Position numbers and translations under genes: made by a program | In this document: one piece after another, positions 1 through 34,499 of the stretch | Layout of the letters: each line of letters begins with the position of its first letter | Position numbering within the stretch: the stretch's first letter is position 1 | Notes under the pieces: model-generated | Databases searched by the model: none | Told to the model about the DNA's origin: nothing | The model's input: the letters and a program-made list of their open reading frames with translations, nothing else | DNA from: a virus | Virus record (IMG/VR): IMGVR_UViG_3300044707_000563 | Location: 1 to 34,499 of that record | Length of the DNA stretch: 34,499 bases | Strand: one strand, 5' to 3'

Positions 1-522
1 TGTTGCACTTAAAAGATTAAGGTGCTGGATTTACGATAGACACGCAGTTAACATAGTTAACTCCTGCATACTTATCGCTTGCCTCGTAGATGTCAGTTGG
101 CAATGTTGCGATGATACCAGTTGTAGTCAATACAATTGATAAGTTACCGCAGTCATCCTTCATAGTCAAGTCAACCGGAACTCCTGCTGGTGTAAACACC
201 AATGTCTTAGAGTAGTTGCTTCCCGCTGTTGGAGTGATGCCTGTGTTCCACTCTGCTAAGTTAAATGACAACCACTGGATTGCTCCTGCCGTTGTAATTA
301 ATGCAGATGTTTGGTCACCCTGTGCAGTTGCCAAACGTGCATCATAAGCAAAGCCGAAACCGTTTTGCTGAGTGATTGCAAGTAAGTCGATACCGTACTG
401 AGTGCAGCATCCTGCTGCCATCGCGTTAGCATAACGCTGCATCGCAGCACCACCGAATGCAATTGGTGCACCTGGATAGTTAGCCATGCGTGTTGCTTGC
501 TGAATGTCAGCGATAGCAAATG
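1..522. repeat. Left copy of imperfect 522-bp terminal repeat
   Basis: Bases 1-522 match bases 33978-34499 in the same orientation with no gaps and 16 substitutions. The first 127 bases are identical. The mismatches fall at 128, 152, 176, 188, 194, 203, 224, 290, 389, 392, 443, 449, 461, 512, 515 and 518, all third codon positions of the capsid gene. The simplest reading is a circular or circularly permuted genome whose assembly ran past its starting point into a second strain variant. Confidence 0.9.
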
Positions 523-1066
523 CGTTAGGCTCGTTAGATGTGATCATCGTTGCAACCTCTAAGCAGTCACCTGTTACAGTGTAGAATCCTTCTACTTCAG
601 TTCCCCAAGCACCGATTGCAGCAACAGCTTGAACAGCAGCAGCAGAAGCAACCTTACGATCAATAACATCCATCAAGCGCATGATTGACTCAAGCACGTA
701 GCGGCTGTTCTCTTGGCAATGACGAGCGATGTCAGCAGCATTGATCAATTGAGAAGCAGTGTACGTGTCAGTTGTTTCAACTGTGTACGTAGCTGTTGAA
801 TCTCCGTAATTGTTAGTAGATGTACAAGTAAGGATGTCTCCACCTTCTTCAACTTCTGTTTCTGGAAGACGCTGAATCCAACGAGCTTGAACGGTTTTCA
901 ATTTACCTTGACCAGGTGAAACCTCAGTGCGAATCAATTTCGCGTTCTCTGGAGACAATAAGAATTCAAGGAATGGAAGTTGCTCACGCTGACCAACCTC
1001 TAAAAATAATTCGCCCAGTGACATTTGCACATTTGGGCATTCTGAAAGTATTCTTGAAATAGACAT
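17..1066 (-). CDS. Probable major capsid protein (complete copy)
   Basis: This 349-residue protein is the most likely major capsid protein. The assignment rests mainly on position: on the minus strand it directly follows portal, MuF-like and scaffold genes, the standard head-gene order. It is insulated by a terminator on each side and has its own promoter-like box and a leader of about 100 nt, as expected for the most abundant virion protein. Its length fits HK97-fold capsid proteins. The N-terminal half is mixed helical and acidic; the C-terminal half is rich in Thr, Ala and Gly with predicted beta character. No sequence motif is diagnostic, so identity is inferred. The contig begins 16 bases after the stop codon. 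The C-terminal part occurs again at 33994-34499 with an identical protein sequence but synonymous DNA differences. It could instead be another abundant virion protein, but no better capsid candidate is present. Confidence 0.75.
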   Translation of the reverse strand: MSISRILSECPNVQMSLGELFLEVGQREQLPFLEFLLSPENAKLIRTEVSPGQGKLKTVQARWIQRLPETEVEEGGDILTCTSTNNYGDSTATYTVETTDTYTASQLINAADIARHCQENSRYVLESIMRLMDVIDRKVASAAAVQAVAAIGAWGTEVEGFYTVTGDCLEVATMITSNEPNAFAIADIQQATRMANYPGAPIAFGGAAMQRYANAMAAGCCTQYGIDLLAITQQNGFGFAYDARLATAQGDQTSALITTAGAIQWLSFNLAEWNTGITPTAGSNYSKTLVFTPAGVPVDLTMKDDCGNLSIVLTTTGIIATLPTDIYEASDKYAGVNYVNCVSIVNPAP

Positions 1067-1126
1067 GATAGTCGTTTTTTATTGTAGAATTTTTAGCAAC
1101 GTATTCTGAAGGCTGTTGCGTTGATG

Positions 1127-1134
1127 CCTACTTG
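1127..1134 (-). promoter_or_regulatory. CAAGTAGG leader element upstream of the capsid gene
   Basis: The untranslated leader of the capsid gene contains CAAGTAGG about 60 nt before the start codon. It can fold into a small hairpin (AGGC pairing with GCCT about 12 nt downstream). The same octamer with a comparable hairpin lies about 55 nt before the putative tail tube gene. It may be a shared translation or RNA-stability element; this is inference from two occurrences. Confidence 0.35.
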
Positions 1135-1172
1135 TTGCAGCTGAAAGTCCTGCCGACTACCATAGAGAAATA

Positions 1173-1180
1173 CAAAGGTA
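1173..1180 (-). promoter_or_regulatory. Promoter-like -7 box for the capsid gene
   Basis: The minus strand reads TACCTTTG, a match to the Bacteroidota -7 consensus TAnnTTTG, immediately after the scaffold terminator and about 107 nt before the capsid start. No TTG is seen at the preferred 19-21 nt spacing upstream, so only half of the promoter is supported. Confidence 0.5.
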
Positions 1181-1181
1181 T

Positions 1182-1216
1182 AAAAAAAAAAGCCGCACTA
1201 CCTAACAAGTGCGGCT
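1182..1216 (-). terminator. Rho-independent terminator after the scaffold gene
   Basis: On the minus strand a perfect 9-bp stem (AGCCGCACT pairing with AGTGCGGCT, 8-nt loop) is followed by nine to ten U residues. It lies 38 nt after the scaffold stop and just before the capsid promoter-like box. It should reduce read-through from the scaffold operon into the capsid gene. Confidence 0.9.
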
Positions 1217-1244
1217 CAAAACTAAAAAACATTAATACCCAGTA

Positions 1245-1252
1245 CAAAGATA
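1245..1252 (-). promoter_or_regulatory. Promoter-like TATCTTTG just before the terminator
   Basis: TATCTTTG on the minus strand sits a few bases after the scaffold stop and upstream of the 1182-1216 terminator. A transcript starting here and stopping there would be only about 55 nt. It may be a chance match, a second capsid promoter, or the promoter of a small RNA. Confidence 0.3.
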
Positions 1253-1254
1253 GA

Positions 1255-2076
1255 TTATTTTGTGTAGAATCGAGGATTGATTCCTTTTAATTTTTTTTCT
1301 CCTACAGCTTCAAGTTGAGGTATCAATGGGCTGCGCATTGGTATCTTACTCCCTGCATGTGGATTCTTCTGGATGATGCCTGCCTCTGTTGCTTCCTTTA
1401 TAAGCACATCGGACATTGATAGGAACGACCCTGCTTTCTCCTTGCTCTTTAATCTCTCGCCTGTTGCCTTATCCTTAACGACAAATGCACCGTCTTCCTC
1501 AAGGTCGATTGAATACTTATCAGTGACAGCTGACTTGAAGCCGCGAATGGTGTACTCGTTTACAGATGGATCAAGCTTCAATGCGCTTAGCTCCTTCTCA
1601 AATGAGCTGTTGATTTTGCTTGTCTTAATGTCGGTTGCAACTTGCACCTTGTACTGCTCGAACTGATTCATCACATCTTGGCGAGCGGAGTCAAGCTCAT
1701 TGCTCTTGCGCTCAAGTGATTTATACTTCTTCTCCCACTCTTGAATCAATGCCTCTGAGCCGTTGCCAGATGCACGCTTCTCCCACTCCTCGCGTTGTGT
1801 TTCAAATGAGCTCTTTGCTTTCTCCGATGCGCTGCGAATTACCTCCTCAACCTTTTGCCCTTTGAAGTCCTCGTCAGTGAGCACAATGCCAAAAGGCTCG
1901 AATGCTTTGCGAGTTACGTTGGCAATTGTGCCTGTAAGCTTTCCAATTTTGCCGCTTACTTCTTCCTGCTTAATCCAATTTTCTTGGAACTTTTCTTTTG
2001 CGGCTTCCAGATCCGCTGCTTCGTCGAGGTTTAGGAACTTGATCAGCTCCAGTGCTTCCTCCTGTTTGATTGCCAT
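1255..2076 (-). CDS. Probable capsid scaffolding protein
   Basis: This is a 273-residue, strongly charged, mostly helical protein rich in Glu, Lys and Gln, with a coiled-coil-like central part (about residues 75-155) and a basic C-terminus ending in KLKGINPRFYTK. Such proteins, placed between the portal/MuF genes and the major capsid gene, are typically scaffolds that direct procapsid assembly and then leave the shell. The basic tail would suit binding to the capsid protein. The start codon gives MAIKQEEALEL. The region upstream overlaps a small ORF in another frame (1970-2191). A strong terminator follows the stop codon, so scaffold and capsid can be expressed at different levels. No protease gene was recognised nearby, so whether the scaffold is cleaved is unknown. 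The call rests on composition and position. Confidence 0.65.
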   Translation of the reverse strand: MAIKQEEALELIKFLNLDEAADLEAAKEKFQENWIKQEEVSGKIGKLTGTIANVTRKAFEPFGIVLTDEDFKGQKVEEVIRSASEKAKSSFETQREEWEKRASGNGSEALIQEWEKKYKSLERKSNELDSARQDVMNQFEQYKVQVATDIKTSKINSSFEKELSALKLDPSVNEYTIRGFKSAVTDKYSIDLEEDGAFVVKDKATGERLKSKEKAGSFLSMSDVLIKEATEAGIIQKNPHAGSKIPMRSPLIPQLEAVGEKKLKGINPRFYTK

Positions 2077-2191
2077 AGTCTATTGTTATTGGTGTTAGTT
2101 TCAATTCCCTTGCGCCTCGCTTGATAAGTTCTTTCGCGAGTACATCAGAGGCACGCTTAATTGTGCCATCACTCATGATGTAGTAAGTCAT
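1970..2191 (-). CDS. Small hypothetical protein overlapping the scaffold start
   Basis: This 73-residue ORF begins MTYYIMSDGTIKRASDVL, four bases after a good TATCTTTG box. The first 45 residues look like a natural small protein. The last 28 (rich in Ser, Gly, Arg and Lys) overlap the scaffold gene by 107 nt and look like out-of-frame sequence. Either the protein is real with an unusually long overlap, or the region is mainly the scaffold leader. I do not recognise a family. Confidence 0.4.
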   Translation of the reverse strand: MTYYIMSDGTIKRASDVLAKELIKRGARELKLTPITIDYGNQTGGSTGADQVPKPRRSSGSGSRKRKVPRKLD

Positions 2192-2195
2192 AGGT

Positions 2196-2203
2196 CAAAG
2201 ATA
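2196..2203 (-). promoter_or_regulatory. Promoter-like box before the scaffold region
   Basis: TATCTTTG on the minus strand lies four bases before the ATG at 2191. With a start site 5-7 nt downstream of the box, the transcript would be leaderless or nearly so for the 73-residue ORF, and would carry a leader of about 115 nt for the scaffold gene. Confidence 0.5.
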
Positions 2204-2216
2204 CTAAAGTTTTTGA

Positions 2217-3128
2217 TTATGCAAAACCTTCTGCTTCCGCTCTTGCAATAACACTTGCCGGAACTCTCTGCTTAATCACCGGTACAAGGAAGTGGCGGCA
2301 TGGCCCCCATCCTCCAAGGAATGTGAAAATGCTTTTTGAGTCAGTGCCCTCGATACGACCATCCCATGTTCCATTGCGAATGTCGTTGATGCCTGCGCTG
2401 TTCTTGCCATCACCCCAAGCTTCAATCTCGCCTCTGTGGAATATCTGCCCTTCGCGATGTGCGCAGAATGGTCTTGTTGTTGCAATCTCGCCACCAAGAT
2501 ATTGGTAGTATTCAACTCCTAATTCTAAATTGACAGCCGCTGCATAGCTTCTATCTGCAATTGCTTGCGCTGTTCCTGCAACATTGCGCACGTTAGCAAG
2601 TAGTCTTCCATCACTCGACTCTGTTCCTTCAATCACTCCTTGCAATGCTGCCACCGCTTCGCGCAGTGGTGCTCTTGCAGCCACGTTTGCAGTAAGCTGC
2701 TCAAGGAATGGCTGCGTAACTCTCTCGCGAAGTCCTGAGCCAAAGAAAGCATTAATTGCATTTTGCTTGGAGATGTTAAGAAGCTGCTTCTGTACTTTGT
2801 CTGGTTGGAATGAAGCATCAATCTTCTTTGCAATCTCGTCAGTAAGCTGTACGCTTTCATCGATAGAAGCAAGAAAGGATTGCACAGCGGCTTTGTATTC
2901 GCCGCCTGCAAGCACCTTGTTGAGCTCCTCTGTTATTAATCCAATTCTTCGAATGTTGTCTTCTGTCTGGGAGATGTTTCCATTTTCATCGACATCCATC
3001 TCCGCGAGAAGTGGAGCAATTTTTTTCCATGCTTCTCGCTGTGCTTTCTCCGCCGCAGTAGCAATCTCCTCGGGAACATTCTCAAGTAGCTTAACTTTGC
3101 TTTTAACGAGTTCATCAAACGATGCCAT
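2217..3128 (-). CDS. MuF / SPP1 gp7-like head morphogenesis protein
   Basis: This 303-residue protein has a long helical N-terminal region (residues 1-190). Its C-terminal segment matches the MuF pattern: a TTRPFCAHREGQIF block near residues 218-231, then a Trp-Gly-rich stretch and a closing GGWGPCRHFLVPV near residues 273-285. In related phages these proteins sit next to the portal, enter the head in few copies and assist assembly or DNA ejection. The gene starts inside the portal gene's 3' end (14-nt overlap), indicating translational coupling. It carries no fused toxin domain, which some MuF proteins have. The family call is confident; the precise role is inferred. Confidence 0.8.
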   Translation of the reverse strand: MASFDELVKSKVKLLENVPEEIATAAEKAQREAWKKIAPLLAEMDVDENGNISQTEDNIRRIGLITEELNKVLAGGEYKAAVQSFLASIDESVQLTDEIAKKIDASFQPDKVQKQLLNISKQNAINAFFGSGLRERVTQPFLEQLTANVAARAPLREAVAALQGVIEGTESSDGRLLANVRNVAGTAQAIADRSYAAAVNLELGVEYYQYLGGEIATTRPFCAHREGQIFHRGEIEAWGDGKNSAGINDIRNGTWDGRIEGTDSKSIFTFLGGWGPCRHFLVPVIKQRVPASVIARAEAEGFA

Positions 3129-5022
3129 TTAATAGAGTTTGTTGTGCCTGTTGAATCGGATCAAGTGTCACCGCAATCTTCTCTGCTGCCTTCGCTCTTA
3201 GCTGTGTAATCTGGTCGCTCATCGGTTGGTCAAGGAATCTTGCTGCGCCCTCTGTTGGAATGAAGTCTCTAATGAGCTCCATGATTAATTGCGGACCAGA
3301 GTTGTGCAATACATCTTGCCACTTCTCAACGCTGCCGCTTGCAAGTCTTGCAAGGATATCGGCATTGCTCATAAGCAGCAACTCATCTGCATTGATGATT
3401 AAGTCGTACACTGCACTTGTTTCTTCATCGGTGTAGTGAATTGCACGAATGTAATTGTAAACATTGGAGAAGGTAATCGATGGCGGAACTCCTGCCTTTA
3501 CTCCTTCGCTGATTACTGCAAGGTAGTCACTCGGTGTGCTGATGTCGAAGCTTGTTGGATAAACCAAGTTCACTCCGCCAAATAAATCACCGTATCGCAT
3601 CTTGCCCATTGTCACCAAGCAGAATTCATAAATCGTAAACAGCTGATCAGAGATAGGCTTTATAAAAGCATAAAGGCTGCGAAGCTTATTTAAGCTTCCT
3701 GTTGCAGTCGATGCCTCGCCGATAGTTCCACTTTCATCACTCGAAGGTAAGTGCAGGATACGTCTTGATTTAGCCATCTGCTGCTCAATCTCTGTGCGCA
3801 GGAATGTTAGCGTATCCATCGGAGGACTTACAAACTTTAAGTACTCGCCACTAAGTCCGCTATCTCCTTCGCTAACCGATGTCTTTGGCTTAATCAATAG
3901 CATACCGGTAGGCGAGAATCTGCTCTTTACTCCGCTACCTGAACAGCTGCCGCATGTGCGATAGCCTCCGTTTATCGGATCGAATATCTGCCCATCATTA
4001 CAACGGTTGCCTTCGCGATCAACAAACTCACATATCTCACCAAGCGCAACCATGAAAGGGAATGCACTTGTTGCCTTGCTCATCTGCAAGTAGGACTCAT
4101 CGAGCACAACCTGGTCAAGCAATGGCACTGCTGTGATGAATGGCGATTGGAATGCAATCTCGTCATTGATAAGTTGAGGTGCTCCCATTAGCTTAATGCA
4201 TGGCACATATCCAAGGTTGTGCTGAAAATAAAGCATCGGCTCGCCAAAAGTCATCTCGCTCTTCTTGCCTGTCTGCTCAATCTTATAGATGGCATTCTGG
4301 TCATAAAGGTAAAGCACGATTCCGCTTTCTTCCGTCTTGCTGCCAACCTTCACATAGCTGTGGTAATCACTGATCACCAAGTAATACTCACCAAACTTCT
4401 GCCCGACAATGTTCTTGCAGTTGTAATAGGTAGGCATTGGACGAAGCAGCTCGTTGCCAATCACTGGCTCTTCAAACTCTTCATCGTCCAAGTACTCGAT
4501 GTCATCTGGATAGATGGCAATGATACCATTGGCATCGACAAGCTTTAGCGTTGGAAGCATGTTCTTAATGAACATCTCCAAGCTGCCAAACTTCTCAATC
4601 TCGTTGTTGACGAATCTTTGGAATGTCTCATCTCCAAAACGCTCATCAAGTTCCTCGTTGTATCTGATGCTCCAGTTCTGATCGGCGAATGCTCTGCTTA
4701 TCGTAGATCTGAAATCTTCAAACACGCTCAAGGTTGTAGCCTTGTAGTTTGCCTTGATATACATCGCCTGCGCATCCGTTTGATTGGGAGCACGCACCGA
4801 AAGCAAGTGCTCAGGGTAAACATCGGAGCGGCTATGCGGCAAGATGCTATCATACATCTTAGCGGCATAATTGTAACCGCTCCAATATTCTGGATACTGA
4901 GTCGATGCTCGCTGCTTAGTGATAGGATTGAGGGGAGTCGATTGTGTCATCTGCTCCCAACCCTTTCGCTTTGCCGCGAATCGGTTAACTATTTTTTGAA
5001 TGTCCTCAGAGCTTAGTGCCAT
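3115..5022 (-). CDS. Portal protein with a cysteine-rich insertion
   Basis: At 635 residues this is the probable portal, the dodecameric ring through which DNA enters and leaves the head. It precedes the MuF-like gene, as portals usually do, and has the expected length and mixed alpha/beta character. A segment near residues 425-450 (HLPSSDESGTIGEASTATGS) resembles the Ser/Gly-rich stretch before the long portal helix. Unusually, it carries four cysteines, Cys331, Cys341, Cys357 and Cys360, the last two within CGSCSGSG, which matches the CxxCxGxG repeat of DnaJ-type zinc fingers. These could bind one zinc ion. The start codon follows a 54-nt gap after the methyltransferase gene. The portal call rests on order, size and general resemblance. 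Confidence 0.8.
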   Translation of the reverse strand: MALSSEDIQKIVNRFAAKRKGWEQMTQSTPLNPITKQRASTQYPEYWSGYNYAAKMYDSILPHSRSDVYPEHLLSVRAPNQTDAQAMYIKANYKATTLSVFEDFRSTISRAFADQNWSIRYNEELDERFGDETFQRFVNNEIEKFGSLEMFIKNMLPTLKLVDANGIIAIYPDDIEYLDDEEFEEPVIGNELLRPMPTYYNCKNIVGQKFGEYYLVISDYHSYVKVGSKTEESGIVLYLYDQNAIYKIEQTGKKSEMTFGEPMLYFQHNLGYVPCIKLMGAPQLINDEIAFQSPFITAVPLLDQVVLDESYLQMSKATSAFPFMVALGEICEFVDREGNRCNDGQIFDPINGGYRTCGSCSGSGVKSRFSPTGMLLIKPKTSVSEGDSGLSGEYLKFVSPPMDTLTFLRTEIEQQMAKSRRILHLPSSDESGTIGEASTATGSLNKLRSLYAFIKPISDQLFTIYEFCLVTMGKMRYGDLFGGVNLVYPTSFDISTPSDYLAVISEGVKAGVPPSITFSNVYNYIRAIHYTDEETSAVYDLIINADELLLMSNADILARLASGSVEKWQDVLHNSGPQLIMELIRDFIPTEGAARFLDQPMSDQITQLRAKAAEKIAVTLDPIQQAQQTLLNGIV

Positions 5023-5076
5023 TTGGTCTCTCCATTATGTTAGATCCACAAGATTTCGAACGACAGTAGTTTGGTT

Positions 5077-5649
5077 TCATTTGTGTAGTATTGAGATGCC
5101 TCGCCCTTCGGTTGTGTTAAGCGTGACATTGTTATAATTAAAATGAGCTGCGTATTCTACAAGCTTTCTCGGTCCATCTAAATGGATAGTGTCATGGTAA
5201 ACAATCACTCCGCCTCTTGCCACCAACTTCTCAACAAGTTTAAACTCAGGAAGCACATGCTCCAAGCTGTGATCGCCGTCCACAAAGATAAGGTCAAAAT
5301 GATTCTTAGGCAAGTTATTCAACTCCTCAAGTGAGTTGCCCAGGATGAAGTCAATCGACTTGCCACCCTCTGCCATGTATAGCTTTGTTGCAGGCGTGCG
5401 ATAATCATTGATGTCGATACCGACATACTGCCCACCCTTTGGCAATGCCTTGATAAGATGCTGCGTTGTCTCACCTTCAAACACTCCAATCTCAAGCACC
5501 GTCATGTACTTGCTCATCTTGATGATGCTTGCCATGAATATGCCGCACTCATCTTCTGAGTTCCAATCATGGCGAGCAACCTCTTTGAATGTCTCTGTGG
5601 TCACAATCTCTTTTCTTGGTCTGCCTCTCTTTGGCTTATCGTTTACCAT
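5077..5649 (-). CDS. Class I SAM-dependent methyltransferase
   Basis: This 190-residue protein has clear Rossmann-fold methyltransferase motifs: motif I EIGVFEGET (residues 53-61) for S-adenosylmethionine, an acidic residue after strand 2 in YVGIDIND (75-82), and FDLIFVDGDHS (118-128). The last resembles the Methyltransf_24 family, whose members often methylate small molecules or sugars. The N-terminus contains KPKRGRPRK, an AT-hook-like basic patch. The gene overlaps the preceding glycosyltransferase gene by 14 nt, so the two are probably translated together and may act on the same substrate. It sits between tail and portal genes, away from the replication genes, which argues against a simple DNA methylase. 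No typical DNA methylase catalytic motif (DPPY or PCQ) is seen. The substrate is unknown. Confidence 0.8.
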   Translation of the reverse strand: MVNDKPKRGRPRKEIVTTETFKEVARHDWNSEDECGIFMASIIKMSKYMTVLEIGVFEGETTQHLIKALPKGGQYVGIDINDYRTPATKLYMAEGGKSIDFILGNSLEELNNLPKNHFDLIFVDGDHSLEHVLPEFKLVEKLVARGGVIVYHDTIHLDGPRKLVEYAAHFNYNNVTLNTTEGRGISILHK

Positions 5650-6589
5650 CTGCGTATTTGTTTTGCGTGATTCTGCTAATTAAAAAATTATGTCTCTTGC
5701 CAATTGCTTTAAAGTCTGCGTTCAGCATTCTATCAAGCCAGTTGATGTAGAATATCGGAGTGAATCCTGCGCCGCCATAGTAGCTTTGCAAGTAATAGTT
5801 TTGAGTAATCTCTTGGAAGCTTAAGCCTCTCTGCATCGAGAAGTGAATCATGCCGCCTTCGCTTCCATCATTTTTCTCGTAAGCCTTAAGCGCAGGATCA
5901 ATGCCACGAATCGCAAGTGCTACATTCATGTACAATTCATCTGGCTGCCCACCGCCCCACTTCATGCGCAGTTCTTTGATGGGGATTGGATTGTTGAAGT
6001 ACAAGTCTTTGGCAGTGCGATAGATTGCCTCCGCCTGTGATCCTCTTACAATCCACTGCATCGAGCTGTTGATGGCAGGCATAACTGTTGACTCAAGCAA
6101 GTTGAAGTGCGCCCACATCTTGTCCGCCCATGCCCACTGCATCTCCTTAAAGTCGCGCCCCTTGTCAATGGTGTGATAGCCAACTGTGTGGCTTACGTAA
6201 TCTTTGCCAGATTGAGCAAGCTCGTCAATCATTGGCTGAATGTCTTTGAGCGCAATAGCATCTACATCGAGGTAGAGGTTGCGGTCGTATGGCAAGTAAT
6301 TATAAAGATTTACTTTCACCTTGCCGGGATCAAGCTTCTTGTTGGTATAGATATCCTCCAGTGCAATGTGCCCAATGTGATTGATGTATTGCATCAAGTC
6401 TTGGCAGTGCGACAATGCTTTAATCGGATCATCAAACAGCACTGTGATGTTGACATTCGGGCTGTGCTTCCTTATGCTAAATGCAAGGTTATAAGCAGCC
6501 CAATAGTATTGCGGCCTGCCGAATGCAAGAAGCACCACCCCAGTAGTTGGAGTGATGCTCTGATTGGTTAGTGTTGCTTCCTTAGTCAT
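5636..6589 (-). CDS. GT-A-type glycosyltransferase
   Basis: This 317-residue protein looks like a nucleotide-sugar-dependent glycosyltransferase of the GT-A fold, nearest in pattern to family 8-like enzymes. The N-terminal strand VVLLAFGRPQYYWAAYNLA is followed by NITVLFDD (residues 47-54) and by the metal-binding DxD motif in YLDVDAIALKD (Asp108 and Asp110). It begins at the tail tube gene's stop (1-nt overlap) and runs into the methyltransferase gene, so it is expressed with late structural genes. That timing suggests it decorates virion proteins or a surface glycan, not DNA; this is inference. It has no signal peptide or membrane segment, so it should act in the cytoplasm. Donor and acceptor cannot be read from sequence. 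Confidence 0.75.
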   Translation of the reverse strand: MTKEATLTNQSITPTTGVVLLAFGRPQYYWAAYNLAFSIRKHSPNVNITVLFDDPIKALSHCQDLMQYINHIGHIALEDIYTNKKLDPGKVKVNLYNYLPYDRNLYLDVDAIALKDIQPMIDELAQSGKDYVSHTVGYHTIDKGRDFKEMQWAWADKMWAHFNLLESTVMPAINSSMQWIVRGSQAEAIYRTAKDLYFNNPIPIKELRMKWGGGQPDELYMNVALAIRGIDPALKAYEKNDGSEGGMIHFSMQRGLSFQEITQNYYLQSYYGGAGFTPIFYINWLDRMLNADFKAIGKRHNFLISRITQNKYADGKR

Positions 6590-7128
6590 TATGAGAATAC
6601 TCCGGCAGGAGCATCATATTGTGCAGGAATGTTTTTGTTTCTCCAAGAGAAAGTCACCTCATAACGCTGAAGCTCGTTGTTCTGCTCAGGCAAGATGAAG
6701 TTTGCAGATGTTGTGATTCCAACTGGAGCGGTTACATAAAGCACCTTTCCGCTGTCGCACATGTACGCAAGTATCCAAGAGATACGGCGGTTGTTAACAT
6801 CGTTCCAAAATACGCTGTTTCCATCAGTCACGTTTGCATCGTAAAGAGTCGCTGTGCGATCTTCGTTGATACGGATTGATGTTCCACAACCGATTGGAGA
6901 ATCAACAGTGATAGGTGAACCAGCAGGAAGTGCAAAGCGGATGTCGCTAATCATTCTGGCTTCGCCAGATGCAAGCAATGCATCAACCTCAGTAGCATCT
7001 GATGGATCAACTAATTCAGTGCCACAAGCACCTACAATGATAGCGGAAACTCCGCCGAGTTTATATTCGTTGCAAAGCACCAAGTCGTGCTCAAGCAAGG
7101 ATGTGTCGCAATATGATACACAGGCCAT
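6589..7128 (-). CDS. Putative major tail (tube) protein
   Basis: This 179-residue protein is predicted to be mostly beta-strand, with many Val, Thr, Ile and Asn residues and several cysteines in the first 35 residues. Its size and late position fit a siphovirus tail tube protein. It has its own promoter-like box and an untranslated leader of about 80 nt carrying the CAAGTAGG element also found before the capsid gene, as expected for a protein made in large amounts. Its location after the tail-tip genes and before portal is unusual, because tube genes more often precede the tape measure. No diagnostic motif was found; another abundant virion protein, such as a decoration protein, is possible. 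Confidence 0.5.
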   Translation of the reverse strand: MACVSYCDTSLLEHDLVLCNEYKLGGVSAIIVGACGTELVDPSDATEVDALLASGEARMISDIRFALPAGSPITVDSPIGCGTSIRINEDRTATLYDANVTDGNSVFWNDVNNRRISWILAYMCDSGKVLYVTAPVGITTSANFILPEQNNELQRYEVTFSWRNKNIPAQYDAPAGVFS

Positions 7129-7182
7129 TTGTAAAAAGAGTTTGTATTGTTGTTTCGCTGTTGGATAGGTCGCGGCAATACA

Positions 7183-7190
7183 CCTACTTG
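7183..7190 (-). promoter_or_regulatory. CAAGTAGG leader element before the putative tail tube gene
   Basis: The leader contains CAAGTAGG, which can form a hairpin (GTAGGT pairing with ACCTAT across an 11-nt loop, one G-U pair), about 55 nt before the start codon. The same octamer lies at a similar distance before the capsid gene. Confidence 0.35.
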
Positions 7191-7204
7191 GTCTCTATGT
7201 TTGG

Positions 7205-7212
7205 CAAAGTTA
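7205..7212 (-). promoter_or_regulatory. Promoter-like box for the putative tail tube gene
   Basis: TAACTTTG on the minus strand matches TAnnTTTG and overlaps the end of the upstream tail gene. A start site just downstream would give a leader of about 70 nt. No TTG at the ideal upstream spacing is visible. Confidence 0.45.
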
Positions 7213-8859
7213 CAAAATAAATTCTTGATATAAGTTAACAGAATTTTCAGTTGTTAATCTTTGATCATCCTGCGCAAGCAAGAACGGCTCATCGCTGTTG
7301 TCTAAGATACTCGGCAAGCAGTCCGCATCGGTGTTACTGCAAATCGTTTTGCGCACCTTAGAAGACTTCAATGCAAGGTCTATGCTTAATGCTCCAAGTT
7401 CATCAGCATCGTTGTACTCGATGTCTGGGAACTCGCCATCGATGGCATAGTATAAGTCACCATTTACATAGCAGTTGTCATAGTAGAATATTGTCGACAA
7501 GAAGTCGAGCACGTATTCAGGCAAACGACCAAATGCAAATGTCCACTTCTTCTCGCGATCAACGTATGTCGTTTGATACTTGCCGGAAGCAAAGCGGAAG
7601 TTGTTCACCTCGGTTTGATATTGAGCTCTGAACTTGCGCCCCTCCAATCTAATCGCAGGCAAGAACGATGATGCACCGAATGCAAGGTTGAACTGGTCCT
7701 CTGCGTTGCAGCCTTCAATCTTGAAGTACTTGCATTCATCATTGAAATCACCGATGTTGATGATGTCGCTAAACTGATCCCATTGGATGGAATCATTCTC
7801 GATGCTTATCTCAACAAGGTTTATGATAGCAGCAGCAGGAGGACCGCCAAACTCTTGCACCAATATCTCAAGTGGGTTGTTGCCATCGGCAGTGATAAGC
7901 ACAGTCTGGTATCCAGTGCCAAAGAACTGCTCTTGGTTTGCTCCAATCTTTGCATATATGCGCACATTAGTGCGGCTCGCAATGAACACGCTCACATAGT
8001 ACTGCAAGCCATCACATAAGTCATTGCTAATGTTTTGCGTGATGCTTGCTGAATCGCTTGCTAATGGTAGATTAAACTCCGCCTGACCTTCGCTCAGTGT
8101 CACTGATCCTGTTCCTGTTCCACTTGTTGTCCATCCACTCACACCGCCTGCATCTCTAAAGATGCCGTTGTACACATAACTTTGTCCGCAAGTGTTGGTG
8201 CAGAAATCGGTGATGGCAAGACGATAGCAGCCCTCACCAGCAGCAACATCGGTCAATGAAAATGCAGCTGTAATCTTGTTATCCTTAACCGTGTAAAGCG
8301 GCGCAACAATGTCAACCGTCTCAAGTGTCACCGCATCAACTATACCCACCTTCATCTGATTTGCTGATGCAAGGCCGTACACTCGAATGCCGTTGGTGCT
8401 CAAGCATCCAATCCAACTATCACTGCCAAAGCATAAAGTCACGCTATCATTGGTCATCGTTGGATTGGCAAAGTACAATGTGTAAGTGCCAGGCAGTGTC
8501 AGCTCATAAGTGCTCGAGCCATTCAATGTTACTGATAAGCTTCCCTGATCCAATGTAAGCACAGTGAACTCCACTTGGTAAAGCTGATAGATATAGTTGG
8601 TGCGAAGCAGTTGGCAATACAAGCCACCAACATTCAACACAGTCGAGCATACTTGATTGTCAACAGGCACACCCCACTCCGCTTCAATTGTGTCGTACTT
8701 AAACAACTGCGACAAGTCGCAAGGTGTTGACTCCACTTGGAAGAATACCTGATCATTGAAATCAAGCAGCTGCTTGTAATCACCGCCGCATCCTGGGCAG
8801 TCGACAGCCGTGTTGCTCGTAAAGATAATAGGCTGATTCGGTATGGAAGTAAAGCTCAT
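7210..8859 (-). CDS. Tail-tip / minor tail protein with carbohydrate-binding-like region
   Basis: This 549-residue, beta-rich, Cys-containing protein follows the 666-residue tail gene with a 4-nt overlap. An N-terminal cysteine pair occurs in DCPGCGG (about residues 20-26). A middle segment (about residues 225-355) has alternating strands and Ser/Thr-rich turns resembling a carbohydrate-binding jelly-roll module. The C-terminal 180 residues contain a segment rich in aromatic residues around YQTTYVDREKKWTFAFGRL. Position after the tape measure suggests a baseplate or tail-tip component that could touch host glycans. I do not recognise a named family, and the carbohydrate-binding idea is inference from general pattern only. 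Confidence 0.55.
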   Translation of the reverse strand: MSFTSIPNQPIIFTSNTAVDCPGCGGDYKQLLDFNDQVFFQVESTPCDLSQLFKYDTIEAEWGVPVDNQVCSTVLNVGGLYCQLLRTNYIYQLYQVEFTVLTLDQGSLSVTLNGSSTYELTLPGTYTLYFANPTMTNDSVTLCFGSDSWIGCLSTNGIRVYGLASANQMKVGIVDAVTLETVDIVAPLYTVKDNKITAAFSLTDVAAGEGCYRLAITDFCTNTCGQSYVYNGIFRDAGGVSGWTTSGTGTGSVTLSEGQAEFNLPLASDSASITQNISNDLCDGLQYYVSVFIASRTNVRIYAKIGANQEQFFGTGYQTVLITADGNNPLEILVQEFGGPPAAAIINLVEISIENDSIQWDQFSDIINIGDFNDECKYFKIEGCNAEDQFNLAFGASSFLPAIRLEGRKFRAQYQTEVNNFRFASGKYQTTYVDREKKWTFAFGRLPEYVLDFLSTIFYYDNCYVNGDLYYAIDGEFPDIEYNDADELGALSIDLALKSSKVRKTICSNTDADCLPSILDNSDEPFLLAQDDQRLTTENSVNLYQEFIL

Positions 8860-10856
8860 CGAAGTATCTTGTTTGATTTAAGTTGTATGGAAGCATCTTG
8901 CTTGATGATGCTTTTAATGTCTACCTTGTTAATGTATCCTTCAATCACTCGCAGTGGATCATCGAACTGCCCGAACTTAATCGGCCTCGAGGTATTGTCG
9001 AGGATTGCCTCAATCTCTTCCATGCGAAGAGGTCGGTCGAATGAGTAAAGATAAGCTCTAACATCATCGATATTCACTGGATCAAGTTCTTCATCTGGAT
9101 TGTTTGGTGCAATTGGAATTGCACTCCCAATCATCTGTGTACGCTGAACTGTTCCACCAGGTAATGTGATAAAGTTACCAATGGGCTGTGGACCAAAGTT
9201 TGCAAACCTTGCTCGACACCAAACATCACCTCTTAATATATCTCCTTCATTGGCAATAAATGTAGCAGTTACAAACACCATAAAGGCATCAAATGAATCA
9301 GCTATAATAGCAGTTCCAGTGTATGAATTTATAAGTGTTCCATTGCTTGAAAAATGAAGTAGGTTTGCATATCCTTCATGCTCTCCTGCTGATGCTCCTC
9401 CAAGGTCTCCAAGTATAACCTCAAGCAATACTGTATAAATACCTGCAAATGGCACTGTATAACTATCAACTGAAAAATAGTTATTAGGGTCAACAATCTC
9501 AGTTGGAAAATTTATGTAGTTGCCTGTTTGTTCAAAATAAGAATTAAATATTGTAAACTGAATTGGAAAGGTTGGAAGTGGTGAATAGTTTGATCGTACA
9601 TTCCAAGATGGATCATTTGGAAATGTGTTACTTTCAAGAAAGCTATACAAGCTGTTAGGATATCCACTTATCCAATTGTTTGATACAAAAATATTACGCA
9701 AATCTCCGTTGTACACTGTCTGCCCTGTTCCGTATGGATCGAACTTTGAAGCTCTGTATTCTTGAGTAGATGCAAACCAATCACATTGTACAATAAATGG
9801 ATCAAGCTTTCTATCCTCTGCATCAAATCTGTAAACATCTTCAATCACATTGGTATCAAATACAATTTTGCTTGTTTGCAGCTCAAGTATATTGCTTGTG
9901 TTACATTCACCAGTAAAGCCAAATGTCTCCTCTCTGAATCCTCTAAATGGTGTCTGAGTAAATGTGCACACTCCTCCAGTGCACTCTTCTTTTTCAAGTA
10001 CCGGTGATGATCCAAAGCTTACAGCTGAATACAAACGATCTCTGTCAAATGTTAAGTTGATATTAGGTTGATCATAAAGATTGACTGATGCACCTTGTTG
10101 TATGAAATAGCTTGCAAGCTCAATTCGGAGTAATGGTCTTCCATTGGCTTGTCTTTCGAATACCATTCCAAGGTTAAACTTCTTATGCATCGACAAGTAT
10201 AGCTCTTCAAAAGTAACAACTGTTTCTCGTGCTCCTCTTGTCCTTATTGCATCTCCATTAGTTATAAGCAAAAACTCTCCGCTGTTTGACAAGTCGAATT
10301 GAAAAAAGCTGCTTTCAAAATCAATTTGCCCATCGCTCATGCAAAAGATAAGATGATTAAAGGCATCATAAACAAGAGTCCCGAATATATCTTCCCCATA
10401 AGAACCATCAACAGGATTAAAAAACTTACCCCTAAGCAAAGGTGGAGGTACAACTGGAAGTAAGTTTTTTGTAATTGTACAACTCAATGAGAATGGTATT
10501 CCTTTGTTGTTGTTTATTTTGGTGCTAAAGCTTTCATCATATAGCTTGGTCTTGACCTGACACTTGTCAAGAAGAAAGTTGCATTCACTTAAGATGATGT
10601 ATCCATTTGTCAATCTTTTCCACACTCCTGCGCACTGGTATTGAACCTCAACAGATATCAAGTTGCAGAATCCACTTTGATCTAACTTGCTAAATAGATA
10701 ATTATAAACACCGCCTACAAATGTTAAGTCGTTGTCAAAGGAAACAATCCTTGCATTAATCTTTTTATCCTCAGTAACATTAACGCTGAAGTTCTCAGCA
10801 TCAATTGGCTGCCCTCTATCAGCTCCATCGATTAGGAACTTTATATCTACTGCCAT
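8856..10856 (-). CDS. Large tail-tip protein (distal tail / baseplate candidate)
   Basis: This 666-residue protein immediately follows the tape measure gene with a 10-nt overlap, the position usually held by distal-tail or tail-associated hub proteins. The N-terminus (MAVDIKFLIDGADRGQPIDA) starts a beta-rich domain of about 140 residues. A central part (about residues 380-560) contains many Asn, Tyr, Phe, Ser and Pro residues and resembles a receptor- or sugar-binding jelly roll. The C-terminal 80 residues are more helical and charged. The DNA for the central part (about 9200-10500) looks richer in A and T than its neighbours, which may reflect exchange of a receptor-binding module. Function is inferred from location and composition. 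Confidence 0.55.
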   Translation of the reverse strand: MAVDIKFLIDGADRGQPIDAENFSVNVTEDKKINARIVSFDNDLTFVGGVYNYLFSKLDQSGFCNLISVEVQYQCAGVWKRLTNGYIILSECNFLLDKCQVKTKLYDESFSTKINNNKGIPFSLSCTITKNLLPVVPPPLLRGKFFNPVDGSYGEDIFGTLVYDAFNHLIFCMSDGQIDFESSFFQFDLSNSGEFLLITNGDAIRTRGARETVVTFEELYLSMHKKFNLGMVFERQANGRPLLRIELASYFIQQGASVNLYDQPNINLTFDRDRLYSAVSFGSSPVLEKEECTGGVCTFTQTPFRGFREETFGFTGECNTSNILELQTSKIVFDTNVIEDVYRFDAEDRKLDPFIVQCDWFASTQEYRASKFDPYGTGQTVYNGDLRNIFVSNNWISGYPNSLYSFLESNTFPNDPSWNVRSNYSPLPTFPIQFTIFNSYFEQTGNYINFPTEIVDPNNYFSVDSYTVPFAGIYTVLLEVILGDLGGASAGEHEGYANLLHFSSNGTLINSYTGTAIIADSFDAFMVFVTATFIANEGDILRGDVWCRARFANFGPQPIGNFITLPGGTVQRTQMIGSAIPIAPNNPDEELDPVNIDDVRAYLYSFDRPLRMEEIEAILDNTSRPIKFGQFDDPLRVIEGYINKVDIKSIIKQDASIQLKSNKILR

Positions 10857-13800
10857 GTGTATCTCGAATCTTGTTGGTTAATATTCACAATCACATTGCG
10901 ATTTTTTAGGTCTTTGCGCATTCCTCTCATCTCCTTCTCCATGCTCTTGCTGTTTAGAGATGCATTGACAACTACACCATCCTTGCCTCTTCTGCCTGCT
11001 GAGTAACCCATCAATGCAGGTCGCACATACTTCTCATCAATCATCTTGCGGAAGGCATCAGTCGATGTGTTCATCGCATCGAGTTCTCTGCGATGCTTTG
11101 CCGTCTGCCTTCTGTTTACCATGTACTCGCCTTGCTCAGCTTCAATCAATGTTCCTCCCTGGCTGTGTAACTTGCCGCCAATCAAACCACCTTTTGCAAA
11201 TTTAGGAATCGGTTTGGATGCGACAACTGCTGCTTCAGCTAATCCTGATGCTGCAATGAATGCGGCGAGGATTGGATTTGGTGGTCTCAAACTAAGTGCA
11301 TTTATTACACCGACTGCTGTATTAACTCCAATCTCAAACAATGCAAGTGCTTTGTCTTGTCTTGCTTGCTTTGTTTTTTCTTCTGCAACTCTTTGTGCTG
11401 TTCTCTTTGCAAGCGCGTCTCTTTGTCTTATCTTATCACGCTCAAGGTTGCTGCTTGCGTTAATAGCTTCAAGTTCTTTAGCACTTGCTTCTTCAATATT
11501 TGCAATGCGCTGTTGTGATTGATCTTGGCTAATTTGATTTATTGATCCTAAAATATTAAATACTTCACCAGCATATTGCTCCAAAAGTGCAATCCTTTTA
11601 TCTGTCTCTGTCTTCGTTTCCTCGGTGATAGCTTGCTCTGTCTGGGCATTAATCAAAGCAATCTCGCTTGCATTACCTTTGGCTGCTTCAATTCGCTTCT
11701 GAGCATCAATCTTAATCAACTCAATGCGCCGCTCCAAGCTGCTGCCTTCAGTAATCTCCAATGTTTGAAGCTCATTGATTTGATTCTGAATTGTCTCAGC
11801 TGCGATGTCGGTCTTTACCTTGCCAATCAATCCGGCATAGCGTGTTGCAATCTCAAGCTCACTAAGTCCTAAGCTTTTCGCGAATGATAGTTCGATGGCT
11901 TTCTGATTCTCCAGTGCTGCAAGTTGCTGCTGCAATGTTGCGCCTTCCGCTGCCTTGGCAAGTTCAAGCTTATCCTTAAACAGTTTCTCGTTTGCCGCTT
12001 TCTCGATCTCTGCCAACTGAGCTTGCTCCTGCGTTCTTATATTCGCAATGGCTTTTGCAAGTTGCTCCTGTGCCTTAATCTCTTCCTCGCTGCCTGCCTT
12101 GAACTTGGCAGCTGCAAATGTCTTCTCGAGCTCAATTACCTTATTGTTGTTTTCATTTAATACCTTTGATTGGGCATCAAGATTTGCAACTAATGCTTCT
12201 TGCTCAAGCTTTAATAATTCCTTACGTGCATTAGCTTGATCCTCTGCTGCTTTCTTTGCAGCTTCCTTTGCTTTGTCTGCCGCCGCCTTTTGTTTTTCCA
12301 AACGCTTATCAAGTATCTTCTGCTCTGCTTCGCTTAAGATACCTGCTGAGTTTTCGATTGTTTCAGCCTCAGTCTGTTTAGATGTAGCAAGATTGTTAAT
12401 TGATTCTGCCTGAGCTTCTAATTCTTTTTTTACTCTTTCTTTACCTAACTGCTCTGCTTTAATATTAGTTACTTGTGATGTAATAAGTGATTCTGCTAAA
12501 TTACCTTTTATTGCACCAGTTGCGATTGCTGAAGCTTTGACTAAAAATGATGTAACTTTCTCTCCAACAGTCTGCACATCTCTTTGTTGTACTGTTGCTG
12601 CCTCTGCTGCTAATACAGCCGACTGCGCAACCAATGCCTGAGCCTGTGCCCTTAATCCTGCTGCTTTAACGTATGCAGCAGTCTTGTTGTTAAAGTTTGC
12701 CTCCGCAACATTTAAGTCGTTGGTCTTGCCAAACGTACCACCAAGTGTCTCGTTGTAAGTTAGTAATGCTTCCTCCTTGCTGATTACTCCCTTCCTTGCC
12801 AACTCGAAAGCAGTGCCTACCTTTTGAGTCTCAGCAGTTGCATCACCTATTGCCGTCTTAGTTTCTTCAAGTGTCGCTGCAAGTGCTTTACTTGATACTG
12901 ATGCACCTGTAATAGAATCCTTAATCTTATCGAAGTTTGCAATAAGTGCAACAAGTCCTAACACCAATGCGCCTACTCCTGTCGCTGCCAGTGCAATCCT
13001 AAATGCTTTCATCAAGCCTGTGGATGTCCCAACAACCACATTGTATCCTGCTTGAGCAATTGCAGCAACTCCGGTCTTCTTAGCAGACTGCTCAAGTAGT
13101 ATAGCTCTTGCCTGCTCCAATGATGAAGTTATTGCCATGATAGCATTTAGCCTGGTCATTGTCTTTTGAAGCTCTTCATTCTCTACACCCAAAGCAGCAC
13201 TAAATCCTTCGACTGCTTGGAACGCTGCGCCAACTAATTGAACATTTTGAACAAGAGTATTGAATCCTCTACCCTTTTCAACAAATGAATCCACTTGCTG
13301 ATCGGTCTCAAAGATTGCCGTCTTTAATCGTGTTGTCTCTTTTAATAAGTCTTTGAACTCCTTTGTGTCTTGCTTGCCTGCAATGGCTAAGTCGTACAAC
13401 TTATCTTCAAGGATACCGATTCGACTGCTTGCCGCATCAGTCGACTTGGCATAAGCTTCAATGGCTCTATCTGCTAATGTGATTGATGCTTTGTATTGAC
13501 CAACAGCCTTTGCTATTCTATCAAACTCCTCAGTATTTGTTTGCCCTGCGATTGCAAGGTCTTTCAACTGCTCTTCTAACTTGCCAATGTCGGCTGCTGT
13601 ACTTGCTAACTTTATTACTTCAGAACCTACCTTCGGCAAAGTCTTAACAAGCTTTAAAGATTCAAGGTTAATGTTGTTTAGTGCCTTCTTAACATTCTCT
13701 CCTGCGAATGCGCCAGTAATTGATTCACCAACTTTCTTAAACGCATCTGATGATTGCTTTGCCGCCTTCTGCGCTCCCTCTACTACCTTGTCGTTAATCT

Positions 13801-13876
13801 GATTGATCTCGTTGACGGTTGCCTTAAGACTGGATGTCTCCGCTTCGTATGCAACCTGAATAGTAGCTGTAGCCAT
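10847..13876 (-). CDS. Tape measure protein
   Basis: At 1009 residues this is the tape measure protein, which sets tail length and is ejected with DNA. It shows long Ala/Gln/Glu/Lys-rich coiled coils (about residues 1-250 and 500-840) and a hydrophobic segment (about 290-315, around ALAATGVGALVLGLVALIA) typical of tape measures that insert in the host membrane. Repeated segments such as LEEQLKDLAIAGQTNTEEF and LEDKLYDLAIAGKQDTKEF (about residues 97-170) are near-copies. At roughly 1.5 angstrom per residue the tail would be about 150 nm long (family rule of thumb). Its start overlaps the stop of the frameshifted chaperone by one base (TAATG). No peptidase domain was recognised. Confidence 0.92.
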   Translation of the reverse strand: MATATIQVAYEAETSSLKATVNEINQINDKVVEGAQKAAKQSSDAFKKVGESITGAFAGENVKKALNNINLESLKLVKTLPKVGSEVIKLASTAADIGKLEEQLKDLAIAGQTNTEEFDRIAKAVGQYKASITLADRAIEAYAKSTDAASSRIGILEDKLYDLAIAGKQDTKEFKDLLKETTRLKTAIFETDQQVDSFVEKGRGFNTLVQNVQLVGAAFQAVEGFSAALGVENEELQKTMTRLNAIMAITSSLEQARAILLEQSAKKTGVAAIAQAGYNVVVGTSTGLMKAFRIALAATGVGALVLGLVALIANFDKIKDSITGASVSSKALAATLEETKTAIGDATAETQKVGTAFELARKGVISKEEALLTYNETLGGTFGKTNDLNVAEANFNNKTAAYVKAAGLRAQAQALVAQSAVLAAEAATVQQRDVQTVGEKVTSFLVKASAIATGAIKGNLAESLITSQVTNIKAEQLGKERVKKELEAQAESINNLATSKQTEAETIENSAGILSEAEQKILDKRLEKQKAAADKAKEAAKKAAEDQANARKELLKLEQEALVANLDAQSKVLNENNNKVIELEKTFAAAKFKAGSEEEIKAQEQLAKAIANIRTQEQAQLAEIEKAANEKLFKDKLELAKAAEGATLQQQLAALENQKAIELSFAKSLGLSELEIATRYAGLIGKVKTDIAAETIQNQINELQTLEITEGSSLERRIELIKIDAQKRIEAAKGNASEIALINAQTEQAITEETKTETDKRIALLEQYAGEVFNILGSINQISQDQSQQRIANIEEASAKELEAINASSNLERDKIRQRDALAKRTAQRVAEEKTKQARQDKALALFEIGVNTAVGVINALSLRPPNPILAAFIAASGLAEAAVVASKPIPKFAKGGLIGGKLHSQGGTLIEAEQGEYMVNRRQTAKHRRELDAMNTSTDAFRKMIDEKYVRPALMGYSAGRRGKDGVVVNASLNSKSMEKEMRGMRKDLKNRNVIVNINQQDSRYTWQ

Positions 13877-14618
13877 TACTTTTGCGCTTTGATGTTCGCC
13901 TCAAATTTACGCAAATAAAAGTCAACATCACCACTCATCATCTCATTATACTCAACAACGCTTCCGCCGCTAAGAATCATTACTTGCTCCCTCATGTAGT
14001 CTCCTGCCTTCTGCGCCCTGACTCTCGGTGAGAACTCAGCCGGAGTAAGGAGTCTTTTAGATTTTTTTGTTGTACCATGTTGTACTCCCATAAAGTCTGA
14101 AAGTCTTCTGCTGACATAGTTAACAAGGGCATCAGCGGATCGATACCCAAGCCGGAGAAAAAATCTTTCGCACCTCCCTTGCTCAGCTGCTCGAATAGCT
14201 CAAGCTTAAAGTTATGGATGTCGCTGTTAACGATGTTAGGGTCTTCATCATCTCGTATGATCCATGTCGCTGCAATGTTGAGAAGTATGTCGCGATGTAT
14301 CACCGTATCCTGCCGCTCGCGAATCACATGGATGTATGCGCCAATTAGTGCCGCGTTCTTTGGATTGCTTAGGCCTGCACCCAGTGCCTTCTCCATCTCG
14401 CCAAGTATCAGCTCCATCTCCGCGCCGCTGACTCCAGAGCTCAACCGCTCGAGCAGTGACATGCTCATGCTGAATCTTTCAAGCGGCAAGTTCACCTCCT
14501 TTGGGAAGCGGTAGTAGGTATGGCCTTCGTGGGTGAATACCTCAACCAGGTTGTGCGTTGTCTTCTTACTGCCCCATAAAGAGCGCAGTCGTCCTTTTAA
14601 TTCTTTGATGTACTTCAT
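13876..14618 (-). CDS. Tail assembly chaperone, predicted -1 frameshift fusion
   Basis: A 208-residue ORF (13992-14618) and a second ORF in the -1 frame (reaching stop at 13876) overlap just upstream of the tape measure gene, the classic layout of lambda G/GT-type tail assembly chaperones. The zero frame contains CAA AAA AAT, so the minus strand offers the slippery heptamer A AAA AAT at 14067-14061. Slipping there gives 186 residues of the first frame joined to 61 of the second (247 in all), running into SKRLLTPAEFSPRVRAQKAG and ending at the TAATG junction with the tape measure. The downstream frame has no convincing separate start: its only ATG lies before the slip site. The fusion is inferred from sequence and synteny. 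Confidence 0.75.
13992..14618 (-). CDS. Tail assembly chaperone, zero-frame product (gpG-like)
   Basis: This is the unshifted 208-residue product, mostly helical, beginning MKYIKELKGRLRSLWGSKK. In siphoviruses the shorter, more abundant chaperone coats the tape measure while the tube polymerises, and the rarer extended form recruits tube protein. Its last 22 residues, after the slip site, are rich in Ser, Arg and Leu, look unstructured, and differ from the extended form. The 5' end overlaps the preceding gene by 53 nt; the first Met is kept because the next 30 residues look genuine and no other Met occurs before residue 50. The role is inferred from position next to the tape measure and from the frameshift arrangement; the sequence alone would be called hypothetical. 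Confidence 0.7.
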   Translation of the reverse strand: MKYIKELKGRLRSLWGSKKTTHNLVEVFTHEGHTYYRFPKEVNLPLERFSMSMSLLERLSSGVSGAEMELILGEMEKALGAGLSNPKNAALIGAYIHVIRERQDTVIHRDILLNIAATWIIRDDEDPNIVNSDIHNFKLELFEQLSKGGAKDFFSGLGIDPLMPLLTMSAEDFQTLWEYNMVQQKNLKDSLLRLSSHRESGRRRQETT

Positions 14619-14823
14619 GTATTGTTTCTTTTACTTGTAGTTCATTGGCATTCGACATCTTGATAATCGTGTTATGACCATCATCAAATACGTACATGAT
14701 CTCGTTTACATTGACAAGGATATCGGTGTATCCCATTTCCTCCGCTGTGAGCTGTTGCAGTTGTTCATCTTCAGTATCCATGAACTGAATCAACTTCGTG
14801 CGCACATGGATGAAGCCTGCCAT
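14566..14823 (-). CDS. Small conserved-looking protein, FlbD-like pattern
   Basis: This 85-residue protein starts MAGFIHVRTKL; the ATG at 14823 is chosen because it falls one base after the preceding gene's stop. The middle and end (DILVNVNEIMYVFDDG, then a strand, then LQVKETIHEVHQRI) resemble the small beta domain with a terminal VKES/EV helix seen in FlbD-like proteins. This resemblance is by eye only. It lies in a string of small late genes between terminase and tail chaperone genes, where head-tail joining or tail terminator proteins often occur. No specific function is supported. Confidence 0.6.
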   Translation of the reverse strand: MAGFIHVRTKLIQFMDTEDEQLQQLTAEEMGYTDILVNVNEIMYVFDDGHNTIIKMSNANELQVKETIHEVHQRIKRTTALFMGQ

Positions 14824-14824
14824 G

Positions 14825-15031
14825 TCACCAGTATCCAAATGGGCACTCCGCATCTTCGACTCTGGTCTTAGCAGGAAGGAAGCAGCCGCACGCATTGCAT
14901 GAGTTGAGCACCTTGTCCTTATGTTGGCATAGGGAACAGATCGCAGTGCGAGGCTTGCTAATCTCCGTCTTTGCCTTGTTGCTCGTTAGGTAGAACCACC
15001 ACCCCTCGAGTATTGCTCCGATGCGTGTCAT
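14825..15031 (-). CDS. Small zinc-ribbon-like protein
   Basis: This 68-residue protein starts at the ATG overlapping the previous gene's stop (ATGA, 4 nt). It contains CSLCQHKDKVLNSCNACGC, giving CxxC and CxxCxC pairs, followed by CPFGYW at the C-terminus, a pattern of small phage zinc-binding proteins. A Trp-Trp-Phe-Tyr patch (about residues 11-14) precedes it. Cysteines at about 32, 35, 45, 48, 50 and 63 could hold one or two zinc ions. Such proteins are common in late regions of tailed phages but their role is unclear. Longer upstream starts would overlap the neighbour in another frame and are rejected. Confidence 0.7.
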   Translation of the reverse strand: MTRIGAILEGWWFYLTSNKAKTEISKPRTAICSLCQHKDKVLNSCNACGCFLPAKTRVEDAECPFGYW

Positions 15032-15354
15032 GGTATTACCACAGGACTTTGCCCAATTGAAGCAGCCGAGAACGACAAGCACGTGTAGATATCTCCATCT
15101 ACTGTGATGTCTTGCTGCACTCCGTCTATTGTTACCCATATCGTATAGCCTTGAAGTGGATCAATCTGAATGCCTTCGATGGTGATGTAGCCTTCGCCAT
15201 CGCTTGTCGCTTCAAACTGCATTATCTTCTGCGTGGCATTGTGTTGCAGCCAAACAGTGAAAAGTGTGTCAGCTTCAACTATGCCAAAGCTAAACTCTGT
15301 TAGGCAAGCGTTCACATAACTGCCTGCATCATAACATGGTGAACATACGCTCAT
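15028..15354 (-). CDS. Hypothetical beta-rich protein after terminase
   Basis: This 108-residue protein begins MSVCSPCYDAGSYVNACL, with three cysteines in the first 17 residues, and continues as alternating strands with Gly/Asp turns (DGEGYITIEGIQIDPLQG). It overlaps the large terminase gene by 4 nt and the following zinc-ribbon gene by 4 nt, so it is part of the tightly coupled late operon. I do not recognise a family. Composition and position fit a small virion or head-tail connector protein, but no motif supports that. Confidence 0.6.
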   Translation of the reverse strand: MSVCSPCYDAGSYVNACLTEFSFGIVEADTLFTVWLQHNATQKIMQFEATSDGEGYITIEGIQIDPLQGYTIWVTIDGVQQDITVDGDIYTCLSFSAASIGQSPVVIP

Positions 15355-16628
15355 AGGTATCGTTTAAGTATTGCGTTCACAAAGTAACGAAAACAATCTA
15401 AGAAATCTGCACGCTCTGATAAGATTCTTCTGTTGCTCTTGATGATGCTGCCGTTCGCATCACACTGGACCTGCTTGGCATCAAACACGAAGCCCTTGCA
15501 CTTGACCGAGTTCGCTCTGATGTCAAGCTTGCGGAGTGCTGCGTTGCAATCGATGCGGCTGTTGTAGTGCGTTGGATTCGCCGGGATGATAATCTGCGAA
15601 TCGGATAGGTGCAGCCGCCGTTTAATCTGCGTGTACGCACTCGAGTTGTCACGCTGTTGCACAGTGCCACCTTTGCCCATTGCATCTCCTGTGATGCGCA
15701 ATAGACCCATTGGGATACCCATGCGCTCGATGTGATCACAGAACGCATCTACGCTGCCCTTTTCAATCTTAATCTCGTCAACCACCACGCAGCCCCTTGG
15801 CAGCTGTTGGATGACCAGTGCGCAGAGCGGATTGATATTGAAATCGACCGAGATGAATATCGGTATATTGCGATTGAGCACCACGCTGTCATCGATGTGC
15901 CTATCGTCTTGCCACTCGTACAAGAACGGATTAGCAACATCATCGAGTATATCCCAATCACCCTCTACAAATCTTTGATACTGGACCGGCGGCAACTCCT
16001 TCAAGCTCTCCAGGTACTCGGCAGGGATGTGTGGGTTGTCGGTAATCTTACTCGGGATGTAGCTCCACTTCTCAGGTAGACTGTTATCTCGATAGCGGTC
16101 GTAGATGATGGACTTCACCCAATTGTTAGCAGGGTTGCACGTAGCAAGGCAAACGATGGGCGGCTTGCCATGCGCCTTGTTCCAGGATCCAATCCTCTCT
16201 TGCACCTTGTAGAACGTTGGCTCTTGCAGCTCGTTAACCTCGTCAAGCCCTGCGCCGTTCACCTCGAGACCACGAAAGCGGTTGAGGTCTTTATCTTCGT
16301 CAAAGCTCTCCGCCATGAAGATAAGCTCTGATCCATTGTTGAAGGTCACCACATTGGTATCTCTGTTCCATGATCTGATGTGGGCATTAAGCCCATCACC
16401 AAGCAGTCCAGTAAAGCTCGGGAAGGTTGTGCGCTTAAGGTCAGGTAAGCTCTTGCGAATTATCACCCATCGACTGCCGCCATAGTGCAGCGCAAGATGA
16501 CTAATGGTGAGCAGTAGCCAGTAAGTCTTGCCGCCTCGAATCGCGCCGCCAAAAACAATCACACGCTTCTCTCCGCTTATTGCTTGGTCGAATGCAACTG
16601 TCTGTGTTTCGGTTAGCGTGTAGCTCAT
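15351..16628 (-). CDS. terL: Terminase large subunit
   Basis: This 425-residue protein is the DNA-packaging motor and nuclease. The N-terminal ATPase has a Walker A-like loop GGAIRGGKT (residues 27-35), the adenine-binding-type QTVAFD upstream, a Walker B-type region ending GAGLDEVNE (about residues 118-126) and a coupling-type CNPAN further on. The C-terminal RNase H-like nuclease starts at SVDFNINP (about residue 246) and has a second acidic site in RITGDAMGKGG. It is the usual length for Terminase_3/6-type proteins. The start overlaps the small subunit gene by 4 nt. It should dock on the portal and cut concatemers. Whether packaging is by cos or pac cannot be decided here; the circular appearance of the contig fits either. 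Confidence 0.95.
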   Translation of the reverse strand: MSYTLTETQTVAFDQAISGEKRVIVFGGAIRGGKTYWLLLTISHLALHYGGSRWVIIRKSLPDLKRTTFPSFTGLLGDGLNAHIRSWNRDTNVVTFNNGSELIFMAESFDEDKDLNRFRGLEVNGAGLDEVNELQEPTFYKVQERIGSWNKAHGKPPIVCLATCNPANNWVKSIIYDRYRDNSLPEKWSYIPSKITDNPHIPAEYLESLKELPPVQYQRFVEGDWDILDDVANPFLYEWQDDRHIDDSVVLNRNIPIFISVDFNINPLCALVIQQLPRGCVVVDEIKIEKGSVDAFCDHIERMGIPMGLLRITGDAMGKGGTVQQRDNSSAYTQIKRRLHLSDSQIIIPANPTHYNSRIDCNAALRKLDIRANSVKCKGFVFDAKQVQCDANGSIIKSNRRILSERADFLDCFRYFVNAILKRYL

Positions 16629-16927
16629 TCACTCTTTGGCTCTGTGCGAATAATCACCAAGGGCTCAGTGCTTGTGATGTTGGTGTCGGTCGTTTGCTTG
16701 GGCTTGCCGTAGCCGCGATCAAGCAGCATCTCCGCCGCCTTGATATCTCCACGCAATGCCTTGGCTTCAATTGCCTTAAGGATGCGCTCAGCTGTGCTCA
16801 ATCCGTTCTTCTCATCACCCAAGATGTCTGCCATTAGCTTGCCCAACTCTGGAAGCTTACGAGGTCGGCCGTTAGGATTTAACGTCTCCCCCTTCTTCAT
16901 CTTCTTGCCGTCATGTGGGAATGCCAT
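16625..16927 (-). CDS. terS: Probable terminase small subunit
   Basis: This 100-residue protein directly precedes and overlaps the large terminase gene. It has a basic N-terminus with NPNGRPRKLPELGKLM, a pattern frequent in phage small terminases and DUF5681-like proteins, followed by a helical segment (ILKAIEAKALRGDIKAAEMLLDRGYGKP, about residues 49-76, given here as its limits). The helix-rich core would form the DNA-binding oligomer that recognises the packaging site. The C-terminal 25 residues are Thr/Glu-rich and probably flexible. The family call combines position with this pattern. Confidence 0.75.
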   Translation of the reverse strand: MAFPHDGKKMKKGETLNPNGRPRKLPELGKLMADILGDEKNGLSTAERILKAIEAKALRGDIKAAEMLLDRGYGKPKQTTDTNITSTEPLVIIRTEPKSE

Positions 16928-16947
16928 ACGTCTGTTTTTTGTCTGTT

Positions 16948-17082
16948 TCAGTTACGCTTCTTAAACTTAGCCGCTTCTGCGTTAGCAATTGCCACCGCTT
17001 GCTGTGGTGTGTAGCCTTCATCGATTAGCTTTCTGATGTTCATCTGGATGACTTGTGGCGAGTCGCCTTGGAATAGTGGCAT
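16948..17082 (-). CDS. 44-residue small protein at the head of the late operon
   Basis: This short ORF encodes a 44-residue protein starting MPLFQGDSPQVIQMNIRKL and containing the segment GYTPQQAVAIANAEAAKF. The Ser-x-x-Val-Ile...Asn-Ile...Gln-Ala-x-Ala-Ile-Ala layout is familiar from many small phage ORFs near terminase genes, though no function is established to my knowledge. It starts five bases after a TATCTTTG box, making it the first gene of the late block. It ends 20 bases before the small terminase gene. It falls below common length cut-offs, so it is easily missed. Confidence 0.7.
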   Translation of the reverse strand: MPLFQGDSPQVIQMNIRKLIDEGYTPQQAVAIANAEAAKFKKRN

Positions 17083-17084
17083 GA

Positions 17085-17384
17085 TTACAAAGATAGTGTT
17101 TTGCTGCGTTTGATATCTTCCTCAGTCAATTTCAATCTTACAACCTTGTTATAGATAATAACATCGGCGGTCTTGTATCCGGCATCTGAATCGCGCAATG
17201 CTCCGATCAAGTATTCGTTTGGCGCATCCATTTGCAAGTCCTCTGATGCTTCCATAATCTTCTGCATTGCCTTAAGCTTGAATGTAACCTCAACATCTTG
17301 TACTTGTCCGATTGGAGTCAAGTATCCAGTAAAGGTGTCATCTTGCAGCCTCATGTATCCACTTCGCCATCTGTTAGCAGCCAT
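17085..17384 (-). CDS. Hypothetical protein, last gene of the early block
   Basis: This 99-residue protein begins MAANRWRSGYMRLQDDTF; this ATG is chosen because it lies within the stop region of the previous gene (11-nt overlap), while an in-frame ATG at 17417 would extend the overlap to 44 nt. The sequence mixes beta strands (DVEVTFKLKAM, YKTADVIIYNKVVRLKL) with helices. I do not recognise a family. The late promoter-like box overlaps its 3' end. Confidence 0.6.
   Translation of the reverse strand: MAANRWRSGYMRLQDDTFTGYLTPIGQVQDVEVTFKLKAMQKIMEASEDLQMDAPNEYLIGALRDSDAGYKTADVIIYNKVVRLKLTEEDIKRSKTLSL
17088..17095 (-). promoter_or_regulatory. Promoter-like box for the late operon
   Basis: TATCTTTG on the minus strand matches TAnnTTTG and sits five bases before the ATG at 17082, inside the last codons of the preceding gene. 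The spacing suggests a nearly leaderless transcript that would run through the terminase and tail genes. No TTG at ideal spacing upstream is visible. Confidence 0.5.
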
Positions 17385-17559
17385 AATCTTCTGTGCGTTT
17401 TGATTTGTACTGTTCAAGGTATGAGTAAATAAGTCGCTTGATATCTTCCTTCTTGCTCTTTGGCACTCGCAAAGTGATGTTGCAAGTGTCCTCTCCGTAC
17501 TTAAACTTCGGGCCAGCTCCTTTTCTCTTGCCGCCGTGCGTGTTAACTATCTGTTCCAT
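17374..17559 (-). CDS. Small ribbon-helix-helix-like DNA-binding protein
   Basis: This 61-residue protein starts MEQIVNTHGGKRKGAG. An AT-hook-like basic stretch (GGKRKGAGPK, residues 9-18) is followed by a strand (NITLRVP) and two short helices (SKKEDIKRLIYSYLEQYK), a layout typical of Arc/CopG-type ribbon-helix-helix regulators. It has its own TATATTTG box six bases upstream and lies just before the late promoter, so it could be the early-to-late switch regulator. This role is inference. A TTG three codons upstream is in frame, but the ATG is preferred because of the promoter box. Confidence 0.6.
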   Translation of the reverse strand: MEQIVNTHGGKRKGAGPKFKYGEDTCNITLRVPKSKKEDIKRLIYSYLEQYKSKRTEDYGC

Positions 17560-17800
17560 TGCCTGCAAATATAGGAATTAACTTTTGATTGTGCAATTTT
17601 AAAACTCTAATCCATCGAGCACAGCGGCTGAGGTAGTAGGTGTATACAATGCTCTCTGGGTTTGCGTTCATCAAGTGCTGCCTGAAGCTCTCATGCGTGC
17701 GCTGTGTTGAATGGTAGGTCACGCAGCCATCGACAATCTTGCCCTCGATTGGATAATACTCGTTCATCGTCTTGATGATTTTCTCTTCAATACTCATCAT
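17543..17800 (-). CDS. Hypothetical 85-residue protein
   Basis: The ORF is open further upstream, but the ATG ATG pair at 17800/17797 is chosen because it overlaps the previous stop by only 11-14 nt; an upstream start at 17896 would overlap the zinc-finger gene by 110 nt. The protein starts MMSIEEKIIKTMNEYYPIEG and has His- and Arg-containing segments (VTYHSTQRTHESFRQHL). No family is recognised. It ends inside the start region of the following small gene. Confidence 0.55.
   Translation of the reverse strand: MMSIEEKIIKTMNEYYPIEGKIVDGCVTYHSTQRTHESFRQHLMNANPESIVYTYYLSRCARWIRVLKLHNQKLIPIFAGNGTDS
17566..17573 (-). promoter_or_regulatory. Promoter-like box before the RHH-like gene
   Basis: TATATTTG on the minus strand matches TAnnTTTG and is six bases before the ATG at 17559. 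It resembles the spacing at 2196-2203 and 17088-17095. Confidence 0.45.
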
Positions 17801-17975
17801 AATACCGGCATTGTTTGCAGCTTCTGTCGTATCGTTCATGTTCAAATTCAATTGGTAAATAGTGTCCTTGGTCTGTTTCTTCAAATTCACTTCCACAAGA
17901 TTTGCAGCAAATTACAATTCCATTAGATCCATTGTAACGGTATGCTTGTATCTTATCTTTTTTTTCTGTGTTCAT
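17787..17975 (-). CDS. Small zinc-finger protein
   Basis: This 62-residue protein has two CxxC pairs, CCKSCGSEF near residues 23-31 and SCKQCRYY near 52-59, that would form a single treble-clef or ribbon zinc site. It overlaps the VRR-NUC gene by 4 nt (ATGA) and is translationally coupled to it. It may bind DNA or RNA or assist the nuclease, but nothing in the sequence decides this. Confidence 0.65.
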   Translation of the reverse strand: MNTEKKDKIQAYRYNGSNGIVICCKSCGSEFEETDQGHYLPIEFEHERYDRSCKQCRYYDEY

Positions 17976-18301
17976 GTTGTTTCGTTGATGATTTTTAAAA
18001 ATTCTGCTTCACTTCTTACAATGTGATACTCGTGCCCGAGTGATAGGCAAAGCTTCTGGAAGCTGACTTGCTGAGGTGACTGTCTGCCAATGTCGGTCTT
18101 CCATTCAATCCAACATGTCTTGCCTTCCGGCTTCAAGTAGCACATATCAGCAACACCGGCAATGACTCCCATCGCTTTATTCATGGCTCCCTTGATGCCG
18201 TTAATGGAGTTGTTGTTGATCGCAAAAATGCGTCCTCTTAGGTCTGGGCGGGCGTTCCAAAGGTTTTGGAATGCTCTCGCTTGATTTTGTACTTCGCTCA
18301 T
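17972..18301 (-). CDS. VRR-NUC domain nuclease
   Basis: This 109-residue protein is a stand-alone VRR-NUC domain of the PD-(D/E)XK superfamily. Key features are Asp52 in GVADMCYLKPEG, Glu66-x-Lys68 in CWIEWKT, and Gln78 in GRQSPQQVSFQKL. Stand-alone phage VRR-NUC proteins are thought to act as structure-specific nucleases, such as Holliday junction resolvases. It is the expected length for the minimal family. It lies directly downstream of the candidate origin region and the primase-helicase gene, fitting a role in resolving replication or recombination intermediates before packaging. Family assignment is confident; the substrate is inferred. Confidence 0.88.
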   Translation of the reverse strand: MSEVQNQARAFQNLWNARPDLRGRIFAINNNSINGIKGAMNKAMGVIAGVADMCYLKPEGKTCWIEWKTDIGRQSPQQVSFQKLCLSLGHEYHIVRSEAEFLKIINETT

Positions 18302-18487
<186 letters not shown>

Positions 18488-20644
18488 TTAGTGCATGATG
18501 CTGCCTGATGCATCTGTGTTGTTTCTTGAAACGAAGTACATCATTATCAACTGATTGCGTTTTCCTCTGCGCTCTTTAACAAATCCAAGCTTAGTAAGAA
18601 TTTGACCAATGCGATTTGTATTTAGGTAGTTGAATTTTGTATCCATCATTAAAAATTGTTGAATATCGGTGAGTGACATCCACTCGCCGTATGAAGTTGA
18701 TGATCCAGGTTGAAGCTTTTTATTAATCAAATCATCTTCTGGAGTCGAAAGTTTGAACATCTCTGTTGCTTCATTGAGCTCAAGAATTTCATCACCAAGT
18801 ATTCTATATTCAGCACCCATTTGGTACATGGCAAACAACTCGCGCCATAGACCAACCTTATCACATTTGTTGTATAGTTCTTGATTAATACCAAGGATAT
18901 TAATACCAATGATTCTTCTGTTGCCTGTTGCATCACTTAAAATTTGAGTATCGTTGGAAGTACCGCAGAAAACTGCAAGCCTTCTAAGATCAACTGAAAC
19001 TCTGCCATATGGCTCGCGCACGTTAATAAACTCCTTTGATGTGAGCTCCTTAAGTCGCTTATCTTCTTTCTTGGACTTACCACCGTACTCGTCATCATTA
19101 ATGATAAGCTTGCCGCACATAAGAATCTCGTCATCTTTGCCGGCATCCATCTTAGATTCAGCATATAGGTATCTAATAGGCTTTGGAAGTAGGTATCGAA
19201 ACCAGTGTGTCTTTCCAGTTCCTTGCTGAGCTCCACAGAAAACGAGCACGAGAGCTGAGTGATTTCCATAAGCTGATGCGACAATTGAAAGCAGCCATCG
19301 AGTGATCCACTTGCTTGCGTTAGGTGTGTCAGTGATTACGCTTTCAATTAACATTGTTAAGTTAGGCCAGTAATCATCATTGGTTTGGTATAACTCCTCT
19401 TCAAAAAATTCATGCAATGGATTATAAGTATTTATTCGATTTGAAAATATAATTGATGTAACCAATTCTTTTGATGATTCTTTAAACACTGCTTTTGAAT
19501 CAAGGTAAATTGAGTTAAGATCACTATCATCAATTGCTCTTCCGTTGAGCTCAATCTTTCGAGTAATAAGATTCTTTTTAAGTTCGAATGTTTTAATGTA
19601 TGCAGCAATGTCCTCGCTTATGTTTTCTGATTTGAATTTGATGTCTTTGCTTGCCATCTGCTCCACAATCTGCTTGGAGTCCTCAGGACTAATTCCTGCA
19701 TGCTTCTCGAGTGTTTCGATTATTGCATCGGTTGACAGTCCTGCCGCTCTTTGAGTAGTAGCAGATCGCATGATGCTCTTGGTGTACTCTGAATACCTAT
19801 CGATGCCATTCTGCTTTGCATGATAGTAGATTGTGCTGATGGATGACTTCTTGGACTTGGACTCGCTATGGTTGTTAAGACAAGCGGTGAACTGCGCATC
19901 GCAATCGATGGAGTTGTACTTTGAGCTGTGCGATGATAAGGTATGAAAGTGATTTCGGCCTTCTTCTCCGAACTCGGAAACAAGGGCATAGCAGATGCTT
20001 ATCCAATCGGAGTAATCTTCGCAAAGATTTAGCCCTTTCTTATCCATCTGGTCTATGATGGCATCGAAGTCTGATTTAATTACCAGAATCTTCTCTGATT
20101 TAAACTGCTTCTTTTTAGGAAGATACTTCTTAAATATTGCTGATTTCTTGTTGATAAGTAGGAATGGATCGTAAGATGCAAATCGAGCTCTTGAGACATC
20201 CTTGCCGGACTGATCAACGATAATTTGATACTCGTTGTAAAGATAAGCAGCTATTGCATTAAAGGCATCGAGATGGCGAGTGCCATCAATCTTAATAATT
20301 AAGCATAGGCCATTGCCTCCGATTGAAATAAATGCAGAATAAAGATAAGCATCAGCACTTATTCGCTTTTTAGTGGCAGCAGGATCATCGATGTTGTCGA
20401 TGTCAATGGCTATAAATCCAGAGTGCTTTCGTAGGCCGTCAACCTTTCGCTCGGCAAATGAGCCGCTGATGGTAACTACTGGAGCATTTTTCTTCTTAAG
20501 GTCTTTTATTTCTTTAGTTGGAGCATTGCGAACTTCGAGAGCGATGTCTTGCCATTTGCCTGTTTGAACTCCTTCGAGGAAAGTGTCAATTTCGATGTCG
20601 ATGTCTTGCTTGTCATGGACATTTTTATAGGATGATATCAGCAT
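18488..20644 (-). CDS. VirE/BT4734-like primase-helicase
   Basis: This 718-residue replication protein has an N-terminal BT4734-like domain (about residues 1-180), including HSGFIAIDIDNID near residue 79, whose acidic residues resemble the metal site of primase-like domains. Linker helices follow, then a C-terminal virulence-associated E-type P-loop ATPase (about 420-630): Walker A GAQQGTGKT (471-479), Walker B-type LIINDDE and an arginine-containing GNRRIIG motif. Such fusions are common in Bacteroidota phages and mobile elements and are thought to prime and unwind DNA. The C-terminal tail resembles a winged-helix segment. Its 5' end overlaps the upstream helicase gene by 20 nt; its 3' end borders the candidate origin. 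No phage DNA polymerase was found, so host polymerase is presumably recruited. Confidence 0.85.
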   Translation of the reverse strand: MLISSYKNVHDKQDIDIEIDTFLEGVQTGKWQDIALEVRNAPTKEIKDLKKKNAPVVTISGSFAERKVDGLRKHSGFIAIDIDNIDDPAATKKRISADAYLYSAFISIGGNGLCLIIKIDGTRHLDAFNAIAAYLYNEYQIIVDQSGKDVSRARFASYDPFLLINKKSAIFKKYLPKKKQFKSEKILVIKSDFDAIIDQMDKKGLNLCEDYSDWISICYALVSEFGEEGRNHFHTLSSHSSKYNSIDCDAQFTACLNNHSESKSKKSSISTIYYHAKQNGIDRYSEYTKSIMRSATTQRAAGLSTDAIIETLEKHAGISPEDSKQIVEQMASKDIKFKSENISEDIAAYIKTFELKKNLITRKIELNGRAIDDSDLNSIYLDSKAVFKESSKELVTSIIFSNRINTYNPLHEFFEEELYQTNDDYWPNLTMLIESVITDTPNASKWITRWLLSIVASAYGNHSALVLVFCGAQQGTGKTHWFRYLLPKPIRYLYAESKMDAGKDDEILMCGKLIINDDEYGGKSKKEDKRLKELTSKEFINVREPYGRVSVDLRRLAVFCGTSNDTQILSDATGNRRIIGINILGINQELYNKCDKVGLWRELFAMYQMGAEYRILGDEILELNEATEMFKLSTPEDDLINKKLQPGSSTSYGEWMSLTDIQQFLMMDTKFNYLNTNRIGQILTKLGFVKERRGKRNQLIMMYFVSRNNTDASGSIMH

Positions 20645-22103
20645 TATATATTGATTTTAGGGTTGTTTTTAGTTTTTCATCAGCCAATTCTTTGTGGAAT
20701 CGATTGAAATTTTTTCTGCGTTCACGACACCAGAGCCTCGCAATTTCGTGATTCTTTTTCTGAATATGCAAGTAGTTGTCTGCATTTAATTTCTTGATGT
20801 TTTTTTTTGCAAGCAGGGCTACATGTTCAATGGCTACGAATAGGGATCTGTATTCTTTGTGATGCTCATTCATTTTAATAAGCTTCTTGATATCGACTGA
20901 ATCGGTCATGAGGATGAAGTCATTGATTCCTTCATCAGCAACTTTAGCTCTTCCAAATTCATGACCACAAAATTCGCATTCTAAACTTGCCGCATGAATA
21001 TATGATTCACATCCTGGACATTCCTTCATTGGAGCAACACCATCAGCAGGATCTTTAGGATTATGAAATACTTGATTCCAATCTCGAGGTGATGACCATG
21101 CTCCATGTGTTATGCAATTTGCTCCAAGATCGATGATGGTGAAAGCGAGCTTAACTGGATGCGGCCTTGCTCCTCTGCCGCACATTTGAAGCCATAGCGG
21201 CATCGATGCTGTTGCCTTGTTAACAATTACCGTCTCGATGTCGGGTTGGTCGAAGCCTGTTGTTGCAATTCCAATGTTGTTTAGGATAGCATCTGGAGTG
21301 TTGGCAAACCACTCGAGTATCTCTTCTCTGTCGCTTGAATCAGCATCAAGATGCCGAGAGTTAAATCCTTCAGCAATGAAGGCCGCATTGACTCCTTGCG
21401 AGTGCTCTACATTGCAATTGAAGATTATTGTTTTTTGACCTATCGAATGCTTCTTGTAAGCATTGATTGTGGTGTCGATGTACTTTGGCTCTTTATAAAT
21501 TTGAGCCATTTGGGCTTGATCAAATTCTCCTGCTTTCATTTTTAACCTTGCACGATTAACTATTTTTGGAGAAGAGTATGTTCGCTCAGGGCAAAGGAAG
21601 CCTTGCTCGATTAAGTCTGGGATATCGATGCCGCAAACAATGTCGGTGAAGTAGTTGCGCAGTGGATTGGTCTTCTTGGCGGCAAGTGGTGTTGCTGTGA
21701 ATCCAATGATAAGCGGCTCTTTGAAGTGCTCAATCACCTTGGTGAAGTTTCCGATGTGGCACTCGTCAACGATCACCATTCCGATATTCTGGAACAGATG
21801 CAGCCGCTTATGAGCTGACTCAACCATTGCGACATATACGCGAGCTTTGGGGATTGTCTTCATTCCAGCCACTACTTTTTGCACTGGAAGGTTGATGGCT
21901 TTGCATGCCTGTGTGAGCAGTTCTTCGCGGTGCACGAGTATTAAGACATCTTGCGTTGACTTCGCGCAGTAGCGGTCACATATCGCGGCGAAGCAAACTG
22001 TCTTGCCTCCACCTGTTGCGAGCTGAGCAACCACCTTGCGATGGGTGCGCAGCTTCGCAGCAATGTTGTTGATGAATCGCTCTTGGTAGGGTCGCAGGAT
22101 CAT
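20625..22103 (-). CDS. SF2 DEAD/DEAH-type helicase with C-terminal zinc finger
   Basis: This 492-residue superfamily 2 helicase has motif I ATGGGKT (residues 29-35), motif Ia-type ILVHREELLTQA (55-66), motif II DECH (113-116), motif III-type GFTATP (134-139) and motif VI QMCGRGARPHP. The C-terminal part carries CPGC...CEFCGHEF, a probable four-Cys zinc finger. It resembles ResIII/RecQ-like phage helicases used in replication fork remodelling or recombination. The start overlaps the preceding small gene by 4 nt and the stop lies 20 nt inside the primase-helicase gene, so these proteins are made together. Family call is confident; polarity and exact task are unknown. Confidence 0.92.
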   Translation of the reverse strand: MILRPYQERFINNIAAKLRTHRKVVAQLATGGGKTVCFAAICDRYCAKSTQDVLILVHREELLTQACKAINLPVQKVVAGMKTIPKARVYVAMVESAHKRLHLFQNIGMVIVDECHIGNFTKVIEHFKEPLIIGFTATPLAAKKTNPLRNYFTDIVCGIDIPDLIEQGFLCPERTYSSPKIVNRARLKMKAGEFDQAQMAQIYKEPKYIDTTINAYKKHSIGQKTIIFNCNVEHSQGVNAAFIAEGFNSRHLDADSSDREEILEWFANTPDAILNNIGIATTGFDQPDIETVIVNKATASMPLWLQMCGRGARPHPVKLAFTIIDLGANCITHGAWSSPRDWNQVFHNPKDPADGVAPMKECPGCESYIHAASLECEFCGHEFGRAKVADEGINDFILMTDSVDIKKLIKMNEHHKEYRSLFVAIEHVALLAKKNIKKLNADNYLHIQKKNHEIARLWCRERRKNFNRFHKELADEKLKTTLKSIYNADIIL

Positions 22104-22357
22104 GCGTACTTCTTCTTGTATAACTGCTCACCCACAGGCTTTCCGAGGGCTATATTGCCAAGCATCATGTCCTTGGCGCATTCATTACAGATGTCGATGA
22201 TCATCTGCTTTTCGTTGGGGATTTCATTCTCGCAGAATAGTGCGATGTGCTCGTAAACTAATGCCATTGCCAGAGCGTATGGCTCTTGAGATTGTCGGTA
22301 CTCTTGCGCTCCATCTTTGCAGAGCTGCTGGACTTTTTTCAAGGAAGTCGATGTCAT
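22100..22357 (-). CDS. Hypothetical helical protein (possibly C-terminal half of a frameshifted gene)
   Basis: This 85-residue ORF starts MTSTSLKKVQQLCKDGAQ and ends GEQLYKKKYA, overlapping the helicase start by 4 nt. It is helix-rich with a Cys pair (DICNEC). Its first eight codons overlap the preceding ORF in another frame. If the A6 run at 22334-22339 were five bases, the two ORFs would read through as DIDFLEKVQQLCKDG without a break. It may therefore be an independent small gene or part of one 146-residue protein. No family recognised. Confidence 0.55.
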   Translation of the reverse strand: MTSTSLKKVQQLCKDGAQEYRQSQEPYALAMALVYEHIALFCENEIPNEKQMIIDICNECAKDMMLGNIALGKPVGEQLYKKKYA

Positions 22358-22541
22358 AAATATTAGGGGATTTGTAATTTGTTTTAATTCTTCCAGGTGT
22401 GCTCCAAACTATTTCGACATACTTAGTATCCTCGGCAAGGCTGATGAATACCGTTGCATCATCGAAGTGATTGTACATCATCTTTAGATGCTTGAAGTTT
22501 GTCTCTATGTATATGAAGTCGCGATGCAGGAAGTAATACAT
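22224..22541 (-). CDS. Hypothetical protein (possibly N-terminal half of a frameshifted gene)
   Basis: Reading from the ATG at 22541 (MYYFLHRDFIYIETNFKHL), which lies 23 nt after the exonuclease stop, the first 69 residues look like a natural alpha/beta protein ending DIDFLEK. The following 36 residues, rich in Arg, Ser and Ala, overlap the next gene by 134 nt and look like out-of-frame sequence. An earlier ATG at 22652 would overlap the exonuclease gene by 88 nt and is rejected. See the adjoining 22100-22357 entry for the frameshift possibility. No family recognised. Confidence 0.5.
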   Translation of the reverse strand: MYYFLHRDFIYIETNFKHLKMMYNHFDDATVFISLAEDTKYVEIVWSTPGRIKTNYKSPNIYDIDFLEKSPAALQRWSARVPTISRAIRSGNGISLRAHRTILRE

Positions 22542-22563
22542 CACGTTGGTAAAACTGTAATTC

Positions 22564-23127
22564 TCAAAGCCCTCTGTGGACCAGGTACTCTTTAATGAGG
22601 TTTTCTGCTTCTTCAATTTCTGAAGGTGTATGTCGATGGATAAAAAGTTCACCTTTGAACTTATTGGGCACTCCTATGTAATAGAAGTTTGTTGCCGAGT
22701 ATCCAGTAAGGTATGAATACCATACTGCCTGGATGTGGTTGTAGTGCTTAGTCATGTCGGAGGCGAATGCTCGGAGGTTAGTGCAGGATGTTGTCTTGAT
22801 GTCTGCATTAATCGAGTACATTGGGCAGTGCAAGTCAAGGATGCCTTTTGCTGCCACCTTGCGCCCATCAATCTCAAGCTCCTTGATGAAGGTGATTTCT
22901 TTTCCTGACTTCTCGAATACCAAGCGGAGCATTGGATGCTTCATGATGCAGTCGTAAACTTGGCGAGCATTGGGGGGCATGTCCTTTGGCTCGGTCTCAA
23001 GCAGATTGCGATGGAACTCCGCTCCTCTCTCGAGAGCACCGGCAGCGTATTGGATGCTGCCAGTGAAATGCCTCTTGATGCTTGATGCGTTGATTGCTTC
23101 GATGCTGTTGTAGATGTCGCGGCTCAT
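22564..23127 (-). CDS. RecE-like PD-(D/E)XK exonuclease
   Basis: This 187-residue protein has the motif order of lambda-exo/RecE-type nucleases: GAEFHRNLLE with His39, an acidic residue before VAAKGILDLH (Asp98), ADIKTT (Asp109 and Lys111) and HIQAVWYSYL (Gln133). These proteins resect double-strand ends to leave 3' single strands for annealing. It is shorter than full RecE and equals roughly its nuclease domain. In the same operon are an SSB-like protein and a DUF1351-like protein, a familiar recombination group, although no RecT/Erf/Beta annealase was recognised. It overlaps the upstream nuclease gene by 4 nt. Confidence 0.8.
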   Translation of the reverse strand: MSRDIYNSIEAINASSIKRHFTGSIQYAAGALERGAEFHRNLLETEPKDMPPNARQVYDCIMKHPMLRLVFEKSGKEITFIKELEIDGRKVAAKGILDLHCPMYSINADIKTTSCTNLRAFASDMTKHYNHIQAVWYSYLTGYSATNFYYIGVPNKFKGELFIHRHTPSEIEEAENLIKEYLVHRGL

Positions 23128-23642
23128 GAGTTAACTGCATTAAACCTTGCACTTTTTGCCTTTTTAATTGCCTGCTTGAAAGGTTGATTATCGCTATAAT
23201 CTTCACTACCTCCTGCATACCAATAATCTCCATATCTCTCTGATTCTAAATATGCAAATGGTAATACTTTTGTAATTCCATCATTATCAAAACTTTCATC
23301 ATTAAATAATAGCCACATTTGTCTTGCATGTGGCAATCCTACTGCAAGAAGCAATTTTTTATTTTTAGAAAACGGTTTCCATTTATTTTTAAAATCATCT
23401 TTATATAAATCTAAAATTCCATACATATCATCTTGTTCTAAATTTATACTTGGTTTTACCTCAACATAACTATCTAAACTTGGGATGTAAAAATCAGGCA
23501 AATATTTAACACCATTTTCTAATAGAAAACCTTCTGGCTCATACTCCCATTTTTCTTGTAAACTATCAAAATAAACAGCCCATCTTGCTTCAAGTCTTGA
23601 CCTAAAAAAGTGATTATTGTAAAATGTATCAATTGCTTGCAT
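23124..23642 (-). CDS. PD-(D/E)XK nuclease-like protein, AT-rich gene
   Basis: This 172-residue protein opens FRSRLEARWAVYFDSL and continues KWEYEPEGF, YLPDFYIPS and YVEVKPS, a recognised phage restriction-endonuclease-fold pattern. Probable catalytic residues are Glu18, Asp50, Glu61 and Lys63. After residue 75 it is rich in Lys, Asp, Tyr and Phe. The DNA is visibly richer in A and T than neighbouring genes and avoids their GC-rich codons, suggesting recent acquisition. A stretch of seven to eight A residues precedes the start. It overlaps the RecE-like gene by 4 nt, so it has adapted to the operon. Substrate unknown; it could process DNA ends or degrade host DNA. Confidence 0.7.
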   Translation of the reverse strand: MQAIDTFYNNHFFRSRLEARWAVYFDSLQEKWEYEPEGFLLENGVKYLPDFYIPSLDSYVEVKPSINLEQDDMYGILDLYKDDFKNKWKPFSKNKKLLLAVGLPHARQMWLLFNDESFDNDGITKVLPFAYLESERYGDYWYAGGSEDYSDNQPFKQAIKKAKSARFNAVNS

Positions 23643-23668
23643 TTTTTTTAAATTTTATGTGGTTAAAA

Positions 23669-23884
23669 TTACCCTTCAATTTGTCTTTTATCCAATGGAA
23701 TAAATCCACTACCGTTGCCATGTACTACCTTGATGAAGTCAACCTCAACCTTTGCTGAGTTGACAATCACCTGGGCAATGTCTGCGATTGCTTTTGCTTT
23801 GTCAAGCTCCATGTCGTTTTCTTTTAACATCTCGATGATTTCGAATAGGTGATCTCTTAGGTCTTCGATTTTATTGCGTGCCAT
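23669..23884 (-). CDS. Small conserved-looking helical protein
   Basis: This 71-residue protein begins MARNKIEDLRDHLFEIIEML and contains KAKAIADIAQVIVNSAKVEV. Closely similar small proteins occur in many phages next to HNH or recombination genes, but I know of no established function. It is almost wholly helical up to residue 52 and ends with a Gly-rich flexible tail. Its start lies within the HNH gene's 3' end (28-nt overlap). Confidence 0.65.
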   Translation of the reverse strand: MARNKIEDLRDHLFEIIEMLKENDMELDKAKAIADIAQVIVNSAKVEVDFIKVVHGNGSGFIPLDKRQIEG

Positions 23885-24462
23885 AATTTGTTCAGAGTTT
23901 TAATTGTTTCGCGAATTGGTTGAGGATATTTGGTGATAGTGTTGCGCTGCATGTTCTCCACTTTTGTAATTGCTTCCAAGTTCTCTATATCGAAATTCGA
24001 TATATTTTTATCTCGGAATGTCACTATCATGTGCGGCTCAAGCTTGCCGTGGTGCTGCTCGTAGATGTGCCGATGTTTAAGCACCCACTTTGCATGCTCT
24101 GCAATCTTGATGTAGGTGTATCCATCTTCATCGATGCGCTCGGATCCGACTGCTCGGTGATTAGGTGGCACAGTGCCCTTCTTGAATCTTGTTTCCTTGC
24201 CTCCGATGTCAAGGCCTTTCATGCCTTTGTTCCAAGGTGTGTTGCCTTTTTTGAACTGCGACTCCTCTCTTGTTTTTCGGAGTCTGCCGCTTGCTTCTGT
24301 TGCCAGGTACTCTTCTGTTTTATGCAGCTGAAGTGCGAAGGCTTTGGCATAGCACTGGGAGATTGATTTCCCAGTGATGAATGCCACCTCTTTTGTCGAC
24401 CGATGCGGATAGTATTCAATCAGCAACTCGGTCTCTTCGAGTGTCCAGTTACAGCGAGTCAT
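23857..24462 (-). CDS. HNH homing-type endonuclease with N-terminal HTH
   Basis: The start is placed at MTRCNWTLEETELL (ATG at 24462, 14-nt overlap with the upstream gene, preceded by AAGGAGG), giving 201 residues. Residues 5-45 form a Myb/SANT-like helix-turn-helix. Two FKKG motifs (FKKGNTPWNKG and FKKGTVPPNHRAVG) follow, typical of DNA-grasping modules in phage HNH enzymes. The HNH core runs from WVLKHRHIYEQHHGKL through FRDKNISNFDIENLEAI. Such free-standing enzymes are often selfish homing nucleases but can also work in replication or packaging. No intron was seen near it. Family confident, role uncertain. Confidence 0.85.
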   Translation of the reverse strand: MTRCNWTLEETELLIEYYPHRSTKEVAFITGKSISQCYAKAFALQLHKTEEYLATEASGRLRKTREESQFKKGNTPWNKGMKGLDIGGKETRFKKGTVPPNHRAVGSERIDEDGYTYIKIAEHAKWVLKHRHIYEQHHGKLEPHMIVTFRDKNISNFDIENLEAITKVENMQRNTITKYPQPIRETIKTLNKLWHAIKSKT

Positions 24463-24685
24463 AATACTCGCGGCCTCCTTCGTCTCCGCCTTGTGATGTT
24501 GGCTTTGGCAAGCGTTTGAACATGTCCTGTTGGCCGTCATGGTAACCGTTGGAGTACGCTTGAATGATTGCTTCTTTTACCTTTGCTTCCATTGTGTCGT
24601 TTTCGCATTCGCGTGGATCAATGATGGTGTCAAGGTAGCGATTGAATTGCGTGAATTCGTAGTGGATGTTGTCGAATGGGCTCAT
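24449..24685 (-). CDS. Hypothetical 78-residue protein
   Basis: This protein starts MSPFDNIHYEFTQFNRYLD and contains a helical region EAIIQAYSNGYHDGQQDMF (about residues 38-56) seen in many small Bacteroidota phage proteins. It overlaps the upstream gene by 4 nt and the HNH gene by 14 nt. The family and function are unknown; its place in the recombination block suggests an accessory role only by association. Confidence 0.6.
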   Translation of the reverse strand: MSPFDNIHYEFTQFNRYLDTIIDPRECENDTMEAKVKEAIIQAYSNGYHDGQQDMFKRLPKPTSQGGDEGGREYYDSL

Positions 24686-25338
24686 CGGATTACTTGTGTT
24701 TTTACTTCGGTTAGTTCAATTCCTCTAATTTCTGCGATGTTCGTGATCTCCATTGCCTTTGGCAGCTTGCGGAGTAACTCGGCCACATCAAACATCTCTG
24801 CTTGCATTAGTGTCCAGAGCAGTGTTGCCCAATCAACCTCGCCAACTATCTCCGCTTTCTTGGTTATGCGAATGTTCTTGGTGTGATCCATCTCGAGCGT
24901 TGTGGTTGTTGTTGCATCGGTGAAGTTTGCGAAGATATCCGACACATCACTTGAGCTTGCAGACTTAAGTGCATTAGCTGCATCCTGTGCAATCTTCGCA
25001 TCTGCTTCCGCCTTCTTGCGCTCGAGCTCGTTGGAGTAGTCTATCATCATTGCTTTGCGCTGCTCGATGTAAGCCTTAAGCGGTGCGATGTGCTGGCGTT
25101 CCACATCCATGATTGACTTCTTGTATTGGTCAAGCGGAATGGTAACCATCTTGCGATTGTTTTCGATGTGCTTAATGGCATCGTTTGCCACCTTAATTGA
25201 CTCAGCACTCATGTCGTATGATAGCTTATCTTCGATGATGCTTGGCGCACCTTCAATCATGCCTTGAGCACGAAGCACCTCAGAGGAGTTAAGCGACTTG
25301 TAGAACTCGGAAATGTTCTCTATATTAGCGGCGTTCAT
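24682..25338 (-). CDS. DUF1351-like recombination-block protein
   Basis: This 218-residue protein is mostly helical with a central coiled coil (about residues 65-125, around YIEQRKAMMIDYSNELERKK) and a C-terminal alpha/beta segment ending IRGIELTEVKTQVIR. The layout matches DUF1351-type phage proteins, which sit beside single-strand-binding proteins and exonucleases in recombination cassettes. It may scaffold or regulate that complex. The assignment is by general layout and synteny, not a diagnostic motif. A 60-bp gap containing a strong hairpin separates it from the SSB-like gene. Confidence 0.6.
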   Translation of the reverse strand: MNAANIENISEFYKSLNSSEVLRAQGMIEGAPSIIEDKLSYDMSAESIKVANDAIKHIENNRKMVTIPLDQYKKSIMDVERQHIAPLKAYIEQRKAMMIDYSNELERKKAEADAKIAQDAANALKSASSSDVSDIFANFTDATTTTTLEMDHTKNIRITKKAEIVGEVDWATLLWTLMQAEMFDVAELLRKLPKAMEITNIAEIRGIELTEVKTQVIR

Positions 25339-25367
25339 AGTGTATTGATTTATGTATGTTTTTAATG

Positions 25368-25390
25368 AAGGGCGGCTGATTACCGCCCTT
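25368..25390. other. Perfect 8-bp hairpin between the SSB-like and DUF1351-like genes
   Basis: AAGGGCGG and CCGCCCTT flank a 7-nt loop. On the minus strand no U tract follows, so it is a weak candidate for termination of the early message and may be an RNA-processing or attenuation element. On the plus strand the stem is followed by TTTGTTATTTT, which is more terminator-like, but no plus-strand gene is present. Confidence 0.5.
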
Positions 25391-25397
25391 TGTTATT

Positions 25398-26042
25398 TTA
25401 GAACGGGAAGCCGTCATCTTCTGTCTCAACTTCGGTCGTAACCTCGGGAGCAAATGTTGCCACTCTTACCATTGGAGCAGGCTTGCTGATTCTTGCAATC
25501 CACTCGTCAGACATCTTGATTTTGTCTTGAATGAACTCGGGCAGCTGACTGAACACAGCATCATCATGCTCCTCGGTGTTGTAGCACAATGCACTGTTAA
25601 ATGCAGGAGGACAAACCAATCCTTTTGGCACTGGAGACATGCCGATTATGTTGGCATAAGTTGCATCTCCTTTGGTTACGTGCGTGATGTTAACCATGCA
25701 CGGCTTGCCAAGTAGCGTAAAGATATCGAAGTTCTCCGCGATCTCGTTGCTCATCTTCTTGCCTGCCCATGATTCGATATCGCGGCGGAGCACTGCCTTC
25801 TCGTTCATCGATAGGTTGTAGATGCTGCGAGCATAGAATGGCTTCTCGCCATCACCACGTTCAAATTCGTGCAGCTCTGTTGGCAGTTCAAAGATGAATT
25901 GCACTTTGCGTTTTTTGCCTGGAAATTGTCCTGTTTGCATCGTAGTTCCAAGGTCTACAATTTGGTAACATCTTGCAACAAACGCTCCTTCTGGTGCGAT
26001 TGCTCGGGAGGTGTTATTCCCTGACGGTGCTTTTAAGCCCAT
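25398..26042 (-). CDS. Single-stranded DNA-binding-like protein
   Basis: This 214-residue protein ends DDGFPF, matching the acidic C-terminal tip (DDDIPF-type) through which SSB proteins recruit partners. The body is beta-rich with aromatic residues (KKRKVQFIFELP, FYARSIYNLSM) consistent with an OB-fold. The first 15 residues (MGLKAPSGNNTSRAIAPEG) are flexible. It is encoded near the head of the early operon, upstream of nuclease, helicase and primase genes. The assignment rests on tip, size and location; the OB-fold should be confirmed by structure prediction. Confidence 0.65.
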   Translation of the reverse strand: MGLKAPSGNNTSRAIAPEGAFVARCYQIVDLGTTMQTGQFPGKKRKVQFIFELPTELHEFERGDGEKPFYARSIYNLSMNEKAVLRRDIESWAGKKMSNEIAENFDIFTLLGKPCMVNITHVTKGDATYANIIGMSPVPKGLVCPPAFNSALCYNTEEHDDAVFSQLPEFIQDKIKMSDEWIARISKPAPMVRVATFAPEVTTEVETEDDGFPF

Positions 26043-26050
26043 AGTTTAAT

Positions 26051-26338
26051 TTAGATTTGATTTATGAATTGATTGAATGATACTTGAGTATTGTGCAGTG
26101 TCTTCTGATACATCTTGAAGAACTCGTTAACATCCGATGGATGATAAGTGCGCACTGATTCATGCAAGCCTTGTTGCATCTCCTTGGAGTATTGACGAAC
26201 AAGAACAAGTGATGTCTTGTCGCATCTTTGGAAGAGCCCTTGGTGGCAACCGTCTTGCACGATTGTTAGCATGATGCCAGATAGATGATCGTAGTTGAAG
26301 TACTGCGTGCTGTCGTGTGATTTAAAATAAGTGTTCAT
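26051..26338 (-). CDS. Hypothetical first early gene
   Basis: This 95-residue protein is the first gene after the early promoter. It starts MNTYFKSHDSTQYFNYDHLSG and has two cysteine-free helical halves apart from a Cys pair near residues 33-39 (GCHQGLFQRC). I do not recognise a family. As the first product made after infection it might interfere with or redirect the host, but that is only suggested by position. Confidence 0.55.
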   Translation of the reverse strand: MNTYFKSHDSTQYFNYDHLSGIMLTIVQDGCHQGLFQRCDKTSLVLVRQYSKEMQQGLHESVRTYHPSDVNEFFKMYQKTLHNTQVSFNQFINQI

Positions 26339-26347
26339 AGATTGAAA

Positions 26348-26363
26348 GAGTAAATGAGTAAAT
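26348..26363. repeat. Tandem GAGTAAAT repeat in the early leader
   Basis: Two exact adjacent copies of GAGTAAAT (a further GA follows) lie between the early promoter and the first early gene, inside the expected 5' leader. This could be an operator or a leader element; no regulator is assigned. Confidence 0.6.
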
Positions 26364-26373
26364 GATTGTTTGA

Positions 26374-26403
26374 CAAATGTACAGCTATATTTTGAATACG
26401 CAA
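26374..26403 (-). promoter_or_regulatory. Early promoter (TTG-N19-TACATTTG)
   Basis: The minus strand has TTG at 26403-26401, a 19-nt spacer and TACATTTG at 26381-26374, the full Bacteroidota two-part promoter. Transcription would start near 26368, about 30 nt before the first early gene. It is the only two-part match I found and heads the replication block. The rest of the 138-bp gap (26339-26476) has no other clear signal. Confidence 0.75.
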
Positions 26404-26476
26404 TAGGTAATTAAGATTAATGCAATAATTTTGTACCTCGCTTTGCAAGTGCTTGATATTTAGACAAATAAAATTC

Positions 26477-27127
26477 CTACTTTTTTCCTACAGATGTGAT
26501 GGCCACTCCCATAATGATTCCAACTCCCAACTTGAAGGCAGTTGTTTGATGCCACTTCTTGTCTTCTTTGATGTAGATATTATCCATTCCGGTGATTGCG
26601 ACATTCGGATTGTCGACTCTCATGCGCACCACTTGATCAGACTTGCGGAAGAGACGATTAAAAAAGCCAGTGCGCATGGTATCACCAACAGCATAGGTGA
26701 ACTTGGCAGGAATAACGAGTGAATCAATCTGCAACCACCCGAGGCGGTTTATCATGCCGCCGATTGTGTACCACTCTGTTGTCTTAAGGAATGGCTTAGG
26801 AAGTTGGATGTATGGCTTCTTATCAATCATCACCGTATCACCTAACTTGATCTCAGTTTTTATTACTGTCTTGGTCTCGATGCGCACAACCTCTGTTGCG
26901 TTCTTGACTTTGACTTCGAGCTCTGCAATCTGCTGCGCTTGTTTGGCTGCATCAGAGTTCTTCTGTGCGATTATCTTCTTCTGCGAAGCTATAACTATGC
27001 TGTCCTCATAAATCGTATGTTTAAGACGATAATCAGATTGGACATTGTCAGAGCATGACTTAATCAGCAAGAAGACCAGTAAAATAACTACGCCCAAAAT
27101 AAAAGTTTCAATACGTACAGATGCCAT
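26477..27127 (-). CDS. Membrane-anchored coiled-coil protein, unimolecular spanin candidate
   Basis: This 216-residue protein has an N-terminal hydrophobic segment (residues 8-22) ending IKSC with Cys25, a possible though non-ideal lipobox. A helical stretch (about 35-85) is followed by a beta-containing middle and a second hydrophobic segment near the end (about 199-213, LGVGIIMGVAITSV) with a basic tail. An N-terminal lipoprotein signal plus a C-terminal membrane helix is the layout of unimolecular spanins, which fuse inner and outer membranes at lysis. It ends the lysis cassette. Alternatively it is an inner-membrane protein with two anchors. The Lys at position -2 of the lipobox argues for caution. 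Confidence 0.5.
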   Translation of the reverse strand: MASVRIETFILGVVILLVFLLIKSCSDNVQSDYRLKHTIYEDSIVIASQKKIIAQKNSDAAKQAQQIAELEVKVKNATEVVRIETKTVIKTEIKLGDTVMIDKKPYIQLPKPFLKTTEWYTIGGMINRLGWLQIDSLVIPAKFTYAVGDTMRTGFFNRLFRKSDQVVRMRVDNPNVAITGMDNIYIKEDKKWHQTTAFKLGVGIIMGVAITSVGKK

Positions 27128-27290
27128 GTTGTATGAGTTTTATAAGTTCCTTTGATGCTTCCCAAAATACTCTTTTATCCTTGAGCTCTGCTTGCAGTAT
27201 TTGCAATGCCACGCATACCGGCATGCCTCTTTCAATCACATACCAAGCGGCCACCTTGACCAGTCTCTCATCCGCTTGCTGATCCGTCAT
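27108..27290 (-). CDS. Hypothetical 60-residue protein
   Basis: This small helical protein starts MTDQQADERLVKVAAWYVI and ends LIQHGICTY. It overlaps the PAS-kinase-fragment gene by 4 nt (ATGA) and the next gene by 20 nt, so it is tightly coupled to both. No membrane segment or family is recognised. It could partner the upstream PAS protein, but only gene order suggests this. Confidence 0.55.
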   Translation of the reverse strand: MTDQQADERLVKVAAWYVIERGMPVCVALQILQAELKDKRVFWEASKELIKLIQHGICTY

Positions 27291-27853
27291 AACTCGCGTG
27301 CTGCTTTCTTGATGAGTATCTTGATTGCATCATCAAGCTTGTTGACTGATGTATGAATCATTGTGAGCACATCCTTCCTGTCGACATCACTTGCACCTTG
27401 GTGCTGCATAAGTATCTGTACAAGTCCAGAGATGTTTGTCAATGGTTGGCGCAGCTCGTGGCTAAGCATAAAGCGGAACTCCTCAAGGAGCACTCTTTGC
27501 CGCTCGTAATCATGCGAGCTTATGCTTGTTACATCGACCATCTGGATGCCGACAAAGTGCAAGGTGTCAGCAATCGCGAAGCAGTTCCAAACATTATATC
27601 TGTCGCTTGTATTTTTCTGCCTGGTCCGAGCATAAACTCTTGATGGCTCAGGCGAATGCTTGCGAGCTGTTGCAATTGCCTTGATGAAATCATCTTTATC
27701 ACCTTCAATGCTTATGATGTCGGTGATTTTTGTGGGCTTGATGTGGCTCACATAGTTCTTAAAGAGCTCATTGTTGGACACAATCTTTCCATCTTGATCA
27801 GTGACCACATAAAACAAATCAATCGAATGTTCTAAGATGAATAGCGAAGACAT
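27287..27853 (-). CDS. PAS domain plus HisKA (DHp) histidine-kinase fragment lacking the ATPase domain
   Basis: This 188-residue soluble protein has a PAS-like sensor (about residues 8-110: DLFYVVTDQDGKIVSNNELF at the start, ending FVGIQMVDVTSIS) and then a histidine-kinase dimerisation domain. The H-box SHELRQPLTNISGL (131-144) carries the phosphoacceptor His132, followed by Glu133 and the conserved Pro137. A second helix (VLTMIHTSVNKLDDAIKIL) completes the hairpin, after which the gene stops. The HATPase_c domain with its N, G1 and G2 boxes is absent, and the next ORF does not supply it. It cannot phosphorylate itself alone but could be phosphorylated by, or form heterodimers with, a host kinase. 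It lies in the lysis cassette and has no membrane segment. Confidence 0.85.
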   Translation of the reverse strand: MSSLFILEHSIDLFYVVTDQDGKIVSNNELFKNYVSHIKPTKITDIISIEGDKDDFIKAIATARKHSPEPSRVYARTRQKNTSDRYNVWNCFAIADTLHFVGIQMVDVTSISSHDYERQRVLLEEFRFMLSHELRQPLTNISGLVQILMQHQGASDVDRKDVLTMIHTSVNKLDDAIKILIKKAAREL

Positions 27854-28320
27854 TGCTTGAGTTCGCTGTAAAGATTAGACCAAGCAGTCATCGAGCTCCA
27901 TGCCCATTGTGCTGTGAGGTAAATGGTAAAAGTCAAGAGCAAGCCCATCACAGGCGCATCCATTGTCGGTTCATATTCTCGGAACTCAGTTCGAGGCTTG
28001 ATGATGAATTTTACCTCGGGCTTTGGTGCAAGAAGGAATGCAGAAGTACTCGGCTTGATGGTGTCGCTTGCGTAGATTTGTTGCATCGTTGTTGGCTCTG
28101 GTATTGGCTTATCAGATGGCAGCTCGTAAGTTTGCCCCCACTGATTAGTGCAATAGTGCTTGCCAAAGATAGTGAATTTCTGCATCGATTGATACACCAC
28201 TTGCGGCTCTAGATGAATAACATGATGATGTGTATGCAGCTTGCAGCCAATACCAATCACGCAAGCCGCATCGAGGCTTGTTGTTATTTGTACTGTGTCT
28301 ATGCCATCATCCATTGTCAC
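27832..28320 (-). CDS. Hypothetical single-pass membrane protein in the lysis cassette
   Basis: This 162-residue protein has a His/Cys-rich region (CKLHTHHHVIH, residues 26-36) and a Pro/Lys-rich middle (about 68-120). A single hydrophobic segment follows (about 122-140, APVMGLLLTFTIYLTAQWA) before a short C-terminal tail. It overlaps the holin candidate by 14 nt and the PAS protein gene by 22 nt. A role in lysis, such as antiholin or membrane partner, is suggested only by position. The His cluster could bind metal. No family recognised. Confidence 0.55.
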   Translation of the reverse strand: MTMDDGIDTVQITTSLDAACVIGIGCKLHTHHHVIHLEPQVVYQSMQKFTIFGKHYCTNQWGQTYELPSDKPIPEPTTMQQIYASDTIKPSTSAFLLAPKPEVKFIIKPRTEFREYEPTMDAPVMGLLLTFTIYLTAQWAWSSMTAWSNLYSELKQCLRYSS

Positions 28321-28507
28321 TTGATTTTGGTATGTATCCTGCTGCTACCATTGCGGCAACAATTGCTGCGAGTGTCTCTGTGTTTATCTGCTTGAATATT
28401 AATGCGAAGACGGAGCCAAGTATCACCAAGCTGCCAATGGTTGGCCTCCAATACTTGAGAATGATGTCAAGTACTTGCCTTGGTTTGCTAACTGGTTTCC
28501 TTGCCAT
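28307..28507 (-). CDS. Holin candidate
   Basis: This 66-residue protein has a basic N-terminus (MARKPVSKPRQ) and two hydrophobic segments (about residues 22-39, around IGSLVILGSVFALIF, and 45-60, around AAIVAAMVAAGY), the layout of small two-helix holins. It lies one small gene after the GH24 endolysin. Holins open the inner membrane at a set time and let the endolysin reach the wall. Holins are assigned by size, topology and neighbourhood, so this is likely but not certain. Confidence 0.65.
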   Translation of the reverse strand: MARKPVSKPRQVLDIILKYWRPTIGSLVILGSVFALIFKQINTETLAAIVAAMVAAGYIPKSSDNG

Positions 28508-28643
28508 TGCCCCACATTTGATTGAATGAGTAAGATGTTTTTAATTTTTCGATGAACTGCTCATAGCTAAGATTCATCTCATCAAGCATAACAAACGGCT
28601 CTAATTGATGCTTGATAAGATAAATCTCGTACAGCTTTTTCAT
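28488..28643 (-). CDS. 51-residue small protein between endolysin and holin
   Basis: This short ORF starts MKKLYEIYLIKHQLEPFVM and ends MWGNGKETS. Its ATG overlaps the endolysin stop (ATGA, 4 nt) and its stop lies 20 nt inside the holin candidate, a tight arrangement that supports translation. It is helical and charged without a membrane segment. No family is recognised. It is easily missed because of its size. Confidence 0.6.
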   Translation of the reverse strand: MKKLYEIYLIKHQLEPFVMLDEMNLSYEQFIEKLKTSYSFNQMWGNGKETS

Positions 28644-29098
28644 TCAACGACGGCAGTGAAATATAGTTGCGCCTCTTTCTTGCGCCTTCTTACAAGCCCT
28701 GTCACAACCTCGCCGCCTGCTCTGTTCCACTTAAGAAACTCGGCTGCAATTTTCGGATCGTTTGGATTGGCTTTTACAAATCTTAGCAGCTGCGACTTGG
28801 CAAGGTTTCCTGCACCCAGGTTATAGGTAAAACTTACAAGCGCATCGAATTGGTTTTGATTAACCTTAGTGCCGTTAAGCAGTCCAGTCACCGCACCCTC
28901 AAACTCCTTAAGATGATCAACAAGCATCTGATTGGCTTGCTCTCTTGTAATGGTTTGCCCAAGCTTAACCTTGCTTCCATCATGGTAGTACGTTGCGCCG
29001 TATCCAATTGTTGGCACTCCTGCGCTGCATAGGTAGGATGTAAGACGCAAGCCTTCAAACTCCTGTATGAGTCGGATGCCGTTAATAGAGGATTTCAT
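28640..29098 (-). CDS. GH24 endolysin (phage lysozyme)
   Basis: This 152-residue muramidase has the family signature FEGLRLTSYLCSAGVPTIGYG (given as its parts FEG, residues 14-16, and TIGYG, 30-34). The catalytic set is Glu15, Cys24 and Thr30, the E-8-C-5-T variant in which cysteine stands at the position of Asp20 in T4 lysozyme. Length is normal for the single-domain form. It has no signal peptide, so it depends on the holin to reach peptidoglycan. It starts 17 nt inside the preceding tail gene and leads the lysis cassette. Confidence 0.95.
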   Translation of the reverse strand: MKSSINGIRLIQEFEGLRLTSYLCSAGVPTIGYGATYYHDGSKVKLGQTITREQANQMLVDHLKEFEGAVTGLLNGTKVNQNQFDALVSFTYNLGAGNLAKSQLLRFVKANPNDPKIAAEFLKWNRAGGEVVTGLVRRRKKEAQLYFTAVVE

Positions 29099-29588
29099 AT
29101 TGGAATTGGATTGTGCAGTATGGCATATAAGAAGCAGCAGTTGCAGTTTCTAATTCAACTTTGCAAGTGTTGTTGGTTACTTCTGCGCTAATTGTTAAGC
29201 CAACAATCTCTGCCAATGTTCCGCCAAAAGACCATTGCATTAATCCGAAACATTGCTTTGTACTTGTAAAGTTTGATGCAGCAGGAAGCTCAATTTCAAA
29301 TGCTCCAGTAACTTCTCCAGTATCAAGTGTTATTTCTAACTGAGCAGAAACGGTTGCCACGTTTCCAACTCTGATGAAGGTTGCATAGTTAACTGCTACA
29401 ACAATGCCATTCACCTCTCCGCTGATTGTTGGAGTGTAGCTGCCACTGCTAAACATATTACCAACCTCAATCTGCGAAGATGTTCCCTCAGGTGATTGAG
29501 TGGTGTTGCTTACATCCACAATGTAAAGCAAGTCATTGCTTGCCGCTGATGTGATTGTTGCTAAGTCTGTTATTTTTACTCCTGCCAT
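29082..29588 (-). CDS. Tail fibre-associated protein
   Basis: This 168-residue protein begins MAGVKITDLATITSAASND and continues LLYIVDVSNTTQ, an opening shared by many Bacteroidota phage tail fibre proteins. The rest is beta-rich (ATVSAQLEITLD, AEVTNNTCKVEL). It follows the large fibre gene and probably forms a fibre tip or receptor-binding trimer. The fibre assignment is supported by the N-terminal pattern and position; the receptor is unknown. Confidence 0.65.
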   Translation of the reverse strand: MAGVKITDLATITSAASNDLLYIVDVSNTTQSPEGTSSQIEVGNMFSSGSYTPTISGEVNGIVVAVNYATFIRVGNVATVSAQLEITLDTGEVTGAFEIELPAASNFTSTKQCFGLMQWSFGGTLAEIVGLTISAEVTNNTCKVELETATAASYMPYCTIQFQYEILY

Positions 29589-29592
29589 GATG

Positions 29593-29811
29593 TTAGTTAT
29601 TAGTTATGTAGTTAAGTGCCTTGGTTGAATTGGTGAACTGGATGCCGTTAAAAGTGAACTGATTAACATTGATTAGGAACACACCCACGTTAGTGCCCAA
29701 GTGAACGCACATGTCGTCAACCACTTCAACAGATTCCACATTGGATGCAACCACCCCAATCACCGATGAATAGAAGGTGACAAAGCCGCCTTCGAGAGTT
29801 ATGTCTATCAT
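29593..29811 (-). CDS. Small protein between tail fibre genes
   Basis: This 72-residue, beta-rich protein starts MIDITLEGGFVTFYSSVIG and overlaps the large fibre gene by 4 nt. It contains many Val, Asn and Phe residues and one Cys. Small proteins in this place often cap or assist fibre folding, but no motif supports a precise role. Confidence 0.55.
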   Translation of the reverse strand: MIDITLEGGFVTFYSSVIGVVASNVESVEVVDDMCVHLGTNVGVFLINVNQFTFNGIQFTNSTKALNYITNN

Positions 29812-32420
29812 ATAATTGTCATTGATATAAGTGAAATTAAAGAGGAATCTGTTGCATTGCTATTCTGAACTGCACCGATGATATACTTATCAGTAGTCCA
29901 ATCCACTGCAATTGATGCAAATGATGTATTGGCAAAGTCGCTTGCAAGTGATGTAGTTGCAAGTGCCATCTCAGTATTGGTGGTTACATTTTTCACCGCT
30001 GCCGTTCTTATTGTTTGCAATGCAAGTGCTTGGATAAGTGTTGCAGTGTATGTCGCAAGAAGCACTGGAGAGCCGCTTAAGTTGTTTGTCGTGTTGGCAT
30101 AAAGTCGAATCGTGTATACTGCATTTGCTCCAGTCTTACGACCTCTCAACTTAAACTCGAGCACATTGCCTGCAACAACTGAGTTGCCAGGAACAAGTAT
30201 TGACTGACTGAACGTGTTTGCTGTTCCACTTGATGCAGCTCCATCGGTTGTGATTTTGTAAACTCCCAATGATGCAATGGTGATGTTGCCACTGCCAAGC
30301 AATGAAGTCGAGTTGATGGTCTTGATGTTTGTTCCGCTTACCAGTGCATCCTGCTTGCCGTTGAAGGTTGACCAATTTGCACTACTTAATGCTCCTCTGT
30401 TGGATGCGCTCGCCGTTGGTAGGTTAAACGTGTGCGTATCTGTTGCAGATGATATTGCGAAGTCAGTGCCCGATGTTCCAACTGCAAAGTTTTGCACTTG
30501 AGCAGTTAAGCCGTTTAATGAGTTCAGACCAGTGGAAAATGTCGTTATGACTTGACAAAGATGATTGTCTTCAGTGTGCAATGTTATTGTGCGCCCTGAG
30601 GTAGTTACAAATACACGCAATGCAAGCCTATCTGTAAGAGCAAGTGTTGTCGCAGGAACTGCCAAAGCAGTGAAGTAAGCATCGATTGAAGTCCCGTTTG
30701 TTATGCCTTCAGGTGTTGCTGAGTCAGTTGCAATCAAAGTAAATGTTGCACCATCATACTTGTATAATTCAACATAGAATGATGGACTTCCACCGCTTGC
30801 CGATGAGCTAAAAAATAACTCAAGATTCCAATTCCCTGCTGGTATTGCCAACAGATTAGGATCTCCTGCATCTGTAATGAATTGTGCAATCAATCCATTG
30901 CCTTGAGCATTAGTTCTTGTGAAGTCAGTGCCTGCACCTAAGATTGGAGTCCTGCTCATCTCGTAATAAGTAGAGCCGCCAATTGTACCTTGATTCACAG
31001 ATCCGTTAAGGTAATAGCTTACGCTTGATCCTCCACCGATTGATGTCGGAAAGTTTGCAAGTTGACCATCGCCTCTGATGTATTGGCTGCTTAGCCCTGC
31101 CGCTGCAACCGCCAATGTTCCGCTCGATGTTACTGGGTTGCCAGTGACAGAAAATGCAGGAGGCATCGTAAGGTCGACCGATGTAACAGTACCGCTTGGA
31201 ATGGCAGGGAATGCAGTCGGTGTTCCAGTGCCATCAAGGTAGTCGGTGTTGGTGCCTGTTGGAACATCGAACTTCCCATCAAAGGTGTTCCAATCGGTGC
31301 TGCTTAGGTATCCATCAGTGCTCCCATCGGCTTGAGTGATGCTGATGTCGGGATTTGCTCCTCCGGTTGATGCGATTGGTGCTGTTGCGGTCACATCTTC
31401 CACAATGGTTGCAGGAAGCACTGGAATAGTAGGCTTGTTAAGAATCTCAGCAAGACCGCTTGTTGCATTCCAGTCACTATTTACTTGAGCCGCAGGAATT
31501 GTCGGCTTGTTTAATATCTGATTGTTGCCGCTTGTTGCATTCCAATCGGAAGGTCTTTCAATTGTTTGAAACCCTGCACCAAGATTAACCCAGTAGGTAG
31601 TATTAGTAGGTAGTAGTGAATCGTTGTTAGCAATGCATCTGTAGATGTTTCCATTGTACCATACTACATTGCCTATTTGATATTGATTGCCTGTTGAGGT
31701 TAAGTGATCAGTTGAGAATGCAATGGCAGTCATAATACCACCACCGCCACCACCACCTATTGCAATCAATGGATCGGCTTCCGTTCCGTTTCCGATTATG
31801 GTCACCCCATCAACAGCAACCTCAGTCAAGCAAGGTGTACAAGGTTGAAAGTCGGGAAGCGGAATGTCACCGGTAGCACAAATATCGTAGCAGCCATCCT
31901 CTGTGGTTGTGATCACTTGTATATCAAAATCAACAGTTACACATGCCCATTCATAGTTCGCTATCAGTGTCTTAATCTCATTGATGTAACCGCTCGGAAT
32001 TACCTCGTAGTTAATCACTCCAATGTTCTGCTTGAATTGTGGATCAGTGCCACTCGTCAGCTTGTAGATTCTCGAAGCAAGCCAGTCCTGAGCATCATCT
32101 CCATCGCATGGCAGATGGCTCTTGCGCACAACTGCATAAGCAGTAAGCGGAAAGCTTGTCACATACAGCTGCTTGCAGCCGCTCATCTTGTAAGCATCAG
32201 TCTTGACAACAGTTACCTTGCCACGCTTAGCCCAGAACAATGTGCCTTGCTTTGCATCGAAGTTAGTAACAACCTCCGCTTGACCATTACCAATGTAATG
32301 CACCCAAGCCTTCTCGTTGCCGTTTGCGTTAAGCTCGCATAAGCCAAACTGCTTGTCGAAGATATTCGCTACCTCAACACGCTGATTGAGCCGCTCGATT
32401 ATTGTCTTAAGTAGATTCAT
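29808..32420 (-). CDS. Large tail fibre protein
   Basis: This 870-residue protein is the main fibre. The N-terminal 215 residues include several cysteines (CYDIC, CTPC) and end in a Gly-only linker (GGGGGGG). Two copies of a SDWNATSG...ILNKPTIP motif follow near residues 290-335; later repeats such as LSSTDWNTFDGKF and LSSANWSTFNGKQ are spaced along the shaft. These repeats are typical of trimeric beta-structured fibres of Bacteroidota phages. A domain at about 490-630 resembles a beta-sandwich. The C-terminal 150 residues may bind the receptor. It precedes two smaller fibre genes and the endolysin. Confidence 0.85.
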   Translation of the reverse strand: MNLLKTIIERLNQRVEVANIFDKQFGLCELNANGNEKAWVHYIGNGQAEVVTNFDAKQGTLFWAKRGKVTVVKTDAYKMSGCKQLYVTSFPLTAYAVVRKSHLPCDGDDAQDWLASRIYKLTSGTDPQFKQNIGVINYEVIPSGYINEIKTLIANYEWACVTVDFDIQVITTTEDGCYDICATGDIPLPDFQPCTPCLTEVAVDGVTIIGNGTEADPLIAIGGGGGGGIMTAIAFSTDHLTSTGNQYQIGNVVWYNGNIYRCIANNDSLLPTNTTYWVNLGAGFQTIERPSDWNATSGNNQILNKPTIPAAQVNSDWNATSGLAEILNKPTIPVLPATIVEDVTATAPIASTGGANPDISITQADGSTDGYLSSTDWNTFDGKFDVPTGTNTDYLDGTGTPTAFPAIPSGTVTSVDLTMPPAFSVTGNPVTSSGTLAVAAAGLSSQYIRGDGQLANFPTSIGGGSSVSYYLNGSVNQGTIGGSTYYEMSRTPILGAGTDFTRTNAQGNGLIAQFITDAGDPNLLAIPAGNWNLELFFSSSASGGSPSFYVELYKYDGATFTLIATDSATPEGITNGTSIDAYFTALAVPATTLALTDRLALRVFVTTSGRTITLHTEDNHLCQVITTFSTGLNSLNGLTAQVQNFAVGTSGTDFAISSATDTHTFNLPTASASNRGALSSANWSTFNGKQDALVSGTNIKTINSTSLLGSGNITIASLGVYKITTDGAASSGTANTFSQSILVPGNSVVAGNVLEFKLRGRKTGANAVYTIRLYANTTNNLSGSPVLLATYTATLIQALALQTIRTAAVKNVTTNTEMALATTSLASDFANTSFASIAVDWTTDKYIIGAVQNSNATDSSLISLISMTII

Positions 32421-32878
32421 GGTTTGCTAATCTGATTTGATATTTGCTCGACTAATAGTTCTGCATGTAGTTGCAACATCCTTGCTTGCTCCTCTTTTGT
32501 TGGTTGGAATATTGGTCCATAAAGTTTTTGCAATCCTGCCACCTTTCCAGATTCATCTGCTTGGATGTATATTGCAACATCAAAGCCTTGAGCAAATACA
32601 CTCGTTTGGTCTGTTGCAAATGACCTTTTTAGAAAGCCTGTGAGCTCCAATGGAGGTCTGCCGTTCTTTGCTTTGATGGCAGCATAAGCAGGAGTGTATG
32701 GCTTGGTCGGTAGCTTTTGCCCTGCTGTATTAGTTCCTCCGCTTGTCCCTGTTCCAAAGATTCTGATAAACATCTCGCGGCGCATATCGAGAACAGCAAA
32801 TGACAATGGAGTGAAGCCTCCACTCCACTCAGAGAATAAAGCATCAATCCTTCCGCTGATCTCTTTGGGAGTAGCCAT
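32417..32878 (-). CDS. Neck / tail completion protein (HK97 gp10-like candidate)
   Basis: This 153-residue protein starts MATPKEISGRIDALF; the ATG at 32878 overlaps the preceding stop by one base (TAATG), and upstream in-frame Mets are rejected because they lie in the previous gene. The RPPLELTGFLKRSF segment (about residues 76-89) resembles the L-x-G-x-L-x-x-S pattern of HK97 gp10-like neck or tail-completion proteins. It follows capsid and a large virion gene, the usual place for connectors. The assignment is a pattern match. Confidence 0.55.
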   Translation of the reverse strand: MATPKEISGRIDALFSEWSGGFTPLSFAVLDMRREMFIRIFGTGTSGGTNTAGQKLPTKPYTPAYAAIKAKNGRPPLELTGFLKRSFATDQTSVFAQGFDVAIYIQADESGKVAGLQKLYGPIFQPTKEEQARMLQLHAELLVEQISNQISKP

Positions 32879-33912
32879 TAAGGTAGAGCAGTTACGTACT
32901 TCATGTTTCTTCTGCAATCAAAGCACGTATTGTCGCTTGGTAGTCGCATGTTCTGCAACATTGCTGTGAGCTCTTCGCTGTATCTTGTTGCTGCTATGTC
33001 TCGCCCTGCAATCATTCCATCCTGCGCATCATTCATGATGCCAGTGTTCACGCTTATTGTTGTGTTTACTCGTTGGTTTGGGCTGATTGTTAACCCATAG
33101 TTATAAATCTCGACAGCCGTTGCATAAGCAAGTGGCATTGCCATCAAGCCACCTATGCTGCACAGCCAAGCTTCTCTGTCGCAGTTCACATTGTAAACTA
33201 ATGACATCCCTTGAGTGTACTTCTTGGACTTAGAACTTATCACATCATCTCCGCTCACCGTCAACTCAATCCCAACTGCATCCACGAATGGGCAAATGTG
33301 CGCACCTCTTACATTGCCTGAGCAATCGAAGCAGTGACCCTTCTTAGGAATCATCTTGGTTGTATCATAAAGCGACTCATAGACAAAAGCCAAATCCAAC
33401 TTGCGGCGGTTTGCCTTGAAGGTCTTGCCAATAAACTGCTCAACCGCTTCCGATTGGTAGAAGAATGAATCAATCAACTTCAAGGTGCTCATGTCGTAGA
33501 CAAATATCTCGACAGGAGTTGCCATTGTGTAGATGTCAATCTTAAAGTTTGACAAGTAGAAGTTGAGAAAGCTTTCGGTGTTTGGGTCGATTGTGACTCT
33601 GATCCCTGCGTACTTATTTGCACCAAGTGCAACATCGATATTTGCAGCGTTGCTAACCACTTGACCGATGCGCTTTGACTCCACAACGGTGTCCGCTTTC
33701 ATCATAGGTGTTAGCCTTGATAAGATATCAGTTGACATCTTGCGCCAAGCAAATGCACGCTTTGCTTCAAACAATTCAACTCCGCTGTTGTATTGGTCCG
33801 TAATTAGCTGACCGAGTAATGTCTGATTGATGCCGAGATCATCGATATAGAGGCCAGTCGTTGGCTCTGGTCTGTCGCAACCTTGTAAGCCGAGTAGAGA
33901 TTCGTAGCACAT
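32878..33912 (-). CDS. Hypothetical virion protein after the capsid gene
   Basis: This 344-residue protein starts MCYESLLGLQGCDRPEPTTG and contains cysteine clusters (HCFDCSG, HIC, NTCFDC) that may bind metal or form disulfides. It is alpha/beta with a GLYIDDLGINQTLLGQL segment near residue 20. It has its own promoter-like box just after the capsid terminator. Its position after the capsid gene and before the neck protein suggests a structural role. No family is recognised. Confidence 0.55.
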   Translation of the reverse strand: MCYESLLGLQGCDRPEPTTGLYIDDLGINQTLLGQLITDQYNSGVELFEAKRAFAWRKMSTDILSRLTPMMKADTVVESKRIGQVVSNAANIDVALGANKYAGIRVTIDPNTESFLNFYLSNFKIDIYTMATPVEIFVYDMSTLKLIDSFFYQSEAVEQFIGKTFKANRRKLDLAFVYESLYDTTKMIPKKGHCFDCSGNVRGAHICPFVDAVGIELTVSGDDVISSKSKKYTQGMSLVYNVNCDREAWLCSIGGLMAMPLAYATAVEIYNYGLTISPNQRVNTTISVNTGIMNDAQDGMIAGRDIAATRYSEELTAMLQNMRLPSDNTCFDCRRNMKYVTALP

Positions 33913-33930
33913 TGGCTGTCTTATTTTTCA

Positions 33931-33938
33931 CAAAGATA
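33931..33938 (-). promoter_or_regulatory. Promoter-like box after the capsid terminator
   Basis: TATCTTTG on the minus strand matches TAnnTTTG, four bases after the terminator's U tract and about 18 nt before the start of the 344-residue gene. It would restart transcription beyond the capsid gene. Confidence 0.5.
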
Positions 33939-33941
33939 AAT

Positions 33942-33967
33942 AAAAAAGGAGAGGCTTGCACCTCTCC
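33942..33967 (-). terminator. Rho-independent terminator after the capsid gene
   Basis: On the minus strand a perfect 7-bp stem (GGAGAGG with CCTCTCC, 6-nt loop) is followed by six U residues. It lies about 27 bp after the capsid stop codon in the right-hand copy. In the left copy the contig begins before this point, so only one copy is visible. Confidence 0.9.
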
Positions 33968-33977
33968 CCGTTTTCAT

Positions 33978-34499
33978 TGTTGCACTTAAAAGATTAAGGT
34001 GCTGGATTTACGATAGACACGCAGTTAACATAGTTAACTCCTGCATACTTATCGCTTGCCTCGTAGATGTCAGTTGGCAATGTTGCGATGATACCAGTTG
34101 TAGTTAATACAATTGATAAGTTACCGCAATCATCCTTCATAGTCAAGTCAACTGGAACTCCTGCCGGTGTGAACACCAAGGTCTTAGAGTAGTTGCTTCC
34201 TGCTGTTGGAGTGATGCCTGTGTTCCACTCTGCTAAGTTAAATGACAACCACTGGATTGCTCCTGCTGTTGTAATTAATGCAGATGTTTGGTCACCCTGT
34301 GCAGTTGCCAAACGTGCATCATAAGCAAAGCCGAAACCGTTTTGCTGAGTGATTGCAAGTAAGTCAATGCCGTACTGAGTGCAGCATCCTGCTGCCATCG
34401 CGTTAGCATAACGCTGCATTGCAGCTCCACCGAATGCGATTGGTGCACCTGGATAGTTAGCCATGCGTGTTGCTTGCTGAATGTCAGCAATTGCGAATG
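33978..34499. repeat. Right copy of imperfect 522-bp terminal repeat
   Basis: This is the same sequence as bases 1-522 with 16 synonymous substitutions. The first 127 bases are identical. It shows that the contig closes on itself at the capsid gene. Confidence 0.9.
33994..34499 (-). CDS. Partial major capsid protein (C-terminal part, cut by window edge)
   Basis: This is the C-terminal 168 codons of the capsid gene. The frame stays open to the window edge, so the gene is truncated there and its internal Met (MANYPGAPIAFGG) is not the real start. The protein is identical to the matching part of the 17-1066 gene. Counting it as a second gene would be a mistake if the genome is circular; a true tandem duplication is the less likely alternative. 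Confidence 0.85.
   Translation of the reverse strand, partial: FAIADIQQATRMANYPGAPIAFGGAAMQRYANAMAAGCCTQYGIDLLAITQQNGFGFAYDARLATAQGDQTSALITTAGAIQWLSFNLAEWNTGITPTAGSNYSKTLVFTPAGVPVDLTMKDDCGNLSIVLTTTGIIATLPTDIYEASDKYAGVNYVNCVSIVNPAP

Follow-up and report, generated by a model that had tools for sequence, protein, structure and literature searches.

The lysis region of the phage

The DNA analysed here is a viral stretch of 34,499 nucleotides, which we refer to in its full length as the window, and it carries a set of lysis genes on the minus strand together with an open reading frame of 188 codons starting with ATG (Table 1). The product of this frame, the PAS-DHp protein, combines a PAS-like sensor part with a DHp hairpin. 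The genes for a tail fibre, the lysozyme, the holin-like protein, the 162-aa protein, the PAS-DHp protein, the 60-aa protein and the 216-aa protein follow each other in constant order in 20 phage loci, each compared as far as its contig extends. Homologues of the 162-aa and 60-aa genes were found at the same positions in all 20 loci, and the 216-aa gene is a conserved neighbour. The place of the PAS-DHp gene, which is fixed between the lysozyme and holin-like genes on one side and the gene for the DUF6549-like membrane protein on the other, is the site inside the lysis genes that had been reported in a first-pass annotation of the DNA. The tight overlaps with the upstream membrane protein gene and with the gene for the 60-residue protein, also described there, proved to be general. 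Among 104 distinct gene sequences, the overlap of 22 nt between the 162-aa and PAS-DHp genes recurs in 103, and the 4-nt ATGA overlap between the PAS-DHp and 60-aa genes in every one. None of the 245 loci that cover the lysis region, a number which includes repeats, was without the PAS-DHp gene, and for 100 of these loci another gene had served as the anchor for retrieval. The position among the lysis genes suggests a late role for the PAS-DHp protein and, by gene position only, a possible link to the timing of lysis. The interval between the tail fibre and lysozyme genes contains a 168-aa gene (window positions 29082-29588, minus strand), which is far more variable than its neighbours (37-67% identity).

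Table 1. Genes and protein features of the lysis region in the window.
Feature	Position	Strand	Basis
216-aa protein, N-terminal hydrophobic stretch, spanin-like by build only	26477..27127	-	DUF6549, E 4e-4, below cut-off
60-aa protein, downstream of PAS-DHp	27108..27290	-	ORF; ATGA overlap
PAS-DHp protein gene, 188 aa, no ATPase (CA) domain	27287..27853	-	ORF, HisKA match, viral relatives, dN/dS
Signal helix and DHp hairpin, residues 113-187	27293..27517	-	AlphaFold2 helices, HisKA
His132 codon (predicted phospho-acceptor)	27458..27460	-	Invariant His in phage and cellular alignments
PAS-like sensor core, residues 13-109, with D107-V108-T109 (DIT-type) at its end	27527..27817	-	AlphaFold2 topology, Foldseek LOV/PAS matches
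162-aa protein, single C-terminal hydrophobic stretch, upstream of PAS-DHp	27832..28320	-	ORF; no Pfam/PHROG match
Small membrane protein, 66 aa, holin-like as judged from position and hydrophobicity only	28307..28507	-	No family match above cut-off
Endolysin (phage lysozyme)	28640..29098	-	Pfam Phage_lysozyme, 8e-43; phrog_7 endolysin, 5e-57

The host of the phage is likely a member of the Bacteroidota, because its primase is nearest to those of Cellulophaga, Nonlabens and Flavobacterium phages and contains a BT4734-like domain. Elsewhere in the window, a 227-aa protein (23857-24540, minus strand) resembles an HNH/NUMOD-type endonuclease by eye and has a homologue in many, not all, of the related loci, and a 190-aa DNA methyltransferase-like protein (5077-5649, minus strand; phrog_2675, E 3e-9) is encoded near the portal gene.

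Domain composition and predicted fold

The C-terminal half of the PAS-DHp protein was matched by the Pfam family HisKA (PF00512) over residues 129-177 with an E value of 1.7e-8 and a score of 34.8 bits, the curated cut-off being 26.9 bits, and the same family was matched in 14 of 14 phage family members. This agrees with the complete-looking phosphoacceptor hairpin of the first-pass annotation, including the H-box residues His132, Glu133 and Pro137. No further Pfam family, including the PAS, HPt and Spo0B families, was matched by the protein at E <= 1, and PAS_9 was reached by two of the 14 family members (E 0.007).

Structure prediction by AlphaFold2 with a 45-row alignment gave an improved model with a mean pLDDT of 75. 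In the predicted PAS topology, β-strands at residues 13-18 and 23-27 are followed by helices at 29-66 and further strands at 71-77, 85-94 and 97-106. Behind the PAS part, the helices 113-150 and 156-187 form one long continuous signal helix and a two-helix hairpin, through which the protein is predicted to dimerise. The top structural matches of the model in Foldseek were LOV-histidine kinases such as YF1 (4gcz, E 2e-6). The residues D107 and V108 are invariant in the phage family and the motif D107-V108-T109 is conserved; PAS domains usually end in such a DIT-type motif. Because the Pfam PAS families do not match the window protein, whereas AlphaFold2 and Foldseek give a PAS fold, the previously proposed sensor-like PAS region stands with regard to topology and structural matches but not as a Pfam assignment, and the PAS identity of the N-terminal half is supported more by the structure, itself a prediction, than by the sequence.

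The protein terminates exactly at the end of the hairpin (residue 188). Neither the protein nor the rest of the window contains a HATPase_c domain, and none was found in 11 related phage contigs with lengths of 30-37 kb, while the same search yielded matches in 14 of 14 control genomes. The stop before any HATPase_c domain, as annotated initially, is therefore real, and we rejected the possibility of a hidden ATPase domain. An orthodox histidine kinase would have HATPase_c within the protein or adjoining it, and the PAS-DHp protein has it in neither place. Receiver domains were also not found in the window and in ten of the related 30-37 kb contigs. Because the phage is devoid of ATPase and receiver domains, the partners of the hairpin must be supplied by the host.

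A core gene of an uncultured phage lineage

Relatives of the PAS-DHp protein are encoded in 147 viral stretches and fall into two viral groups, a main group at 78-100% identity and a second one at about 62%. All 90 distinct full-length phage sequences share the same short C-terminus, with lengths of 186-188 aa, and pairwise comparisons against six relatives gave dN/dS values of 0.025-0.093. The PAS-DHp gene is a core gene, conserved and under selection, in an uncultured phage lineage. Searches in cultured phages gave no match at E 0.01 and just noise at E 10, those in plasmids nothing beyond kinases and PAS proteins with weak matches, and no close copy was found in a host chromosome or prophage among the genome contigs scanned with the phage family alignment.

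One might suspect a decaying kinase gene, an assembly error or a chance open reading frame behind such a short protein, but we consider the probability of this negligible. All of the 90 distinct sequences stop at the same site with the H-box intact, the dN/dS values are low, and the family was assembled independently from many metagenomes. Loss of the H-box His or random truncations among homologues, which the first-pass annotation had named as signs of decay or sequencing error, did not occur in these sequences, and its view that the gene is not a product of random decay is borne out.

Proteins of the same build in Bacteroidota

The lack of an ATPase domain is not an oddity of the phage, as many PAS proteins of Bacteroidota have the same build. 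A 64-residue query that detects them favours proteins with the sequence HVVRAP and found no relative in viral contigs; the claims on the class rest mainly on a search with the phage profile. From this profile search in ten Bacteroidota genomes, 110 hairpin relatives were examined, of which 33 were CA-less and 77 full kinases, a ratio which does not represent a phylum-wide frequency because the genomes were picked for the presence of the class. The two kinds are clearly separated by the tail past the hairpin, which comprises -3 to 43 residues in the 33 CA-less proteins and at least 150 residues in the 77 kinases, with nothing between.

The author of the first-pass annotation knew of no described phage system of this form. 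The protein is, however, not a kinase truncated in a way peculiar to a phage, since in many PAS proteins from Bacteroidota chromosomes the chain likewise stops behind this hairpin, and it is these rather than the full kinases that the phage protein resembles more closely. The CA-less proteins reached a median score of 29.2 bits with the phage profile versus 23.4 bits for the full kinases (Mann-Whitney p 3e-11) and accounted for 16 of the 20 top scores. Aligning the profiles of the phage family and the cellular class by hhalign gave a probability of 98.7% and an E value of 2.4e-16 over residues 17-186. In a tree of 136 rows and 78 columns, the cellular CA-less proteins form almost one clade with the phage family inside (SH-aLRT 87 and 89), and in a shorter tree of 68 columns, which does not fix the place of the phage family, the cellular CA-less rows lie on one side of a branch, a joint clade with the phage family not being rejected (AU p 0.49). 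Judged by these sequence comparisons, the phage family likely belongs to the cellular CA-less class. Given the many proteins of this build in Bacteroidota, the phage has probably taken over a signalling part that already existed there in order to tap host circuits.

The His, Arg and Pro residues of the H-box are invariant across the phage family and 28 cellular CA-less proteins, so that the phospho-acceptor is retained throughout the class. The position following the His (H+1) is Asn, Asp or Glu in 71 of 73 full kinases and V, K, Q, I, L or A in most cellular CA-less relatives, while it is always Glu in the phage family. The spacing from the DIT motif to the His is 27 in 18 of the 21 motif-bearing cellular CA-less proteins versus 25 in the phage, so the coupling of the PAS part to the hairpin may differ between the phage protein and the cellular class. 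In most full kinases of the ten Bacteroidota genomes, the PAS exit motif and the His are 34 residues apart, one helical heptad more than the 27 of most CA-less proteins.

In this unselected set, only five of the 33 CA-less proteins, compared to 40 of the 77 full kinases, contain a receiver domain themselves or have one encoded close by. Receiver linkage was more frequent in selected loci (48 of 80), but because the unselected set gives just 5 of 33, we do not count it for the whole class. A CA-less subfamily that is encoded in operons with receiver domains or fused to them shows that such hairpins can accompany receiver domains. We also observed a conserved Bacteroidota operon coding for a single-domain response regulator, a receiver-PAS-DHp protein without an ATPase domain and often a second single-domain regulator, whose domains were confirmed by Pfam in those loci checked (for example L096, L110, L120, L143 and L150); no description of this operon was found in the literature searched. 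In a PAS-DHp protein of Flectobacillus (L159:1-3648), the hairpin runs directly into a receiver domain, not into an ATPase domain. No published account of a PAS-DHp protein in phages or of the CA-less class in Bacteroidota was found in a search that covered few subscription papers, which makes this a weak negative.

Chemistry of the H-box

The H-box of the PAS-DHp protein reads S131-H132-E133-L134-R135-Q136-P137. His132, Glu133, Arg135, Gln136 and Pro137 are invariant in 92 of 92 full-length rows and throughout the 90 distinct full-length sequences, each of which contains the motif LSHE[LIV]RQP. A comparison of His132 with its surroundings over the 92 rows, as suggested in the first-pass annotation, identified the H-box as the best conserved part (mean top frequency 0.95) and residues 141-165 downstream of it as the least conserved (0.70). 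The stretch just past the H-box is where kinases select their response regulator, although low conservation there could simply be that of the hairpin loop.

The hairpin might serve for dimerisation only, with the protein acting as a lysis-control sensor through the 162-aa and 60-aa operon partners and playing no role in host two-component signalling. Such a function would suit a gene which in all 20 loci keeps its place between the genes for the holin-like and spanin-like proteins, shows zero losses among the 245 spanning loci and conserves both overlaps, but pure dimerisation would not require invariant His, Glu, Arg, Gln and Pro residues in the H-box, which are retained while the rest of the hairpin drifts, and we regard this explanation as rather unlikely.

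HisKA proteins contain the motif H-E/D-x-x-T/N, in which a Glu at H+1 is needed exclusively for the kinase reaction and not for phosphatase activity, whereas the T/N at H+4 is the phosphatase residue (PMC3510030). E133 of the phage protein corresponds to this motif at H+1, but position H+4 is taken by the invariant Q136 instead of Thr or Asn. Another conceivable function is that of a response-regulator phosphatase, whose hairpin would strip the phosphate from a host regulator and carry none itself, as in the case of RetS and GacS. A kinase-inactive hairpin can indeed be a transmitter phosphatase, RetS keeping HExxT (PMC5992135), and the acid-amide pair E133-x-x-Q136 is invariant in the 90 sequences. 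However, we demoted this model to a quite unlikely one because Gln136 stands where HisKA phosphatases need Thr or Asn; the exchange N375Q at H+4 of CrdS abolished the phosphatase activity, and the Glu that the phage protein keeps at H+1 serves the kinase reaction and was dispensable for phosphatase activity (PMC3510030). Because the phage family has kept this Glu, unlike most cellular CA-less relatives, its sequences suggest a hairpin that still depends on being loaded by a kinase.

Proposed mechanism and comparison with known systems

In our preferred reading, which we give a probability of about 0.5, the PAS-DHp protein is a sensor-gated phospho-acceptor that is loaded at His132 by the host and diverts host two-component phosphate during the late phase. 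The protein would be soluble, dimeric through its hairpin and incapable of self-phosphorylation. Its PAS part would sense some signal in the infected cell and set the helix bearing His132, which a host kinase would load in trans through its ATPase domain, either in a mixed dimer or during an encounter. Alternatively, His132 might be loaded by back-transfer from a host response regulator, but trans loading by the host ATPase domain is favoured because Glu133 is present. The phosphate would thus be diverted, drained or rerouted in a host two-component pathway in the late (lysis) phase. We infer the PAS signal, the phosphorylation of His132, the host partner, the timing and the effect on lysis alike. 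A host-loaded phospho-acceptor agrees better with the facts than either a phosphatase or a pure scaffold does, and the decoy or dominant-negative partner already considered in the first-pass annotation is the leading type of mechanism. More tentatively, this late core gene may read or reset the host state for the ending of the infection and represent the viral branch of a large class of phosphate hubs in Bacteroidota. As this lineage seemingly never loses the gene beside its lysis genes, the question of whether phages time lysis by reading the signalling of the host could be tested cleanly on it. The gene further draws attention to ATPase-less PAS-DHp proteins as a class that is common in Bacteroidota and seemingly undescribed, and the short phage protein would lend itself as a minimal model of this class.

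Few phage proteins acting on host two-component systems are known, and no other one consisting of half a histidine kinase with a sensor was found in the literature searched. One of them is PIT4 of the Pseudomonas phage LSL4, an early protein binding to host histidine-kinase domains (PMC10714779), which resembles the PAS-DHp protein in its phage origin and in targeting host histidine kinases, the PAS-DHp target being a putative one. RetS of Pseudomonas, which contains a degenerate ATPase domain and acts on GacS by several routes, likewise has a hairpin without autophosphorylation that is aimed at the pathway of another kinase (PMC5992135). It differs from the phage protein as a chromosomal membrane hybrid kinase with the sequence HExxT, whose ATPase domain is degenerate rather than absent, and the RetS chains match the phage hairpin weakly in sequence (E about 0.5). 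Both examples would be compatible with an inhibitor that acts by binding only, forming mixed dimers which sterically block host kinases without any chemistry at His132, as PIT4 demonstrates binding of phage proteins to host kinase domains (PMC10714779) and GacS autophosphorylation is inhibited by RetS (PMC5992135). Binding alone leaves the strict retention of His132 and Glu133 unexplained, and we consider it very unlikely compared to the host-loaded phospho-acceptor.

YF1 and other PAS/LOV-HisKA-HATPase kinases, the best structural matches, possess their own ATPase domain, whereas the phage protein stops before it. Spo0B and HPt proteins carry a phospho-accepting His, have no autokinase activity and relay phosphate between proteins. 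The phage protein differs from these in being of the HisKA type with its own sensor and in having no HPt sequence match. The cellular CA-less proteins share with it a PAS or other sensor, a HisKA-type hairpin, a stop within a few residues and the invariant His, Arg and Pro; compared to them, the phage protein is minimal with its one PAS part, has Glu at H+1 and Gln at H+4, is about 20% identical and is encoded in a lysis region.
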